The notes under the pieces were generated by a model, which was not told the DNA's origin, searched no databases, and saw only the letters and a program-made list of their open reading frames with translations. The translations under genes were made by a program, and so were the position numbers. Shown here one piece after another: positions 1 through 64,000 of a stretch of DNA of 64,000 nucleotides (the first letter of the stretch is position 1; each line of letters starts with the position of its first letter). The stretch is from NCBI RefSeq assembly GCF_013046825.1, contig NZ_CP053187.1, positions 2,514,001 to 2,578,000 of the forward strand, read 5' to 3'. This stretch comes from Turicibacter sanguinis (lineage in GTDB: Bacteria; Bacillota_I; Bacilli_A; MOL361; Turicibacteraceae).

Positions 1-1
1 A

Positions 2-418
2 GATTTAGGATGTGCAACGGGGCGTCACGCCTTATTCTTTGCAGAAGATGGCTACACAGTGACGGCATATCAATCTAAAAATGATAGTTTGAGTGAATTA
101 TTAGAAAAAGTAAATGAGTTAGGTTTAGAAATGAAGTACGTTCATGGTCCATTAACGTCTCTTTCTTTATCAGATGAAAGTTTTGATTGTGTTTTAGCAT
201 ACGATTGCTTACATGAATTAAATCAGGATGAAATGATTCAAGTCTTTAAGGAAGTATATCGTATTTTGAAAGTAGGAGGCGAATGTTACATGACATTGCC
301 AAATACCTTCCTTTCAAAAAAGCTGATTCAAAATTTTAGTGTGATCTCGTATAAGAAGGTGACAACTTTCACGCAAAATAACGGATCTGAATGTTACCAT
401 TTACTCTTAAAAAAATAA
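2..418 (+). CDS. Class I SAM-dependent methyltransferase (C-terminal part, 5' end outside window)
   Basis: The frame is open from the first bases of the window, so the gene begins upstream. The 138 visible residues open with the glycine-rich SAM-binding motif I (DLGCATG). Downstream come the acidic residue that normally contacts the ribose and a motif-IV-like stretch (FDCVLAYDCLHEL). These are typical of the Rossmann-fold methyltransferase family. The substrate cannot be told from this half. A GTG at 59 could be mistaken for a start, but using it would cut off motif I. A strong intrinsic terminator follows the stop, so this is the last gene of its transcript. Confidence 0.75.
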   Translation, partial: DLGCATGRHALFFAEDGYTVTAYQSKNDSLSELLEKVNELGLEMKYVHGPLTSLSLSDESFDCVLAYDCLHELNQDEMIQVFKEVYRILKVGGECYMTLPNTFLSKKLIQNFSVISYKKVTTFTQNNGSECYHLLLKK

Positions 419-423
419 AAAGT

Positions 424-456
424 AAAAGAGCCTCTTTCTAAAGAAGGCTCTTTTTA
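424..456 (+). terminator. Intrinsic terminator after the methyltransferase
   Basis: An AAAGAGCC/GGCTCTTT stem closes a short loop and is followed by a T run. It starts six bases after the methyltransferase stop. Confidence 0.85.
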
Positions 457-554
457 CATCGGGTGATAGGGGAAGTAGGAGAGGTTTGGTTTGTTTTTTA
501 GATGAAGAGAAAACAAGTTCACTCCCTCTCATTCGATTAATGATTCAAAGAAAT

Positions 555-594
555 TAAAAAACGCGCTATTACTAATCATTAGCGTTTTTTTTTT
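555..594 (-). terminator. Intrinsic terminator of the GNAT gene (minus strand)
   Basis: Read on the minus strand, a CGCTA/TAGCG stem just beyond the stop at 607 runs into a T tract. The opposite strand also has a T run, so it may work in both directions. Confidence 0.7.
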
Positions 595-606
595 GAGGAT
601 TAGAAG

Positions 607-1326
607 TTATGGACGTTTAAAGAAATAGTCTGTTCGCTGTGCAATTTTATGAAAGCCCAGTTTTTGATACATGTCTTTTGCTGTATCCTCTTCATCTGTG
701 ACTAAATAGATGAGCTGACAATTTTGTTGAATAGCTGTTTCAATCATAGATTTTAAAATAGCCGTTCCAAATCCTTGATGTTGATAGCATGGATTTACAC
801 CAAAATCTTCGATTTTAGCTATTTCATCATGAATAAATAAGTCACACTTTCCAATGGGATGACCTTTATAATAAGCGATATAGCAATCCACACCGTCGTT
901 TGATAAGTATACATTTTTGCGTCGAGTCGCACGACGGACACAAAAATCATAACCTAAGGTTTGTTCATCATGAGCTAAATCACATGCGATTAAATCTGCC
1001 ACAGTATCGATCTGTTTTAGTACCTCAATCACCAAATCATCTCGGTCTTTTAGATTTAAAACTTCTGTCCAATCGAATTGATAAACCCCCATTAAGCTAA
1101 TCTCACCATTTGGGATAGAATCGATGGGAGGTTCATATGAAACGAGTTTACAAAAATCTTGTGTCTTAAAACAATCTAAGACTTCTTGAGTTATGATATT
1201 TGTTGAAATTTTTGGAAGATACATATAATTATGATCATACATATCGAGTAGTTCGGAATCAGTAAATCGAATTCCATGAACAGTTTTGATTTCTTTTGAA
1301 AAAAAAACGGCTATAGGCCAATTCAC
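607..1326 (-). CDS. GNAT family N-acetyltransferase
   Basis: A protein of 239 residues. The C-terminal half (about residues 145-235) is a GNAT domain. It shows the beta4 strand, the acetyl-CoA pyrophosphate loop (CYQHQGFGTAIL, a Q/R-x-x-G-x-G/A motif) and the late YQKLGF motif that precedes beta7. The first ~140 residues are less typical and may be a second, degenerate GNAT-like or substrate-recognition domain. It is expected to transfer acetyl from acetyl-CoA to an amine in the cytoplasm; the acceptor is unknown. It is transcribed alone, against both neighbours, and ends in its own terminator. Confidence 0.8.
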   Translation of the reverse strand: MNWPIAVFFSKEIKTVHGIRFTDSELLDMYDHNYMYLPKISTNIITQEVLDCFKTQDFCKLVSYEPPIDSIPNGEISLMGVYQFDWTEVLNLKDRDDLVIEVLKQIDTVADLIACDLAHDEQTLGYDFCVRRATRRKNVYLSNDGVDCYIAYYKGHPIGKCDLFIHDEIAKIEDFGVNPCYQHQGFGTAILKSMIETAIQQNCQLIYLVTDEEDTAKDMYQKLGFHKIAQRTDYFFKRP

Positions 1327-1606
1327 AATGAATGATTTTATTGATCATTTTAAACGCTCCATTTCCTCTCATCTCAGACAAGTATAACATATAATGGAAA
1401 AAATAAAATAATTACCAATCTTAGAATTTTTGACAGTATCGTCAAATTGGTGACAAAACAATACGGCGAAAGAGATTTTACGAGATAATTAGCAAGGAAT
1501 TCTTATCCTGATCTTTATATCACAATTGATTCTTATTTAGTAAACTCGAAGGTGTAAGGTATAATGAAGAAGATTAAAGTATTTCGGCAAAATGGGGGGA
1601 ACAACA

Positions 1607-3058
1607 ATGCCAAATATCACCTCAATGTTTTTATTATTAGCTTTTATCTGTTTAATGACGGGAATCTTCAGTCCAGATATTGTAATTAAGTGGGGAATTC
1701 CACACCTGAAAAATCGTAAAAATATTCTTATTACCTTCAGTGGGGTAATCATAGGATGTTCTTTTTTATACGCATTAAATGAAAATCCAATGATTAGCGT
1801 CACTGAAGCAGCTAGCAGTACTCGCTCACAAAGCTCGAAGCCATTAGAAAAAGTGATTTATCAAATAGGTGAAGTGGGAACGTTGCATGAGACGACGCTT
1901 GAACTGAATAGTGTCAATCAAACAGAAGAAATTTTATCAATTAACATCGTTCTTCAAAACCATTCTGATGAGGTGTTAGCATATAATCCTTATCAATTTA
2001 TTCTAAAAACAAATACAGGGGGAAGTTTGGTTCCAAACGTCGATGATGAGACCACCTTAAAGGCCGGGGAATTAGCACCGGGCGATGAAGTGAGTGGAAC
2101 GTTGATTTATACCTATCCGCTAGATGAGGGATATTCATTCGAGTACCGACCAGTAGCAACCAATGCGTTAGCATCCATTACCTTTGATTTAGAAATTGAG
2201 GCATTACAGGTCGTCAGTCAGCCGAAAGTCATGGGAATTGGAGATATGGTCACAAATGAATCGATTGACTTACAGGTCACAAAGGTAGAACGCCTAAATA
2301 AAACAGAGTTGAGTACGCCAAAAAAAGGATACGAGTATGTAAAAGTAGACTTAATGTTAAAAAATAAGACTGACGATACGCTTATTTTTTTCCCGTATCA
2401 TTTTGAACTAAGTGATCAATACAATCAAAAGCTTAAACCCATGACGTCTTTAATTGAAACGGAAAATTTATTAAAAATGACTGAAATCGTTAGTGGTGGG
2501 GTCATTGAGGGAAGTTTAATGTTTGAAATTCCTAAAAACGCTACAAATTTGATGCTTTATTATACACTTCCAACGCTATTTTCAAAAGAAACGCTCAGTG
2601 TTAATTTAGAATTAGAACATGAAGTCAAAAATACCTTAACCCCTTCGTTGTCATTTAATGAGAATTGGTTGTTCGGAGAACGACTCGTTCCTATTGAACT
2701 AGAAAACATGATTCTAACTGTTTTTTCATATGATAAAGTCAATGAAACAACTTATAGCAAAGCGAAAGATGGAAAATCATTTATTATCATCGATGTACAA
2801 CTTGAAAATAGAAGTGAGACAGATAAAAACTATAGTGCCTATGATTTTAAATTATTAACGGATAAGGGTGAATTGATACTTCCTAGTTTAACGCTCATTG
2901 ACAATGATCATGAATTTAAAAGTGGATCCTTGGCAATGGAATCATCAATAGAGGGACTTTTAATCTTTGAAATAGATGACTTTGATACTCAATTATCCTT
3001 AATCTATTCTCCTAGTCAATGGGAACACTCACAAAAACTGGTGATTCCGCTATCATAA
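1607..3058 (+). CDS. Membrane-anchored protein with three DUF4352-like beta domains
   Basis: I chose the ATG at 1607 because a GGGGGG ribosome binding site sits just ahead of it; the in-frame ATG at 1592 has none. Two hydrophobic segments lie at about residues 5-22 and 38-57. They are followed by three similar extracellular modules of roughly 120-130 residues. Each begins near an 'iGe' motif and contains the strands 'L-x-N-x-[ST]-D-x-x-L.y.p..F.L', then 'L..GE..pGdevsG.L.f', the DUF4352/immunoglobulin-like pattern common in Gram-positive surface proteins. The job is probably extracytoplasmic (ligand binding or envelope) but unknown. A perfect 12-bp terminator follows. Confidence 0.6.
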   Translation: MPNITSMFLLLAFICLMTGIFSPDIVIKWGIPHLKNRKNILITFSGVIIGCSFLYALNENPMISVTEAASSTRSQSSKPLEKVIYQIGEVGTLHETTLELNSVNQTEEILSINIVLQNHSDEVLAYNPYQFILKTNTGGSLVPNVDDETTLKAGELAPGDEVSGTLIYTYPLDEGYSFEYRPVATNALASITFDLEIEALQVVSQPKVMGIGDMVTNESIDLQVTKVERLNKTELSTPKKGYEYVKVDLMLKNKTDDTLIFFPYHFELSDQYNQKLKPMTSLIETENLLKMTEIVSGGVIEGSLMFEIPKNATNLMLYYTLPTLFSKETLSVNLELEHEVKNTLTPSLSFNENWLFGERLVPIELENMILTVFSYDKVNETTYSKAKDGKSFIIIDVQLENRSETDKNYSAYDFKLLTDKGELILPSLTLIDNDHEFKSGSLAMESSIEGLLIFEIDDFDTQLSLIYSPSQWEHSQKLVIPLS

Positions 3059-3066
3059 AATAAATC

Positions 3067-3109
3067 ACACGCTTTTTACAATTTTCGCCATAAAAAGCGT
3101 GTCTTTTTT
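3067..3109 (+). terminator. Intrinsic terminator
   Basis: A perfect 12-bp stem (ACACGCTTTTTA/TAAAAAGCGTGT) around a 12-base loop, then CTTTTTT. Confidence 0.9.
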
Positions 3110-3150
3110 GTGTCCTAGGTGTATAATATGAATTAATACGGGGTGAGATG

Positions 3151-3396
3151 ATGATTCAATTATTTTTGATTTAGATGGGACGCTTTAACCTTTAAGTGAA
3201 ACAGGTTCAAATGCCAGGTCTGAAGTTTGATAAATCAGAGAATATTAAATTAATCAGGAAATATCATCACTTATAAGTACCTATTTATATAGGGGATACC
3301 GTAGGAGACTAGGAAACAGTAAAAGCAAATGATTTGCCATACTTCTTTGCAAGTTAAGGATTTGGAGCTGTTAAAAAATTTAACTTGTTTAGGTGA
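3151..3396 (+). pseudogene. HAD-superfamily phosphatase remnant
   Basis: No long frame survives here, but two HAD signatures are readable. FDLDGTL (motif I) lies at 3165-3185, one frame off the ATG at 3151 and closed by TAA. The motif IV region (GDTVGD followed by ETVKAND) lies at 3292-3330 and is interrupted by TAG at 3310. It continues into the typical C-terminal 'GFG' tail with a further TAA. A TATAAT -10 box at 3122 and a GGGGTGAG ribosome binding site still precede it. The whole remnant is about 250 bases against about 640 for an intact phosphoglycolate-phosphatase-like gene. It therefore has a large internal deletion plus frameshift and nonsense lesions. Confidence 0.8.
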
Positions 3397-3470
3397 TTTT
3401 GGAAGACATTAATAGTAACGTTGTAGGGGAAATACAACGAAATGAGTGCTTAATTAAGGGGATGAGAAAA

Positions 3471-4235
3471 ATGAATAAAGGGTTATACGATTATTTAGTA
3501 CAAGAAGAAAATCAGCCGTTAACAGGGTGGAACTTTGATTATTTAGAACGTTCAGGACGTATGGTTGAGTTTCCACTGAAGTGGCATTTACCAACGATTA
3601 TTAAAGATTATTTTAAAGAGGCTCATTCGGTGTTAGATATGGGAACAGGTGGTGGCGAATTTTTATCATCCCTTGCTCCACTTCCAGCTAAAACAGTGGC
3701 AACAGAAGGATATGAACCCAATATTTCAGTAGCGAAAACATGTCTTGAGCCTCTTGGAGTATCGGTTGTTCACGCAAATAGTAATCAGATTTTACCACTT
3801 GAATCAAATCAATTTGATATTGTGATCAACCGTCATGAACCCTTTGATGCTTGTGAAGTCGCACGCCTCTTAAACGATGGTGGTGTGTTTATTACCCAAC
3901 AAGTTGGGGGATTAAATGATTGTGAACTTAATCTTTGGTTAAACGCTGAGCCTTGCGAATTTTCAAATTGGAGCTTACGTACAGCCGTTAATGAGTTAAG
4001 AGAAGCTGGATTTCACATTGAAGTCGCAAAAGATGATATCAGTTTAACACGTTTTTATGATATTGGTGCCATTGTGTATTACTTAAAAGTCATTAATCAA
4101 CAAGTCCCTAACTTTAGCGTAGAGAAATATTATGATCGATTAGAAATTATTCATCGACTAATACACGAAAAGGGTTACGTTGACATAACACGTCATCGAT
4201 TTTTAATCGTCGCTAAAAAAGAAACTGATCAATAA
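3471..4235 (+). CDS. Class I SAM-dependent methyltransferase
   Basis: 254 residues from the ATG at 3471, preceded by AAGGGG. The longer frame from 3393 would run back into the HAD remnant and lacks family support. The SAM-binding core is clear: LDMGTGGGEF (motif I, about residues 55-64), an acidic YEPN turn (motif II) and FDIVINRHEPF (motif IV) around residue 120. This matches a Firmicute methyltransferase subfamily of about 250 residues that starts MNK-x-LYDYL. The methyl acceptor is unknown. The terminator overlaps the stop codon. Confidence 0.8.
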   Translation: MNKGLYDYLVQEENQPLTGWNFDYLERSGRMVEFPLKWHLPTIIKDYFKEAHSVLDMGTGGGEFLSSLAPLPAKTVATEGYEPNISVAKTCLEPLGVSVVHANSNQILPLESNQFDIVINRHEPFDACEVARLLNDGGVFITQQVGGLNDCELNLWLNAEPCEFSNWSLRTAVNELREAGFHIEVAKDDISLTRFYDIGAIVYYLKVINQQVPNFSVEKYYDRLEIIHRLIHEKGYVDITRHRFLIVAKKETDQ

Positions 4236-4251
4236 GATCAGTTTCTTTTTT
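4221..4251 (+). terminator. Intrinsic terminator overlapping the methyltransferase stop codon
   Basis: A perfect GAAACTGATC/GATCAGTTTC stem with a loop containing the TAA at 4233, followed by TTTTTT. Confidence 0.9.
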
Positions 4252-4287
4252 AGATTGATAAAAGTTACAGTAAAAGGGGGAGTTTTG

Positions 4288-4779
4288 ATGATTCGTTATG
4301 CTAATTTAAAAGATGCAAAACGCATTGCCACCATTAATATTAATGGATGGAGAACGGCATATAAAGGCATTGTATCGGATGAAGAACTTGCCATTTTAGA
4401 TGTTGAAAAAGCAACAAAAAATGTCAGAGAACGTCTCATAGCAAAACCTCATGAAATCATTGTTATTGAGAATGAAACTGAAATTGAAGGATTTATTGGA
4501 TTTGGAACTGCTCGTGATGAAGATATTACCAAAACTTGTGCTGAAATTTATGCCGTTTATTTTGATGTAAAATATTATGGAAATGGTAGTGCCATAACGT
4601 TAATGAACTGGGTTTTCAATCGATTAAAGGATGCCGGCTATCATGAAGTCATCCTCTGGGTTTTTAAAGATAATCATCGTGCTAGGCGATTTTATGAGAA
4701 GATGGGATTTACAACCTTAACTAAAGAAAAATGGTATAAAGAAGAAGCGCTTGAATATCGTTTGAAACGATTATTGTAA
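4288..4779 (+). CDS. GNAT family N-acetyltransferase
   Basis: 163 residues from the ATG at 4288, which has AAAGGGGG nine bases ahead; the upstream in-frame codons back to 4255 are probably untranslated. It is a single-domain GNAT protein: N-terminal 'I..I...GWRTAYKGIVSD', a central beta4 'EIYAVYFD', the acetyl-CoA loop 'YYGNGSAITL' and the C-terminal 'NHRARRFYEKMGF'. This subfamily resembles the ribosomal-protein or small-molecule acetyltransferases common in Firmicutes, but the acceptor is unknown. Its last nine bases overlap the 3' end of the convergent lipoprotein gene. Confidence 0.85.
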   Translation: MIRYANLKDAKRIATININGWRTAYKGIVSDEELAILDVEKATKNVRERLIAKPHEIIVIENETEIEGFIGFGTARDEDITKTCAEIYAVYFDVKYYGNGSAITLMNWVFNRLKDAGYHEVILWVFKDNHRARRFYEKMGFTTLTKEKWYKEEALEYRLKRLL

Positions 4780-5100
4780 ATCTTTTGCCATCTTTTTAAA
4801 GAGAATCCATTCATGATTTAGGCGGACGTAAACATAATCATCATCAAATTTTAGATACGGTGTGCCAACGGTTCCAAAGTTTGCTTCACCGTTTTGAGTG
4901 GGAGTAGAAGTTGAGGTCACGGTCGAGGTTATTTCTGCGTATCGTTCGCTCTTTTTAAGACGAATCAAATCGATATTCAACATGACAACATTTTCGGTTG
5001 TGACATATAAATGACCTTCGACCATGAGTGTGTGTTCCCACTTAGACGAATAGCAACCGGTTAATACGAAAATCATCAGTAAGATAGCTAGTTTTTTCAT
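4771..5100 (-). CDS. Small predicted lipoprotein
   Basis: 109 residues. A short signal peptide (MKKLAILLMIFVLTGC) ends in the lipobox LTGC, so the mature protein should be anchored at Cys16 on the outer face of the membrane. The remainder is a compact beta-rich domain with an S/T-rich turn and no recognised motif. It is convergent with, and overlaps by nine bases, the preceding acetyltransferase gene. It appears to be transcribed alone. Function unknown. Confidence 0.7.
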   Translation of the reverse strand: MKKLAILLMIFVLTGCYSSKWEHTLMVEGHLYVTTENVVMLNIDLIRLKKSERYAEITSTVTSTSTPTQNGEANFGTVGTPYLKFDDDYVYVRLNHEWILFKKMAKDLQ

Positions 5101-5441
5101 CGAATTTCATCCTCCCAGATTATATTATCTTTATGATGGCTTGGGTCTTTTGTTTTTATACAAGGTGCTATCATAATCACAATCAAGCGTCAGTTTCATT
5201 TTTGAAAGGCTAAGAGATGTCATAAAATACAGACAAAAAGGAAAGCGAAAGCTTTCTTTTTTTCTCTATTTGTACAAATAAAACGTTTATCAAATGCCAG
5301 GATGGCATATATTTTATGACATTTATTGCATAGGCTTTAAGGTAGTCCTAGTAAAAAGAGAGGAACTTCATTATTAGAAAACGTCTATTTGGATTTTTTT
5401 GACTTCAATATAGACGAATTATCGTAAGGCACCTAATTATA
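5101..5441. other. Intergenic region with nested dyads upstream of the PTS operon
   Basis: No gene is visible. The stretch holds several symmetrical elements: a 13-bp inverted repeat at 5217-5229/5310-5322, a GAAAGC/GCTTTC hairpin with T run at 5241-5264, a 15-base ATGCCA/TGGCAT palindrome at 5294-5308, and a CGTCTAT/ATAGACG dyad at 5382-5388/5410-5416. Their position just ahead of the PTS promoter suggests operator or attenuator roles, which I infer. Confidence 0.5.
5217..5322. repeat. 13-bp inverted repeat enclosing a hairpin
   Basis: ATGTCATAAAATA at 5217-5229 is exactly complementary in reverse to TATTTTATGACAT at 5310-5322. The 80 bases between contain a terminator-like hairpin and the ATGCCA palindrome. 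Confidence 0.7.
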
Positions 5442-5470
5442 TTGAGATTGTGTAAGCGATATCGTAAACT
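5442..5470 (+). promoter_or_regulatory. Promoter of the PTS operon with an embedded cre site
   Basis: TTGAGA (5442-5447), 17 bases, then TAAACT (5465-5470). The spacer bases 5451-5464 read TGTAAGCGATATCG, matching the CcpA consensus TGWAANCGNTNWCA at 13 of 14 positions. A repressor bound there would block RNA polymerase, so glucose repression of the operon is expected. Confidence 0.65.
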
Positions 5471-5502
5471 AAGGGTGTAGCGACGAAGAGGAGGAAGAGA
5501 AA

Positions 5503-5946
5503 GTGAAAAATGTGATGATACTAACAGGGCATGGGGAATATGCCAAGGGAATACGAAGTAACTTAACCTTCATTGCAGGAGAAAATGAAGATTTATATGC
5601 GGTCGATTTCCTCATTGATGATACTGAGGAAACGTTAAAAGCGAAGTTTAAACAGATTTTAGATGAAACAGTAGGGGCAAATTATGTGTTTATTTGTGAC
5701 TTGCTTGGAGGAACACCCTTTCGATGTGCAGCAGGCCTTAGCCAACAGCAACCAGGAATCGAGGTTGTATGTGGGATTACAACTGGATCTTTAATGGAGG
5801 CCTTATTTTTAAAAGATACGATGTCAATTGAAGAGTTAGCACAATCATTAGTCAATAAAAGTCATGAATCTTGTGTTCGATTCGAGATGATTAATAAAGT
5901 CAAAACTGCATCAGATAATCTTGAGAGTGAGCAAGATGGAATTTAA
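5503..5946 (+). CDS. PTS mannose-family transporter subunit EIIA
   Basis: 147 residues, starting at GTG with GAGGAGGAAGAG ahead. It is a mannose-class EIIA: the phosphorylated histidine is His10 in TGHGEYAKG, and the family loop 'FICDLLGGTPF' lies near residue 65. It takes phosphate from HPr in the cytoplasm and passes it to the EIIB protein encoded next. As the first gene of a four-gene operon in the usual A-B-C-D order with separate A and B polypeptides, it resembles systems for N-acetylgalactosamine, galactosamine, fructose or mannose. The sugar cannot be assigned from sequence alone, and no sugar-catabolic gene is adjacent. Confidence 0.9.
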   Translation: MKNVMILTGHGEYAKGIRSNLTFIAGENEDLYAVDFLIDDTEETLKAKFKQILDETVGANYVFICDLLGGTPFRCAAGLSQQQPGIEVVCGITTGSLMEALFLKDTMSIEELAQSLVNKSHESCVRFEMINKVKTASDNLESEQDGI

Positions 5947-5997
5947 CAATCTGACCTTAAAAAGGAATAATCTGTAATAATAAGAATATATTTTTTA

Positions 5998-6011
5998 TGT
6001 AAGCGTTATAA
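5998..6011 (+). promoter_or_regulatory. Second cre-like site, between EIIA and EIIB genes
   Basis: TGTAAGCGTTATAA matches the CcpA consensus at 13 of 14 positions. It lies 18 bases before the EIIB start codon, overlapping the region just ahead of its ribosome binding site. It could act as an internal roadblock to transcription. Confidence 0.55.
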
Positions 6012-6029
6012 AAATAGGGGGAATTAGTA

Positions 6030-6506
6030 ATGCCAAACATTTTATTAACACGAATTGATAACCGTTTAATTCATGGACAAGTTGCAACACAATGGTCAAA
6101 AATCGTAGGAGCTAACTTATTGTTAGTGGCAAACGATGAAGTAGCACATGATGAATTTAGACAAAGTTTGATGGATATGGCTGCACCATCATTTGCCCAA
6201 ACACGCTATTTCACCATTGATAAAACAATCAATGTCATTCATAAAGCAAGTGACTCACAACTTATCTTCTTAATTTGTGAAACACCTCAAGATGTTTTAC
6301 GACTTGTAAAAGGAGGAGTTCCAATTAAGAAGGTGAACATCGGAAACATGCATATGGCAGAAGGTAAACACCAAGTAACCAAAGCTGTTTGCGTGGATGA
6401 ATCGGATATCCAAGCCTTTAAAGAATTAAAAGAGCTTGGAGTTGAACTTGAAATCCGCAGAGTTCCTAGTGAATCTGCTGATGATATAAACAAACTATTT
6501 AATTAG
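6030..6506 (+). CDS. PTS mannose-family transporter subunit EIIB
   Basis: 158 residues, the usual length of mannose/sorbose-class EIIB. The N-terminus carries 'TRIDNRLIHGQV' with the phosphorylated His15. The protein accepts phosphate from EIIA-His10 and transfers it to the sugar as it passes through the EIIC/EIID channel. A strong AGGGGG ribosome binding site precedes the ATG. The 83-base gap from EIIA contains a cre-like site, so its expression may be uncoupled from EIIA under catabolite repression. Confidence 0.92.
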   Translation: MPNILLTRIDNRLIHGQVATQWSKIVGANLLLVANDEVAHDEFRQSLMDMAAPSFAQTRYFTIDKTINVIHKASDSQLIFLICETPQDVLRLVKGGVPIKKVNIGNMHMAEGKHQVTKAVCVDESDIQAFKELKELGVELEIRRVPSESADDINKLFN

Positions 6507-6526
6507 TTTAGTTAGGGGGAAAGGAA

Positions 6527-7294
6527 ATGGAACTTAATGCGTTTCAAATGTTACTTATCGTAATTGTTACGATGGTAGCTGCGATCGACCAGTTCAACTT
6601 CCTTGAGTCATTGTATCGCCCAATCGTAGTTGGACCAGTTATCGGGTTAATTATGGGTGATTTGACAACAGGACTTGCAATTGGGGCTTCATACGAATTA
6701 ATGATGATTGGTGCCATGCCAGTCGGAGGGGCACAACCACCTAATGCTGTTATCGGGGGAGTTATGGCAACGGTGTTTGGTATCAGTTTAGGATTAGATG
6801 TAGATGCAGCATTACCACTTGCGATTCCGTTTGCATTACTCGGACAATATGCTGTAACGATTCTCTTTACAGCTATGTCACCATTAATGCATAAAGCGGA
6901 CCAATGTGCTGAAAATGCAGATACAAAAGGAATTGATCGTATCAACTACTTAGCGATGGGAGCTTTGGCGTTATTATTTGCCCTGATCGTATTAGCTGGT
7001 ATGGCATTCGGTAGTGCAGTCGGTGAACAATTAACAACCTTATTACCTGATTGGGTATGGACTGGATTATCTGCTGCTGGTAAAATGATGCCTGCTCTTG
7101 GATTCGCAATTCTACTTCGCGTAATGTTAAGCAAAGAGTACTTAATGTTCGTCTTCTTAGGATTCATCCTAGTAGCTTACTTACAATTACCACTATTAGC
7201 AGTTGCAATTTTAGGTGTTATTGTTGCTGTTTATGACTTCCAAATGAGCACTAAAAATAAATCTCAAAGGGTGGTGAGCAGTGATGGCATCTAA
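6527..7294 (+). CDS. PTS mannose-family transporter subunit EIIC
   Basis: 255 residues, almost wholly hydrophobic, with about eight membrane segments. It shows the EIIC sorbose/mannose-family signature region 'PIVVGPVIGLIMGDLTTG' followed by 'GASYELMMIGAMPVGGA', which lines the sugar-binding site. It forms the translocation channel together with EIID. It starts 20 bases after EIIB behind AGGGGGAAAGG, and its last codons overlap the start of the EIID gene, indicating translational coupling. Confidence 0.92.
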   Translation: MELNAFQMLLIVIVTMVAAIDQFNFLESLYRPIVVGPVIGLIMGDLTTGLAIGASYELMMIGAMPVGGAQPPNAVIGGVMATVFGISLGLDVDAALPLAIPFALLGQYAVTILFTAMSPLMHKADQCAENADTKGIDRINYLAMGALALLFALIVLAGMAFGSAVGEQLTTLLPDWVWTGLSAAGKMMPALGFAILLRVMLSKEYLMFVFLGFILVAYLQLPLLAVAILGVIVAVYDFQMSTKNKSQRVVSSDGI

Positions 7295-8102
7295 TGGATT
7301 AACTTATGTCGATCGAAAAGAGGCGCCACAATTAAGTAATAAAGACTTAAATAAAATGGTCTGGCGTTCTTTATTCTTACAAGCTTCATTTAACTATGAA
7401 CGTATGCAAGCTGGTGGATGGTTATACAGTATCTTGCCAGGACTTAAAAAAATTCATACAAACAAAGATGATTTATCAGCTTCAATGAAACACAATCTTG
7501 AGTTTTTCAATACTCATCCATTCTTAATTACCTTCGTCATGGGAATCGTGCTTTCATTCGAACAGAAAAAAGCAGATATTCAAACCATTCGTGCAATGCG
7601 TGTAGCTGCCATGGGACCTCTTGGAGGAATTGGAGATGCCATCTTCTGGTTCACCTTACTTCCAATCGCTGCTGGGATCGGGGCTAACCTGTCTTTATCA
7701 GGAAGCATTATGGGACCTATTATCTTCTTAATTCTATTTAACGTTGTCCAATTTGCACTACGTTTTGGATTAATGCATTGGTCTTATAAAGTAGGACTTG
7801 AAGGAGTAAAAACTGTCACAAAATATGCGAAAGAATTTACTCGTTCTGCAACCATTCTTGGGGTAATTGTCGTAGGGGCTTTAATTGCATCTTATGTAGG
7901 AGTTCCAATTACGGCTGAAATTCCAAATGGGGAATCAGTTATTGTCGTTCAAGAAATTCTTGATGGAATTATGCCTTGTTTGCTTCCATTAGGCTTAACT
8001 TTTGGTCTATATGGCTTAGTTAAAAAAGGAGCTTCACCGCTTGTAAACATTGCTGTTCTTGTGGTTATAGGACTTTTAGGAGCAGCTATCGGATTGTTCT
8101 AA
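7284..8102 (+). CDS. PTS mannose-family transporter subunit EIID
   Basis: 272 residues from ATG 7284; GTG 7281 directly before it is an alternative. AAAGGGTGGTGAG is the ribosome binding site inside the end of the EIIC gene. The N-terminal cytoplasmic part has the family motif 'WRSLFLQASFNYERMQ'. The central 'AMGPLGGIGDAIFW' is the conserved EIID glycine loop, and the C-terminus has membrane segments. EIID is found only in mannose-class PTS and completes the membrane channel. The final 249 bases have a diverged twin at 12758-13006. Confidence 0.92.
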   Translation: MASNGLTYVDRKEAPQLSNKDLNKMVWRSLFLQASFNYERMQAGGWLYSILPGLKKIHTNKDDLSASMKHNLEFFNTHPFLITFVMGIVLSFEQKKADIQTIRAMRVAAMGPLGGIGDAIFWFTLLPIAAGIGANLSLSGSIMGPIIFLILFNVVQFALRFGLMHWSYKVGLEGVKTVTKYAKEFTRSATILGVIVVGALIASYVGVPITAEIPNGESVIVVQEILDGIMPCLLPLGLTFGLYGLVKKGASPLVNIAVLVVIGLLGAAIGLF

Positions 8103-8112
8103 AGGGTAAAAT

Positions 8113-8162
8113 AAAAACACCGTGATTGGTTTAATTTGACCAGTCATGGTGTTTTTATTTTT
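8113..8162 (+). terminator. Terminator of the PTS operon
   Basis: A 17-bp stem (two G-U pairs) from AAAAACACC to GGTGTTTTT around a nine-base loop, ending in TTTTTATTTTT. Confidence 0.9.
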
Positions 8163-8170
8163 GACAGATT

Positions 8171-9214
8171 GTAATATTAAGTGCGACACATAAAAAAAAG
8201 CTCATAAATAGGATCTTTGTTATAGAATGAAGTTACCACACCCAATTCTTAACAAGGAGATCTATTTATGAGTTATAACCATCTTAACACATTTGAGCGT
8301 ACACGTATAGAAGTGCTTTCAAAAATGGGTTATTCAGCGAGACAAATTGCGGTGCAATTAAATCGTCATCATTCAACGATTGCTCGTGAACTGAAACGAA
8401 ATACTCAACAGACGTATCAGGCTGAGTTAGCAGATGAATTAGCTTGGAAACGTCGCTTAGGTTGTCATCGTCCAGAGACGAAATCTGAAGAAGTCATTCA
8501 AACTATCCAACATCATTTAAAACTAACCTGGTCACCTGAACAAATTTCTAATACCGTTTTAAAGGGTGTTATTTCCTTTAAAACCATTTATCGTTGGATT
8601 TATGATGGAACGATTTTATTGGGAGATTTAAACTGTCTAAGACAAAAAGGAAAACGCCGAAAACCTCGAGAAACACGCGGACCATTTAACATTGGAACCT
8701 CGATTCATCAACGTCCTAAAGAAGTCAAAAACCGTGAAACGTTTGGGCACTGGGAGTTGGATACCGTTGTTTCAAGTCGTGGGAAAAGTAAAGGTTGTTT
8801 AGCCACCTTTGTTGAACGTCAAACACGCTTTTATGTGGCTGTAAAAATAGACAATCGCTCGGCTTTAGAAATGTACCGAGCAATTAGTGAGTTATATGAA
8901 CATTTTCCTAAAGATACCTTTAAAACTTATACCGTTGATCGAGGAAAAGAGTTTGCTTGTTATTCCAAAGTAGAAGCTGATTTAAAGGTTCCTGTTTACT
9001 TCGCAGATGACTATTCGTCTTGGCAAAGAGGCAGTAATGAAAATGCCAATGGTCTTCTTCGAGAATTTTCCCGAAGAAGACAGACTTAGCACGAGTCAGT
9101 GATGAAGAGATTGATGAGGCACTCTGCCTCATTAATCATCGACCACGAAAATGTTTAGGTTGGAAAACTTCATTCGAGCTATTTCATGAGAAACTGTCGC
9201 ATTTGTATTGACAA
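8171..9214. mobile_element. IS30-family insertion sequence (about 1.04 kb)
   Basis: The transposase frame is flanked by imperfect inverted ends. The left end carries AAGTGCGACA (8179-8188) and the right end TGTCGCATTT (about 9196-9205), matching at 9 of 10 bases in inverted orientation. The outer bases match less well, so the exact borders are uncertain by a few bases. It sits immediately downstream of the PTS terminator, a common landing place for IS30 elements. Confidence 0.7.
8268..9211 (+). pseudogene. IS30-family transposase, frameshifted near the 3' end
   Basis: The frame starts with the IS30 helix-turn-helix region ('LNTFERTRIEVLSKMGYSAR', then HHSTIARELKRN) and includes the catalytic-domain signature 'GHWELDTVV' and the second aspartate in 'YTVDRGKEF'. 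It is open to a TAG at 9087-9089. At 9066-9069 a run of four T's replaces the five needed to read 'REFFPKKTDL'. After this one-base loss the normal C-terminus (including 'CLINHRPRKCLGW') continues in another frame to TGA at 9209. The DDE glutamate in that region is cut off from the main frame, so the enzyme is likely inactive. Confidence 0.85.
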
Positions 9215-9789
9215 TTCGTCAATTAAAAACAACTTCCTTATTGATGACGCTTTTATATGTATAATATTCTTTTATTTTGACAACTTCATAAAGGTATCTC
9301 AGTATGTATTAAGAATAATAGATATATAAAACGATAGATTAAATCAATGTATCATTTAAAAGTTGAGATGAATCAAACATTCCAATAAATAAAAATACAA
9401 CCTTTTAAAAGGTTGTATTTTTATTTACAAAGCCATTATATTTTATTAGTTAATAATGTATATGTAATTCTCATGTAAAAAGTAATGCTAATTTAGTTAC
9501 ATTTAGAAATGTATAATTTTATGAATTTTTATAAAAACCCTCCCTAAACTGAAACCGATGCGGGTAGTAGTATCTCTTTTTTTTAAAAGTGGATAGGTAT
9601 TTGGGATCGGTATATACCTTCAAGAAATGAAGATGTATAGTGAAAATATACTAAATAATTTGCATTTTAAAATAGAATGTTACGGAAAACGCTTGTTTTT
9701 TGTGACATTTTGATTGTTTTGAAAAGAAAGGAAAAAGAGTACAATAGAATAGATATATGGGTAATTTTTAAAAAAGAGGGTGGAGTGTT
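9215..9789. other. A+T-rich intergenic stretch with an orphan palindrome
   Basis: No coding frame is visible. A perfect 28-base palindrome (9393-9420) followed by TTTTATTT looks like an intrinsic terminator without an obvious gene. A short GGTATATACC palindrome is near 9609. The last 60 bases carry the promoter-like TACAAT and the ribosome binding site of the next small gene. Confidence 0.5.
9393..9427 (+). terminator. Orphan terminator-like palindrome
   Basis: AAATACAACC and GGTTGTATTT arms are separated by TTTTAAAA, giving a fully symmetrical 28-base element with T-rich 3' flank. It lies 180 bases after the IS30 element with no gene ending nearby. Confidence 0.6.
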
Positions 9790-9984
9790 ATGCAAGGCAT
9801 TAGGAAACATTTATTACAAGCTCAACATGATTTGAGAGGAAAGTGTGAACCAGCGAGTGAACTGATAGATAGACTTCGATCAGAAGGTAAAAGTATGGGA
9901 GAAATTGAGCAAGCATTATTGAATTTGAATCGTATTCAGGGGGCATATGATTCAGTTGAGACAGCATTAAGAATGTTAGAGTAA
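9790..9984 (+). CDS. Small hypothetical protein (64 aa)
   Basis: An ATG with GAGGGTGGAG just ahead opens a 64-residue, charged, wholly alpha-helical-looking protein. Leucines are spaced as in an amphipathic helix and it ends LRMLE. No signal peptide, membrane segment or known motif is visible. TACAAT at about 9740 could be its -10 box. It lies between an IS30 element and the spore-coat genes. I do not recognise the family. Confidence 0.5.
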   Translation: MQGIRKHLLQAQHDLRGKCEPASELIDRLRSEGKSMGEIEQALLNLNRIQGAYDSVETALRMLE

Positions 9985-10151
9985 TGAAAAAGAGGTCATA
10001 AAGACCTCGCTATAAAAAGAGAAATTAGGGTTTAACTAACTATTATATCATAGGGCAGTTAGTTAGTGTTATAACATACCACTAAGAATGGTATGATTAA
10101 ACATTAGCATAATTTTGAATAAAAATAAATTTAAATGTAAATAAATGTAAA

Positions 10152-10180
10152 ACAGACACATGTTATTGTGTCTATTTTTG
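10152..10180 (+). terminator. Terminator-like hairpin
   Basis: AGACACA, a six-base loop, TGTGTCT, then ATTTTT. It could end the transcript of the small gene at 9790. Confidence 0.55.
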
Positions 10181-10313
10181 GTTTGATGATGAAATTTAGT
10201 TAGTGTTTCTAAATTTTTGTTGTAAGTATATTGCATGATAAAAATTAGTATTAAATTTAATATCGGGGATAAAAAAACTTATTATCAAGAAATCATTAAA
10301 GATAGAAAAAAAA

Positions 10314-10341
10314 AAAAAGAGGTTATGGGAACCTCTTTTTA
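10314..10341. terminator. Bidirectional terminator-like hairpin
   Basis: AAAAAGAGGTT and AACCTCTTTTT arms around ATGGG, with an A tract on one side and a T tract on the other. It can serve the minus-strand catalase-like gene (stop at 10510). Confidence 0.65.
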
Positions 10342-10509
10342 AGGCAAGATATTGCGTTGTCAGCAATGAGATGTTGACGACATAATAGTAATCGTATTTT
10401 TGAATAATAAACTAGTATAGTATTTGTGGCATCATTAATGAAATCTATATTATTTCAAAAAATGATATAAATCACACTGTATCCTAATGTTTTTTTGAAA
10501 AAGTGATAA

Positions 10510-11181
10510 TTATTTATTAGGATTTTCGAATGACGGAGGCGTTGGATTTGGAGCTTCGTGTTTAGGACCAGGACTTGATAAATCAAAGTACAGCTTAGAA
10601 TCTTCCGTAACTCCAAAATCACGATTTGACCCTGTATTTTGTACTTTATTTAATGCCTCACGGAAAAGGGCATTATGTGCTTCTTCACGATTAAGTAAAA
10701 AATCAATTGTTTCACGGACATACTTATCATCAATTTGACGATAGAGGTATTCATAGACACATTTTGCACGTTGCTCTGAGGCAATATTTGAAAGTAAGTC
10801 AGCAACTAGGTCCCCTGTAACATTAACGTATGTTGCAGTCCAAGGAAATCCAGAAGAGTTAATAAGTCCAGGATTTAATCCATGAACAACATGAGCCTGT
10901 ACTTCTCCGGCTACAGCTGCTTCGTAGTTTAAGTCGTGACCATTTAATAAGTTGATAGTTTGAGCCACCATTTCCATGTGACTTAACTCTTCTGCAGCGA
11001 TATCTAAAAATAAATCTTTTATAACGGGATCTTTAATACGGAAACTTTGAGACATATACTGAAGAGCTGCCTTTAACTCACCGTTTTCTCCCCCAAGTTG
11101 TTCTTGCATTAAAATAGCGTACTGAGGGTTAGGTTTTTCAACTCGGACTGGATGTAAGAATTGTTTTTCGTGTTTAAACAT
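10510..11181 (-). CDS. Manganese catalase / CotJC-family protein, second paralogue
   Basis: 223 residues of the ferritin-like manganese-catalase fold. The putative di-manganese ligands are all present: Glu35 in GGENGELKAA, Glu65 and His68 in AAEELSHME, Glu136 in ASEQRAKC, and Glu166/His169 in REEAHN. It is longer than CotJC (194 residues here) and carries a proline-rich tail, so it is closer to a stand-alone Mn-catalase-like spore protein. It probably detoxifies peroxide or forms part of the coat. It lies 156 bases after the cotJC gene, beyond a terminator, so it likely has its own start signal. Confidence 0.85.
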   Translation of the reverse strand: MFKHEKQFLHPVRVEKPNPQYAILMQEQLGGENGELKAALQYMSQSFRIKDPVIKDLFLDIAAEELSHMEMVAQTINLLNGHDLNYEAAVAGEVQAHVVHGLNPGLINSSGFPWTATYVNVTGDLVADLLSNIASEQRAKCVYEYLYRQIDDKYVRETIDFLLNREEAHNALFREALNKVQNTGSNRDFGVTEDSKLYFDLSSPGPKHEAPNPTPPSFENPNK

Positions 11182-11295
11182 TATATCACCTCTATCGGTT
11201 TATTTTTTTCTATTTTATTATGTACCGATTATCAATTAATATAACTGTCAATAAGCTCAATAGTATAGGTAAAGCTAGTCAACTAACTTTTAAAG

Positions 11296-11326
11296 ATAAA
11301 ACCCCTTCATTTTTCAATGAAGGGGG
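11296..11326 (-). terminator. Terminator of the cotJABC operon
   Basis: On the minus strand, CCCCTTCATT and AATGAAGGGG pair across GAAA and run into TTTTATC. Confidence 0.85.
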
Positions 11327-11337
11327 AAAATTTATTA

Positions 11338-11922
11338 TTATTTTTTTTGAAAGAAATATTTATCATGTTGTAAATGTTCTTGTACATGAACTAATGTTTC
11401 ACCGAAACGTTGGAAGTGAACAATTTCACGTTCTCTTAGATAAGAAAGGACTTTTTTAACATCTTCATCAGTTGTCATATCAAGTAAATGTTCATATCCC
11501 GCACGCGCGCGTTGCTCAGCCCCCATATTAGAAGCAATATCTGCTACAGGGTCACCTTTCATATCGATATAAGCCGAAGTCCAAGGTGTTTGTTCAGGAT
11601 CAGCTAAGAAAACTGAAATACCTCTAGAAGCATAGGTTCCATCAAATCCTGCACGTTTAATTTCTTCTATTGTTGCTCCCTCTGTTAATTGAAAAATTAA
11701 AGCTGAAACAATTTCAAGATGTGCAAGTTCTTCAGTACCAATGTCTGTTAATGTTGCAATCGATTGACCTGTTGGCATCGTATAACGTTGTTGAAGATAT
11801 TCCATAGAAGCTGATAATTCACCATCAGAGCCTCCGAGTTCTTCATAGATGGCTTTTGCCATTCTAACATCTCGTTTTTTAATATCAACAGGATATTGTA
11901 ATTTTTTTTCATAAATCCACAT
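11338..11922 (-). CDS. cotJC: Spore coat protein CotJC (Mn-catalase family)
   Basis: 194 residues from the ATG at 11922, chosen because it begins MWIYEKKLQYP as the family does and has AGGGGGAG ahead. The frame can be extended upstream to 11955 without support. Metal-ligand positions Glu35, Glu65 and His68 (GTEELAHLE), and the later EQRA and REREIVH motifs, are present. In Bacillus subtilis CotJC interacts with CotJA and is assembled into the spore coat. The catalytic manganese site suggests peroxide protection. It is the third gene of the cotJA-cotJB-cotJC order, 11 bases after cotJB. Confidence 0.92.
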   Translation of the reverse strand: MWIYEKKLQYPVDIKKRDVRMAKAIYEELGGSDGELSASMEYLQQRYTMPTGQSIATLTDIGTEELAHLEIVSALIFQLTEGATIEEIKRAGFDGTYASRGISVFLADPEQTPWTSAYIDMKGDPVADIASNMGAEQRARAGYEHLLDMTTDEDVKKVLSYLREREIVHFQRFGETLVHVQEHLQHDKYFFQKK

Positions 11923-11933
11923 AAAAACTCCCC

Positions 11934-12182
11934 CTAACGTCTTTCCCAAGGCCATGGATCATTAACCCAGCTTATTTGATCAAAATCCGTCATATAACCA
12001 AAGTTAGTTAATGGTCCAAATACTTGTTCATATTCTTTTCTTAATTCTTGATATTGTCTAGATACTTTTCTGTAATCTTCTAATGCTTTTTTATTTTCTG
12101 GATGGGTATCAAGGAAGAGTTGAAGATCAACTGCCATGATATGCACAGCTTGAAGTGCGGTTAAAAATTCTTCTCTACTCAT
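11934..12182 (-). CDS. cotJB: Spore coat protein CotJB
   Basis: 82 residues from the ATG at 12182 (MSREEFL). The start lies inside the end of cotJA behind a GGAGG sequence; the longer frame to 12239 overlaps cotJA and is not needed. It shows the CotJB features: helical N-terminus 'LQAVHIMAVDLQLFLDTHP' and the C-terminal 'DPWPWE' aromatic tail. It is a small spore-coat or coat-assembly protein made in the mother cell in Bacillus. The overlap with cotJA and close spacing to cotJC indicate one operon. Confidence 0.92.
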   Translation of the reverse strand: MSREEFLTALQAVHIMAVDLQLFLDTHPENKKALEDYRKVSRQYQELRKEYEQVFGPLTNFGYMTDFDQISWVNDPWPWERR

Positions 12183-12387
12183 GACGACGGCCTCCTTGGG
12201 CAACTTTTCTTGGCATATATGGATCATAAAGATCAGCAAAAAAAGTTCCCTGATTTAACGTTTGTAGTGGGGTGTTTAGGTGTTGATAAGGTTGTGATTT
12301 GACATAGGCTGTTGCCAAAGGTAGATTGAAGCATGTGAGTTTTTGAGCACAACCATTATTTTGATAAGTAGTTTCGTTAGTAGACAT
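12175..12387 (-). CDS. cotJA: Spore coat associated protein CotJA
   Basis: 70 residues from the ATG at 12387, preceded by GGACGGTG. The ATG at 12402 is in frame but has no ribosome binding site. The family core is visible: 'LPLATAYVKSQPYQ' and 'GTFFADLYDPY'. CotJA is needed for assembly of CotJC into the coat in Bacillus. It is the first gene of the operon. By analogy expression should be under sporulation sigma E, but I could not identify a convincing sigma-E promoter by eye. Its presence supports an endospore-forming host. Confidence 0.9.
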   Translation of the reverse strand: MSTNETTYQNNGCAQKLTCFNLPLATAYVKSQPYQHLNTPLQTLNQGTFFADLYDPYMPRKVAQGGRRHE

Positions 12388-12757
12388 TTTTTCACCGTCC
12401 ATTAGAATATATATTGTTGTTTTAAAATGTTATTTGTTACAAAGTTTTATACAGTAGTTTTTAGTCCCTATAGGATAAATATTTGTGCGTTTTTATATTA
12501 ACAACTGCACACCATATTATATGTATTACTTTTCGAAGGGAGTAGGCTTTTACGAATGAATTAATGGAAGAATATTATATAAGATGTAAAAAAACAAAAG
12601 AGGGAGAGAATAGAGTGAACTATTTTGCTCGCATCAGTTGTTTCAATTTTGACCACACCGTGACCACGTTTTTAATAAAAAAGTACTTTTTTTGCGATTT
12701 TAATGAACTCTATGTCCTTGTATAAACACAAAAAAATTTTGAATTATTATGAAAATA
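12388..12757. other. Intergenic region between cotJA and the EIID fragment
   Basis: The region contains the cotJ promoter on the minus strand (not resolved). A 53-codon plus-strand frame (12564-12725) has no ribosome binding site or recognisable homology and is not called as a gene. Confidence 0.4.
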
Positions 12758-13006
12758 ATTCTTGGGGTAATCGTCGTAGGGGCTTTAATTGCATCCTATG
12801 TAGGAGTTCCAATTACGGCTGAAATTCCTAATGGGGAGTCAGTTATTGTCGTTCAAGAAATCCTTGATGGAATTATGCCTTGTTTATTACCACTTGGATT
12901 AACATTTGGATTATATCCTCTAGTTAAACGTGGAGCCTCTCCACTTGTTAACATCGCAATTCTAGTTGTCATTGGATTACTAGGAGCATTCATCGGATTA
13001 TTCTAA
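12758..13006 (+). pseudogene. 3' fragment of a PTS EIID gene
   Basis: These 249 bases match the last 249 bases of the intact EIID gene (7854-8102) in length and frame. The two differ at only four of 82 amino acids (G/P, K/R, V/I, A/F). The first ~140 bases are nearly identical, while the rest differ mostly at synonymous sites. Upstream homology stops abruptly at ATTCTTGG. There is no ribosome binding site and nothing of the first 190 residues. The fragment keeps its own terminator. Confidence 0.88.
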
Positions 13007-13011
13007 TAAAG

Positions 13012-13048
13012 AAAACACCAACTGTAATTGTCACAGTTGGTGTTTTTT
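13012..13048 (+). terminator. Terminator after the EIID fragment
   Basis: An AAAACACCAACTGT/ACAGTTGGTGTTTT stem with a seven-base loop and T run. It differs in sequence from the terminator of the intact EIID gene. Confidence 0.9.
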
Positions 13049-13355
13049 GTCTATCGTTTACTATCATTTAAACCCTATATTGCCTGAATATTAAAGACTT
13101 TTAGTGTGGTAAAAAGAAACAGTTGATGCTATTTTTAGACAAAACAACGTATTATCTATCCGAATTTAACAATTTATTATATTTTTCAACAATCACCTAT
13201 CAAAATATATCGAATAAATTTGAATCATAACGAAAAAGAGGGTAGCTCAACATTATTTTGAATCAATTTATCTGCGCTGGATTAAAACCCTTTTCCTATT
13301 TATATAGTCCTGTGATATTTTGGTAGTACAACAGGAGGGGAAGGAGTGAGTAGGA
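13049..13355. other. Intergenic region, nothing recognised
   Basis: About 300 A+T-rich bases without a plausible frame. The end contains the ribosome binding region AGGAGGGGAAGGAG of the next gene. Confidence 0.4.
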
Positions 13356-14009
13356 TTGTTAGAAAAAATAAGCTTTGATCCTAAACAATTAATTCAACAG
13401 TCAAAAGGAAATAATGCCTTTTTAAAACGTCTTGTGAAAGAGGAAATTGATTCACAGGAATATCCCATTTATTTACTGATTGAAAATACTGAAGATGAAT
13501 TGAGACTACTAGAAGAAGAGCGAAACTGGATTTTATTTTGGATGGGGATTGTTGTTATTTTGAATCTTTATTTAAATCTAGTTCATCAAGAAATAGTGCT
13601 TCCAACCATGGTACTTGGGAATATAGGCTTGATATTAAGTGCCTTACTACTTGGATTTTATTTCAAAAAAAATGCCTTTATTGGGGCGTATCGTCTTATC
13701 TTAGATGTTCTAGACAGATATCAACAAAATCAACTCAAAGCGATTAGATTGTCAAGTATGTACCTAGATATTAAACACTTTTTTCAAGATTTTGAAAAAA
13801 AAATTGATTTATATGGTAAGGATTGTAAGTGTTATGTTTATTACCGAACACAGGATGGGAAAAATTATTATACTGGATATTCTTTATGTGAAAGTTCAAT
13901 TTGGGATGAAGAAAGAGAGGAAATGTTGGATACGATCGACAAAGTTGGCATAATGACCATTCGGTTACAAGATGCATATGAGCTTTTTAAATCTCAAATA
14001 CGAAAATAA
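13356..14009 (+). CDS. Hypothetical two-helix membrane protein
   Basis: 217 residues, apparently starting at TTG 13356 behind a purine-rich GGAGTGAGTAGG; the start is uncertain. An N-terminal charged helical region (about 1-58) is followed by two adjacent membrane segments (about 60-78 and 83-103). A cytoplasmic C-terminal domain of about 110 residues follows, rich in aromatics with a CKCYVYY segment. There is no known catalytic motif. It is transcribed alone and ends in a strong terminator. I do not recognise the family. Confidence 0.55.
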   Translation: MLEKISFDPKQLIQQSKGNNAFLKRLVKEEIDSQEYPIYLLIENTEDELRLLEEERNWILFWMGIVVILNLYLNLVHQEIVLPTMVLGNIGLILSALLLGFYFKKNAFIGAYRLILDVLDRYQQNQLKAIRLSSMYLDIKHFFQDFEKKIDLYGKDCKCYVYYRTQDGKNYYTGYSLCESSIWDEEREEMLDTIDKVGIMTIRLQDAYELFKSQIRK

Positions 14010-14049
14010 ATTTAAAACCCTCATTGTTTATCAAATCAAATTCCTAAAA

Positions 14050-14087
14050 AACTGTTACTTTTTTTGCTTGAGTAACCGTTTTTTTTT
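14050..14087 (+). terminator. Intrinsic terminator
   Basis: AACTGTTACT/AGTAACCGTT arms (one mismatch) and a run of nine T's, 40 bases after the preceding stop. Confidence 0.85.
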
Positions 14088-14233
14088 ATGACGTTAAATG
14101 TTAGAGACATCCATTCAATGACCTAAAATTATTTTTGCCATTTAGCAATTTGAACGTAAAAATACGACATTATTTTATAATTTATGGATATATATGTATA
14201 GATGGATAACTTATGGTCAAAAGGAGTGAAAAT

Positions 14234-15994
14234 ATGGGGGAAATCTTTAAGCATTTAAAGAAACCAGAATGGGGAGGAATGATTGTTTGTCTCATTTTTA
14301 TCGTGACACAAGTTTGGTTAGATTTGAAGCTTCCCGATTATATGTCAGAGATTACGAGGCTAGTTCAAACAGAAGGTAGTGCCATGGGTGACATTTGGGT
14401 ACAAGGCTCTTACATGCTATTTTGCGCACTAGGGAGTTTAATTTCTGCAGTCATTGTTGGTTTTTTCGCAGCACGTATTGCCGCAACATTATCAAAACGA
14501 CTTCGAGAAAGTTTATACACCAAAGTAGAATCTTTTTCGATGCAAGAAATTAATCAATTTTCTAATGCTAGTTTAATTACACGTTCAACCAATGACATTA
14601 CACAAGTTCAAATGGTATTTGCCATGGGGTTACAAGTGATGATTAAAGCACCCATTTTAGCTGTTTGGGCAATATTAAAAATTCTTGGAAAAAATTTCGA
14701 ATGGTCGCTTGTAACTGCAGGAGCCGTCTGTGTGTTATTAGTTATGCTATCAATCATTTTAATTTTTGCTGTTCCAAAATTTAAAATAATTCAAGGACTA
14801 ACCGATAATCTCAACTTAGTCACACGAGAAAATTTAACGGGAATTCGAGTTGTCCGAGCTTATAATGCAGAAAATTATCAAGAAGAAAAATTCGAAAATG
14901 CAAATAACATTTTAACTCGTACTCATTTATTTACTGGACGTATTATGGCTATTATGGGACCTGGAATGACATTAATTATGAGTGGATTAAGTTTGGCTAT
15001 CTACTGGATTGGAGCTTACCTGATTGAAGCTGCGGATAGAATGGATAAAATTGGGTTATTTAGCGATATGGTCGTATTTTCATCTTATTCAATTCAAGTC
15101 GTCATGGCCTTTATGATGCTCACCATGATCTTTATCATGTTACCACGTGCCACTGTTTCAGCCAAACGAATTATGGAGGTTTTAAATACACCTCTTAGTA
15201 TTGTTGATGGAACAAAGCAAGCCCCTACTGATAGGGTTGGAGAAGTGGAATTTAGAAATGTTAGCTTCAAATATCCAGATGCTGAAGAATATGTGATTGA
15301 AAACATCAGTTTCAAAGCGAACCGAGGCGAAACCGTTGCTTTTATTGGATCAACGGGTAGTGGTAAGTCAACCTTAATCAACTTAGTTCCTCGTTTTTAC
15401 GATGCAACCGAAGGAGAAGTCTTAGTTGATGGAATGAACGTCAAGGATTATAAACAATCTGATTTAAACAATAAGCTGGGCTATGTTTCACAAAAAGCCG
15501 TCTTATTTGCTGGTACAGTAGAGTCCAATATTGTTTTTGGAGATAACGGACGTCAGATGGCTAAATTAGATCAGGTTAAAAAAGCAATCACCATTGCCCA
15601 AGGTCGTGACTTTGTTGAAAAAATGGATCGAACTTATCACTCATCTATTGCTCAAGGAGGAAGTAACGTTTCCGGAGGACAAAAACAACGTCTTGCAATC
15701 GCTCGTGCCATTTGTCGTGATCCTGAGATCTATATTTTTGATGATTCTTTCTCAGCGCTCGATTATAAAACAGATCGTGTCTTACGCGCTGCATTACGAC
15801 AAGAAACAAAGGATGCAACCCATTTAATTGTTGCGCAACGAATTGGAACGATCATTCATGCGGATAAAATTATTGTACTCGATGAAGGAAAAATGGTTGG
15901 CATCGGAACCCATCAAGAGCTTTTGAAAAATTGTGAAGTTTACCGACAAATTGCTTATTCACAATTATCGAAGGAGGAGTTAGAACATGAGTAG
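14234..15994 (+). CDS. ABC transporter, ATP-binding/permease subunit with degenerate catalytic site (heterodimer subunit 1)
   Basis: 586 residues from the ATG at 14234, nine bases after AAAGGAGTG; the ATG at 14213 lies upstream of that site. Six membrane segments (about 15-300) form an ABC type-1 exporter domain. The nucleotide-binding domain has Walker A GSTGSGKST (about 371), signature VSGGQKQR (about 478) and Walker B 'IYIFDDSFSALD' (about 503). The usual catalytic glutamate after Walker B is aspartate here, the mark of the degenerate-site subunit in heterodimeric exporters such as LmrCD, BmrCD and TM287/288. It overlaps the next gene by eight bases. The role is probably multidrug or lipid export. 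Confidence 0.9.
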   Translation: MGEIFKHLKKPEWGGMIVCLIFIVTQVWLDLKLPDYMSEITRLVQTEGSAMGDIWVQGSYMLFCALGSLISAVIVGFFAARIAATLSKRLRESLYTKVESFSMQEINQFSNASLITRSTNDITQVQMVFAMGLQVMIKAPILAVWAILKILGKNFEWSLVTAGAVCVLLVMLSIILIFAVPKFKIIQGLTDNLNLVTRENLTGIRVVRAYNAENYQEEKFENANNILTRTHLFTGRIMAIMGPGMTLIMSGLSLAIYWIGAYLIEAADRMDKIGLFSDMVVFSSYSIQVVMAFMMLTMIFIMLPRATVSAKRIMEVLNTPLSIVDGTKQAPTDRVGEVEFRNVSFKYPDAEEYVIENISFKANRGETVAFIGSTGSGKSTLINLVPRFYDATEGEVLVDGMNVKDYKQSDLNNKLGYVSQKAVLFAGTVESNIVFGDNGRQMAKLDQVKKAITIAQGRDFVEKMDRTYHSSIAQGGSNVSGGQKQRLAIARAICRDPEIYIFDDSFSALDYKTDRVLRAALRQETKDATHLIVAQRIGTIIHADKIIVLDEGKMVGIGTHQELLKNCEVYRQIAYSQLSKEELEHE

Positions 15995-17792
15995 ACCAAA
16001 TCGCGGACCAATGGCAGGAGCAGGGGCTCCGACTGAGAAAGCAAAAGACACGAAAAAAAGCGTCAAAAAACTTCTTCTATTTTGTCAACCTCATTATCTT
16101 TTAATAGCTTTCGCCCTTATTTTTTCGATTGTTGGAACCATTCTTACCCTGATTGGACCTGACAAATTAAGTGAAGTCACAGACCTTATTACAGCGGGTT
16201 TAATGACGGGAATTGATCTAGACGCTGTCGAAGATCTTTGCTTACTTCTTGTGTATATGTACGGAGCATCCTTCATTTTATCTTATTTTCAAGGATTTAT
16301 TATGAATACAGTCACACAAAAAGTGGCAAAGAGTTTAAGAACACAAATTTCAGAAAAAATCAATCGGTTACCACTCAGATACTTTGATTCAACAAGTTAT
16401 GGCGATATTTTAAGTCGTGTGACAAATGATGTCGATAGCATTGCGCAAACTTTGAATCAAAGCGTGGGGAATTTAGTATCTGCCATCACCTTATTTTTCG
16501 GCTCACTTTTCATGATGTTTATCACCAATGCATGGATGGCAATCACCGCCATTCTTTCAACCGTGATTGGTTTTATCTTAATGATGTTTATTATGTCAAA
16601 ATCACAAAAATATTTTATTAGACAACAACGTGATTTAGGATTAATGAATGGACATGTCGAAGAAATCTATTCAGGACACAACATTGTCAAAGTGTATAAT
16701 GATGAGGCAAAAGCGAAAGCAAAATTTGATGAGATTAATGAGGACTTATACGAAAGTGTTTGGCGTTCTCAATTTTTATCAGGATTAATGATGCCACTGA
16801 TGAGTTTTATTGGAAATTTTGGTTATGTGGCAGTATGTATTGTAGGAGCCTCTTTGGCGATGAATGAAGTCATCACCTTTGGGGTGATCGTAGCCTTTAT
16901 GGTTTATATTCGTCTGTTTACTCAACCACTATCACAAATTGCACAAGCAATGACGAGTTTACAACAGACGGCAGCGGCTAGTGAACGTGTTTTTGAGTTC
17001 TTAGAAGAACCTGAAATGCAACAAGAAAATGGAAAAATCAATGATTTTACTGTTAGTAAAGGGGAAGTCGAGTTTAAACACGTTCATTTCGGTTATCACG
17101 CAGATCGAACCATTATTAACGATTTTTCAGTGACAACAAAACCTGGACAAAAAGTTGCCATTGTGGGTCCAACCGGTGCTGGAAAAACGACGATGGTTAA
17201 TTTACTTATGAAGTTCTATGAAGCGAATTCAGGTGAAATTTTAATTGATGGGATGCCAATTAATCAGTTAACTCGTCACAATGTTCATGATTTGTTTGGG
17301 ATGGTGCTTCAAGATACATGGATTTTTGAAGGAACGATTCGTGAAAACATCGTGTATTCCATGAAAAATGTGTCAGATGAAGAGGTGGAGAAGGCATGTA
17401 AGGCCGTTGGCATTCACCATTTTATTAAAACATTACCGAAAGGATATGAGACGATTCTAAATGATAAGGCAAATTTATCAGCTGGACAAAAACAGCTAAT
17501 CACGATTGCCCGTGCGATGGTTGAAAATGCACCCCTTCTTATTTTAGATGAAGCCACAAGTTCGGTTGATACCCGTACTGAAATTCTCATTCAAGAGGCG
17601 ATGGATAAATTAATGAGAGGACGCACCTCATTTGTGATTGCGCATCGCTTGTCCACTATTAAAAATGCCAATCTCATTTTAGTGATGAATCATGGAGACA
17701 TTATTGAAAGTGGAACCCATGAACAACTCATGAAGCAAAACGGATTCTATGCTGAGCTTTATAACAGCCAGTTTGAGAAATTAGCTGAGTAA
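15987..17792 (+). CDS. ABC transporter, ATP-binding/permease subunit (heterodimer subunit 2)
   Basis: 601 residues. A charged, proline/glycine-rich N-terminal extension precedes six membrane segments and a nucleotide-binding domain. Walker A is GPTGAGKTT (about 394) and Walker B 'LLILDEATSSVD' (about 517) keeps the catalytic glutamate. The signature is LSAGQKQ (about 496), not LSGGQ. It complements subunit 1: one composite ATP site is canonical, while the other pairs an aspartate Walker B with this altered signature. The start codon lies within the end of subunit 1 (ATGAGTAG), so the two are translated together. Substrate unknown. Confidence 0.92.
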   Translation: MSRPNRGPMAGAGAPTEKAKDTKKSVKKLLLFCQPHYLLIAFALIFSIVGTILTLIGPDKLSEVTDLITAGLMTGIDLDAVEDLCLLLVYMYGASFILSYFQGFIMNTVTQKVAKSLRTQISEKINRLPLRYFDSTSYGDILSRVTNDVDSIAQTLNQSVGNLVSAITLFFGSLFMMFITNAWMAITAILSTVIGFILMMFIMSKSQKYFIRQQRDLGLMNGHVEEIYSGHNIVKVYNDEAKAKAKFDEINEDLYESVWRSQFLSGLMMPLMSFIGNFGYVAVCIVGASLAMNEVITFGVIVAFMVYIRLFTQPLSQIAQAMTSLQQTAAASERVFEFLEEPEMQQENGKINDFTVSKGEVEFKHVHFGYHADRTIINDFSVTTKPGQKVAIVGPTGAGKTTMVNLLMKFYEANSGEILIDGMPINQLTRHNVHDLFGMVLQDTWIFEGTIRENIVYSMKNVSDEEVEKACKAVGIHHFIKTLPKGYETILNDKANLSAGQKQLITIARAMVENAPLLILDEATSSVDTRTEILIQEAMDKLMRGRTSFVIAHRLSTIKNANLILVMNHGDIIESGTHEQLMKQNGFYAELYNSQFEKLAE

Positions 17793-17873
17793 AAATCGGC
17801 ATGAAAACAGTAATATCATTGGAGGAGTCCGTACCTTTTAATAGAGACCTCGATTAATCAATCGTTGTGACAA

Positions 17874-17914
17874 AAAAAATCCTTTGAACCACAAGGTGTT
17901 CAAAGGATTTTTAA
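17874..17914. terminator. Bidirectional terminator between ABC operon and lipoprotein gene
   Basis: AAAAATCCTTTGAAC/GTTCAAAGGATTTTT, a perfect 15-bp stem with an eight-base loop, ending exactly at the stop of the minus-strand gene. Confidence 0.9.
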
Positions 17915-18547
17915 TTATTTAGCAAAAACAGCGTCTAAAGCGTCAACTGCTTTTTGTACCTCTGCTTGTGCAAAAGCAGCTGCTTCATCATCACTTGCAT
18001 CCATATCTTCGTTAATGGCTCCTAACATCACTAAGAACACATAGTTATCGTAGCGTAACACTTGACAAGCCGAAACCTTAGCTAAGTTCATTGGATATTG
18101 CATGCTATCGTTAATTAAGTATTCTTGGTAAGCTTGTAAAGCAGCTTCAACGGCTTCAGCATTTCCTTCAGTGGCTTCAATTCCGATAAATAAGTCTGGG
18201 TGCATGCTGATCATCGGTTGTTCAGCAACGAATTGTGCCACGTATTCAGGATTAACTCCGTATACACTTTCTAATAAGTCAGCTGGAATAGCCGTGTTTG
18301 GAAGATAATCTTCACCATATACATCACGAACGGCTTCATAAGCATCCGCTAATTGACCTGTGACTTCAACTGTGATTTCACCTTCAATAAGACCGTCTTC
18401 TTCCACAACGTCATCTGTTTCAACTTCTGTTGTTTGATCAATCGCTGGTGTTTCTGGTTCTCCCGCAGGCGTTTGTTCTTTTGAGCTACAAGCTGTTAAA
18501 GCTCCAGCAGCCATCATAGCAACTAATAAATATTTAAAATTTTTCAT
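17915..18547 (-). CDS. DUF4358-type lipoprotein
   Basis: 210 residues. The signal peptide ends in a lipobox (LTAC, Cys20), then comes an acidic, proline/threonine-rich linker (about 22-60). A folded domain of about 145 residues follows, with the DUF4358 layout: a helix 'LADAYEAVRDVYG', then 'VYGV.PE.V..FVAEQPMISMHPDLFIGIEA', 'AYQEYLINDSMQYPMN' and a terminal helix. The unusually negative composition is striking. Anchored outside the cell membrane, function unknown; the family is common in Clostridia and Erysipelotrichia. TATAAT on the minus strand near 18600 is a likely -10 box. Confidence 0.75.
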   Translation of the reverse strand: MKNFKYLLVAMMAAGALTACSSKEQTPAGEPETPAIDQTTEVETDDVVEEDGLIEGEITVEVTGQLADAYEAVRDVYGEDYLPNTAIPADLLESVYGVNPEYVAQFVAEQPMISMHPDLFIGIEATEGNAEAVEAALQAYQEYLINDSMQYPMNLAKVSACQVLRYDNYVFLVMLGAINEDMDASDDEAAAFAQAEVQKAVDALDAVFAK

Positions 18548-18859
18548 AGTTTTACTCCTTTTTTCCCCTTGTTCGTACTTTAATGTTTAGTACACCCTTA
18601 TTATAACAAAATACGGCACGAGATTCTATGGAATATCTATGGAATTAAAAGTGTTTTGAGCGGTTAAATTCAGAAAAATTATAAAAAATGATCCTATCAT
18701 ATGATCTCCACTCAAAAAGCTTCATCACATTTAAACCTTGGAGGAGTCTACTTTTTTTACATTTTATTTAACGAGATGACAAAAAACGACAAAGATTAAA
18801 TCATTTTTGTGAGATAATAATCTCTTGTGTTTTGTTACTTATGAAAGGGGATGCTCTCG
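18548..18859. other. Divergent promoter region
   Basis: The region drives the lipoprotein gene leftward and the sensor kinase rightward. A TATAAT-like box is visible on the minus strand near 18600. AAAGGGG at 18844-18850 is the kinase ribosome binding site. Nothing else is recognised. Confidence 0.45.
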
Positions 18860-20830
18860 GTGTCAAATCAACTCCGCACTGATCAATCACTATCTAAAAT
18901 AGAAAATAGATTTTTCTGGGGAATTATTTTAATATCCGTTTTACTATCTATTTATTTAATTACTACTATGTTGTTCTATCAATCATTAGATAAACTCTCG
19001 TTGATTTCAGCTATTAACTTTATTAGGCATTTTAACTTTATCCTTTCCGTTTTAGCCGTTGCGAGTTGTTTGATGTCCTATAACCGTTCAAAAAAAGAAA
19101 ATATCTTTATTATCGCCCTAATGTACCTAGGATTATCAACGGGTATTTTATTTGGGCAAGTTGATTATTTAACCTTTTTATCGAATGAACTGGTTATTAC
19201 TAACTATATCACCGTATCAGCCTCATTATTAAGGATTGGAATTTTACTGATTGTGCTTCAAAAAAATTCTAAATTAAAACAGTTGATACTCAGTCATAAA
19301 AAAAAGTCGATTTTATTTGTCATCTTATTTACCATGATTTTTGGCTTTATCGAGCGAATAGTTAATTCTTATGGTATTCTAAATGGTAACTTCTTCTTTA
19401 TCGACTATAATTTATTTTTATTTATTTGCTATACGAGCGTTTCAATCCATCTCTTCATGTCTGGATTTAAAGAAAAAGATTATCTATTTCCTATCTTAAG
19501 TTCTAGTATTTTTATGTTAGCCCTTAAAGCCCTTTATGCCATCATTGCTTTAAATGGCTCAGTTCAACTTTCTTTAAACGTTAAATTGATGTCAGTGGCC
19601 ATTACCTATATTGGTTTTTTAATTGTGATTGCCGGTAATTTTGTTGACTTATTTTTATCAAGTTTACGAATCAAATTGTTAAATAATAAGCTTACGTTAT
19701 TTTATAAACTAACAGATGATAATAAACACAGTTATATGTTTTTAATGGATGAACAATTGAACATCTTGTACGCGAACAAAAAAATGCAAGAATACTACCA
19801 TGAAACAGACCTACATCGTCTAAATCAAATTCTTCCCCCTTATATGTTAGCTCACGAAAAAAAACATCTGATCAGACAACACCTTAATCAAACCGGAAAA
19901 TGGCGTGGGAGTCTAAATGTCGACTTAAATAATGTAAAACGAACAGTTGATTGTAGTATTCAAGTCATCACCGAAAATGATGGCAAAAAAGAAATAGCGG
20001 TCACCTATTTTGACAAATCAAAAGAACTCGAACTCGAAAAGTTAAAGGTCTATGATCACGAAAAAACTCAATTTATTTCAAATCTTTCTCATGAATTAAA
20101 AACGCCATTAAATGTCTTTTGTTCAGTCATTCAGTTACTAAATCAAATGGTGAACGTTAATGATGAAAAATTCAAACAAATTTATTTAAAATATCGTACC
20201 TCACTCGATGTCAGTGGAAAAAGGATGACGAAGCTTGTTAATAACTTAATGGATATTTCAAAAATAGAGATGAATACATTAGTCCCTCATTTTCATAATT
20301 ATCAGGTTATCCAGTTACTACAAGATGTTACGGCTATCATATCAGCTCATCCGTGCTGTGAATCCGTCTCCATCAAGTTTCAAACAGACATCAATCAGCA
20401 TCTATTAAAATGTGATGGTTCGATGATTGAGCGAATTCTATGTAATCTTTTATCGAATGCCATTAAGTTTTCTTCGCCATCCACTACGATTACAGTGCGA
20501 ACCCTGATAGAGGAGGAATGGTTTGTTTTAGAAGTGCAAGATGAAGGGATTGGGATTACCGCCATCGACCAATCGCTCATTTTTGAACGATTTGTGCAAG
20601 TCGATAAATCATTGACACGAATTAATGAAGGCATTGGGATGGGACTTTATATGGTGAAGAGCCTTGTTAGTCTACATGGCGGAAAAATCGAATTAGAAAG
20701 TGCTGCACACAAAGGAAGTACCTTTAAAATCTTATTACCGAATCTCTGCTTACCTGATACCCCATGCAAATCATATGAACCTGACACCTATAAAATTGAG
20801 TTAGAACTTGCAGATATTAAAAAATCATAA
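18860..20830 (+). CDS. Orphan membrane sensor histidine kinase (MASE3-like input, PAS, HisKA, HATPase)
   Basis: 656 residues from GTG 18860, nine bases after AAAGGGG; the ATG at 18851 abuts the ribosome binding site and is less likely. Seven or eight membrane segments (about 10-270) resemble a MASE-type integral sensor. A PAS-like segment (about 285-395) is followed by the phospho-acceptor motif SHELKTPLN (His near 410). The ATPase domain has the N box ('[13 protein letters not shown]'), G1 'DEGIGI' and G2 '[10 protein letters not shown]'. No response-regulator gene is adjacent, so the partner is encoded elsewhere. A perfect 18-bp terminator ends the transcript. Confidence 0.88.
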
Positions 20831-20831
20831 C

Positions 20832-20874
20832 GTTAAAAAGGGATGAGCCTCTTATTGGCTCATCCCTTTTTAAC
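20832..20874 (+). terminator. Intrinsic terminator
   Basis: A perfect 18-bp stem (GTTAAAAAGGGATGAGCC and its complement) with a seven-base loop. Confidence 0.9.
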
Positions 20875-20952
20875 GATCCCCTTATTATTTATCATATCTC
20901 CGCCAAAATGACTCAAACTAATTCAGACAACAATTCTGAAGGAAGTGAAGAT

Positions 20953-22971
20953 ATGACGAAACAAGCCAATCATTTAATACATGAAAAATCCCCCTATCTC
21001 TTACAGCATGCCTATAATCCTGTCAACTGGTATCCTTGGAATGATGAAGCCTTTACCAAAGCAAAAGAAGAAGACAAACCCATTTTTTTAAGCATCGGGT
21101 ACTCAACTTGTCATTGGTGTCATGTCATGGAGCATGAATCTTTTGAAGATGAGGACGTTGCAACCTATTTAAATGAACACTTTATCTCGATTAAAGTGGA
21201 TCGTGAAGAAAGACCCGATATCGATACGGTTTATATGAGTATTTGCCAAGCTTTAACCGGACAAGGGGGATGGCCACTCACCATTTTCATGACACCGACT
21301 CAACAAGCTTTTTATGCGGGAACTTATTTTCCAAAAACAAGCCGCTATGGCCGACCAGGATTTCTCGATGTTTTAAAAACCATTGACTTCAATTGGAATC
21401 ATCATCGAGCTAAAGTAACGGACATTACCAAACAGATTGAATCTCACTTCAAAGACCTAGAAGGAATAGAGACTGAAGGGGATTCTTTATCCATGACCAT
21501 TATTCAAAACGGGGTCAATCAGCTAAAGCAAAGCTATGATCCACGATTTGGTGGCTTTGGAACCGCACCAAAATTTCCGACGCCGCACAAACTCATGTTT
21601 TTGCTTCGTTATGATGAACAAACAAAGGACAAGTCTGTCCAAGACATGGTGACTCAAACACTCGATCACATGTACAAAGGTGGAATTTTTGATCATCTTG
21701 GGTATGGCTTTTCACGTTATTCAACGGATGAAATCTGGCTCGTTCCTCATTTTGAGAAAATGCTATACGATAATGCGCTTCTTATGATTAGTTATACTGA
21801 AGCCTATCAAGTGACGCGTGAACCTCGTTACCTAAGTATTGCGATGCAAACCGCAGAGTATGTCTTAACTCAATTAACTAGTCCTGAAGGTGGATTTTAT
21901 TGTGCAGAAGATGCGGATAGTGAAGGGGAAGAAGGTAAATTCTATGTCTTCACGCCAGCAGAAATCATCCAGATTCTAGGACCTGAAAAGGGACACTGGT
22001 TTAATGAGTTTTATAATGTCACAGAAGAGGGGAACTTTGAAGGAAAAAATATCTTAAATCGACTACATCATAAAAAACTAGAACTAGACATCAAAGAACT
22101 AGAGGCCTGCCGTGAAACATTACTCACCTACCGATTAGAACGAACACATCTTCATAAAGACGATAAAATCTTAACCTCTTGGAATGGCTTAATGATTGCC
22201 GCCTTTGCTAAACTCTATGGGCAAACACAAAAGATGATTTACTTAGATGCCGCCTCAAAAGCTGTCATCTTTATTAAACAACACCTCTTTGATGAAACAC
22301 GACTCTTAGCGAGATACCGAGAAGGGGAGAGTCATTTTAAAGCTTATCTTGATGACTATGCCTTCTTGTCATACGGATTAATCGAACTCCATCAAAGTAC
22401 CGCAGAAGTGGAGTATTTAGAACTAGCGATTCAATTAAACAAAGAGATGTTAGACTTATTCAAAGATGAAGCGGGTGGATTTTATCTAACGGGACATGAT
22501 GCTGAAACCTTAATGCTAAGACCAAAAGAGTTATATGATGGAGCTATGCCATCTGGTAATTCAGTCGCCGCATACAATCTCATTCGTCTAGCCAAACTCA
22601 CAGGTGATACCTTATTTGAAACAGAAGCTGAAAAACAAATTCAGTACCTAGCCAAACAAGTGAAGCACTATGAAATGAATCATACCTTCTACTTAATCGC
22701 TGCTTTATTCGCGCTAAGTGACACCAAAGAACTCATGATCACCGTGCCAAAACAAGAACAAATTAAAGAGATTCTCAAACAACTGAATGAAACACCTCAC
22801 TTTAATACCACCCTTTTATTTAAGACACCTGAAAATCAAACCCAACTCTCAAAACTCGCACCATACACAAAAGACTACCCAATCGTTGATCAACCAACGT
22901 ACTATCTTTGTTCAAATGGGACTTGTCAGGCCCCAACCTCATCCTTAGAAAGTCTAAAAAACATTCTTTAA
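20953..22971 (+). CDS. Thioredoxin-domain (DUF255/YyaL, SSP411 family) protein
   Basis: 672 residues from the ATG at 20953, behind GAAGGAAGTGAAG; the frame upstream to 20908 has no family support. It opens with the family signature '[19 protein letters not shown]' and a thioredoxin-like domain whose CxxC is C53-H-W-C56. This is followed by '[12 protein letters not shown]' and 'GQGGWPLT'. The remaining ~480 residues form an (alpha/alpha)6-barrel typical of glycosidase/epimerase-like proteins, with [12 protein letters not shown] and '[11 protein letters not shown]' motifs. Length and order match Bacillus YyaL. The role is unclear; thiol or carbohydrate metabolism has been proposed for the family. 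Confidence 0.9.
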
Positions 22972-22973
22972 TC

Positions 22974-23011
22974 AAAAAGGTGATTTCCAAGTGTTTGGAA
23001 ATCACCTTTTT
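22974..23011 (+). terminator. Intrinsic terminator
   Basis: AAAAAGGTGATTTCCAA and TTGGAAATCACCTTTTT arms around a four-base loop, three bases after the YyaL-family stop. Confidence 0.92.
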
Positions 23012-23326
23012 AGAAAATGTCTAAAAAGACAAATAAAAAAACAAAAATTTGAAACTCTTGATGGCCAAGAACGAAGAGTTTACAAAATGTTTAAAATTCA
23101 TATTCCTTCGCCTAGATGGAGAATTAGAAACCTTAATTCTAGCTGACTTAAAGCAATTACAACTTGATGATATTCCTAATTTATAACTCGCAATCAAAGA
23201 ACATTTTATTTGACAATCTATTAAAATTTGAATTTAATATTCTTGATTCTATAATATAATTGGCAATGAATAAAATGACTTCTCTTGCTTACAATATAAT
23301 TATACTTCAGGTAAGGAGAACATTGG
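23012..23326 (+). other. Intergenic region with the DUF421 gene promoter
   Basis: A 41-codon frame (23061-23186) without a ribosome binding site may be a gene remnant but is not recognisable. TTGAAT (23228-23233), 16 bases, TATAAT (23250-23255) forms a promoter for the DUF421 gene. AAGGAGA at 23313-23319 is its ribosome binding site. Confidence 0.5.
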
Positions 23327-23413
23327 ATGATGTATGGTAGTATATTTGTTAGCACGATAGTTAAAGGTATTTTAATATATATTTTAGCATTATTTCTCAG
23401 TAAATTAATTGGC

Positions 23414-23452
23414 TGAATCTAAGTCAATATTTTGGACACAAAAAAGTTAAGT
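23414..23452 (+). repeat. Left inverted end of the IS3 element
   Basis: It begins TGAATCTA and contains TGGACACA and AGTTAAGT. Its inner half is the near-perfect inverse of 24631-24650. Confidence 0.8.
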
Positions 23453-23454
23453 TT

Positions 23455-24264
23455 TTAAGCCACTTGTCGAGCAAGTTGCTCACATTCTTCAGGTGTTAAA
23501 TAATTAATCGATCCATGCATTCGTTTTCGATTGTACCAGCCCTCTATATATTGAAACAAAGCGATTCTAGCCTGTTCAAATGTAACATATGTTGTTTGAT
23601 ACACTTCTTCTTTCTTTAGAGTGGCATGGAAAGATTCGATACAAGCATTATCGTAAGGACATCCTTTACGACTAAAAGACTGGATGATGTTAAAGTCTAA
23701 AGTTAAGTCTTTAAACTCTTGGCTGGTATACTGCGATCCTAAATCAGTATGGAGAATAATCTCACCTTTAGGTTTTTGAGAAAAATAAGCATTCTTTAAA
23801 GCTTTGACGATAATATCCGTTGTCATTTGTTTAGAAAAGTGATAACCAATAATTTTTTTAGAATGTAAATCCATGACTGATGCTAGGTAGCACCAACCTT
23901 CTTCTTGAACGTGAATATAAGTAATATCCGATACCCATTTTTGGTTAATTGAGTTGGTCGAAAAATCCTGTTCTAGAATGTTTTCACGTTCTAAAACAAG
24001 TTCTTTAGATTGCTTATAAGGGGTATATTTCTTTTGAATAATAGAAGCTAAGCCTGCTGATTTCATTAATCGTTGGACACGCTTTAAGCTAACAGATAAT
24101 CCTTCTTTAATCAACTGACGGTGTATCTTAATAGCACCATATCGACGCTTACTTTCAAAATAAATTTCCTTAATACGTTTAAGCAATTGTTCGTTCTCGT
24201 ACTTCCATTTAGATTCCGTTTGATGCTTAGATTGATAATAGGTACTTCTTGGAACATATAACAC
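23455..24264 (-). CDS. IS3-family transposase OrfB (DDE integrase domain)
   Basis: The rve-type integrase core has all three catalytic acidic residues: Asp in 'WVSDITYIH', Asp in 'ILHTDLGSQYTS' and Glu in 'NACIESFHATLKKE'. An HTH_21-like N-terminal part ('RRYGAIKIHRQLIKEGL') precedes it. The frame is open far upstream of the ATG at 24264, through 'EQHREEYDIKQLCKVLYV', back to the -1 frameshift site at 24360-24366. The functional product is therefore probably the OrfA-OrfB fusion made by ribosomal slippage. The stop is 41 bases from the IS end. Confidence 0.92.
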   Translation of the reverse strand: MLYVPRSTYYQSKHQTESKWKYENEQLLKRIKEIYFESKRRYGAIKIHRQLIKEGLSVSLKRVQRLMKSAGLASIIQKKYTPYKQSKELVLERENILEQDFSTNSINQKWVSDITYIHVQEEGWCYLASVMDLHSKKIIGYHFSKQMTTDIIVKALKNAYFSQKPKGEIILHTDLGSQYTSQEFKDLTLDFNIIQSFSRKGCPYDNACIESFHATLKKEEVYQTTYVTFEQARIALFQYIEGWYNRKRMHGSINYLTPEECEQLARQVA

Positions 24265-24332
24265 CTTACAAAGTTGTTTAATATCGTATTCTTCTCGGTG
24301 TTGCTCGATAAAGTGACATAATTCAGATTGGC

Positions 24333-24593
24333 TTACCTTCTCGCGAATATGGTCATAGCCTTTTTTAAAATCTCATTCTCCTCTTGTAAACGTAACATTT
24401 CTTGCTTCATACGTTTAATGTCCTCTAGGGTAATCTCTGTATCATCTATTGAGGCAATTGGAGAAATCTGTTTAATCCATTTGTAAATTGTTACTTCTGA
24501 AACACCATATTCACGACTTAGATCTTTAACTGAACGCCCAGTTTTATAAAGTTCAACAATCATTGATTTAAATTCAGAATTATATTTTTTCAT
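24333..24593 (-). CDS. IS3-family transposase OrfA (helix-turn-helix)
   Basis: 86 residues. The N-terminal HTH_Tnp_1 domain ('KYNSEFKSMIVELYKTGRS', 'REYGVSEVTIYKWIK') binds the IS ends. A leucine-zipper-like C-terminus (about 57-76) mediates multimerisation. Near the 3' end the codons TTA AAA AAG contain the slippery heptamer A-AAA-AAG (24366-24360), at which ribosomes can shift to -1 and enter the OrfB frame. OrfA itself ends at 24333. Confidence 0.92.
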   Translation of the reverse strand: MKKYNSEFKSMIVELYKTGRSVKDLSREYGVSEVTIYKWIKQISPIASIDDTEITLEDIKRMKQEMLRLQEENEILKKAMTIFARR

Positions 24594-24630
24594 ATCGACA
24601 CATCCTTTAATTATTAAGTCTATTGTAACG

Positions 24631-24669
24631 ACTTAACTTAAATGTGTCCATATGACTATACTAGCACCA
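24631..24669 (+). repeat. Right inverted end of the IS3 element
   Basis: ACTTAACTTAAATGTGTCCA followed by a 19-base outer part ending CTAGCACCA. Confidence 0.8.
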
Positions 24670-25451
24670 GGCGTTAAGATTATTTCACAAATGAATTTCT
24701 TTGATTTTATAGTAGGGATTTCTTTTGGTTCGATAATTGCCAAAATTATAATTGATAAAGATCATGTGGTTTTTTCAGGAATTATAGCATTAATAATCTT
24801 TACATTGTTAACGATATCAACTAGTTATTTAAATTTAAAAAGTTATGCAGCCAGAAGGATAATAAATGCTAAAACTTTGATATTAGTTGAGAATGGCCGC
24901 ATTGTTGATAAAAATATGAGAAAGCTTAGGCTTACAATAAATGAACTCATGATGAAGTTAAGAGAAAAGGATGTTTTCGCTTTAGAGGATGTACAATTTG
25001 CAATAATGGAGAGTAATGGCCAATTGTCAGTTTTAATAAAAGCTAATAAAAAACCTGTCACGCCAGATGATTTGGATTTAAAGGTCGAGAGCGTTTCTTT
25101 AGTAAATGATATTATAATTGATGGAAAACTCATTGATAAGAATCTTGAAATGGCCAATATAAATAAAAAATGGCTACAATCTGAACTTAACCGGAAAAAT
25201 ATACATAAGATTGAAGATGTTTTTTATGTAGGAATAGACCAAAATAAAAAATTAGCTATTTCAGTAAGATATCCGGATGATTTTAATTCTAAAAATAAGT
25301 TTAATCTAGAATAAATCTTGAATAAAAAACAAATAGAGCAGTCAATAAAAATATATAGAATGTAATTTCTCCTAAAGCTGACTATTTTCTAACTGTGATT
25401 AACAGTAGAAGAAGCATTAGAACTGTTGTCAATTGAATATGCAAATCTAAC

Positions 25452-25507
25452 AAAGATTAATCTCAATATAGCAACTACTTGCTATACTCAGATTAATCTT
25501 TTTGTTT
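25452..25507 (+). terminator. Intrinsic terminator downstream of the DUF421 gene
   Basis: AAAGATTAATCT and AGATTAATCTTT arms with an inner ATAGCAA/TTGCTAT stem, then TTTTTG. Confidence 0.85.
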
Positions 25508-25536
25508 TGATTCCATTTTCTATAACAGTTATTTAA

Positions 25537-26271
25537 AATAATGGACAATTTGCTTTAATCGATGCTGGTGATTGTGATGATGATGCAAAAGTTAAATCAT
25601 ATCTTAAAAATCAAGAGGTTACTGGATTAGAATATTTAATTATTACTCATTTCCATGCAAACCACTTCGGAGATGCTGAAAGCCAAGTCGAAGCGACACT
25701 CACAACTATTGGGGATGTTGATTTATTTAAAGCGGGTCATCATGGTTCAAGTACAAGCAATACAGCTTCTTTATTAAATCGCATTACACCAGAACATGTT
25801 GTCATCATGGCAGGAGCCAATAATCAATATGGTCACCCGGATGCCGAAGTCATGGACCGTTTTAAAAACTTAGGAATCCCTGTTTATCGAACGGATGAGC
25901 AAGGAACCATTATCGTAACCTTAAGTGAAGACGGTGTCTCAGTCAATAAACAACCAGGAAGTTATCAAGCTGGTAAGCAACCTGAAAGTTCAAGTAGCAC
26001 ATCAAATAGCTCATCAGGTAGTTCCTCAAGCAACACCTCACCCAATACCTCTTCAACTCAAAGTCAATCAACTAATGAAAGCTCAACTTCTACTCAATAT
26101 AAAGATGACAATCCGAATGGAATCTACAATCAGGAATCAACCGCTCCTAAAGAATCCTACAAAAACTGTACGTTGTTAAGAGTAGTTTATCCAGATGGGG
26201 TTCCACAAGGACATCCAGCTTATGAGTCAAAACATGATCGCGATAAAGATGGTTGGGCTTGTGAAAGATAA
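25537..26271 (+). pseudogene. MBL-fold hydrolase with C-terminal Excalibur domain, truncated and internally deleted
   Basis: The frame is open from just after a TAA at 25534, with no start codon before the MBL strand 'GQFALIDAGD'. The signal peptide and the first strand of a ComEC/Rec2-like metallo-beta-lactamase fold are therefore missing. The metal motif reads HFHANH (25648-25665) instead of HxHxDH and passes directly into GDAESQVE, which in full-length relatives lies over 100 residues later. About that much has been deleted in frame. The rest is well preserved: AGHHGS motif, S/T-rich linker (about 66 residues) and the calcium-binding Excalibur motif DRDKDGWACE at the C-terminus. Confidence 0.8.
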
Positions 26272-26667
26272 AATAAACCAAGTATGATTATAAAGGTATT
26301 AATATATACTTAGAGTCCCTAAATTGGATTCAGGAAAGAATTATATCTTTCTACATAAGAATCCCGTTGAGCAGGGGTAAGGCTTAAGAAGAAATAAAAC
26401 TGATAACATATTCACATTTCTTGTTACACTCAAAGCAAAGATGAACTACCATTAAAATAGATGCTAATCTGGCGTTTTAAGCAGTTTTAAATGGTGGAAC
26501 ATCTTATGTTTGAAAATACGTAAGATGTTTTTTTATCTCGAGAGAATTAAAAATAACAATTATTCTCTGTTGATCTCTAACCCAACATATGTAAAAATAA
26601 AATTATGACAATAAAAAACATATTTACCTATAAATTTACATTAAAATTAGGATAGGGAGCGGTAAAA
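26272..26667. other. Intergenic region before the GHKL cassette
   Basis: It holds one terminator (26499-26534) and then about 130 A+T-rich bases that must contain the promoter of the cassette. No clear -35/-10 pair could be fixed by eye. Confidence 0.4.
26499..26534 (+). terminator. Intrinsic terminator upstream of the GHKL cassette
   Basis: AACATCTTATGT pairs with ACGTAAGATGTT (one mismatch), then TTTTTTT. Confidence 0.8.
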
Positions 26668-28542
26668 ATGACACAATACTGGCAGTTTACACCAGTTGAT
26701 CGTATTGAAGAGTCGACTTTTCATCCTGTATTGGAGCGATTTTATAAAAATGGTATATCAGGGTTAATTCGTGAGAATATTCAAAACTCATTGGATGGGA
26801 AGTTAAAAGAAATTGAGGGTCCTGTTACAGTAACTATTAAAACTGGAACCATTGATAAAGAACATATTCCTGGATTAGATGAAGTAAAAGAGCGCATTTT
26901 GAGTTTACAAGGGCGTAATGGATATACAAAAGAAACAATTGCGCACATGCAAAATAAGCTGCATACTCAAACCATTCAGTATATTTCTTTTGAAGACAGC
27001 AATACAAAAGGCTTACGTGGTGCAAAGAATGGGCAAACCAACTCTAATGAGGACACGTGGAGCATTTACGCCTATAACAAAGGGGTTCACACAATTGAAG
27101 CAGATGAGTCAGCAGAGCAGGCACGCGGTGGTTCTCACGGAATCGGGAAAATTGCATCAAATGCAGCATCTGATTTGTATCTAATGTATTTTGCGAACTG
27201 TGATGAATTTGGGAATCAGCACCTCGGTGGAACTATTCAATTAATTGAACACGAAATGAATTCGAAATGTTATCGTGCAACAGGTTATTTTACACAGATA
27301 CAGGATGGTAAATTTTATCCCTTTGAAAACCATTACCACGAGGTATTCCAAAAACAAACGCGTGGTTTAAAAATTATTGTACCGTTTTTACGTTCGGAGT
27401 TCAGTGATGAAATTGAAATTATAAAGGCCGTTTGTGATAGTTTCTTCTTATCTATTTTAGAAGGCAAGTTGCAAGTCTACATTAATGATAAGTGCTTGAA
27501 TATTCAAACCATTGGTCAATACATGGCTAATCAAATCTATTATCCAGATCATGTAGAACCTAAAAATTTGAACTTTACACCGTATTATTATCAAACGTAT
27601 ACAGAATTAGAACCACAACGTATTACAATTAAGGATAAAAAAGAAACCTATGAATTCAACTTATATTTTAGATATGATTTATCTATTCCAAAAGGGCGCA
27701 TTGGGATTATTCGAACAATCGGCATGAAGATTGAGGATAAGAAAATTAGTGGCCATGTCAATAAACCGTTTAATGGAATTTTAATTCCGGTATCTTCGAA
27801 AGAAGATGCTTATTTAAAGTCACTGGAAAACGAATCACATACCCAGTTAGCTTTTGATCACATCAAAGATCCAAAACTTCAATCAAATGCTAAACGTTTC
27901 ATTAATAATATTACCAAAGAAATTAGTCAAGTAATTGAGGTGGCAATTAAACAAAACAATCCAACGGATGGGAAGATTGATACTGGTGATATTTTATATG
28001 TGGTTGAAACTCAGTTTAAACAAGAGTTATCTAAAGTAGCTTCACCTGTAAAGTTGAAAAAAGGGAGTAAAGAACAAACTGTGGTTAAGGTTAAAACAGA
28101 TGTTCCAAAGAAGAAACCGAAAAACAAAGAAGCGAAAGAGCAAGATCAAAAACCACCACTAAAACGTAAACCTCGTGCTAAAGATGAGGATGAAGGTAAA
28201 ATAAAATACCAAGCACAACCAGATCGTGTTCAACGTGCAATCATTGGTAATGCTGAAATCCTACGCTTTGATTTCTCAAAAAGCCCTGAGATAAAAAATG
28301 TAAAGACTTGTGATGTTTCACTTGCTGTTGTTGATGGGATGGGGAAAGAATATCCTAATGAATTAAAGCTTCGTGACGCTTATACACAAATCACCGATTT
28401 AACCACAAGTAAATCACTAAAAGTCGAAGGCGACATCATTAGAAATGTTGTCTTAACTAAAGGGGTAGCTCAGCTGAAACTCCAATCATCTGATAATAAT
28501 CTGAACAAAAATCTGAAATTTGTGTACTATGTGGAGGTGTAG
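26668..28542 (+). CDS. GHKL-type ATPase protein, first gene of a three-gene defence-like cassette
   Basis: 624 residues, start supported by GGGAGCGG. The N-terminal domain carries the Bergerat-fold motifs: 'IRENIQNSLDG' (N box; Glu36, Asn40, Asp43), 'FEDSNTKGL' (G1; Asp110, Asn112, Gly115) and GGSHGIGK (G2; 154-161). It thus belongs with Hsp90/MutL/MORC-like ATP-binding proteins, not with kinases, as there is no phospho-acceptor domain. A middle beta-rich region (about 300-430) is followed by a Lys/Pro-rich linker (about 470-515) and a C-terminal beta domain. It is separated by two bases from the next gene, which suggests a complex. Antiphage function is inferred from the neighbourhood. Confidence 0.75.
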   Translation: MTQYWQFTPVDRIEESTFHPVLERFYKNGISGLIRENIQNSLDGKLKEIEGPVTVTIKTGTIDKEHIPGLDEVKERILSLQGRNGYTKETIAHMQNKLHTQTIQYISFEDSNTKGLRGAKNGQTNSNEDTWSIYAYNKGVHTIEADESAEQARGGSHGIGKIASNAASDLYLMYFANCDEFGNQHLGGTIQLIEHEMNSKCYRATGYFTQIQDGKFYPFENHYHEVFQKQTRGLKIIVPFLRSEFSDEIEIIKAVCDSFFLSILEGKLQVYINDKCLNIQTIGQYMANQIYYPDHVEPKNLNFTPYYYQTYTELEPQRITIKDKKETYEFNLYFRYDLSIPKGRIGIIRTIGMKIEDKKISGHVNKPFNGILIPVSSKEDAYLKSLENESHTQLAFDHIKDPKLQSNAKRFINNITKEISQVIEVAIKQNNPTDGKIDTGDILYVVETQFKQELSKVASPVKLKKGSKEQTVVKVKTDVPKKKPKNKEAKEQDQKPPLKRKPRAKDEDEGKIKYQAQPDRVQRAIIGNAEILRFDFSKSPEIKNVKTCDVSLAVVDGMGKEYPNELKLRDAYTQITDLTTSKSLKVEGDIIRNVVLTKGVAQLKLQSSDNNLNKNLKFVYYVEV

Positions 28543-28544
28543 AC

Positions 28545-29393
28545 ATGATTTATAAAAAAGAAGCGAATTTCCCATACCCTCTCTTAACAAACACATCAGA
28601 CTCATACGAACAATGCCAATTCATTTTAGATATCGATTTACAAGAAAACACAGATCATTATCAATTCAATGTGAAATCAGAAATTGAATCATCTTTTATC
28701 AAAAAGCTAATTCAAGCAAAACAAGCAAAACTTATTCTTGTCATCCAATCAAAGGATAACAAATTTTATGATGTCAATTTAAAGGAAGATCAAGTTATCA
28801 TCGCTAAAACACGCCTCTCATTAAGTAAGCGAACAACACTCCAACTACTTATTCAAGCAGTAGGGGATGTGAATTTCGCAACAAATGAAGACTTAGCAAG
28901 TTTTTACGATGACATAAAAGAAGACATTACAGTACCAAAACACTCTGTTCTTGGATTCTCAAACTGTGTCATCTTCGATGGAAGTACAACTAAACCATTT
29001 GACCTATTTGAAAAGAAACTAAATCCAGATTTAAAATCAGAAATCGCAATTGATTTAGGTAGTGAAACAATTATTATTCAGTATAAACACGAAGAGTTCC
29101 AGTTCAATGATTCAAGTATGAGCGGAACCTTAAATAATCCATACATCTATATGGGACTTCAAAAAGCACTTTATCGCTTTATTATTAAATATGGTGAAGA
29201 TGATCAAGTCTACTTAGAAGACATCGAACACCCTGAAGATGGACTAGACTTCAAACTATATAACTTGATGAAAAGTAAGATGATAACAGAGTTGAATACC
29301 GAAAATATGGATGAAGTTATTTCTAAAATTTCAGATAAAATCTTAAACAAGTTTACAACTGCGGTAAGGGGGCTTTATAAAAATGAAGATTAA
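28545..29393 (+). CDS. Hypothetical protein, second gene of the GHKL cassette
   Basis: 282 residues. The start sits two bases after the ATPase stop, behind GAGGTG. No enzyme motif, signal peptide or membrane segment is visible. The first ~100 residues alternate beta strands ('YQFNVKSEIESSFI', 'AKLILVIQSKDNKFYDVNL'), and the C-terminal third is helical and acidic. The sequence reads like a structural or recognition subunit that works with the ATPase. It overlaps the third gene by 11 bases, so all three are translationally coupled. Family not recognised. Confidence 0.65.
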   Translation: MIYKKEANFPYPLLTNTSDSYEQCQFILDIDLQENTDHYQFNVKSEIESSFIKKLIQAKQAKLILVIQSKDNKFYDVNLKEDQVIIAKTRLSLSKRTTLQLLIQAVGDVNFATNEDLASFYDDIKEDITVPKHSVLGFSNCVIFDGSTTKPFDLFEKKLNPDLKSEIAIDLGSETIIIQYKHEEFQFNDSSMSGTLNNPYIYMGLQKALYRFIIKYGEDDQVYLEDIEHPEDGLDFKLYNLMKSKMITELNTENMDEVISKISDKILNKFTTAVRGLYKNED

Positions 29394-30120
29394 TTTATTA
29401 GACAAAGGTTATAAAAATAACGAAGACTTCTACAATGCCTTCCTTACTAATAGCATGGAAGAATTTTTAAGTGATGAGGTAATAGATTTAAAATCTGCTC
29501 CAGACTTTCCGATCTACCTCAATATACCAGATGAAACAGAACGCGCAAACAAATTCATCGAGGCATTTACTGTCATTGCAAATCACTATTTGCAAACTGA
29601 TCGTGACACACATTTCGATGAACGTTTCTGGCACTCGTTCCTATGCACGGCAAAAAGAGACTATATTTTAGAAAACTATCCTCAAGTTAAATCCGGGATA
29701 AAAGAATTTAATAATGTTGTCCTAAAGAAATTTGACTGGGAAAATTATATTTATAAATGTATTCTTGGTGCTCAGTATGTCGTCGATCATGTGAAAGATT
29801 CATCACGCCATGACCACTACTTCCGTCTAATTGCTGATAATTTAGATCTGTTTAACTACATGTTAAAATATCCAGTATTCCGCAATGGAGAATTTATGAT
29901 CAATATTTTAGATATTGTGGATGAGTATGACTTATCAGCTATCTTAAAGCAAAAAATTACATGGCGCGATGATTTAGGAAAAGATGAGCGCGTTGGAAGA
30001 CGTGTACTATTTGAGTTTAATAAAAGTTATCCAGTTATCTTGTTCCCAATGCTGAGTAAGAAAGAATTAGAACCATTATTTTTTGAGTATTTGGAGATGT
30101 ATTGGGATGAAAAGAGTTAA
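29383..30120 (+). CDS. Hypothetical protein, third gene of the GHKL cassette
   Basis: 245 residues, beginning inside the second gene (AAAATGAAGATTAA overlap). The protein is acidic, aromatic-rich and predicted to be mostly helical. Distinct runs are 'DERFWHSFLCTAKRDYILE' and 'DKDERVGRR'-like basic turns near residue 200; no catalytic motif is obvious. No gene follows for 360 bases and no T-rich terminator is clear. It is always expected to be co-produced with the GHKL ATPase. I do not recognise the family; an effector or adaptor role would be speculation. Confidence 0.65.
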   Translation: MKINLLDKGYKNNEDFYNAFLTNSMEEFLSDEVIDLKSAPDFPIYLNIPDETERANKFIEAFTVIANHYLQTDRDTHFDERFWHSFLCTAKRDYILENYPQVKSGIKEFNNVVLKKFDWENYIYKCILGAQYVVDHVKDSSRHDHYFRLIADNLDLFNYMLKYPVFRNGEFMINILDIVDEYDLSAILKQKITWRDDLGKDERVGRRVLFEFNKSYPVILFPMLSKKELEPLFFEYLEMYWDEKS

Positions 30121-30481
30121 ATTATCCTGAAAATTTTTTTACTACTTAAACTTTTAACGGTATGTTGTATTTGTCCAAATATTGTCGCATGACTTATGTT
30201 AATACCAAGTAATAATGTATTTAGACTACTATTTTCCCTTTTCTTGAAAGATTCTAATATTTTTAGATCGATAATTTCATGAAACGAAATACATGAGAGA
30301 TAAATTAATAAATCTATTTATTTAGCATATTTTCTCTCACTTGAAATATGAAGAAAAAATTATAAAATTGTTAAACTTAACTATTTGGCAGTATTCAAAC
30401 ATAGTTATCATAATATTCACTTGATCTTGATATCATTTGGATATAGAATATATGTAATAAAAAGGAAAAACGGAGGGGAAT
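30121..30481. other. A+T-rich intergenic region before the AIPR gene
   Basis: Very A+T-rich, without a coding frame. The GGAGGGG ribosome binding site at its end belongs to the AIPR gene. No clear terminator for the GHKL cassette is seen. Confidence 0.4.
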
Positions 30482-32254
30482 ATGGAAATTATTAAACATG
30501 AACTAAAAAAAATAATTGAATTTTCCGAAAAAATTGGAGAATCATTAAGCGAAGAGCAAGCATTTAATTTTTTAATTTTACAATATTTTTATTTTAATGG
30601 AAGTGACATCAGTAGTAAATGGGTTGATATAAAATCTTGTATTACTGATGGACCCAATGATGGGGGAATAGACTTCGTATACTTCGATGAGGATAATTCA
30701 AAAATAATTATTGGACAAAATAAGTGTGTTAAACAAATGAGTGTAAATGAATCTTTAAATGAATTTAATAAAGTCCTAAGAACTATCAAGGATTTTGAAT
30801 TGCAAAAAACTGGTTCATATAATAATCGATTAAAAGAAGTTTTACAAGATAGCTTAGACAGACTAACGGATGAAAATATAGGAAATATAGAGTTTGTATT
30901 CTCTTGTTCATCTGCATTGAATAAAAATAAGGTTATAGAAAAAATAATGTCAAACGAATCTCATATGATAGAACAAATAACCTTGAATGCTATAGAAGAC
31001 ATTGAAACAAGAATCGAGTTATTTCAAAGTATAATAAATAAAGTTTCAGAAGCAAAATTAAAATTAGATAAACCAAAAAACTTTTTATCATATCAATCTG
31101 AGAATATGGAAGGTATCTTTGTTAATATTAGTTCAAAATCATTGACAAAAATATATAATAAATATAAAGATAAAGGATTATTTGATTTGAATATAAGAAA
31201 ATATATTCGCAATAAATTAGTGGATGATAGTATAACAGATACAATTAGAAACAATAGTGAAAACTTTTGGTTTTTAAATAATGGTCTAACAATCGCTTGT
31301 GATGAATTTTCACTTGATGGAGATAACATTAGACTATATGATTTTTCAATTGTAAACGGAGGACAAACAACAAATCTAATTGGGAAATCCAACACTGAAA
31401 AAGAATTTTTTATTCCTTGTAAAATAGTCAGAAATTTGGATGGAAATGATGAGAACTTCTTTTCAAAAATCGCGGAGGCAACTAATTCTCAAAAGCCAAT
31501 ACAATCTAAAGATTTAAAATCTAATTCACCTGAAATGAGACGCTTAAAAGCACTCCTAAAAGACTATAAAATTGATTTGGAAATTAAACGGGGTGATAAA
31601 AAACTTCCATCATCATATACAAAAATTAAAAATGATGAACTTGCTCAAATTATCCTGTCATTTGTAAATCAAAAACCAGGAACATCGCGCTCTTCTAAAA
31701 ATTCATTGTTTTCAAACAATAAATACTATAGTTTAATATTTAAACAACCTTATCATAAATCTGATGAAAAGAAGAAATTTTTAGTTGATTTAATTGATTT
31801 AAATACAAGATTTACTTACATAAACGATAAATTAAAAAAACCGGGAGAATTACAAGTCGAAGAGCAAATTATTCTGAAAAATGGTAAACAAATTTTATTT
31901 TCATTATTTGGTGTTGTTTATCAATTAGTCAATAATGATCTAACCCTCGAAGAACTCAAACATGATGATTCTCTTTTAACTACACGTGATTTTCCATATA
32001 ATTCACTCTTATCGAACTATACTAGTGATGATATTGATAGTAAATTGACTGATTTGATTAAACTATTAATTAATATTTTGGCAAAAGAATATGATAATCA
32101 ATATCGTAATGGAAAAGTTACTAGTGTTAGTAATTTTTTTAAAACAGACAAAAAATATCAAGATGATATTTTAAGAAAAACTTTTATTCCTGAATTTTCA
32201 AGAACACGTAATTATGATGAATTAATGGAATACGCGTCAATTTTTAAACGTTAA
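30482..32254 (+). CDS. AIPR-family (abortive infection) protein with N-terminal nuclease-like motif
   Basis: 590 residues, starting behind GGAGGGG. The AIPR core is recognisable from 'FWFLNNGLTIACDEF' (266-275) and 'FSIVNGGQTTNLI' (292-300), the conserved NNG..NGGQT pattern of abortive-infection phage-resistance proteins. The N-terminus has 'DGPNDGGIDFVYFDEDNS' followed by IIIGQNK, a spacing (Asp64 ... Gln79-x-Lys81) like PD-(D/E)XK restriction-type nucleases. Codon use is conspicuously A+T-rich compared with flanking genes, suggesting recent transfer. It is monocistronic as far as can be seen. It is expected to act in antiphage defence by cleaving nucleic acid. Confidence 0.82.
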   Translation: MEIIKHELKKIIEFSEKIGESLSEEQAFNFLILQYFYFNGSDISSKWVDIKSCITDGPNDGGIDFVYFDEDNSKIIIGQNKCVKQMSVNESLNEFNKVLRTIKDFELQKTGSYNNRLKEVLQDSLDRLTDENIGNIEFVFSCSSALNKNKVIEKIMSNESHMIEQITLNAIEDIETRIELFQSIINKVSEAKLKLDKPKNFLSYQSENMEGIFVNISSKSLTKIYNKYKDKGLFDLNIRKYIRNKLVDDSITDTIRNNSENFWFLNNGLTIACDEFSLDGDNIRLYDFSIVNGGQTTNLIGKSNTEKEFFIPCKIVRNLDGNDENFFSKIAEATNSQKPIQSKDLKSNSPEMRRLKALLKDYKIDLEIKRGDKKLPSSYTKIKNDELAQIILSFVNQKPGTSRSSKNSLFSNNKYYSLIFKQPYHKSDEKKKFLVDLIDLNTRFTYINDKLKKPGELQVEEQIILKNGKQILFSLFGVVYQLVNNDLTLEELKHDDSLLTTRDFPYNSLLSNYTSDDIDSKLTDLIKLLINILAKEYDNQYRNGKVTSVSNFFKTDKKYQDDILRKTFIPEFSRTRNYDELMEYASIFKR

Positions 32255-32387
32255 CAAAATATATGTTATTTTATAATAGTTTTATTCAAAATCAATTTTC
32301 ATATGCAATATACATTTTGAAGTGTATGATAACTGGTTGGAGTATTCTACAAAAGTTCATTTTTTTATTTTATATACGAAATAATAA

Positions 32388-32430
32388 AAAGAGTAATCTA
32401 AATTTAGCAAACTTCAGATTACTCTTTAAC
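32388..32430 (+). terminator. Terminator-like hairpin after the AIPR gene
   Basis: AAAGAGTAATCT/AGATTACTCTTT perfect 12-bp stem with a 16-base loop. The T run is short. Confidence 0.65.
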
Positions 32431-32500
32431 TTTGGGCTACGATAATTCTATGGTTCTTATACTAGGACTGAAAGAGCATTTTTCGTTTTTAAAATCAAAA

Positions 32501-32809
32501 TTACTTTGTTGACTTCAAGACAATATTTCTCTCAAATCCGCCACGTGCGGATTTTTTTTGTTGGCGTTTCATTAGTAAATCTTCTTCAGTGTATCCCATT
32601 TTATGTGCTAAACCGAATAAAACTTCCATAACATCCGCTAATTCTTCTAAGTTTTTATCTTGTTTGAATTCTGAGACTTCTTCGTCTAACTTTTTCACTA
32701 AGTATTCAAATGCTATTTCGTTATCGACAATTTCAATTTCTGCTTGTTTGCCACTGTCCTGAATAATTTCAGGAATTAAGTCTCGGACTAATTTATCATA
32801 TTTAATCAT
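32501..32809 (-). CDS. MazG-like nucleoside triphosphate pyrophosphohydrolase
   Basis: 102 residues. The all-alpha NTP-PPase/phosphoribosyl-ATP pyrophosphohydrolase-like fold is indicated by 'YDKLVRDLIPEIIQDSG' at the start. The metal-binding EExxE-type pattern is seen in 'LDEEVSEFKQ' and 'LEELADVMEVL'. It probably hydrolyses non-canonical or surplus NTPs to NMP and pyrophosphate in the cytoplasm. It is transcribed opposite to its neighbours. Small MazG-like enzymes occur both as house-cleaning proteins and within defence islands, so its link to the island is open. Confidence 0.8.
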   Translation of the reverse strand: MIKYDKLVRDLIPEIIQDSGKQAEIEIVDNEIAFEYLVKKLDEEVSEFKQDKNLEELADVMEVLFGLAHKMGYTEEDLLMKRQQKKSARGGFERNIVLKSTK

Positions 32810-32923
32810 ATTTTTGCTCCTTTTTACCTTTTATGATTTTATTATAGTCGCTCACACTAATTAATGTCAAAATTTGAAAATAATGATACACTATATTTAT
32901 ATTGTAAATTAGGGGAATGATCG

Positions 32924-35377
32924 ATGAAATCAGTAAAAAGTATAACAGGTTATGATGATTACTTATATGAACATATGAAAAAAAGTTTTGAACGAGCGAA
33001 GAAAGTTGATATTATTGTTTCCTTTTTGATGGAATCAGGTGTTAAACTCATCGTAGAAGAACTTAAACTTTTAAAGGAACGTAAGATTCCCATTCGTATT
33101 TTAACTGGAAACTATCTGAATATTACACAACCCTCAGCTTTATATTTAATTAAAGATTTATTAGGAGATTCCGTGGATTTACGTTTCTTTAATGATCCTA
33201 ATCCTAAACGTAGTTTTCATGCCAAATCATATTTCTTTGAATATGAGGATGGAAAAGAAATGTATATTGGATCGTCAAATTTATCGAGATCTGCTTGGAC
33301 AGATGGGGTAGAGTGGAATTTTAAAGTTAATCAAAAAGATTATCCAGAGGATTACAATCATTATTATGAAACATTCGAAGATTTATTTTATAATCACTCA
33401 ATTCTGATTACCGATATTGAACTCGACTTTTATTCAAAGAATTGGAAGAAAAATAAGATTTATACAACCACGCCATTTCAAGTCGTAAATCAAGAACTCG
33501 CAGCAGAATCGGAATCTACGAACTATACCAATTTATTTGAACCAAGAGGTGCACAAATTGAAGCTTTGTATCACCTAAAGAGAACACGTGAAGAAGGCTT
33601 TGATAAAGGGCTTGTCGTGGCTGCAACGGGAATTGGAAAAACGTATTTAGCAGCCTTTGATTCGAAAGAATTTGAACGCGTGTTATTTGTTGCGCATCGC
33701 GAAGAAATCTTAAAGCAAGCAGCGAAAAGTTTTAAGAATGTTCGTCACTTAACTGAAGTTGGATATTTTATGGGAAATCAAAAAGATACGACACAAGACG
33801 TCATTTTCGCGTCGGTTCAAAGCTTAGGAAAAATGGACATTTTAGCCTCTAATGTATTCGCTCCCGACCACTTCGATTATATCGTCATTGATGAGTTTCA
33901 TCATGCAGTAGCGGGCAACTATCAAAACATTATTAATTACTTTAAACCAAAATTCTTGCTTGGATTAACAGCCACACCGGATCGGTTAGATAATAAGGAT
34001 GTTCTTGCAGTCTGTGATTATAACTTAGTTTATGAAGCTCCACTACGTAAAGCCATCAATCAAGGGTGGTTAGTGCCCTTTAGATATTATGGAATCTATG
34101 ATGATACGGTGAATTATGATGAGGTCACGTATCAAAATGGAAAATATCAATCCAAGTCTTTGGAAGAAGCACTCGCAATCAACAAGCGAGGAGAATTGGT
34201 ACTCAGTCATTACCGGAAATATATTTCAAAACGTGCGATGGGATTTTGTTCAAGTAAACGTCATGCTGACTTTATGGCACAATTTTTCGTCGCAAATGGT
34301 GTGAAAGCATGTGCGGTCTACAGTGGAGAGGGGGGACCATTTTCCATGGAGAGAAATGAGGCTTTAAGTCAATTAGTTAAAGGTGACATACAAGTGATTT
34401 TCTCGGTTGATATGTTCAATGAAGGCCTTGATATTGCGGCCATTGATATGGTGTTGATGCTACGTCCGACTGAATCTCCAACCATTTTTCTACAACAATT
34501 AGGTCGTGGACTTCGAAAATCGAAAGATAAAAAGTACCTAAATGTGCTCGACTTTATTGGAAACTATAAAAAAGCAAACTTCACCCCCTATCTGATTGCA
34601 GGAGCAACTAAAACAGACTTTACTAAAACAATAGACGTTATTCATCAAGAAGAGTTAATTCCTGAAGATTGTAGCATCGACTTTGACTATCAACTCATCA
34701 ATTTATTTGAAAAAATGGATCAATCTTCAATGAAACTTCAAGATTATATTAAAGAGGAGTACCAACGAATTAAAGCTGATTTAGGATACCGTCCAAGTCG
34801 TGTTGAATTATTTACTTATATGGATGAAGACCTATACATCAAAATGAAATCTCAGTCAAAACTCAATATTTTCAAAGACTACCTTAAATTTTTAAAAAAT
34901 CAAAATGAATTAACTGAAGAAGAATTAATGTGGATTGAGTCTGATGCTGCTTCATTTATCAATATGATCGAGAAAACTGCTATGTCCAAAACATATAAAA
35001 TCCCAACCATTCTAGCCTTTATCCAAAACAATAAGTTGAAGCTATCGATTACAAATGACGATTTATTCCACTCATTTAAATCATTCTATCAACAAGGATC
35101 AAATGGAGTAGACTTAAAACGTGACAAGGGAACAAAAGACTATCAAACCTGGAGAAGTAAAGAATACATCAAACTAGCACGAAATACAGCTGTCAAATAT
35201 TTATGCCAATCTGAATCAGATTTCTTTACATCAGACGAAGATTACATGTATTTAAATAAAGAATTGGAAGCTTTAATTACTAACACAAGTTTTATTAAAC
35301 AAGTTAAAGATGCACTAGAATTTAGAAAACAGGAGTTTTATAAAAATAGATTAGACGATTATTCAAGAAAGACATAA
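32924..35377 (+). CDS. PLD-nuclease / superfamily II DEAD-box-type helicase fusion
   Basis: 817 residues, start supported by AGGGGAATG. The N-terminal phospholipase-D-like domain has one HKD-type motif: His99 and Lys101 in RSFHAKSYF, followed by GSSNLSRS (116-122). A RecA-like SF2 helicase follows with Walker A ATGIGKT (234-240), motif II DEFHH (about 325), motif III LTATPDR and motif VI 'QLGRGLRK' near residue 530. The C-terminal ~250 residues resemble the DUF3427-type region of such fusions. It should translocate on and cut DNA. The next gene begins 36 bases later, implying an operon with a nuclease-like partner. Confidence 0.88.
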   Translation: MKSVKSITGYDDYLYEHMKKSFERAKKVDIIVSFLMESGVKLIVEELKLLKERKIPIRILTGNYLNITQPSALYLIKDLLGDSVDLRFFNDPNPKRSFHAKSYFFEYEDGKEMYIGSSNLSRSAWTDGVEWNFKVNQKDYPEDYNHYYETFEDLFYNHSILITDIELDFYSKNWKKNKIYTTTPFQVVNQELAAESESTNYTNLFEPRGAQIEALYHLKRTREEGFDKGLVVAATGIGKTYLAAFDSKEFERVLFVAHREEILKQAAKSFKNVRHLTEVGYFMGNQKDTTQDVIFASVQSLGKMDILASNVFAPDHFDYIVIDEFHHAVAGNYQNIINYFKPKFLLGLTATPDRLDNKDVLAVCDYNLVYEAPLRKAINQGWLVPFRYYGIYDDTVNYDEVTYQNGKYQSKSLEEALAINKRGELVLSHYRKYISKRAMGFCSSKRHADFMAQFFVANGVKACAVYSGEGGPFSMERNEALSQLVKGDIQVIFSVDMFNEGLDIAAIDMVLMLRPTESPTIFLQQLGRGLRKSKDKKYLNVLDFIGNYKKANFTPYLIAGATKTDFTKTIDVIHQEELIPEDCSIDFDYQLINLFEKMDQSSMKLQDYIKEEYQRIKADLGYRPSRVELFTYMDEDLYIKMKSQSKLNIFKDYLKFLKNQNELTEEELMWIESDAASFINMIEKTAMSKTYKIPTILAFIQNNKLKLSITNDDLFHSFKSFYQQGSNGVDLKRDKGTKDYQTWRSKEYIKLARNTAVKYLCQSESDFFTSDEDYMYLNKELEALITNTSFIKQVKDALEFRKQEFYKNRLDDYSRKT

Positions 35378-35413
35378 TTAATCAGTATACAATGTAGGGG
35401 GAAGGATATAATC

Positions 35414-36685
35414 ATGAATCACCTAAATTTATTTAATCCATATCGAAATAAATTAAATAGTCACGAAGATGAACTCACCAGAAATTTTCTTATTCTAGTT
35501 AAAAATATTCCCTTAATTCAAGTGATTTTTTTTGAATTAATAAAAAATGAGATGAAAGAGATAAACGTTGATTCAATAATAGATGGAGATTTATTTGTAG
35601 AGGATATTTATACGCAATTATCAAGTAATAATTCTTTATTTTCGTCACCTTTACTAGAGGGAAGAACTTTAATTTCAATTATTATTTCAGATGATAAGTT
35701 AGAAGATAATGTAAAAGTAAAAAATGATACTAGACAGGCTAGATATGATGGTGTGATTACTGCTAATCCATCTTGGCTATTTATTATTGAAAATAAACCT
35801 TCAAAAGAAAACATATGGACTAGACAGTTAAATCCAAATATTCCAGAAGATAGTGATATCACCATAGTTGAAGAGCCTTGTTGCTTATCCTGGAGAGCTA
35901 TTATTTCAAAGTTAAATGTCATCTTGCAAAAAAATATGGTCAATGGTTTAGAGTACATAATGATAGAAAATTTTATTGAATATGTAGATAATGAATACCA
36001 TTGGCTTAATCCTTATACCAATTTTGATTTATGTAAAGGAAATATCTATTTATTAAATAAACGTTGTATAGCTATTATGGAATCGAGTAACTTATGTCAT
36101 AAAGATACTACCGTGAAATATCACAAAGGATGGCGACACTATATAGAGAGTGGGAAAAACACCATTAAGCAGATTTCTTTAGATGCAAATGCCCACCAAT
36201 CAAGTTGGACAATAAATTTATGGTTATACGCTGGTGACACAATGAATTCTTCTAAAGAAGTCTATGAAAAATTGAATATTGATGGCCTCCTAAAGTTACA
36301 AGAACAGGGATTTAAAGTAGAACCTAATTTTCACATTTCCTATCGCTCTAGTAACTTATTATGGTTTAAGGGGAATCTTAATCTATCGGAATATTTAACT
36401 TATTGGAAAAAAGAATATAAAACTCTCAAACAAATTAAACGTTCAGAGTTTGGGGAATTTTTTAATAAGCTAATTGAAAGTCAGAATATGTTAAAAGAAG
36501 AAATGGACACTGTCCAAGAAAAAATCCTTAGTAAAAATTATGATAAGTTAAATATTTGTCCGGGAATAAAGATCACTTATCTATGGGAAAGTGAAGAGGC
36601 AATAAAACTTGATAAAAGTAAAAAATTTGAAAAGGAGTTCAAATCAAAAGTATTAATGGCCTTTGATACATTGGGAGGGATTTAG
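35414..36685 (+). CDS. Hypothetical protein with PD-(D/E)XK nuclease-like motif
   Basis: 423 residues with a strong AGGGGGAAGG site. 'RQARYDGVI' (Asp112), then 'WLFIIENKP' (Glu126-x-Lys128), gives the D...ExK arrangement of PD-(D/E)XK nucleases, preceded by a helical region with an N-terminal glutamate. The C-terminal half ('LCHKDTTVKYHKGWRHY', then beta strands) has no recognised domain. It follows the PLD-helicase gene directly, so the two probably form one module in which the helicase supplies ATP-driven movement. Base use is A+T-rich like the AIPR gene. Family not recognised with certainty. Confidence 0.65.
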   Translation: MNHLNLFNPYRNKLNSHEDELTRNFLILVKNIPLIQVIFFELIKNEMKEINVDSIIDGDLFVEDIYTQLSSNNSLFSSPLLEGRTLISIIISDDKLEDNVKVKNDTRQARYDGVITANPSWLFIIENKPSKENIWTRQLNPNIPEDSDITIVEEPCCLSWRAIISKLNVILQKNMVNGLEYIMIENFIEYVDNEYHWLNPYTNFDLCKGNIYLLNKRCIAIMESSNLCHKDTTVKYHKGWRHYIESGKNTIKQISLDANAHQSSWTINLWLYAGDTMNSSKEVYEKLNIDGLLKLQEQGFKVEPNFHISYRSSNLLWFKGNLNLSEYLTYWKKEYKTLKQIKRSEFGEFFNKLIESQNMLKEEMDTVQEKILSKNYDKLNICPGIKITYLWESEEAIKLDKSKKFEKEFKSKVLMAFDTLGGI

Positions 36686-36813
36686 TTTTTTATCAGTTTT
36701 CTAATAAATTATTTTAATAGCTGAATTAATATTATTTTATCTTGAAGACGAAGAATCATTGAATTGCATATCTGAATAATGTTATTAATAAAGTTTCATA
36801 GGGGGAAAACAAT

Positions 36814-37911
36814 ATGACTACCAAAAAATTAGGGTTTGGGTTTATGAGGTTACCGGTTTTAGGGGAGGGAGATATCACGAACGTTGATTATGAGCAAATC
36901 AATGAAATGGTGGATATCTTTTTAAATCGTGGATTTACGTATTTTGATACGGCGTACATGTATCATCGTTATATGAGCGAGAGCATTTTGAAAAAGACGC
37001 TGGTTGAGCGTCATCCACGTGATTCATATACAGTGGCAACGAAGATGCCAACCATGTTTTTAAAAGTTGAAGAAGATTTAGAGCGTATCTTTAACGAGCA
37101 ACTTAAAAAAATCGGCGTTGATTATTTTGATTATTATTTGTTGCACTGCCTAAATGTTGAAAACTATGCCATTTGTAAGAAACTAGATGCCTTTACCTTT
37201 GTTCAACGTAAAAAAGAAGCGGGACAAATTAAGAAAGTCGGGTTTTCCTTTCATGATACGGCTGACGTGCTCGATGAAATTTTAACGGCTCATCCGGAAA
37301 TGGACTTTGTCCAGCTCCAAATCAATTATCTCGATTGGGAAGATGAACAGATTCAATCACGTAAATGTTTTGAGGTCGCGCTTAAACATCAAAAAGACAT
37401 TATTGTCATGGAACCGATTAAAGGTGGGACATTGGCCCAAGTTCCAAAACCGGTTGAAGCGTTGTTTAAAGGAGTTAATCCACAGAATTCGGTGGCATCA
37501 TGGGCTATTAGATATGCGGCAAGTCTTCCTAACGTGATGATGGTACTAAGTGGGATGTCAAATCTGGAACAATTATTAGATAACACAGCCTACATGCAAA
37601 ACTTCGTGCCCTTTAATGAGGAAGAATTTAAAATTGTTGAGACTGCCACTCAAATCATTCAAAACCAAGACTTTATCCCCTGTACGAATTGTCAGTATTG
37701 TGTGGAAGGATGCCCGAAAAAGATTGCCATTCCATCGTATTTCATACTTTATAACAGTGATACCACGCAAAAAGAAGCTTATCTTAATTACACCCAAACA
37801 CATGGCAAAGCATCAGACTGTATTGGTTGTAAAAAGTGTGAGCGCATGTGCCCACAACATCTCCCAATCATTCAATACCTAAAAGAAATCACTAAAACAT
37901 TTGAAGATTAA
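36814..37911 (+). CDS. Aldo/keto reductase with two C-terminal 4Fe-4S clusters
   Basis: 365 residues. The TIM-barrel AKR domain (about 1-280) has 'YFDTAYMYHRYMSE' with the catalytic Tyr, the Lys in 'VATKMP' and the His in 'YYLLHCLN'. The C-terminal ferredoxin-like part carries CTNCQYCVEGCP and CIGCKKCERMCP, each a CxxCxxCxxxCP cluster-binding motif. Such fusions occur in anaerobes and are thought to couple ferredoxin-type electron transfer to carbonyl reduction. It is transcribed alone behind AGGGGG and followed by a terminator-like dyad. Confidence 0.9.
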   Translation: MTTKKLGFGFMRLPVLGEGDITNVDYEQINEMVDIFLNRGFTYFDTAYMYHRYMSESILKKTLVERHPRDSYTVATKMPTMFLKVEEDLERIFNEQLKKIGVDYFDYYLLHCLNVENYAICKKLDAFTFVQRKKEAGQIKKVGFSFHDTADVLDEILTAHPEMDFVQLQINYLDWEDEQIQSRKCFEVALKHQKDIIVMEPIKGGTLAQVPKPVEALFKGVNPQNSVASWAIRYAASLPNVMMVLSGMSNLEQLLDNTAYMQNFVPFNEEEFKIVETATQIIQNQDFIPCTNCQYCVEGCPKKIAIPSYFILYNSDTTQKEAYLNYTQTHGKASDCIGCKKCERMCPQHLPIIQYLKEITKTFED

Positions 37912-37916
37912 ATCGA

Positions 37917-37952
37917 GAAAATCAGGTCGTAATGAGACGGCTTGATTTTTTT
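37917..37952 (+). terminator. Terminator-like dyad after the Fe-S aldo/keto reductase
   Basis: AAATCAGGTCG and CGGCTTGATTT arms (imperfect), then TTTTTT. Confidence 0.6.
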
Positions 37953-37972
37953 ATTTATTTTAAAAACACCTC

Positions 37973-38003
37973 TTGTCTTAGAGTTAACTTTAAGTGTTAT
38001 AGT
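37973..38003 (+). promoter_or_regulatory. MerR-type promoter (19-bp spacer) before the hydrolase operon
   Basis: TTGTCT, 19 bases, TATAGT. The spacer is filled by the dyad CTTAGAGTTAACTTTAAG (37977-37994), symmetrical around GTTAAC. The over-long spacer and central dyad are the hallmark of promoters activated by MerR-family regulators. Confidence 0.75.
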
Positions 38004-38117
38004 AATCATAGAGTCATCCAAATACTGAGATGTGAATTAACTAATCACCCTGTTAAGTCTCTGATCATTTAAGTTGTTGATAGCGATGATTGGATAGAAA
38101 AGTAGGAGGAATCACTA

Positions 38118-39065
38118 ATGGCCTGTCATTATATTGCAAAATTAAGTGAACAAGTTGAAAGAGAGCACGTTAGATACAATAATCGTTATGGTCTAGCGAT
38201 TGCTGCAGATGTTTATAAAGCGAAAAACCTTGATTTAAGCAAGAAACATCCAGCTCTGATCGTTGGAGCTCCTTATGGTGGTGTCAAAGAACAAGGCCCT
38301 TGTGTGTATGCCAATGAACTAGCAAAGAGAGGATTTGTTGTGCTAACTTTCGATCAATCCTTTATGGGAGAATCAGCTGGAGAACCTAGAAATGTTTCAT
38401 CACCTGAAATTTTCACCGAAAATTTCAGCGCAGCAGTCGATTTTCTTGGAACTAAACTTTCGTATGTGGACCGTGAAAAGATCGGTGCCATTGGAATCTG
38501 TGGATCAGGTGGATTTGCGTTATCTGCTGCACAGATCGATACTAGAATTAAAGCAATTGCAACCTGCAGTATGTATGTCATGACATCAGCAGTACGTGAT
38601 CTGTTAGATAAGCAGCAATTAGAAGAGACGAAGCAAAAATTATCGTTGAAGAGATGGGAAGATTATGAGAAAGGATATCCAGAATACATTCCATTTTTCC
38701 CAGAAGAAGCCTTAGAGGTCGTACCAGCAAATCTGCAAGAGTCGACGGCAGAATGGTTTAGATTCTATGCCACTAAAAGAGGGCACCATCCAAACGCAAG
38801 AGGTGGCTTTACGACAACCAGTGATTTAGCTTTCTTAAATGCCGATTTAACAGCCTTTGTTCATGAAATTTCTCCAAGACCAATTCTATTAGTGATCGGA
38901 GATTGTGCACATTCTAAATTCTTCTCAGAAATGATCTATGAGAAAGCCTTAGAGCCAAAAGAACTCTATGCCGTAAAAGATGCTGAACATATTGATTTAT
39001 ATGATCGAGTCGATCGAATTCCATTTGATAAGTTAGAAAAATTTTTTAAGACAAATTTGAAATAA
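38118..39065 (+). CDS. Alpha/beta hydrolase (dienelactone-hydrolase-like)
   Basis: 315 residues, with TAGGAGG ahead of the ATG. The fold is evident from 'PALIVGAPYGGVKEQG' (oxyanion region), 'FDQSFMGESAGEP' and the nucleophile elbow 'GICGSGGFA' with Ser near residue 130. A late 'HIDLYD' contains the likely catalytic His, and 'PRPILLVIGDCAH' the acid. It resembles YcjY/dienelactone-type hydrolases that act on small esters or lactones. First gene after a MerR-type promoter and followed by the alcohol dehydrogenase pseudogene and an aldo/keto reductase, so it likely belongs to a carbonyl/electrophile detoxification set. Confidence 0.82.
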   Translation: MACHYIAKLSEQVEREHVRYNNRYGLAIAADVYKAKNLDLSKKHPALIVGAPYGGVKEQGPCVYANELAKRGFVVLTFDQSFMGESAGEPRNVSSPEIFTENFSAAVDFLGTKLSYVDREKIGAIGICGSGGFALSAAQIDTRIKAIATCSMYVMTSAVRDLLDKQQLEETKQKLSLKRWEDYEKGYPEYIPFFPEEALEVVPANLQESTAEWFRFYATKRGHHPNARGGFTTTSDLAFLNADLTAFVHEISPRPILLVIGDCAHSKFFSEMIYEKALEPKELYAVKDAEHIDLYDRVDRIPFDKLEKFFKTNLK

Positions 39066-39151
39066 ATTCACCAAAACAACGAAGATAATAATTAGAATAG
39101 ATTTCAATTGATGAGTCGCTCATCAAATTTAAAAAGAAAGAAGGAGAAATA

Positions 39152-40318
39152 ATGTTAGGAAACTTTACATATTGTAACCCAACCAAACTGTATTTTGGAG
39201 ATCAATCACTTCATAATCTAAGTACTGAGCTTGAGAACTATGGTTCAAATATTTTACTTGTCTACGGTGGTGGATCAATTAAGAAAAATGGTATTTATGA
39301 TGAGGTCATTAATATTTTAAAGGATAGTGGAAAAAATATTGCAGAAATACCAGGGGTTATGCCAAATCCAACGATTTAAAAACTTCGCGAGGGTGTAGCC
39401 ATCGCAAGAGATCATAAAATAGATTTAATTTTAGCTGTCGGTGGGGGTTCAGTATGTGACTATGCCAAAGCGGTCTCGGTTTCGATTCACTGTGATGAAG
39501 ATCCATGGGATAAATACTTTATCCGTTTTGAAGATGTGAGCTGTGAAATCGTACCGGTTGGATGCGTTTTAACAATGGTTGGAACAGGTTCTGAAATGAA
39601 TGGTGGAACTGTTATTACAAATCATGAACAAAAACTAAAGATTGGTCATGTCTTTGGTGAAAATGTTAATCCGAAATTCTCAATCTTAAATCCAAACTAT
39701 ACCTTAACACTTCCAAAAACACAAATGGTGGCAGGTTTCTATGATATTATGAATCATATTTGTGAACAGTATTTCTCAGGAGCTGATGACAATACAAGTG
39801 ATTATATCAGTGAAGGTTTAATGAAATCGTTAATTCATTCAAGTCGTATCGCCATTCAAGATCCAAATAATTACGAAGCAAGAAGTAACATTATGTGGAC
39901 GTCAACATGGGCACTCAATACGTTAGTAGCTAAAGGAAAATCAACCGACTGGATGGTTCATATGCTTGGGCAAGCGGTTGGGGCTTATACCGATGCCACT
40001 CATGGAATGACGTTATCAGCTGTATCTTTAGCCTATTATCGATATATCATGCCATATGGACTCGATAAGTTTGTCAGATTTGCGACTAACGTGTGGGATG
40101 TTAAAGTAGAAGGAAAAACAAAGGAACAAGTCGCAGCAGAAGGACTTAATGCAATGGAAAACTGGATGAAAGAACTTGGTCTAGCGATGAATATCACGGA
40201 TCTTGGTGTGACAGACGAGATGCTAGAAGGACTTGTTCATTCAACAATTATTCTTCCAGGTGGATACAAAACGCTAACACCTGAAGAAATTTCAACTATT
40301 TTTAAAGAAAGTATGTAA
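39152..40318 (+). pseudogene. Iron-containing alcohol dehydrogenase, broken by one in-frame TAA
   Basis: The whole family sequence is present in one frame of 389 codons (counting the internal and final stops), but codon 76 (39377-39379) is TAA. The N-terminal part has the NAD(P)-binding 'LVYGGGSIKKNG' and ends 'PGVMPNPTI'. After the stop follow 'LREGVAIARDHKIDLILAVG', GGGS, and the iron-binding residues in 'FYDIMNHICEQYF' and 'GAYTDATHGMTLS'. It matches NADPH-dependent butanol-dehydrogenase-like enzymes. A GAA-to-TAA change would explain the lesion. The ribosome binding site AGAAGGAG is intact and no other damage is seen, so the inactivation looks recent. Confidence 0.9.
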
Positions 40319-40323
40319 TGATT

Positions 40324-40362
40324 CGCACTTGTAGGACATAATGTTAATGTCTGATAAGTGCT
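40324..40362 (+). terminator. Hairpin between the alcohol dehydrogenase and aldo/keto reductase genes
   Basis: GCACTT and AAGTGC arms with an inner GGACAT/ATGTC pairing. No T run follows, so it may be a processing or stability element instead of a terminator. Confidence 0.45.
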
Positions 40363-40390
40363 TTAATGGATAGATGAAAAGGAGAGAGTC

Positions 40391-41206
40391 ATGGAATATA
40401 TTGAGCTAAATAATGGAGTACGAATGCCACTATTAGGACTTGGAACCGTTAATCTACATGGAGATAGCGGGATTGAAGTTATCAAGAAGGCGATTGAAGT
40501 CGGCTATCGCTTAATTGATACAGCAAGAATGTATCATAATGAAGAGACAGTCGGACAAGCGATTATCAAAAGTGGTATTGACAGAAACGAGCTATTTATC
40601 ACCACAAAGCTATGTCGTAGTAGCAATAGTTATGAAAAAGCGAAAAGAGATATTGACGATTCATTAAAAAAATTACAACTTGATTATGTTGATCTATTGT
40701 TAGTTCATGAACCTTATGTTGAATCGTATGAGATGTATCAAGCGATCAAAGAAGCCTATCAAAGTGGAAAAGCAATAGCCATTGGAATTTCAAATTTTAA
40801 TCGGAAGTGCTACCGTGAATTTATTGAAACGTGTGGCGTGATTCCAGCTGTCAATCAAATGGAGTCCCATGTTTATTTCACACAACATGAGTTACAAGTA
40901 GAACTTGAAAAGCATGGAACTAAGATGCAAGCATGGAGTCCTTTGGCTAATGGGAAAAAGAATTTACTCAACGAACCGATTCTTGTAGAACTCGCAGAGC
41001 AATATCATAAAACACCGGCACAGATTGCACTCCGTTTTCTAATCCAGAATGGGGTATCAGCCATTCCAAAAACAACCAGTGAACACAGATTGAAAGAGAA
41101 TCTTTCTATTTTTGACTTTAACCTATCAAAGGATGAACTAGAAAAAATTAGGACACTGGATGAAAAAGTGTCTATAACAGATTGGTATCGCTCAGATTGG
41201 TTTTAA
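40391..41206 (+). CDS. Aldo/keto reductase (2,5-diketo-D-gluconate reductase type)
   Basis: 271 residues, a complete single-domain AKR. It starts 'YIELNNGVRMPLLGLGT'. The catalytic tetrad is visible: Asp in 'LIDTARMYHNEE', Tyr in the same stretch, Lys in 'ITTKLC' and His in 'LLVHEPY'. The cofactor-binding 'IPKTTSEHRLKENL' is near residue 225. It should reduce aldehydes or ketones with NADPH in the cytoplasm. It follows the broken alcohol dehydrogenase by 72 bases behind GGAGAGAG and ends in a bidirectional terminator, and is probably co-transcribed with the hydrolase. Confidence 0.9.
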   Translation: MEYIELNNGVRMPLLGLGTVNLHGDSGIEVIKKAIEVGYRLIDTARMYHNEETVGQAIIKSGIDRNELFITTKLCRSSNSYEKAKRDIDDSLKKLQLDYVDLLLVHEPYVESYEMYQAIKEAYQSGKAIAIGISNFNRKCYREFIETCGVIPAVNQMESHVYFTQHELQVELEKHGTKMQAWSPLANGKKNLLNEPILVELAEQYHKTPAQIALRFLIQNGVSAIPKTTSEHRLKENLSIFDFNLSKDELEKIRTLDEKVSITDWYRSDWF

Positions 41207-41245
41207 TCGTCATATCAATCATGTCATTAAATGATAGTCTAAAAT

Positions 41246-41284
41246 AAAAAATAACAGCTCCATTTGGAACTGTTATTTTTTTTA
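41246..41284. terminator. Bidirectional terminator between aldo/keto reductase and MarR genes
   Basis: AAAAATAACAG and CTGTTATTTTT arms with an inner TCC/GGA pair; T and A runs are on the respective sides. Confidence 0.88.
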
Positions 41285-41290
41285 GTTCGT

Positions 41291-41761
41291 TTATTTCTGT
41301 TGTAATGAATCGCAAATCTTTTCAAGATGATCTGTAATCTGGAAGAATACGTGATAGAAATGTTCACGTTCAGTCTCGCTAAGGTTACTAGAACCTTGGC
41401 TTACAGCCTCTGCTATCACCCGATTCAATTGCTTATTTATCTCGTTACCTTCTGCTGTTAGCACCATTTTGGTACGATATTTGCGTCCTGAATCGATCTC
41501 AACCGGCTTGATTAATCCTTTTTCAGTTAAATCCACCATCGTTCTTGAGACAGCCGCCTTATCTTCTATACAAAGTTTACATAGCTGAGTCGCTGTTAGT
41601 CCTTCTGGATTTTTACCGAGATAGTAGAGATACATCACATGGCTAGCTTTTAATCCCATACGTTCTGTTTCAGTAAGCTTGATTTTTTGGATACACTTAT
41701 ACGCCTTGGTGACAGATGTTGTAAATGCCTCGAATCGTTCAATCAGATCAATCATAATCAT
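41291..41761 (-). CDS. MarR-family transcriptional regulator
   Basis: 156 residues with AAAGGTAGG ahead of the ATG; a second ATG at 41755 is possible. The winged helix-turn-helix has 'GLTATQLCKLCIEDKAAVSR' (recognition helix) and the wing with 'GRKYRTKMVLTAEG'. Dimerisation helices lie at both ends. It overlaps the preceding lysoplasmalogenase-like gene by 14 bases, so the regulator is co-transcribed with it. It probably represses its own operon through the TTGTTGA-N4-TCAACAA pair at 42526-42580. The ligand is unknown. Confidence 0.9.
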   Translation of the reverse strand: MIMIDLIERFEAFTTSVTKAYKCIQKIKLTETERMGLKASHVMYLYYLGKNPEGLTATQLCKLCIEDKAAVSRTMVDLTEKGLIKPVEIDSGRKYRTKMVLTAEGNEINKQLNRVIAEAVSQGSSNLSETEREHFYHVFFQITDHLEKICDSLQQK

Positions 41762-42494
41762 ATCCTACCTTTAACTTTTGATAAGACGTTTGTAAAGACA
41801 TCGTCCCTTTTTTGTGATTTAAGAACTTCATAGAAGTAGAAGGATAAACAAATAGAGAAAATGCAAGTAAAAACTGTGCCGGATAATAGGTCCCAAGACA
41901 TAAATAACCGGCTACTGGAAGATCTGCAAATGACTTTAACATGAGCATGAAATCTGAAATGAAGAATAAAAGACTTCCGATTACAATGATAAGATTTGTC
42001 ATGTTCGTTTGTCGAAGTGAATTTGAAATGGCTTTACCTAACATAAATGAAATGATGACCGCGTAGACACCACAAACACCTTGCATTAAAGCCCCTCCAA
42101 AATTCAAAAATGGAGTAAAGAAAATCACCATTAAGGAAATGAGTGAAATCATCATCCCCCATAGGAAATCTTTACGGTTCATTTTATCTAACATACAATA
42201 AGAGGCAAAATAAAAAACATGACCTAGTCCAAAGACGATGGTTCCCAAATAGAAATTAAGGTTAATGAGAATATCTCCTAACATCGCAATCGTTAACGCA
42301 ATGATCATCCAGATTGGAAATTTTAAATTCTCCTTATTTTTAATGCAATACATCAGATTAATTAGTCCTGTGATAACAAACAAAAGACTGGCAATCGCCT
42401 TAACTAATAATCCGTTACTAGTCATGTAAAACATATCAAAAATCAATATAAATGTTAGCATGATAACATTTGTGACTACAAATAATTTTTTCAT
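41748..42494 (-). CDS. YhhN/TMEM86-family membrane protein (lysoplasmalogenase-like)
   Basis: 248 residues with about eight membrane segments. Family hallmarks are 'MLGDILINL', 'YLGTIVFGLGHVFYFASY' and 'FFISDFMLM', with the polar Asp/His residues inside the membrane that define YhhN lysoplasmalogenases. These cleave the vinyl-ether bond of lysoplasmalogens. Plasmalogens are typical of anaerobic Firmicutes, so membrane-lipid turnover is plausible. It is first in a two-gene operon with a MarR regulator, and its promoter region carries two MarR-like operators. A C-terminal soluble tail of about 30 residues follows the last segment. Confidence 0.8.
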   Translation of the reverse strand: MKKLFVVTNVIMLTFILIFDMFYMTSNGLLVKAIASLLFVITGLINLMYCIKNKENLKFPIWMIIALTIAMLGDILINLNFYLGTIVFGLGHVFYFASYCMLDKMNRKDFLWGMMISLISLMVIFFTPFLNFGGALMQGVCGVYAVIISFMLGKAISNSLRQTNMTNLIIVIGSLLFFISDFMLMLKSFADLPVAGYLCLGTYYPAQFLLAFSLFVYPSTSMKFLNHKKGTMSLQTSYQKLKVGYDYD

Positions 42495-42525
42495 CGTTAT
42501 TTCCTTTCAATTCAACTAAACAATT

Positions 42526-42580
42526 TTGTTGATTTATCAACAAACAAAAATTTAACACGAACTTGTTGAGTTGTCAACAA
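42526..42580. promoter_or_regulatory. Two MarR-type operators upstream of the lysoplasmalogenase-MarR operon
   Basis: TTGTTGA-N4-TCAACAA occurs at 42526-42543 (within a 20-base near-perfect palindrome) and again at 42563-42580, 37 bases later. Two identical dyads directly ahead of a marR operon point to autoregulation. Confidence 0.75.
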
Positions 42581-42757
42581 ATTCAAAATCTCCCTTCATT
42601 AAATAACAATGATCTCTATTTAAAAATCAAACCAGAATCATTCATTTCATGCGGTAACTTGTCACAGAAAACATTTCATCATGAGGAGTTCATGAACTGA
42701 ATAAAGTCAATTTAGAAAAAACGATGAGAAAAGCTCAACTAAAGTTCACTTGATAGC

Positions 42758-42788
42758 TTGACTTGAAGTGAACTCCAAGACGTATAAT
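42758..42788 (+). promoter_or_regulatory. MerR-type promoter (19-bp spacer) before the aldo/keto reductase
   Basis: TTGACT, 19 bases, TATAAT. The spacer contains the dyad CTTGAAGTGAACTCCAAG (42762-42779). Both hexamers are near consensus but too far apart for efficient use without a MerR-family activator twisting the DNA. Confidence 0.8.
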
Positions 42789-42829
42789 CCACTTAGAAAC
42801 ACAAAAAGACAAATGGGAGGAAAACGATA

Positions 42830-43792
42830 ATGGAATATACAAAATTAGGAACTACCGATATTACGATTTCACGTCTTTGTGCAGGATGCATGAGTTTTGG
42901 GGATTCCAATACTAATTTTCATTCGTGGACGTTAAATAAAGAAGAAAGTGAAAACTTGGTGAAGCGTGCACTCGATTTAGGAATTAATTTCTTTGATACA
43001 GCAAATGTTTATTCTGCCGGAACAAGCGAGGAATATCTCGGACGTGCCATCAAACATAATGTCCCACGTGATCAAGTTGTCTTAGCCTCAAAAGTTTATT
43101 TTAATGAGGGGCACTTGAAGAAAGAGGCCATTCACCGTGAAATTGACGGCACATTAAAACGTTTAGGCACTGATTATTTAGATTTATATCTCATTCATCG
43201 TTTTGATTATGAAACACCAATGGAAGAAACAATGGAAGCTTTAAATGAACTGGTAACATCAGGTAAAGTGCGTGCTATTGGCGCTTCTGCCATGTATGGC
43301 TATCAATTTCATAACTTACAACTTGTAGCAGAAAAAAATAACTGGGCAAAATTTCAATCGATGCAAAATCATTACAATTTACTCTACCGAGAAGATGAAC
43401 ATGAACTAATTCCAATTTGTAAGCAGATGAATGTTTCACTCACACCGTATAGTCCACTGGCAGCGGGAAGATTAAGTCGTTTAGAGTGGAAAAGCGACAG
43501 CTTGCGTAGTCAAACTGATAAAATAGCTGTTTCAAAATATGATTCGACTGCAGAAAAAGATCATGAAATTGTCCTACGTGTCCATGAACTTGCACAACAA
43601 CATGAAGCAAGTATGACTCAAATTGCGCTTGCTTGGCAACTAGCAAAAGGTGTCGCATCACCTATTATCGGTGCCACAAAAGAAAAATACTTTGATGATG
43701 CAGTCGGAGCCTTTAACGTAAAGTTAACTCATCACGATATCGCTTATTTAGAAGAATTATATCAGCCTCATAAAATTGTGGGAGCCATTTAA
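42830..43792 (+). CDS. Aldo/keto reductase
   Basis: 320 residues, GGGAGGA ahead of the ATG. 'MEYTKLGTTDITISRLCAG', 'INFFDTANVYSAGTSEEYLG' (Asp and Tyr of the active site), 'VLASKVYF' (Lys) and 'YLIHRFDYETP' (His) define an AKR of the YghZ/general-stress type. 'SPIIGATKEKYF' is the cofactor loop. A single gene behind its own MerR-type promoter, so it is likely induced by aldehydes or other electrophiles. It would reduce reactive carbonyls with NADPH. Confidence 0.9.
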   Translation: MEYTKLGTTDITISRLCAGCMSFGDSNTNFHSWTLNKEESENLVKRALDLGINFFDTANVYSAGTSEEYLGRAIKHNVPRDQVVLASKVYFNEGHLKKEAIHREIDGTLKRLGTDYLDLYLIHRFDYETPMEETMEALNELVTSGKVRAIGASAMYGYQFHNLQLVAEKNNWAKFQSMQNHYNLLYREDEHELIPICKQMNVSLTPYSPLAAGRLSRLEWKSDSLRSQTDKIAVSKYDSTAEKDHEIVLRVHELAQQHEASMTQIALAWQLAKGVASPIIGATKEKYFDDAVGAFNVKLTHHDIAYLEELYQPHKIVGAI

Positions 43793-44150
43793 GAAGAGAA
43801 AGAGGAAAAGCCTAAATGAATGAGATCATGATCTTGTATCAAGACCTTGCTTCTTAATCTTTCTTCATGATCATCCATTCAAAAGCCAATTGACGCGACT
43901 GGTGTTTCTTCAAGTCAAACGTCTATTAAAACCATTTTAAACGTCAATAGTTTGCTAGAGGAGTAACAGCCTCTTATTTCCATAGACGATAAAAAACTTA
44001 AGCCAGCCATGACTAGCATAAAGATAGGATATGTTTAATTATTGTTTATTTTAGGTCTTGCATTGAAGTTTACTCCAAGTGTTACAGTAATCATATCCTA
44101 TTCATCAGATAAGGTTATAGATTGATAGGATACTAGAGGAGGAATGAATG
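43793..44150. other. Intergenic region with dyads and a MerR-type promoter
   Basis: An imperfect long hairpin (TGAATG..GATCATGA with TCATGATC..CATTCA, about 43818-43881) follows the aldo/keto reductase. A TTGAC/GTCAA pairing lies near 43900. The rest is unremarkable until the promoter at 44058. No gene is visible. Confidence 0.45.
44058..44088 (+). promoter_or_regulatory. MerR-type promoter (19-bp spacer) before the flavodoxin operon
   Basis: TTGCAT, 19 bases, TACAGT, with the spacer dyad ATTGAAGTTTACTCCAAG (44062-44079). It closely resembles the site at 42758. Confidence 0.78.
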
Positions 44151-44654
44151 ATGGGGAAAACATTAATTGCGTATTTTTCACGTAAAGGTGAAAACTATGT
44201 CGCGGGACAAATTCGCCATTTAGAAAAAGGAAATACTAAAATCGTAGCAAAAAAAATTCAAAACCTCATCGGAGGCGATTTATATGAAATCAAACCAGTC
44301 ATACCGTATGCTGATGATTACGATACGTGTATTCAACAGGCGAAACAAGATTTAAATGAAAATAAGCGCCCCCTAATTGCAACACCGCTTCCAAATCTTG
44401 AAGGATATGAGACGATTTATATTGGCTACCCAAATTATTGGGGGACGATGCCGATGCATGTGTTTACCTTTTTAGAGGAACAAAACTTAAAAGATAAACA
44501 TATCAAACCTTTTTGTACACACGAAGGTAGTGGAATGGGGCATAGTGAATCCGATTTAATTCAAATTTGTCAGGATGCTTATCTTGAAAAAGGTTTAGCA
44601 ATTATCGGTTCAAACGTTTCAACTTGTGATGACTTACTACGCAGATGGGTATAG
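44151..44654 (+). CDS. Flavodoxin family protein
   Basis: 167 residues from ATG 44151, eight bases after AGGAGG; ATG 44148 is next to it. 'TLIAYFSRKGENYVAG' is the FMN phosphate-binding loop, and 'IYIGYPNYWGTMPMHVFTFL' and 'FCTHEGSGMGHSE' supply the two flavin-ring loops. It is of the flavodoxin_4 type, which often acts as an NAD(P)H:quinone or nitro-group reductase partner. First of a three-gene operon with a CMD-family protein and a cupin behind a MerR-type promoter; this set recurs in Firmicutes as a quinone/electrophile-response unit (inference). Confidence 0.87.
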   Translation: MGKTLIAYFSRKGENYVAGQIRHLEKGNTKIVAKKIQNLIGGDLYEIKPVIPYADDYDTCIQQAKQDLNENKRPLIATPLPNLEGYETIYIGYPNYWGTMPMHVFTFLEEQNLKDKHIKPFCTHEGSGMGHSESDLIQICQDAYLEKGLAIIGSNVSTCDDLLRRWV

Positions 44655-44665
44655 GAGGAAATAAG

Positions 44666-45415
44666 ATGGCTATTTCAGACTTTGCCAAAGAATATCATGA
44701 AAAAATGTTTCCAAATTTCGAATCTAATCTAGCTAAAACAGATGCAGACTTGGTAGAGATTTTTAATAACTTTGCCTTCGATGAGGTGATCAATCAAACG
44801 AAATTAGATGATCAGACACGGATGATGGCTATATTGGCTTCATTAATTGGATGCCATGCGATTGATGAATTTAAAATTATGCTATTGGCAGCCTTAAATT
44901 TAGGTGTGACGCCTGAAGTCGTCAAAGAAATCGTGTATCAAGCCGTACCCTATGTTGGAATGGGGCGTGTTTATCCATTTTTACATGCCACAAATGAAAT
45001 ATTCGAGCTTTCAAATATTTCATTACCTTTAGCAAGTGCAAAGACAACAACACCTAAAACCCGCCTATAAAAAGGAATTGAAGCACAAGTTGAGATTTTC
45101 GGCAATCATATGTCTGAATTTTACAAATCAGGACCCGCGGAAACGAAACATATCAATTACTGGTTAGCAACTAACTGCTTTGGAGATTATTACACACGAC
45201 GTGTCTTAGATTTAAAACAACGTGAAATGCTGACCTTCTGTTTTTTAGCAGCCCTTGGAGGTTGTGAACCTCAATTAACGAGCCATGCTGTTGCAAATAT
45301 GAGGATTGGAAATGATAAACTATTTCTAATTGATATTGTCTCAGTCTGTTTACCGTTCATTGGATATCCACGAAGTTTAAATGCGATTCGCTGTATCCAA
45401 CAAGCGTCAAAATAA
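44666..45415 (+). pseudogene. Two-domain carboxymuconolactone decarboxylase family protein, broken by one in-frame TAA
   Basis: From ATG 44666 (behind TAGGAGGAAATAAG) the frame encodes a first AhpD/CMD-like domain with 'LIGCHAIDEFKIMLLAALN', then stops at TAA 45068-45070. The same frame continues with 'KGIEAQVEIFG', 'FGDYYTRRVLDLKQREMLT' and the second domain ('FLAALGGCEPQLTSH') to 45415. Full-length relatives have both domains in about 250 residues, and the stop replaces a residue that is commonly Glu (GAA to TAA). Either half might still be made, but the native protein is lost unless the stop is read through. Confidence 0.85.
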
Positions 45416-45429
45416 AAGGAGGCATTTAA

Positions 45430-45831
45430 ATGAATCAAGATAACATGATTTTTGAAATGGGAAATCCACTTCCCGAAATGTTTAGTCAATATTTTATTGG
45501 CAAAGCCTATTTAAACATGCTAACAACAGAAGGGGTTCCTATTGGAAATGTGACCTTTGAACCAGGATGTCGTAATAATTGGCACATTCATCATAAAGGA
45601 GGGCAAATTCTATTAGTCACATCGGGACGTGGCTATTATCAAGCATTTGGTGAAGCCCCAAGAGAATTGCATCCTGGCGACGTGATCCAAATCCCAGCCG
45701 GAGTTAAACATTGGCACGGCGCAGCACCCGATAGTTGGTTCTCTCACCTTGCAGTCGAAATTCCCGCAGAAGGTAGCTCAAATGAATGGTGTGAACCTGT
45801 GAGCGATGAAGAGTATAATCACCTGAAATAA
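45430..45831 (+). CDS. Cupin-domain protein
   Basis: 133 residues, 15 bases after the CMD gene with AAAGGAGG ahead. The two cupin motifs are complete: 'NNWHIHHKGGQILLVTSG' (metal-binding His-x-His) and 'PGDVIQIPAGVKHWHGAAP' (second His). A C-terminal 'AVEIPAEG' strand closes the barrel. It resembles the small cupins fused to or encoded beside carboxymuconolactone decarboxylases. It probably binds a divalent metal and acts on a small organic substrate or as a sensor. Last gene of the flavodoxin operon. Confidence 0.9.
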   Translation: MNQDNMIFEMGNPLPEMFSQYFIGKAYLNMLTTEGVPIGNVTFEPGCRNNWHIHHKGGQILLVTSGRGYYQAFGEAPRELHPGDVIQIPAGVKHWHGAAPDSWFSHLAVEIPAEGSSNEWCEPVSDEEYNHLK

Positions 45832-46082
45832 CTAATCTAAAATCATGTGAGAGAAAAGTTAATATTTTTAAGATAATTCCGAGGAAATCGGGCACTTTTT
45901 CACTGTTTCGCTAAAATAATCTAATCTCTTCCTGTCATTTGTCTTCTCATATTTAAAAGAATCTTTCTTTTCTCATTTTTGTCCTTCAAACCAATTGTTT
46001 CACTATATTTCATTCAAAGTGAGCGCGAATGTGTATTTCGTGTTAAAATATGGATATCATTTGATGAATTAGGGTGAGACAG

Positions 46083-46778
46083 ATGAATAAAATTCAAATT
46101 ATTTCCTTTATTAAAGAAGAGGAGTTAACCATTAAGGCAACTGAAATGTTCGTCACAAAAGAAATAAAACAAGAGAAAAAGCGATATTATCGGATTGCTG
46201 ATCACTTCATTGAACTGATTTATCTCGATTTAAACTGCTTAAGTGAAATTTCAAATCTGCCGTTATCAAAAGCGACTCAACGGATCCTATTATTAAAAGA
46301 AATCACATTTGAGCTCGAACAGCGAATCTATTCCATACTTCAAACTAAAGATATTTTAATCTTTACCGGTCATTTATCAGAGCATTTATCCATTTTTCCA
46401 ACTATTATTAAGTTTGAAGAGCTAACGTCTTCAAAGAAATTGAATTTAAATCTTTTGATTTACTTATTAAATCAAAGCAACCTGTTATCAACGTTAAAAA
46501 GTCACCATTCCAGTCTATTTTTGCTTACGGGTGAGACGACAGAAACTGAATTAGTCTCGACTATTGTCACCCAAACATTAAATCAACTCTCACAAATTGA
46601 AACAGCACAAAGGCTTAAATTATACCTTTTTACTCCCTTTGAGTTAAGTTTAATCGATTTAGCAGATATTGAAGATCCAATTAATGAGTATCTCATGAAT
46701 CCTTTGTTTGAAATTGAACAATTTAAAAACGTTAATCAAGATTATCAAATCTGTTATGCAGTGGTTGCATTGAATTAA
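46083..46778 (+). CDS. Hypothetical protein (231 aa)
   Basis: The start at 46083 is chosen because TTAGGGTGAG lies just ahead; the frame extends to 46074 without support. No signal peptide, membrane segment or known motif is visible. The sequence is mixed alpha/beta with many leucines, and the C-terminal stretch 'LKLYLFTPFELSLIDLADI' suggests a Rossmann-like strand. A perfect terminator overlaps its stop, so it is a single-gene unit. I do not recognise it. Confidence 0.5.
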   Translation: MNKIQIISFIKEEELTIKATEMFVTKEIKQEKKRYYRIADHFIELIYLDLNCLSEISNLPLSKATQRILLLKEITFELEQRIYSILQTKDILIFTGHLSEHLSIFPTIIKFEELTSSKKLNLNLLIYLLNQSNLLSTLKSHHSSLFLLTGETTETELVSTIVTQTLNQLSQIETAQRLKLYLFTPFELSLIDLADIEDPINEYLMNPLFEIEQFKNVNQDYQICYAVVALN

Positions 46779-46815
46779 AAATCCCTTCTGATGGTATGTC
46801 AGAAGGGATTTTTTT
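46777..46815 (+). terminator. Intrinsic terminator
   Basis: AAAAATCCCTTCTGA and TCAGAAGGGATTTTT around a seven-base loop. Confidence 0.92.
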
Positions 46816-46877
46816 ATGAATGTAGACTATAAAAAAAACAAATTATACATCAGATTGTTAAAAAATTCACTTAAATA

Positions 46878-46937
46878 ACTTCAATAATTATTAAAAAACT
46901 TCAACAAATTGTAGAACCTTGTCGAAACTTATACAAT
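46878..46937 (+). promoter_or_regulatory. Promoter of the permease-dehydrogenase operon with direct repeats
   Basis: ACTTCAATAA (46878) and ACTTCAACAA (46898) are direct repeats exactly 20 bases apart. They end two bases before a -35 box TTGTAG (46909), followed by 17 bases and TACAAT (46932). This arrangement is typical of a tandem activator site, plausibly for the CitB-like regulator at 50775. Confidence 0.6.
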
Positions 46938-46996
46938 GTTTGTGAGCAAATAAACAAAGGCTTAAAAAGTAAAACGATATATAAAGGAGTAGACGT

Positions 46997-48055
46997 ATGT
47001 TAGAAATCATCAAAAGCACATTAAGCGATAACGCCATTTTAGGTGCTATTTTCTCATCAGTTTCAATTATCCTTTTAGGATTTTATTTACGAAAACGAAA
47101 CATGATTAATTCAACCGCTTCTAAAATGTTAACAAAGGTTGTCTTAACTGTCTCTTTACCCGCGTTAGCCTTCACTTCTTTTATGAAAGATATCAACGGT
47201 GAACAATTGAAACAAGGGATGAGCATGTTAGTATGGGGATTTGCCATTTATCTAATCTTAATTCCATTAACAAAAATCATGTTTGCAAAAGTTAAAGGGG
47301 ATAAGCAAGATGTTTATCGCGTTTTAACAATCTTTGGTTCGACGACTTTCTTCGGAACACCGATTGTAACCGCAGTTTACGGAGCCGTTGGAACAATGTA
47401 TTCTAACATCTTTAATATTGCTTACCGAGTATTCTTATACTCTTACGCTTTTATTAAAATGTCAGGAACAAAAATGGATAAAGAAAACTTCAAGAAAAAT
47501 ATGAAAGAAATCTTCTTAAATCCAATTATCTTAGCAACCTTCTTCGGATTATTTATCTGGTTATGCCAAGACATGCTGCCTCAAGTTAACGTCACAGTGA
47601 ACGGAGAGGTTAAACAATATGCCTTCTTACGTCTTGATCAAACGTTACCTTGGTTCTATAAAGCACTAGATTATTTAAAAGCATTAGCGTCACCACTTGC
47701 TTGGATTTCAATTGGGGCCACTTTAGCAGAAGTTCCATTCAAAGATGCTATCTCTCAAAAAGATGCATGGGGATATAGTTTCATTAAAGTTTTATTCATT
47801 CCAGTCATTAACTTAGTTTTATTAGTTCTTGTCAATCAATTTGGAATTCTTCCAGTTTCATTTGAAGGGATGGCAACAACAGTCATCATGATGGCAGCAC
47901 CAACAGCAACAGTCGCAGCAGCCTATGCCATTAACTATGACCGTGAAGCATTATTTACCTCAAACTGTTCATTACTATCAACAGTCGTTGCCGTTATCGC
48001 CATGCCAATTTGGATCGTGGTGTTAGAGCTAATTAAAACACTAGGATTATTCTAA
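46997..48055 (+). CDS. AEC-family transporter (auxin-efflux-carrier/malate-permease type)
   Basis: 352 residues with about ten membrane segments in two inverted halves and AAAGGAG ahead. Conserved points are 'LPALAFTSF', 'STTFFGTPIVTAVYG' in the first half, and 'IMMAAPTATVAAAYA' in the second. These are the discontinuous helices of the AEC/BART fold. Bacterial members include malate and lactate permeases. It is paired with a D-2-hydroxyacid dehydrogenase and sits beside a CitA/CitB-like two-component system, pointing to transport of a hydroxy- or dicarboxylic acid such as malate or lactate. Confidence 0.87.
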   Translation: MLEIIKSTLSDNAILGAIFSSVSIILLGFYLRKRNMINSTASKMLTKVVLTVSLPALAFTSFMKDINGEQLKQGMSMLVWGFAIYLILIPLTKIMFAKVKGDKQDVYRVLTIFGSTTFFGTPIVTAVYGAVGTMYSNIFNIAYRVFLYSYAFIKMSGTKMDKENFKKNMKEIFLNPIILATFFGLFIWLCQDMLPQVNVTVNGEVKQYAFLRLDQTLPWFYKALDYLKALASPLAWISIGATLAEVPFKDAISQKDAWGYSFIKVLFIPVINLVLLVLVNQFGILPVSFEGMATTVIMMAAPTATVAAAYAINYDREALFTSNCSLLSTVVAVIAMPIWIVVLELIKTLGLF

Positions 48056-48103
48056 GAGAGATTTGATTATTTAACCTTAATACCCAAAAAGGAGAAGATG
48101 AAA

Positions 48104-49102
48104 ATGACTAAATTAGTATGTTATGGAGTACGAGAAACTGAAGTTCCTTTCTTCCATGAAATCAATAAAAAATTTGGATATGATCTTAAATTAGTAACAC
48201 TTGGACTAAATCATGAAAATGTGAAAGAAGCCATTGGAGCTGAAGCAATCATGGTTCGCGGGAACTGTAAAGCAGATCGTCAAAACTTAGAATTATTAAA
48301 AGCAAATGGATTAGAATACCTCTTAACTCGTACGGTAGGATTTGATCATGTTGATTTAGATGCGGTTAAAGACTTAGAGTTAAAATGTGCTCGCGTGCCA
48401 GGTTACTCACCAAATGCTATTAGTGAGTTAGCTGTTTCTTTATCAATGATGTTATTACGTCATACAGCATATACGGTTAATCGTACAAGTCAAACAAACT
48501 TTACGATTGATCCATTCATGTTCAGTAAAGAGGTTCGTAACTGTACCGTAGGAATTATTGGAGCAGGAAAAATCGGTTTAACGACAGCTCAACTATTCAA
48601 AGGGTTAGGAGCTAATGTGATTGCTTATGATGTGTTCCAAAGTGACGTGGCAAAAGAAATTGTTGAATTTAAAGATTTAGATGCTGTCTTAGCAGAGTCT
48701 GATGTGATCTCAGTTCATATGCCATATATTAAAGGGGTAAACTATCATATGATTAATGAAGAGTTTATCGCTAAAATGAAAGATGGAGCCATTTTAATTA
48801 ATACGGCTCGTGGTGAGATTCAAGATATTGATGCGATTATCAAAGCAGTTGAATCTAATAAATTAGGTGGATTTGGTACGGATGTTTTAGAAGGGGAATC
48901 TGCTGTCTTCTTTAAAGATTTCAAAGGCGCTGCTTTAGAAAATCCTTCATTCCAAAAATTAATTGACCTTTATCCTCGTATTTTAGTGACACCACATATC
49001 GGATCATATACCGATGAGGCGTTAACAAACATGATCGAATATTCTTATGAGAATTTAAGAGATTATTTAAATGAAGGAACATGCAAAAATAGCATTGCCT
49101 AA
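48104..49102 (+). CDS. D-lactate dehydrogenase / D-2-hydroxyacid dehydrogenase
   Basis: 332 residues from ATG 48104, nine bases after AAGGAG; ATG 48098 is too close. NAD-binding GAGKIG lies near residue 151 ('VGIIGAGKIGLTTAQLF'). The catalytic Arg is in INTARGE, the Glu follows, and the His is in TPHIGSYT. 'TRTVGFDHVDL' and 'VPGYSPNAISE' match fermentative D-LDH relatives. It interconverts pyruvate (or a similar 2-oxoacid) and the D-hydroxyacid. Co-transcribed with the AEC permease. Confidence 0.88.
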   Translation: MTKLVCYGVRETEVPFFHEINKKFGYDLKLVTLGLNHENVKEAIGAEAIMVRGNCKADRQNLELLKANGLEYLLTRTVGFDHVDLDAVKDLELKCARVPGYSPNAISELAVSLSMMLLRHTAYTVNRTSQTNFTIDPFMFSKEVRNCTVGIIGAGKIGLTTAQLFKGLGANVIAYDVFQSDVAKEIVEFKDLDAVLAESDVISVHMPYIKGVNYHMINEEFIAKMKDGAILINTARGEIQDIDAIIKAVESNKLGGFGTDVLEGESAVFFKDFKGAALENPSFQKLIDLYPRILVTPHIGSYTDEALTNMIEYSYENLRDYLNEGTCKNSIA

Positions 49103-49111
49103 TCATTCAAA

Positions 49112-49150
49112 GTATATTGTCACACGTGATGTGACAATATGCTTTTTTTT
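49112..49150 (+). terminator. Terminator of the permease-dehydrogenase operon
   Basis: TATTGTCACA/TGTGACAATA stem with a small loop, then GCTTTTTTTT. Confidence 0.9.
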
Positions 49151-49219
49151 GTGAATATTAAAGTCTGAATCCTCAAAGGATAATAAAAGATAAAATTTCA
49201 TAGCGAGTGTGATGATGTC

Positions 49220-50782
49220 ATGAAAAAGCAATGAACGTTTAAAACTAAAATCATTTTATGGACACTTAGTATAACGTCCATTCCCTTAATTATTTCATAT
49301 CTTATTTTTCTTAATTCTAAGTTACACGACTTTGATGAAAAGATCAAAATGTCTCTTCAAGAAACTGGATTTAGTATGGCACATAGTGTCCTCATTAAAG
49401 AGAAATTAATCACTCATGACAATGATGGTAGCATTCAAAAGTATACGTTAGATTTTATTGAAAACTTGAATAATGTGGATTTAATCGTCGTAGCAGATAT
49501 GAATGGAATCAAATACTCCCACTTAGATGAAAGTCAAATTGGCCAAGTCTATGTCGGCTCTGATAAACAAAAAGTATTAGCCACTGGTGAAAGATACTTT
49601 TCTATTATGGAGGGATCTCAAGGGAAGACGCTCAGATGGTTTGAGCCTATTTTTGATGAACAACAGCAAATCGGTTTTGTCATGGTTGGAAAATATTATC
49701 GTGATATCACGGTGGCTAATACCGACATCATGCGTAATTATGTTTTACTTTGTCTAAGCGTGATTGGATTGGCAGGAATTGGGGCTAAATTCTTTTCATC
49801 AAGCATTCAAAAACGCATGCTTAATATGGAGCCTGAAGAAATTGCAAGGCTATACCGTCAAAAAAAGATTATCATTGAAAGTGTAGCAGATGGTATTATC
49901 GCCTTAGATGCTTCGCAACACGTGATTGAACTCAATAACCGTTGTAATATGATGATTCCAGATTTTAATGTCACTAGCTTAATTCAACGTCTAGAGCCTT
50001 ACATCGATTCTTATACCGACTTTACGATGAAAGAATTCATTATCCAAGATAAAAGACTCTTTATAAATCTTCATCATCTCTTTCAAAATGAAGTATACTT
50101 AGGAAGCGTCATTACGTTAATGGATCGAAACAATATCCACGATATCGCAAAAGAAATCACTGGGATTGATGAAGTCATTAAAAATTTAAGAGTGACCATT
50201 CATGAATTCAAGAATAATTTACATGTCATCTTGGGTTTAATTCAACTCGATAAAGTGGAGGAGGCAAAATCATATATTTTAACCCTTCAACAAACTCGGG
50301 CGGAAACTGAAGTGAAGTTTCATTCGATTGAGGATCCTCTGATTAGAGCTTTACTTATGAGTCGGTCATTAGTTGCGAAAGAACGTCAAATCGAGTTTAC
50401 CTTAACCGAAGAGTCCTTTTTATATCCCACTCATCAACGCATTACGGCTTATGATCTGGTGACCATTATTGGAAATTTACTCGAAAATGCCTTTGAGGCG
50501 TGTTCCTCTTTAGAAACCTCTTCGAAAAAAGTCGAAATTTCGTTGTACGAGGATGAGACTTCCCTTGAAATTCAAGTGAGAGATAACGGTGAAAAAATTA
50601 ATCCAGCGTTTAAAGATAAACTATTTGAATCCGGTATTTCTACGAAGGGTGAACATCGTGGTATCGGTCTTTTTCTTGTCAAAAATCGAGTTGAATTATA
50701 TCATGGTACAATTGAAATTGAAGATTTTGATGAAGAAAAAATATTCGTAATTATGATTAATAAGGGAGAGTATGATGGATAA
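49220..50782 (+). pseudogene. CitA/DcuS-type sensor histidine kinase with a TGA at codon 5
   Basis: From ATG 49220 the frame reads MKKQ, TGA (49232-49234), then 'TFKTKIILWTLSITSIPLII', the first membrane helix that a CitA/DcuS kinase needs. TGG-to-TGA is the obvious lesion. No start codon occurs after it until ATG 49349, from which 477 residues can be made: the extracytoplasmic sensor part, a second membrane helix (about 130-150), a PAS domain, the phospho-acceptor 'TIHEFKNNLHVILGL', and ATPase motifs 'GNLLENAFEA', 'VRDNGE' and 'GIGLFLVKN'. A product lacking the first helix would probably not sense its ligand properly. Adjacent to its response regulator. Confidence 0.65.
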
Positions 50783-51449
50783 AGTATTAATTGTAGAAGA
50801 TGACCCAATGGTTGCCTTAATTAATAAACGTTATTTACAACAATTTAGACAGATTGAAATCTTTGGTCCTGTTATGTATGAAGAAGAGGTCTTATCCTAC
50901 TTAGAAGCACAAAAAATTGACCTCATTATTATGGATGTCTTTCTTCCGAAAAAAAGCGGTCTAGAGATTCTTAAAACAATACGTGAAAAAGAATATACGG
51001 TGGATGTCATTATGGTCACTGCTGCTAATAGTTCAATGGAACTTAAACAAGCATTTGCCTATGGAGCGATTGATTACTTAGTTAAACCTTTTGAATCTAT
51101 TCGATTTGAAGAAGCTTATAAAAAATATCAAAGTAAAAAAGGGTTACTGTTAAATCAAAAATCAATGACACAAAAAGAAATCGATGCTTTTATGAAAGCT
51201 TCATTGTCTCAACAGGTTGAAGAGTTACCGAAAGGATTAAATAAACGAACCCTAGAAAAAATTACACTCTTTTTAAAAGAACATCCCGATCGCATTTGGA
51301 CGTTACGCGAGATTGCTAATGAAACAAAAATCAGCAATGTCACCATCAAAAAATATATGGATTACTTAGAGAGTCAAGATAAATTACATGTTCAAGCAAC
51401 GACTGGAAATGTCGGAAGACCGGAGTTAAAATATTCAATTAAGCTATAA
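50775..51449 (+). CDS. CitB/DcuR-type response regulator
   Basis: 224 residues; ATG 50775 or the adjacent ATG 50772. The start lies inside the end of the kinase gene behind AAGGGAGAG. The receiver domain has the acidic pocket 'VEDDP', the phosphorylated Asp in 'LIIMDVFLPKKSG', and the Lys in 'DYLVKPFE'. The C-terminal DNA-binding helix-turn-helix ('WTLREIANETKISNVTIKKY') is of the CitB/DcuR kind. It likely activates the neighbouring AEC permease/dehydrogenase operon in response to an organic acid, although the partner kinase is damaged. Confidence 0.9.
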   Translation: MDKVLIVEDDPMVALINKRYLQQFRQIEIFGPVMYEEEVLSYLEAQKIDLIIMDVFLPKKSGLEILKTIREKEYTVDVIMVTAANSSMELKQAFAYGAIDYLVKPFESIRFEEAYKKYQSKKGLLLNQKSMTQKEIDAFMKASLSQQVEELPKGLNKRTLEKITLFLKEHPDRIWTLREIANETKISNVTIKKYMDYLESQDKLHVQATTGNVGRPELKYSIKL

Positions 51450-51512
51450 AAAGAGATTATCCTATCCCCGTTCACATATAATAAAAGTAAGAACGAGGAG
51501 AGGGGAATTGGA

Positions 51513-51695
51513 ATGATTTATAGCAAACATAAATACCTTGGTTTTCTAGGGCTACTTGCATTAATTGGGTTAAAAGGGTTTGTAACAGAAGAATACCTTT
51601 GGTTTTTATTCTTCCTCAATTACGGTTGGTTTACCTTTTTCTATGAAAACAGCCCCATTTATAAACGTCATTTAGACAAACGATTAAACAGCTAA
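51513..51695 (+). CDS. Small membrane protein (DUF3796-like)
   Basis: 60 residues behind GAGGAGAGGGG. 'MIYSKHKYLGFLGLLALIGL' and 'YLWFLFFLNYGWFTFFYE' form two short hydrophobic segments with a K/H-rich C-terminus. This resembles DUF3796-type small proteins often encoded next to small helix-turn-helix regulators in Firmicutes; no such regulator is present here. A strong terminator follows. Function unknown. Confidence 0.6.
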   Translation: MIYSKHKYLGFLGLLALIGLKGFVTEEYLWFLFFLNYGWFTFFYENSPIYKRHLDKRLNS

Positions 51696-51700
51696 ATAAA

Positions 51701-51749
51701 AAAGATAAAAGGGAAACCGTCAGAATGGATAGTTTCCCTTTTATCTTTA
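51701..51749 (+). terminator. Intrinsic terminator
   Basis: A 17-bp perfect stem (AAAGATAAAAGGGAAAC and its complement) around a 14-base loop. Confidence 0.88.
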
Positions 51750-51853
51750 AATGAGATTTTTGACCTAATATAGTCTCTTGGATGTTCTATCAAAAGGAGA
51801 TTAATGTCACCTTATCCTAAGACCCAAGGTGTCTCTTTAACTGATGAATTATT

Positions 51854-52366
51854 TTATCCAATTCTTCTAATCAATGGGGTATAGCCGATGATATAATCGA
51901 TTCGATTTAATAGATCCTCTGATAGTGTGATGGCGCTAGCTTGGACATTTTTCTCAATTTGTTCTGGTTTTGAAGCCCCAGTAATCACTCCACTAATACA
52001 TGGACGTCGTAGAATCCAAGCCAGAGATAAGACGGGTAAGGAAATACCGAGTTCATGAGCGATTTGAAGAAGAGCTTCAACTTTTTCTAAGTTATCGTCT
52101 GTTAACATAGCATTTACTTGATTATATTTAAGCGTTGCACGCGAATCCTGAGGAATAGGCTCACTTTTACGATATTTCCCCGTTAATAAACCTTGAGCTA
52201 GCGGACTGAAAGGCACAATTCCAATACCGTATCGTTCACAAAGATCCATGATTTCATCTTCGATGTAACGGTCGAGCATATGATACTGAGGTTGTATCAC
52301 TGAAAGAGGTCGAAGTCCCTTAGCCTCAATAATACTGATTGCTTCTGCGATTTGGGCTGCACTCCA
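51854..52366 (-). pseudogene. Aldo/keto reductase, N-terminal half missing
   Basis: 170 residues are readable: the C-terminal half of an AKR with 'WSAAQIAEAISIIEAKGL', 'QPQYHMLDR', 'GIVPFSPLAQGLLTGKY' and 'ISGVITGASKPEQIEKN'. Just before the Trp the frame meets a TGA, and beyond it homology ends at the edge of another remnant on the opposite strand. The Asp/Tyr/Lys/His active-site half is gone. The fragment was left by a deletion or rearrangement at about 52366. Confidence 0.85.
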
Positions 52367-52474
52367 TCAGAAATCGCAAAATTAAATGGTAGTCTCGAGA
52401 TGATTCAATATAAAATTGAGAATTACAAAAAAATCGGGATTTTTCATCTCGACGTGCCTAAGAATGAAGACTAA
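52361..52474 (+). pseudogene. C-terminal remnant, probably of a MerR-family regulator
   Basis: 37 residues, read from the junction to TAA 52472-52474: 'TPSEIAKLNGSLEMIQYKIE' then NYKKIGI and a polar tail. The 'L..s...l..KI..Y' helix is like the dimerisation helix and tail of MerR-family regulators that are often divergent from aldo/keto reductase genes. No DNA-binding part is left. It abuts the truncated aldo/keto reductase. Confidence 0.5.
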
Positions 52475-52774
52475 AGACTCATCTCGATGAATATCATGTA
52501 AAGAATGACCTATTAAAAGTCCTAGTTCCCATCCAACTTGGGCTTTTTTTATCACCTCTTGCTTTTTGAAGGAGCCTTTATTTAGTTTGTTTCTTATTAG
52601 AATTTTTTCACAAAATAAGATTCAAATTTAAATTAAAAGCATACAATATAGTATAAGAAATCTTTTATCAATCACTAGTTATTTTTTTATTTTACAATAA
52701 AAGCGCTTTAATAAAAAGTTTTATATGGTATAATCTAGAAAAAGGGTTTCATCATGTTTGAGGAGTGATGTGAG
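52475..52774. other. Intergenic region with terminator and cre-like palindrome
   Basis: A terminator-like hairpin lies at 52516-52551. The promoter area of the next gene contains the palindrome TAAAAGCGCTTTA (52698-52710), which matches the CcpA site consensus at about 12 of 14 bases, and a TATAAT -10 box at about 52729. Confidence 0.5.
52516..52551 (+). terminator. Terminator-like hairpin
   Basis: AAAAGTCCTAGTT and AACTTGGGCTTTT arms (mismatched in the middle) followed by TTTT. Confidence 0.6.
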
Positions 52775-53260
52775 ATGTGTGAGGTTGAGAATAATGTCAG
52801 AGTAAGCGTCAAAGGTCCAAAAGAAGAAATTGAAACGTATATTCAATGGTTAAAATGTACGCAAGAATATCAATTAAAGTCAGGTTTTGGAAAAAATATT
52901 CCCGCTTCTAAGTTATCTTTAACCGATTTTAACCTTGCAGAAGATTCATGGCAGTTTTCTAGTACCAATCTTAAGCATCAAATTAAAGCTTTTTATCGTT
53001 GGAATCTCAAAGAATTAAATTACCAAGTCAACTATATGGTTTATTACGGAACACATCCTTTAACAAATGGCACGCTATGCACGAATAAGGTAGAGGATTA
53101 TCAAGACGGAATCTTTCCTGAGCTCATGAAAGCCTTTAATCCCATTCCAGCAATGCTTGCTTGCAAATGTCCAAATCTTCAAATCGAGGTAACTTGGGGA
53201 AGTTATTATCTCGAAGAAAAATATCTAAATGATTCACTTGATGATGATCAAGCCATTTAA
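52775..53260 (+). CDS. Hypothetical protein (161 aa)
   Basis: ATG with TGAGGAGTGATGTGAG ahead. A soluble alpha/beta protein with several cysteines (CEVE at the start, KCTQ, LCTNK, CKCP) and repeated aromatic residues; no known catalytic motif. Its layout (strand, 'EEIETYIQWLK' helix, strands ending 'LQIEVTWGSYYLEE') recalls small ferredoxin-like folds. It has its own promoter with a cre-like palindrome and its own terminator, so catabolite control is possible. Family not recognised. Confidence 0.5.
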   Translation: MCEVENNVRVSVKGPKEEIETYIQWLKCTQEYQLKSGFGKNIPASKLSLTDFNLAEDSWQFSSTNLKHQIKAFYRWNLKELNYQVNYMVYYGTHPLTNGTLCTNKVEDYQDGIFPELMKAFNPIPAMLACKCPNLQIEVTWGSYYLEEKYLNDSLDDDQAI

Positions 53261-53265
53261 AACAG

Positions 53266-53301
53266 ACGTGATATCTCGATTCAATGAGGTATCACTTTTT
53301 A
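53266..53301 (+). terminator. Intrinsic terminator
   Basis: GTGATATCTC and GAGGTATCAC arms (one mismatch), followed by TTTTT. Confidence 0.8.
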
Positions 53302-53362
53302 TGTTAAATTATTCCATAACGTGTTATAATAGGAACAAATTGAGATTCAGGGGGGGATTAAA

Positions 53363-54010
53363 GTGGAGCAACGAACACTAACCGTAAAAGGGACGGGGCA
53401 AGCCTCGTTACCACCGGATACCATTCAACTTGATTTTGACTTAGAATCGAAAGCAGAAAATTATGATGAAACGATTAATTTAGCCGGAACACGACTTGAA
53501 CAACTTCGTTCGTGTTTAGCTAACGTTGGATTTAGCAAATCTGATTTAGTGACGACAAACTTTTCCGTAAATACTGATTATGAAAGCGTCAAAAACGAAG
53601 AAGGTGAATACATTCGTGTCTTTAAAGGATACAGTGTCAGAAACAACTTAAAGCTCAGTTTCCCAATCGATACCCATCGTTTAGCTATGATTTTAGAACA
53701 ACTCAGTGCATGTGAAGCCAATCCTGAACTATCCATCCACTTTTTATTAACAGACGATACCAAACTAAAAGAACTCTTGCTACAAGATGCGGTTGCAGAT
53801 GCGACTCAAAAAGCCAATATTTTAGCTTTGGCAGCGGGAGTCAGACTTGATGATATATTAGCCATTACCTACGATTGGAGCAATATCGTCTATAGAAATC
53901 GTGAGATGATGTTAGAAGAAAGCGTTGCTTATTCAGCTGCAGCTATCGATATTCAACCAGATAATGTCAGTGCGAGTGACACGGTTACCATCGTTTGGGA
54001 AATTAAATAG
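53363..54010 (+). CDS. SIMPL-domain (DUF541) protein
   Basis: 215 residues, starting at GTG with GGGGGG ahead. 'LTVKGTGQASLPPDTIQLDF' and 'VTTNFSVNTDYESV' are the signature beta strands of the SIMPL/DUF541 family, as is the C-terminal 'QDAVADATQKANILALAAGV'. Many members (BP26 and others) are exported, but no signal peptide is present here, so this copy is cytoplasmic. First of a run of closely spaced genes (GNAT, M42 peptidase). Function unknown. Confidence 0.85.
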   Translation: MEQRTLTVKGTGQASLPPDTIQLDFDLESKAENYDETINLAGTRLEQLRSCLANVGFSKSDLVTTNFSVNTDYESVKNEEGEYIRVFKGYSVRNNLKLSFPIDTHRLAMILEQLSACEANPELSIHFLLTDDTKLKELLLQDAVADATQKANILALAAGVRLDDILAITYDWSNIVYRNREMMLEESVAYSAAAIDIQPDNVSASDTVTIVWEIK

Positions 54011-54024
54011 GGGAGGGCCCATCT

Positions 54025-54573
54025 TTGAAAAGAACAATCAAACCCATCAGTGAAGCCTATTTAACGTGTTCATTAGATTTAGTTGAGACGGTCTTTACAG
54101 AGGCTAATGATGAAGAAGAAGGAAAAATGGTTCGATTATTAGTCGAAGAAATTAGGCATAAACGTTACCATATCCCTGAACTAGAATTAATCGCTCTTGA
54201 TTCAAAGGATAATCTTATTGGATATGCCATGTTTTCAAGATTTCAGTTACAAGGACAATATGAACAGGAATTATTAATTTTGGCACCCGTTGCTGTGAAA
54301 ACGTCATTTCAACGACAACATATTTCAAAAGAGTTAATTGAATACGGATTTGTTAAAGCCAAAGAAATGGGATTTAAAGCCGTGATTGTGGAGGGAAATC
54401 CACAAAATTATCGTTCAAGAGGATTTCAAACAGCAGTTAACTACGGGATTATGCCTGGAAAAAGCGTTCATTTACCTGCCATCGAGTGTCTAATGGTTAA
54501 AGAATTAGAAGAGGGGGCTTTAACCACCATGAAAGGGCTGGTAGAGTATGATGATTATGAAGCTTTAAAGTAG
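54025..54573 (+). CDS. GNAT family N-acetyltransferase
   Basis: 182 residues, TTG start behind GGGGAGGG and 15 bases after the SIMPL gene. The acetyl-CoA loop is 'VKTSFQRQHISKELIEYG' and is preceded by the beta4 strand 'LLILAPVAV'. 'IVEGNPQNYRSRGFQTAV' matches YhbS-type acetyltransferases. The N-terminal region binds an unknown substrate. Likely co-transcribed with the flanking genes. It lacks the canonical Gly-x-Gly/Ala of the loop (RQHI at that place), so activity may be weak. Confidence 0.8.
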   Translation: MKRTIKPISEAYLTCSLDLVETVFTEANDEEEGKMVRLLVEEIRHKRYHIPELELIALDSKDNLIGYAMFSRFQLQGQYEQELLILAPVAVKTSFQRQHISKELIEYGFVKAKEMGFKAVIVEGNPQNYRSRGFQTAVNYGIMPGKSVHLPAIECLMVKELEEGALTTMKGLVEYDDYEALK

Positions 54574-54596
54574 GCGTTTAGAATAGGAGATGTATG

Positions 54597-55637
54597 ATGA
54601 ATAAACACTTTTTATATGAAATGATTCAAACGGCTTCACCATCTGGCAAAGAATTCGAGTTACAGAAAAAAATTATGTCTTACATGCAAGACACCGTAGA
54701 TGGTTTTGAAACGGATACCACAGGAAACGTTATGAGCATCTTAAATAAAGACCATGACTTTAAAGTCTTACTTGCCGGCCATGTCGATGAAATCGGGATG
54801 ATGATTACGATGATTACATCAGACGGATTAGCTAAAGTAACAAACGTAGGCGGAATTCGTCCGGCTTTATATCTCGGACAAAAAGTTCGCATTCTGACCA
54901 AAAATGGCATTATCGGTGGAGTCGTCGGATATAATAATGACCTTCTTAAAAATAAGTCATTAGAAACAAAAGACTTATTTATTGATTTAGGCGCAACTTC
55001 AAAAGAAGAAGCACTTAAAGTGATTGCGCCTGGTGATTATGTTGTAGCAGATACAGATTATCTTGAGTTATTAAACAACAACTTAGCCGGACGAGCACTT
55101 GATAATCGGTTAGGGGCTTTTATTGTGATTGAAGCACTGCGTCGTGCAAAAGAGTTAGGAACACGCGTTGGAGTCTACAGTGCCACCACAGTTGGTGAAG
55201 AAACGACGATGCGTGGAGCGGTATGGGCAGCTAAAAGGGTAAAACCAGCCCTGGCTTTAATCGTCGATGTAACGTTTGCAACCGATTATCCAGGAACCAA
55301 TCCGGAAGTAACGGGTGAAATTAAACTCGGTGGTGGACCGGTTTTATGTCATGGATCCATCATTAATAACCACCTAAATGATGCCCTGATTAATATCGCC
55401 AACCGTTTAAATATGCCGATTCAATTTGAGATGGCACCCGGACGTACGGGAACTGATGGAGATCGTATTCATTTTCAAAATGATGGAGTCCCATTAGCAC
55501 TCATCTCAATCCCACTTCGTTACATGCATTCAGGAAGTGAAGTTTGTCATTTAAACGACGTTGAACAAATTATCGAGTTAATTGCACATTTCTTAGCCGA
55601 ACTTCAACCTTGTTTTAATTTATCACCATATGCATAA
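54597..55637 (+). CDS. M42-family metallopeptidase (glutamyl aminopeptidase/endoglucanase-M type)
   Basis: 346 residues from ATG 54597; ATG 54594 is adjacent. All metal-binding motifs of M42 are visible: His and Asp in AGHVDEIGMM, the bridging Asp in RALDNRLGAF, Glu-Glu in TTVGEETTMRGA, a later Asp in LIVDVTF, and the His near the C-terminus in MHSGSEVCH. It is a two-zinc (or cobalt) cytoplasmic aminopeptidase forming tetrahedral dodecamers in relatives. Ribosome binding site AGGAGATG. A terminator overlaps the stop. Confidence 0.92.
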   Translation: MNKHFLYEMIQTASPSGKEFELQKKIMSYMQDTVDGFETDTTGNVMSILNKDHDFKVLLAGHVDEIGMMITMITSDGLAKVTNVGGIRPALYLGQKVRILTKNGIIGGVVGYNNDLLKNKSLETKDLFIDLGATSKEEALKVIAPGDYVVADTDYLELLNNNLAGRALDNRLGAFIVIEALRRAKELGTRVGVYSATTVGEETTMRGAVWAAKRVKPALALIVDVTFATDYPGTNPEVTGEIKLGGGPVLCHGSIINNHLNDALINIANRLNMPIQFEMAPGRTGTDGDRIHFQNDGVPLALISIPLRYMHSGSEVCHLNDVEQIIELIAHFLAELQPCFNLSPYA

Positions 55638-55662
55638 AGAGAGCACTCGCTCTCTTTTTTTA
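55636..55662 (+). terminator. Intrinsic terminator overlapping the peptidase stop
   Basis: AAAGAGAGC/GCTCTCTTT stem with ACTC loop and a run of seven T's. Confidence 0.88.
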
Positions 55663-55675
55663 AGGGAGGATTGAC

Positions 55676-56635
55676 ATGAATTTTAGAGGGACGATTTCAA
55701 TCAAAAAAGAAAAAAGCATCCTTTTTAAACAATCTTATGGCTATGCTGATGTTGCCAATCAGCGAAAAAATCAACGTGAGACTAAATTTGCGACGGCCTC
55801 AGCGGGTAAAGTTTTTGTTGCGGTCGGTATTTTACAATTGATCGAACAGAAAAAACTTCACTTTGACGATACCATCGGACAGATTCTAACGATTGATTGG
55901 CAACAAATTGATACAACGATTACGATCCGCGAATTATTGACTCATACCTCGGGAATTCCCGATTACTTTGATGAGTCAGTTATGAGCGATTACGATGAGT
56001 TGTGGACAGATTATCCTAACTATAAAATTAGGTCATCTCAAGATTTAATCCCCTTGTTTATTCACAAACCTATGATGTATCCACGGGGAGCGAAATTTCA
56101 ATACAATAATACCGGCTTTGTGGTGCTTGGCTTAATCATTGAAGCCATCACACATCAGTCTTTTGATGAGTATTTACAACAGCATGTCTTTAACGTCGCT
56201 CAGATGCCCTCTACTGGTTACTATGAGCTAGATTGCCTACCTGCAAACTGTGCCAATCATTATGTGTATGATGAAAAACGGCAACGCTATGTGACGAATA
56301 TTTATAGCGTTGATGTAAAAGGAACAGGGGCGGGAGGTGCTTTTACAACGGTAGATGATATTGAAGCCTTCTGGGAAGCGTTGCTTGGGTATCGCCTCTT
56401 ATCAAAAGAGATGACAGATGAGATGCTTCGTGTTCAAGCTGGAAATGATCAAGATCATTATGGCTATGGGATTTGGTTAACAGAGGAGAGCATTCCGTAT
56501 TTTTGTGGAAGTGATCCTGGCGTTAGTTTTATGTCTTCCTATGATGTAAACACTAAAACAATCGTCACACTTTTTAGTAACTTTTCGGATAATGTTTGGT
56601 CTTTACATCGTGAGATTCGAGAATCATTATCATGA
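55676..56635 (+). CDS. Serine hydrolase (class C beta-lactamase/PBP4*-like)
   Basis: 319 residues, start behind AGGGAGGATTG. The nucleophile motif S-x-x-K is SAGK (about 43-46) in 'FATASAGKVFVAVGILQLIE'. The second motif Y-x-N is in 'FQYNNTGFVVLGLIIE', and 'LLTHTSGIPDY' is the usual family landmark. No signal peptide, so it acts in the cytoplasm, probably as an esterase or peptidase and not as an antibiotic-resistance enzyme. It is followed immediately by a decayed metallophosphoesterase gene. Confidence 0.88.
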   Translation: MNFRGTISIKKEKSILFKQSYGYADVANQRKNQRETKFATASAGKVFVAVGILQLIEQKKLHFDDTIGQILTIDWQQIDTTITIRELLTHTSGIPDYFDESVMSDYDELWTDYPNYKIRSSQDLIPLFIHKPMMYPRGAKFQYNNTGFVVLGLIIEAITHQSFDEYLQQHVFNVAQMPSTGYYELDCLPANCANHYVYDEKRQRYVTNIYSVDVKGTGAGGAFTTVDDIEAFWEALLGYRLLSKEMTDEMLRVQAGNDQDHYGYGIWLTEESIPYFCGSDPGVSFMSSYDVNTKTIVTLFSNFSDNVWSLHREIRESLS

Positions 56636-56644
56636 GAAAAAGAC

Positions 56645-57349
56645 GGATATGAATTAAAGATCATCCAAATCTCACATCCCCCTATTCAAGAGGTCGGTTC
56701 CTTAGAGGGGCAAGTCCTCAAACAATTAAAAAAAATCAAACCGGATTTGATTATGATAACGGGAGATTTAGTGAATAATGCCAGGTTTAATGACGTTGAC
56801 GTTTTATCCTTTTGAGAATCATGAGTATGCCATTTTGAATCGAAAATCCAGGAAGCAGGCGTTGTGTTGCTTTGAAATAACAAGATAGTACTTACAAAAG
56901 GGAAGACGCGTATTGAATGAATCGGTGTCAATGATTCCAATTTAATGAAAACCCAAGAAATGGAGGAAACCTTGAACGCGAAGGTGAATCCGGATGCATT
57001 TAGTATTTTAATGTCACACCGACCTGAATATTTAAAGCTGTATGAGGCCTATGACGTTGATTTGGTTTTTTCGAGTCATGCCCATGGAAGACAATTTCTG
57101 TTTCCTCTGATGGGAGGATTAATTGGGCCAAATCAAGGGTTATTTCCCCTCTATACAGCAGGTGTTCACCAAATAAAAAGCACAAGCTTAGAGATAAGTC
57201 GTGGCATTGAAAACAGCCTCATTCTCATTCGTTTTTACAATCAACCGGAACTAGTTTTAATCCTATTATCCTCAGATCCTAGCTTTTTTCAAAAAAACGT
57301 CAGACAATATTCGACTTTTCTTAAAAAAAGTTCTTGCAACTATTTTTAA
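56645..57349 (+). pseudogene. Calcineurin-like metallophosphoesterase (YkuE/YaeI type), decayed
   Basis: Pieces of one gene are spread over several frames. 'LKIIQISHPPIQ' (the expected 'ISDLH' is altered) through 'KPDLIMITGDLVNNARF' is closed by TGA at about 56815. A scrambled middle follows. Then comes a 134-codon frame from 56945 with 'ILMSHRPEYLKLYEAYDVDL', SSHAHGRQF and 'GGLIGPNQGLFPLYTAGVHQ'. The final metal ligands (His-x-His) survive in this last part, but most of the active site is gone. The last codons run into sequence close to the tandem riboswitch units. Confidence 0.85.
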
Positions 57350-57362
57350 ATCGTGCTATTAT
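57334..57362 (+). promoter_or_regulatory. Promoter of guanine-riboswitch unit A
   Basis: TTGCAA (57334-57339), 17 bases, TATTAT (57357-57362). It lies 52 bases ahead of the aptamer. Confidence 0.75.
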
Positions 57363-57413
57363 TTAAGTCCGGAAATAATTAAGTTTATTTCCTACTCCAA
57401 ATAGTTATAATTT

Positions 57414-57482
57414 ACTTGTATAATTGTTAAGATATGGTTAACTAGTTTCTACCCGCGACCTTATATCTCGCGGACTACAAGT
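57414..57482 (+). promoter_or_regulatory. Guanine-class purine riboswitch aptamer, copy A
   Basis: The purine aptamer architecture is complete. P1 is ACTTGTA pairing with TACAAGT; J1/2 is TATAA; P2 is GTTAA/TTAAC with the invariant loop GATATGG; J2/3 is GTTTCTACC. P3 is CCGCGA/TCGCGG with a CCTTATAT loop. J3/1 reads GACTAC, whose C at the ligand-pairing position specifies guanine/hypoxanthine over adenine. An alternative hairpin (57477-57524) uses the 3' strand of P1. Confidence 0.92.
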
Positions 57483-57525
57483 AAAAACTTTGTATGTCCT
57501 CATCATACAATCCTTTTTACTTGTT

Positions 57526-57558
57526 GAACACCGAAATGGCCTTCGGTGTTCTTTTTTT
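57526..57558 (+). terminator. Intrinsic terminator of riboswitch unit A
   Basis: GAACACCGAA/TTCGGTGTTC stem, six-base loop, seven T's. It starts two bases after the anti-aptamer hairpin and does not overlap it. Confidence 0.9.
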
Positions 57559-57651
57559 GATTAGAGAATAGATGAAATGCTTTCATATAAAAAGAACTCG
57601 TAAGGATTGAATAGATTCAAAATATTTCCAAACTTTTTTTCGATAAAAAAG

Positions 57652-57680
57652 TTGCATTTTAGATCATAGCGTGCTATTAT
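57652..57680 (+). promoter_or_regulatory. Promoter of guanine-riboswitch unit B
   Basis: TTGCAT (57652-57657), 17 bases, TATTAT (57675-57680). The -35 lies outside the duplicated block but has the same spacing as in unit A. Confidence 0.72.
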
Positions 57681-57731
57681 TTAAGTCCGGAAATAATTAA
57701 GTTTATTTCCTACTCCAAATAGTTATAATTT

Positions 57732-57800
57732 ACTTGTATAATTGTTAAGATATGGTTAACTAGTTTCTACCCGCGACCTTATATCTCGCGGACTACAAGT
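57732..57800 (+). promoter_or_regulatory. Guanine-class purine riboswitch aptamer, copy B
   Basis: Same sequence and structure as copy A, including the GATATGG loop, GTTTCTACC junction and GACTAC specificity position. Confidence 0.92.
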
Positions 57801-57843
57801 AAAAACTTTGTATGTCCTCATCATACAATCCTTTTTACTTGTT

Positions 57844-57876
57844 GAACACCGAAATGGCCTTCGGTGTTCTTTTTTT
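57844..57876 (+). terminator. Intrinsic terminator of riboswitch unit B
   Basis: GAACACCGAA/TTCGGTGTTC stem and seven T's, identical to that of unit A. Confidence 0.9.
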
Positions 57877-58212
57877 ATGTCTAATTTTCAATTCTAGTTT
57901 TTTAAAAAGAAAATTCTGAATCATTAAAGGAGAAGGGTGAGGACTGAATCCTCTTCCTTTGAATTTTTATATCTAAAAATCAGCACCCACCCAAATATGA
58001 AATAAGGTAATGTTAAAATACGACATCAGGTCTTTTTATGCCGAAACTTGTAGAAACATTAAGCTGAGATTGTATGAAAAGACAGTATCTTTTTTGTGAG
58101 ATTATTGGTAAAATGATAATACAAACGCTTTCTCGATAGAAAGCTTATTTAATGTGAAGACAGTTGAAGATATCAAACATATCTTGGGGATTCATATAGG
58201 GGGGATATATTA
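57877..58212. other. Intergenic region between riboswitch unit B and the S1-domain gene
   Basis: No coding frame is visible. An imperfect terminator-like hairpin (AAAGG...GAGGA/TCCTC...CCTTT) occupies 57926-57960. A GCTTTCT/AGAAAGC stem-loop lies at 58127-58144, next to a GATAAT box. No purine-metabolism or transport gene follows. Confidence 0.55.
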
Positions 58213-58965
58213 ATGGAGGATTTTTCACACAATCCATTAGCAACAAATCATGAAATTTTAGAAGGGATTATTCGATTAGTTCAATTCGATATCTTATTAA
58301 ATGATTACGTGGCATGGCTTGATTTTGAGGGGGATCGTGTCATTATTCCACGTCAAGAACTCGAATTGTATGAAATTAAAAGCACCTTAAATCATTATAT
58401 CGGGATGAAAGTGCAATTTAAAATCATGAGTTATGACGAACAACGACGTGTTTACTTAGCTTCATGTAAAGAAATAAAAGAAGAACGTCGAAACGACATT
58501 ATTGCTCGCTTAAAAGAAGGAGAGTCATTTGAGGCGACGATTACCAAAATTGTCTACTTTGGTGCCTACTTAATGATTGATGGCATTTCAGTTATTTTAC
58601 GTAATCAAGACTTTTCAAATGACTACACAACCGTGGGGGATATTTATCATGAAGGGGATACGATTCTTGTTTCGTTATTAAAGGTGAATGATAATATGAA
58701 AATTAATGTTCAAGCTGTTGAAAAATATGAAACACAATCAAGCATTACCATTGAAGATTTTGAACCCCAAACCGTCGTTTATGGACTTGTTCGTAACGTT
58801 AAATCTTGGGCATGTTTTGTCAATATCGCCCCAAATTTAGATGCGATTTGTCCGGTTCCAACTTATTTTAATGTCAAAGAAGGAATGAAGGTAGCCTTCA
58901 GAATTAATCAAGTTCGATTAGATGAGGGCCGTGTCCGCGGAAAAATCATCAAAATCATTCATTAA
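58213..58965 (+). CDS. S1 RNA-binding domain protein
   Basis: 250 residues, GGGGGGATATATTA ahead. At least two S1/OB-fold repeats are evident. The middle one is 'GESFEATITKIVYFGAYLMI' and the last 'GLVRNVKSWACFVNIAPNLD' through to the C-terminal 'KVAFRINQVRLDEGRVRGKI'. The N-terminal ~80 residues form a related strand-rich module. It is similar to small S1-like proteins in Firmicutes that bind RNA or ribosomes. It is the first intact gene downstream of the tandem riboswitches, but it has its own promoter region and no known link to purines. Confidence 0.82.
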   Translation: MEDFSHNPLATNHEILEGIIRLVQFDILLNDYVAWLDFEGDRVIIPRQELELYEIKSTLNHYIGMKVQFKIMSYDEQRRVYLASCKEIKEERRNDIIARLKEGESFEATITKIVYFGAYLMIDGISVILRNQDFSNDYTTVGDIYHEGDTILVSLLKVNDNMKINVQAVEKYETQSSITIEDFEPQTVVYGLVRNVKSWACFVNIAPNLDAICPVPTYFNVKEGMKVAFRINQVRLDEGRVRGKIIKIIH

Positions 58966-59070
58966 CCACAGGAATTACACCTCAATCGTGGAATTATATC
59001 ACTATAAAATTCTAAAATATGATATAATCGTATCAATTAAGCGATAAAAGAATCGATTGGGGGAACTTAT

Positions 59071-59739
59071 ATGTTAGGTTGCATAATTGGAGATAACTTA
59101 CGAAATCAAAAAAACTCCAGTGAAGGCATTACAATCATGATGGCGGTAGCCGATGTTTTATTATCCAAGCTTGTCTTTGAAGACTTAAGACAAGAATCCG
59201 AAAGTGACACCCTTTATCGCAATCGCTTTGATTACTTTATGACACACGCTAAAAAGACAAAAAAAGACATTCAATTAAGTCAATGGACACAGATTGCAGC
59301 CATTCCCATTGGATTTAGCTCAAACACCATCGATGAGGCAAAAGAAGAAGCAAAAAGATGTACCCGTATCATGACAGATAATAAAAAAAAGCAAGAAGAG
59401 GCAGCACTGCTAGCTAGTTTAATTTTCTTAGGAAAAGAGGGGGTACCAAAGGAAGCCATTCCTTTCTTTTTAGAAGCCGAATATAACCTGAAATTAACAC
59501 CAAAGAAATCACCACTTGCACGTGCCATCTTAGATTTAATTTCACAAGAAAGTTTCGAATCTTATTTAGAGCATAATAAACTAGCTAAAAGAAGATCTTA
59601 TACCTTATTATGCGGTGGACTTGGCCAAGCCTTTTTCCCGCTTCCCGCTTCTTTAAGTAATGCAACACTCGATCTCTTACATGAAGATTATAAGCGAATC
59701 GTCTTAAGCTTTCATAAAACATACGATTTAGCCTTTTAA
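59071..59739 (+). CDS. ADP-ribosylglycohydrolase-like protein, active site degenerate
   Basis: 222 residues, GGGGG site ahead. The order of elements follows the ADP-ribosylglycohydrolase family: 'MLGCIIGDNL' at the start (family: LGa.iGD..G), 'GITIMMAVADVLLSK' where the metal-binding T-D-D-T motif is expected, then 'QIAAIPIGFSSNTIDEAKEE' (family: 'sPIG...... ea...a') and 'AALLASLIFLG'. The Asp pair and the GNG loop are missing and the protein is shorter than the usual ~260-300. It is therefore probably non-catalytic, binding ADP-ribose or a relative, or a decaying enzyme that remains in frame. Confidence 0.6.
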   Translation: MLGCIIGDNLRNQKNSSEGITIMMAVADVLLSKLVFEDLRQESESDTLYRNRFDYFMTHAKKTKKDIQLSQWTQIAAIPIGFSSNTIDEAKEEAKRCTRIMTDNKKKQEEAALLASLIFLGKEGVPKEAIPFFLEAEYNLKLTPKKSPLARAILDLISQESFESYLEHNKLAKRRSYTLLCGGLGQAFFPLPASLSNATLDLLHEDYKRIVLSFHKTYDLAF

Positions 59740-59744
59740 TAACG

Positions 59745-59772
59745 AAAAGAGCAAATTTTTGCTCTTTTTTGT
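59745..59772 (+). terminator. Intrinsic terminator
   Basis: AAAAGAGCAAA and TTTGCTCTTTT arms with a two-base loop and a T run. Confidence 0.85.
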
Positions 59773-59852
59773 TTGCTCGACAAAGGTCCCCTTGTCTGAC
59801 ATGAAAACATATGATATCTTAAATCGTAAAAGATGTCTTCGGGGGGAATAGT

Positions 59853-61778
59853 ATGCAATCATTAAGCTTTTGGCTCATTTTTTCAATTCTATTAACCATC
59901 GTGGTAGAAACCATCAAATTTAAATCCATTAAAAAAGCACTCTACTTCATGAAACACTCACCAATAGAATTTATCTTAAACGTCCTCATTATCTCCTCAA
60001 CCTTAGCCTTATCCTTCATGGTGACACGTAAAGTATTTGTCTTTACAATCGTCACTATTTTTTGGTTATTATTATCCATCACCAATACCATCGTCACGAC
60101 ATTAAGAGGCTATCCACTTATGTTTTCCGATATCTTTTTAATTAAAGAAGGTTTAAGTTTGTCTTCTCAATACTTCACACCACTCGTGATTAGTATGGTG
60201 TTAATTCTTTTAGGCTTCTTATTTTGGATTGGTTATGATTTATTTCAAATTCAATTCGAAACAACAACCTTACAATACGTCATGGGCACAGTCTACGTTT
60301 TTTTAGCTGGGTATATCTTTTATAAAACAGAGAAAAAAGAATTACCAAAACCCGCTGAAGAAGTTGAGTTATATGAGCAAATGGGGTTTGCCTATTCCAT
60401 TACAGATTCCTTATATCCTTATTTAAATAGAAAACCAGACTCCTACAGTGAAGAAAAAATGAACAACCTGGCTCATGATTTGATGCCGTATTTTAAAAAT
60501 CATCCCCAAAGTGTAGATCATAATGTGATCATGATACAAATGGAATCCTTCTTTGATCCGTTAACCTTACAAAACCTTTCAATTAATATCGATCCAATCC
60601 CTACTATCAGACATCTAATGAAAACTGAGCCGTTTGGGAAACTCATTGTTCCCACATTTGGTGGGGGGACCGGTAAAACTGAATTTGAAGTCTTAACATC
60701 CATGAATGTTGACTATTTTGGACCGGGTGAGATTCCACATAATAGCATTTTAAAATCAACTGACATTGAATCTCTCGCCACTCATTTCTCACAATCTGGC
60801 TTTGAAACCATTGCTATTCATAACTATGAAGGTAATTTTTATAACCGACACATTGCCTATCAACATTTAGGATTTGATCGCTTCGTCCCCCTGGAATACA
60901 TGGCAGGCATTGAAGTCAATCACGATTTATCTCAAATGAACGACGAACATTTAATCCATAACATCATTAAAGCGATATCCCAATTTGAAAAGAGCTTTAT
61001 ATACGCCATTTCAGCCGGCACACATCAACCGTATAATGAAACGAGTTATGATGAACATCACGATATTCAAATTGAAGGATATTTATCATTAGAAGAGAGA
61101 GCATCATTACAAGATTATTGCATCAAACTACATCGACTAGATCATCAAATTAAGCGTCTTCTAAAATACTTAGAAACACGTCAGACTCCAACCACGTTAA
61201 TTTTATTTTCAGACCATTTACCAAATTTGCCTGTCATTAATGATGAAACATTTTATCCGTTTGATCATTATGAGGTTCCAGTGATGGTTAAACATCCAAG
61301 TGAATTTACCTTTCATGACCAAAAGCTACCTGCTTATCAACTTGCAACAGAAATTTTAAATGCTGTTGGTATACGTGGGGGAATCATGAATGCGATTCAT
61401 GATTTAGAGAAGGGAACATTTCATTATCAGTCAGACTTAAAATTAGCTCAGTATGATTTAATCTATGGAAAACAATTATTAGCATCGGTCTTTCCACAGC
61501 ATAAAACAGAAGAAATAAAATTTGGAATTGAACCACTAACCATTCACTCGATTATGAAAACAGACCATCACTTGGTGATAAAAGGATCTGGATTCAATGG
61601 CGATAGTCAGGTGTTTATTGATGGAAAAAGAGTGCCGACAACGTATATTAGTGAAGGGGAGTTACATGCCGAAATGAAAATGAATAAAGGCAATCTTGTG
61701 ACCATTAAACAAATTAGTGGCTATCATCAAGCACTCGATGAAGGAAAAAGCTTTGAACTAGCGAAGATTAATTCGTAA
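59853..61778 (+). CDS. LTA-synthase-family phosphoglycerol transferase (sulfatase fold) with extra C-terminal domain
   Basis: 641 residues. Five membrane segments (about 5-155) precede the extracellular sulfatase-like domain (about 215-500). Metal ligand Glu231 is in 'MIQMESFFDP', the catalytic Thr276 is in GGGTGKTEFEVLT, and Asp454/His455 are in LFSDHLP; these match lipoteichoic acid synthase positions. The enzyme should move glycerol-phosphate from phosphatidylglycerol onto a glycolipid or polymer. The last ~90 residues ('PLTIHSIMKTDHHLVIKGSG' onward) look like an IPT/TIG beta-sandwich, which standard LtaS lacks. Ribosome binding site GGGGGGAATAG. Confidence 0.88.
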   Translation: MQSLSFWLIFSILLTIVVETIKFKSIKKALYFMKHSPIEFILNVLIISSTLALSFMVTRKVFVFTIVTIFWLLLSITNTIVTTLRGYPLMFSDIFLIKEGLSLSSQYFTPLVISMVLILLGFLFWIGYDLFQIQFETTTLQYVMGTVYVFLAGYIFYKTEKKELPKPAEEVELYEQMGFAYSITDSLYPYLNRKPDSYSEEKMNNLAHDLMPYFKNHPQSVDHNVIMIQMESFFDPLTLQNLSINIDPIPTIRHLMKTEPFGKLIVPTFGGGTGKTEFEVLTSMNVDYFGPGEIPHNSILKSTDIESLATHFSQSGFETIAIHNYEGNFYNRHIAYQHLGFDRFVPLEYMAGIEVNHDLSQMNDEHLIHNIIKAISQFEKSFIYAISAGTHQPYNETSYDEHHDIQIEGYLSLEERASLQDYCIKLHRLDHQIKRLLKYLETRQTPTTLILFSDHLPNLPVINDETFYPFDHYEVPVMVKHPSEFTFHDQKLPAYQLATEILNAVGIRGGIMNAIHDLEKGTFHYQSDLKLAQYDLIYGKQLLASVFPQHKTEEIKFGIEPLTIHSIMKTDHHLVIKGSGFNGDSQVFIDGKRVPTTYISEGELHAEMKMNKGNLVTIKQISGYHQALDEGKSFELAKINS

Positions 61779-61781
61779 ACG

Positions 61782-61810
61782 TTGACATTTAACATGAGAT
61801 TTGATACATT
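61782..61810 (+). promoter_or_regulatory. Promoter before the MATE leader
   Basis: TTGACA (61782-61787), 17 bases, TACATT (61805-61810), a near-consensus vegetative promoter 186 bases upstream of the MATE start. Confidence 0.75.
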
Positions 61811-61836
61811 GATTATAACAATAGAGGATGGAAGAA

Positions 61837-61941
61837 ATGACATATTTCTTCTGTTTTTTAGCCATTAATAACCTAGATCCTAAGTTATTAAAATACGTTG
61901 ATACTAAGGCTAATGCTAGTCCCGATCAAAATTTCTTTTAA
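61837..61941 (+). CDS. Possible 34-residue leader peptide
   Basis: ATG with AGAGGATGGAAG ahead, 27 bases after the -10 box. The peptide starts 'MTYFFCFLAINNLDPKLLKY' and ends QNFF. Its last eight codons overlap the 5' half of the hairpin at 61918-61959, as in translational or transcriptional attenuators. It may encode a true leader peptide or be fortuitous. Confidence 0.4.
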   Translation: MTYFFCFLAINNLDPKLLKYVDTKANASPDQNFF

Positions 61942-61972
61942 CAGAAATTAATCGGGACTTCTCTATTTTTTA
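61918..61972 (+). terminator. Attenuator-like terminator ahead of the MATE gene
   Basis: AGTCCCGAT/ATCGGGACT outer stem and ATTTCT/AGAAAT inner stem, then TCTCTATTTTTT. It ends 24 bases before the MATE start codon and downstream of that gene's promoter, so read-through must be allowed for expression. Confidence 0.7.
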
Positions 61973-61995
61973 TGTTTATAGGAGGAGTTTATGTT

Positions 61996-63357
61996 ATGAA
62001 GTTTAAAGACCACTTTAAGTCTAATGCCTCGTTTTATAAAGACTTGTGGATCATTGCATTGCCAATTGCTTTGCAACAGCTTGTCACCTCAAGTTTAAAC
62101 ATGGTTGATACGCTAATGGTTGGTAAAGTCGGGGTTGATGCCGTAGCTGCTGTTGGGGTTTCAAATCAATATTATTTCTTACTAAATATGATTATGTTTG
62201 GAATTTATAGTGGAGGAATGGTTTACTTCGCTCAGTACTGGGGAAAAAAAGATGTTAAAAGTATTCATCGCTTACTTGGATTTACCTTAGTACTAGGAGG
62301 AATCTTATCCATCATTTTCGGCGGATTAGCCTTCTTTATTCCTGAAAAGATTATTAGTATTTTCACGCCGGATGTTGCGGTTCAATCGCTTGGGGCACAG
62401 TATTTAAAAATTGCTTGTTTAAGCTATCCATTTATGATTTTATCATTTGGATATAGCATGGGCCTAAGAGCCGTGGAAAAACCAAAATTTTCGATGATCG
62501 CCTCAATCATAGCATTGACGCTCAATACCATCTTAAACTACTTACTCATCTTCGGTGCATTTGGATTACCGCAACTTGGTGTAATTGGAGCCGCGATTGC
62601 AACACTTGTTTCTCGTATCGTTGAGTTTATCCTCATCATGTTCTTTGCTTACTTTAAAACTGAGACGATGAATCCAAAACTTTCAGTCTTACTTTCATTT
62701 AACAAAGAATTAATTTCAAAGCTAATCACTACTAGTTTACCTGTTGTCATCAATGAGTGTTTCTGGGGACTAGGGACAACGGCCTATTTAGTCATTTATG
62801 GTCAGATTAATGTTGAGTCGATTTCAATCATGAATATTGTGACCTCAATTTTCAATATTTTCTTCATTGCTGCTATTGGCGTTGGAAATGCTTCAACCGT
62901 GATGCTTGGAAAACAACTAGGTGCGGGTGAAAAGGATAAAACATATGATCATGCTATCCTTTTCTTAAAAACAGGTGTTGTTTTAGGGATTCTTTCGAGC
63001 CTTATTCTTATTGCTTGTATTCCACTGATTTTACCCATGTATCAAAATTTTGAATCGAGTACCTTAAAATTAATGGGGCAAGTCCTCGTTATCTTTGCAT
63101 TTGGCTTAACCTTCCGTTTCATTAACATCATTAATATTGTGGGGATCTTCAGAGCGGGAGGAGATACAAAGTATGCCATGATTCTTGAACTCGGAATCTT
63201 ATGGACCGTTGGGGTTTTAGGAGCCTTTATTGCAGTCAATCTCTTTAACGCGCCATTACTTATTGTGGCGATGATTGTTCAATTAGAAGAAATAGTCAAA
63301 GTGGTCATTGGAATATTTAGAGTTCGCTCAAAAAAATGGATTAATACCCTTGTTTAA
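61996..63357 (+). CDS. MATE family efflux transporter
   Basis: 453 residues from ATG 61996, nine bases after GGAGGA; the frame back to 61972 overlaps the hairpin. Twelve membrane segments form two homologous halves. The first helices read 'LPIALQQLVTSSLNMVDTLM', typical of the DinF/NorM-like MATE branch, and 'VTSIFNIFFIAAIGVGNAST' opens the second half. It should export cationic compounds in exchange for Na+ or H+. It lies behind a leader with an attenuator-like hairpin, which suggests inducible expression. Confidence 0.9.
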   Translation: MKFKDHFKSNASFYKDLWIIALPIALQQLVTSSLNMVDTLMVGKVGVDAVAAVGVSNQYYFLLNMIMFGIYSGGMVYFAQYWGKKDVKSIHRLLGFTLVLGGILSIIFGGLAFFIPEKIISIFTPDVAVQSLGAQYLKIACLSYPFMILSFGYSMGLRAVEKPKFSMIASIIALTLNTILNYLLIFGAFGLPQLGVIGAAIATLVSRIVEFILIMFFAYFKTETMNPKLSVLLSFNKELISKLITTSLPVVINECFWGLGTTAYLVIYGQINVESISIMNIVTSIFNIFFIAAIGVGNASTVMLGKQLGAGEKDKTYDHAILFLKTGVVLGILSSLILIACIPLILPMYQNFESSTLKLMGQVLVIFAFGLTFRFINIINIVGIFRAGGDTKYAMILELGILWTVGVLGAFIAVNLFNAPLLIVAMIVQLEEIVKVVIGIFRVRSKKWINTLV

Positions 63358-63360
63358 TAA

Positions 63361-63394
63361 AAAAATCAGCCTTTTCAATAGGCTGATTTTTTTA
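63361..63394 (+). terminator. Terminator of the MATE gene
   Basis: AAAAATCAGCCT/AGGCTGATTTTT stem with a seven-base loop and T run. Confidence 0.92.
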
Positions 63395-63498
63395 TTAACG
63401 AAAATAATGAATAAGCAAAGTATTTAAATTTAAAAAAAGGGAAGGTCGTACTAAAGCAGATGAAGATTAAGTGAGGGTGAGTGAAACTTAATCTAAGA

Positions 63499-63537
63499 GA
63501 AAAAGCGGCCATCCCTCATCGGATGTGCCGCTTTTAA
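63499..63537 (-). terminator. Terminator of the partial surface-protein gene (minus strand)
   Basis: AAAAGCGGC/GCCGCTTTT with an inner CATCC/GGATG pairing, T-rich on the minus strand, four bases after the stop. Confidence 0.85.
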
Positions 63538-63541
63538 AACA

Positions 63542-64000
63542 TTAAACGAGCATAAGATCACTGATATTAACCCATGAACCAGGAGTTGTTGCTGATTTTG
63601 AGATGTTTAGTGCGTGGGTTGCCCCCTCAACATATTTATAAACATAGTATGTTCCGACATTCACAGAAGTCGTGGCGATGGTTGTCGTTGAAGTCCCGTA
63701 TCCGTTAATTCGTTTAACCACTTCAACTTGATCTCCATGGTTAAAGGATTGCGTTGAAATGAAACTTACGTTTGTTTCATCAACCCAAGCTCCAGGAGCA
63801 ATTCCTGATTTCGAAAGATTGATTGAATGGGGACTTCCGTCACTTACTTTAAAAACGATGTACTTCCCACTAGCCAAAAGGCTCGATGCCACAGAACTAG
63901 TAGCTGCCTTATAACCTGAGGCAGCCGTATTTAACTGAACTTGATTCCCAACACTTAAACTTTTATTGTTTTTTTTTAGGTCAGTCGCATTAACCCAAGC
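63542..64000 (-). CDS. C-terminal part of a repeat-containing cell-wall/surface protein
   Basis: 152 residues are visible and the frame is open past the window edge. The sequence consists of repeated units of about 60-65 residues with the pattern 'GkYyvyK...g..H.lNiSKS...PGsWVn.sdL', seen at least twice fully and once partly ('AWVNATDLKK' at the edge). This is an SH3b-like or carbohydrate-binding wall-attachment repeat as found at the C-termini of Firmicute peptidoglycan hydrolases. The catalytic part, if any, lies outside the window. A GTG at 63892 is internal, not the start. Confidence 0.65.
   Translation of the reverse strand, partial: AWVNATDLKKNNKSLSVGNQVQLNTAASGYKAATSSVASSLLASGKYIVFKVSDGSPHSINLSKSGIAPGAWVDETNVSFISTQSFNHGDQVEVVKRINGYGTSTTTIATTSVNVGTYYVYKYVEGATHALNISKSATTPGSWVNISDLMLV

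Follow-up and report, generated by a model that had tools for sequence, protein, structure and literature searches.

In the gut bacterium Turicibacter, a tandem pair of guanine riboswitch units probably represents a dedicated small RNA (sRNA) gene, whose product of about 190 nt would be a stand-alone guanine riboswitch acting in trans by base pairing and silencing permease mRNAs. The pairing of this RNA with the leader of a pbuG-like permease gene, which stands at another chromosomal site, is, as a prediction from sequence, well supported. An earlier note on the same DNA had described the units as having no gene to control, which holds in cis but apparently not in trans.

Structure of the tandem units

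Within the window, by which the whole analysed stretch of 64,000 nt is meant, two blocks of 207 nt on the forward strand (unit 1, 57352-57558; unit 2, 57670-57876, offset by 318) are identical to each other as read from the sequence, and are enclosed in a direct repeat of 245 nt with 93% identity and a spacing of 318. Both copies match the covariance model of the purine riboswitch, RF00167, over its full length (model positions 1-102), with 71.4 bits and an E-value of 1.3e-10, the gathering score being 37. The earlier description of two identical 207-nt units, each with a promoter-like site, a guanine-class aptamer, an anti-aptamer hairpin and a terminator, has thus been confirmed by the sequence, the RF00167 match and a terminator scan.

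The sRNA of unit 1 is predicted to extend from about 57370 to 57558 on the forward strand, as do all the elements described here. It would begin with a 5' hairpin (57371-57392 in the predicted fold, with one pair changed on both sides), followed by a linker, UUUCCUACUCCAAAUAGUUA (57388-57407), which is almost invariant in the genus and complements the pbuG-leader apical loop. The aptamer (57411-57485, from RF00167) comprises P1, P2 and P3, with C74 at 57475, and the 3' strand of P1 is also, in the fold models, the 5' strand of an anti-aptamer hairpin (57477-57524). The loop UCCUCAU (57497-57503) is invariant in the genus alignment, and an anti-Shine-Dalgarno (anti-SD) segment, AUCCUUUUUACUU (57510-57522), is concealed in the modelled free fold and accessible in the modelled aptamer-bound one. 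The last element is the terminator (57526-57558), independent of the switch, with its invariant loop AUGGCC at 57536-57541. In unit 2, the aptamer and the terminator occupy 57729-57803 and 57844-57876. The predicted fold of the unit RNA has a free energy of -53.6 kcal/mol (z -7.7).

The guanine-type C74 is given by GGACTAC and the canonical J2/3 by GTTTCTAC, both present in the eight units of the genus. The letters of the binding pocket are canonical, and L3 is 1-2 nt longer than usual, with a sequence that departs from the usual one. Judged from these letters, the ligand would be guanine.

Both terminators are strong (57526-57551 and 57844-57869, each followed by T7), and five terminator-like sites were found in the region versus 0.4 in shuffled sequences. 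The anti-aptamer helix (57477-57487 with 57514-57524) stops at 57524, before the terminator stem starts at 57526, and the two share no bases, as had been claimed earlier. With regard to the promoter, a scan gave a promoter-like site with an extended -10 in unit 1 (TTGCAA-17-TATTAT, 57334-57362), and similar hexamers, under the scan threshold, can be read in unit 2 from the sequence and the genus alignment (TTGCAT-17-TATTAT, 57652-57680). The -35 boxes of both units fall outside the identical block. The score of the unit 1 site alone is no better than in shuffled sequences, and the evidence for a promoter is the alignment of these promoter-like hexamers across all eight units of the genus.

Distribution and gene neighbourhood

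Stand-alone units are present in all five Turicibacter genomes compared (the source genome G000, a single contig of 3.0 Mb, and four others, G001-G004), with eight copies in total and one or two per genome. G000 carries six purine riboswitches, namely the two units and four ordinary ones, the latter preceding genes for an NCS2 permease, a pbuX-type permease, formate-tetrahydrofolate ligase (fhs) and a PotB-like ABC permease. The term pbuG-like is used here as a label for the NCS2 permease, which belongs to family PF00860, no finer model having matched. In each of the five genomes, the fhs gene is preceded by a guanine-class riboswitch (L006, L017, L022, L024, L028). The PotB-like permease gene, an unusual member of the regulon, stands directly behind a guanine-class aptamer (L003, L014, L018, L020), and the distance of only about 30 nt between aptamer and start codon points to probable translational control.

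It had also been noted that no purine gene follows the units, and the next gene is indeed one for an S1-domain protein (58213-58965). In three genomes (G000, G001 and G004), the unit or units are preceded by an M42 peptidase gene and followed by the S1-domain gene, a beta-lactamase-family gene and a gene remnant being inserted into this arrangement in G000. Of the two units of G002, one comes after the M42 gene and the other, 33 kb away, lies 5 kb before the S1-domain gene, while in G003 the unit is 3 kb from the S1-domain gene; the genes after the units in these two genomes include those for a methyltransferase and an IS30-like transposase, among others. Since the M42/S1 arrangements differ between genomes, the gene directly downstream of the unit varies. 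An S1-domain orthologue is nevertheless found 0.2-5.5 kb from a unit in the five genomes, and this RNA-binding protein is possibly an RNA chaperone partner, or its position may be mere ancestral gene order.

In frame after the beta-lactamase-family ORF of the window, a metallophosphoesterase remnant was also observed (55676-57349; PF00149, E 3.4e-8 with TGA read as Trp). Up to its end at 57349, the frame contains five TGA codons and neither of the other two stop codons, TAA and TAG; the remnant is most simply a pseudogene, the TGA-only pattern being odd.

The closest match of each G000 copy is the other G000 copy, and the same is true in G001; separate tandem duplication or gene conversion is therefore indicated. 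The identity of the copies, for which recency or constraint had been suggested, can in this way be traced to lineage-specific events. The assembly duplication that had been considered finds no backing: the two copies have different flanks, the 3.0-Mb genome consists of a single contig, and the unit is present again in four further species, so that no artefact can be seen.

Searches with the unit model found no unit in three related genomes of other genera and, outside the genus, matched ordinary permease riboswitches only (eight genomes of the family and order). A mobile or viral origin was rejected, searches of plasmids and phages having given no unit match. The loop 17/19-mer occurs on four other contigs (three viral, one archaeal), where the match to the unit model is limited to those 18 nt and is therefore attributed to chance.

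Conservation and constraint

Within the scope of one genus and five genomes, the aptamers of the units and those of the pbuG, pbuX and fhs riboswitches are about equally conserved. The 80 nt located 3' of the aptamer core, in contrast, show 91% identity between species in the units, versus 60-69% in these three ordinary kinds of riboswitch from the same genomes. Both of the mutually exclusive folds are retained in all species, with 97% of the pairs kept, and pairs changed on both sides are found in the 5' hairpin, in P3 and in the terminator stem. Moreover, no unit differs from the others in the linker UUUCCUACUCCAAAUAGUU, in the loop UCCUCAU, in the 3' strand AUCCUUUUUACUUGU or in the loop of the terminator, AUGGCC. 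A relic would not be expected to show such constraint.

Complementarity to permease leaders

The leader of the pbuG-like NCS2 permease gene, which is itself controlled by a guanine riboswitch, contains a stem-loop whose apical loop, UUGGAGUAGGAA, complements the linker UUCCUACUCCAAAUAG in all five species. The site comes after the terminator of that riboswitch and precedes the start codon by about 85 nt; pairing would therefore have an effect other than simple blocking of the Shine-Dalgarno (SD) sequence, and this effect could be of either sign. The perfect stretches measure 19 nt in G004, 14 in G000, 12 in G002, 11 in G003, and 10 plus 8 around a mismatch in G001. An additional contact, between the sRNA terminator loop and the internal loop of the pbuG stem, extends over 12 nt in G001 and 11 nt in G004, and the order of the elements allows both contacts. 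As regards the docking stem, its arms diverge yet still pair, and its loop is conserved. Thus, as expected for the seed of a trans-acting sRNA, a conserved single-stranded linker is accompanied by a conserved pbuG site in every species.

Duplexes were ranked in a set of 110,076 windows, covering 625 kb of sequence from the five genomes and biased to near-matches, which had been fetched as such. The strongest non-self duplexes were those with pbuG leaders, and the five leaders were all among the top matches, with a few coding-region near-matches between them. The complement of the linker, searched as a 16-mer, was not enriched genome-wide over a reversed control, and pbuG therefore looks like a single strong target of the linker. 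Further, searches with 18-mers and with gapped seeds turned up no conserved site outside the permease leaders, the near-matches inspected lying in coding frames or being non-conserved.

The pbuX-type gene is a good candidate for a target of the anti-SD segment, on weaker evidence than pbuG. Its start region, including the ribosome-binding site, matches the anti-aptamer loop and 3' strand, and the predicted pairing involves SD-like sequence. The duplexes amount to -26.2 kcal/mol in G001 (with one bulge), -24.8 in G004, -23.4 in G002, -21.5 in G000 and -19.5 in G003. Among 255 start regions, a set without those of pbuX from G001 and G004, which were missed by the start caller, pbuX ranked 3, 9 and 26 in G002, G000 and G003 when the segment was taken as it stands in G000, and 8, 17 and 40 when the version of the other genomes was used. 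UUGGAG or GGCCA motifs occur in the pbuX leaders, as in the pbuG leaders, and in none of the five fhs leaders or of the three permease leaders recovered from three unit-less genomes of other genera, these motif comparisons having been chosen after the sequences were seen. The PotB-like leaders do not serve as a control, because the motif table merged the short leader with the coding region.

Just 3' of the pbuX leader terminator, a small hairpin (L012, L016) keeps its loop, GGCCAU, unchanged, and both partners of one of its stem pairs have been replaced (CUAUUU/AAAUAG, CUACUU/AAGUAG). This loop and the terminator loop of the sRNA, AUGGCC, complement each other, and a kissing contact between the two is possible.

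Proposed mechanism and alternative explanations

From the above features we infer that the units are expressed, that their RNA binds guanine and that repression is the sign of its action. Transcription would stop at the unconditional terminator, and guanine would therefore alter the shape of the finished RNA, not its length. In the absence of guanine, the 3' strand of P1 would join the anti-aptamer hairpin, concealing the anti-SD segment; if guanine were bound during transcription, P1 would be kept and the segment released. The folding models agree with such ligand-gated exposure, the anti-SD segment being unpaired at 21-29% in the free state versus 55-90% in the aptamer-bound state, with opening costs of 6.5-10.1 and 0.9-1.6 kcal/mol, respectively. 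Without ligand, the aptamer fold is 9-13 kcal/mol less stable than the free fold by nearest-neighbour energy, so that gating would have to be kinetic, guanine acting during transcription, which is when xpt-type switches are believed to sense it.

The linker, in turn, would dock on the pbuG apical loop, downstream of the pbuG riboswitch terminator, in either state: its modelled access depends weakly on the ligand (1.7-3.6 kcal/mol) and is open enough in both, and the net pairing with pbuG is -6 to -11 kcal/mol in the free state and -8 to -14 in the bound one. In pbuX-type mRNAs, the ribosome-binding site and the start region would be paired by the released anti-SD segment and the UCCUCAU loop. 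The net effect would most likely be the silencing, when guanine is plentiful, of permease mRNAs that escaped their cis riboswitch. We give about even credence to the fuller form of this proposal, a two-layer lock in which the same metabolite is read twice: the cis leader would stop new transcripts, and the free RNA would dock on a purpose-built stem-loop of the escaped mRNAs, exposing its anti-SD seed only when bound to guanine.

The same sRNA and the same pbuG pairing could also work with the opposite sign or direction, the RNA protecting or activating the permease mRNA, or the pbuG stem-loop being a sponge that titrates the sRNA. The position of the docking site, which precedes the start codon by about 85 nt and is away from the SD sequence, and the nearly ligand-independent access of the linker would suit this reading, which we nevertheless consider unlikely: the second segment complements a ribosome-binding site, which usually means repression, and a guanine sensor raising purine uptake at high guanine would presumably oppose the cis riboswitches. 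That the RNA acts mainly through a protein, such as the S1-domain protein encoded nearby, with base pairing as a secondary matter, is quite improbable; the proximity of the S1-domain orthologue to a unit in every genome and the precedent of EutX and Rli55 as protein decoys (PMC8383071) speak for it, but it does not explain why, in five species, the pbuG leader is specifically complementary to the RNA, and the shared location may be ancestral gene order.

It is very improbable, in our opinion, that the units are a cis riboswitch of the ordinary kind, which would act on the S1-domain gene at 58213 by way of read-through. This gene does come next on the same strand, 0.2-0.4 kb downstream, in three genomes; against this, the terminator has no bases in common with the switching helix and is present in either modelled fold, two complete units in tandem would stop transcription twice, and other genes follow the units in G002 and G003. 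Guanine-controlled read-through into 58213, which the earlier note had named as evidence against its own reading, was rejected as the main function on account of the independent terminator and the varied downstream genes. Least credible of all is a functionless relic left by the leader of a lost purine operon, or a sponge that passively binds guanine. The lack of a purine gene after the units in the window would fit either one, yet the genus-wide conservation outside the aptamer, the pairs kept through two-sided changes and the specific target complementarity do not. In addition, metabolite pools normally lie far above the copy number of one RNA, which is a general objection to a sponge.

Among the interpretations put forward in the earlier note, that of a stand-alone guanine-binding sRNA or trans-regulator is therefore the one retained: the unit is kept in five species, is intergenic with its own promoter-like site and terminator, stands before varied genes and is complementary to permease leaders. 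The relic is contradicted by the conservation pattern outside the aptamer, and a pure ligand sponge leaves the invariant linker, loop and anti-SD segments without explanation.

Comparison with known systems

With few exceptions, riboswitches are regarded as acting in cis, and the trans-acting examples found are terminated leaders or protein decoys. The closest relative of the units by structure is the purine riboswitch (RF00167) of the B. subtilis xpt-pbuX leader, with which they have in common the aptamer architecture, the GAUAUGG L2, the UUUCUAC J2/3 and C74, as well as an anti-P1 helix exclusive with the aptamer and a relation to permease genes, which riboswitches of that type regulate. Unlike the latter, the units are stand-alone, with their own promoter-like site, an unconditional terminator, no cis gene, conserved antisense segments and an L3 longer by 1-2 nt. 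Control of an adjacent gene, the mark of cis-regulatory guanine riboswitches, is not found in them, as the downstream genes differ and the terminator is independent of the switch.

The trans-acting SAM riboswitches SreA and SreB of Listeria are aptamer-bearing RNAs which pair with the 5' UTR of another mRNA (PMC8383071). SreA, however, is the prematurely terminated leader of a cis riboswitch, whereas the unit has no conserved cis gene and would be a dedicated gene. Furthermore, guanine would change the shape of the unit RNA and not its termination, and the putative targets are permeases for the ligand's own class, bearing cis switches of the same kind. EutX of E. faecalis and Rli55 of Listeria, B12-riboswitch RNAs which sequester EutV, also act in trans, the ligand deciding whether the protein-binding part is made (PMC8383071). 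The units differ from them in the predicted RNA-RNA pairing and in the lack of switched termination, the terminator hairpin being present in both modelled folds.

Control of one transporter mRNA by both a riboswitch and sRNAs is known from E. coli btuB (PMC11162775). The present case differs from btuB in that a guanine-class aptamer occurs in both the sRNA and the target mRNA. To our knowledge, no aptamer is known in the btuB sRNAs. The openly licensed literature contained the trans-acting SAM and B12 riboswitch RNAs, no guanine counterpart to them and nothing on Turicibacter sRNAs; nor did it yield any dedicated sRNA gene in which a guanine aptamer is combined with unconditional termination and with conserved sites in mRNAs.

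If the proposed reading is true, a riboswitch can turn into a free, metabolite-gated antisense regulator, a compact natural design of aptamer, hidden seed and terminator that is testable with short RNAs in vitro. It also suggests that other orphan purine riboswitches without a gene merit the same target search.
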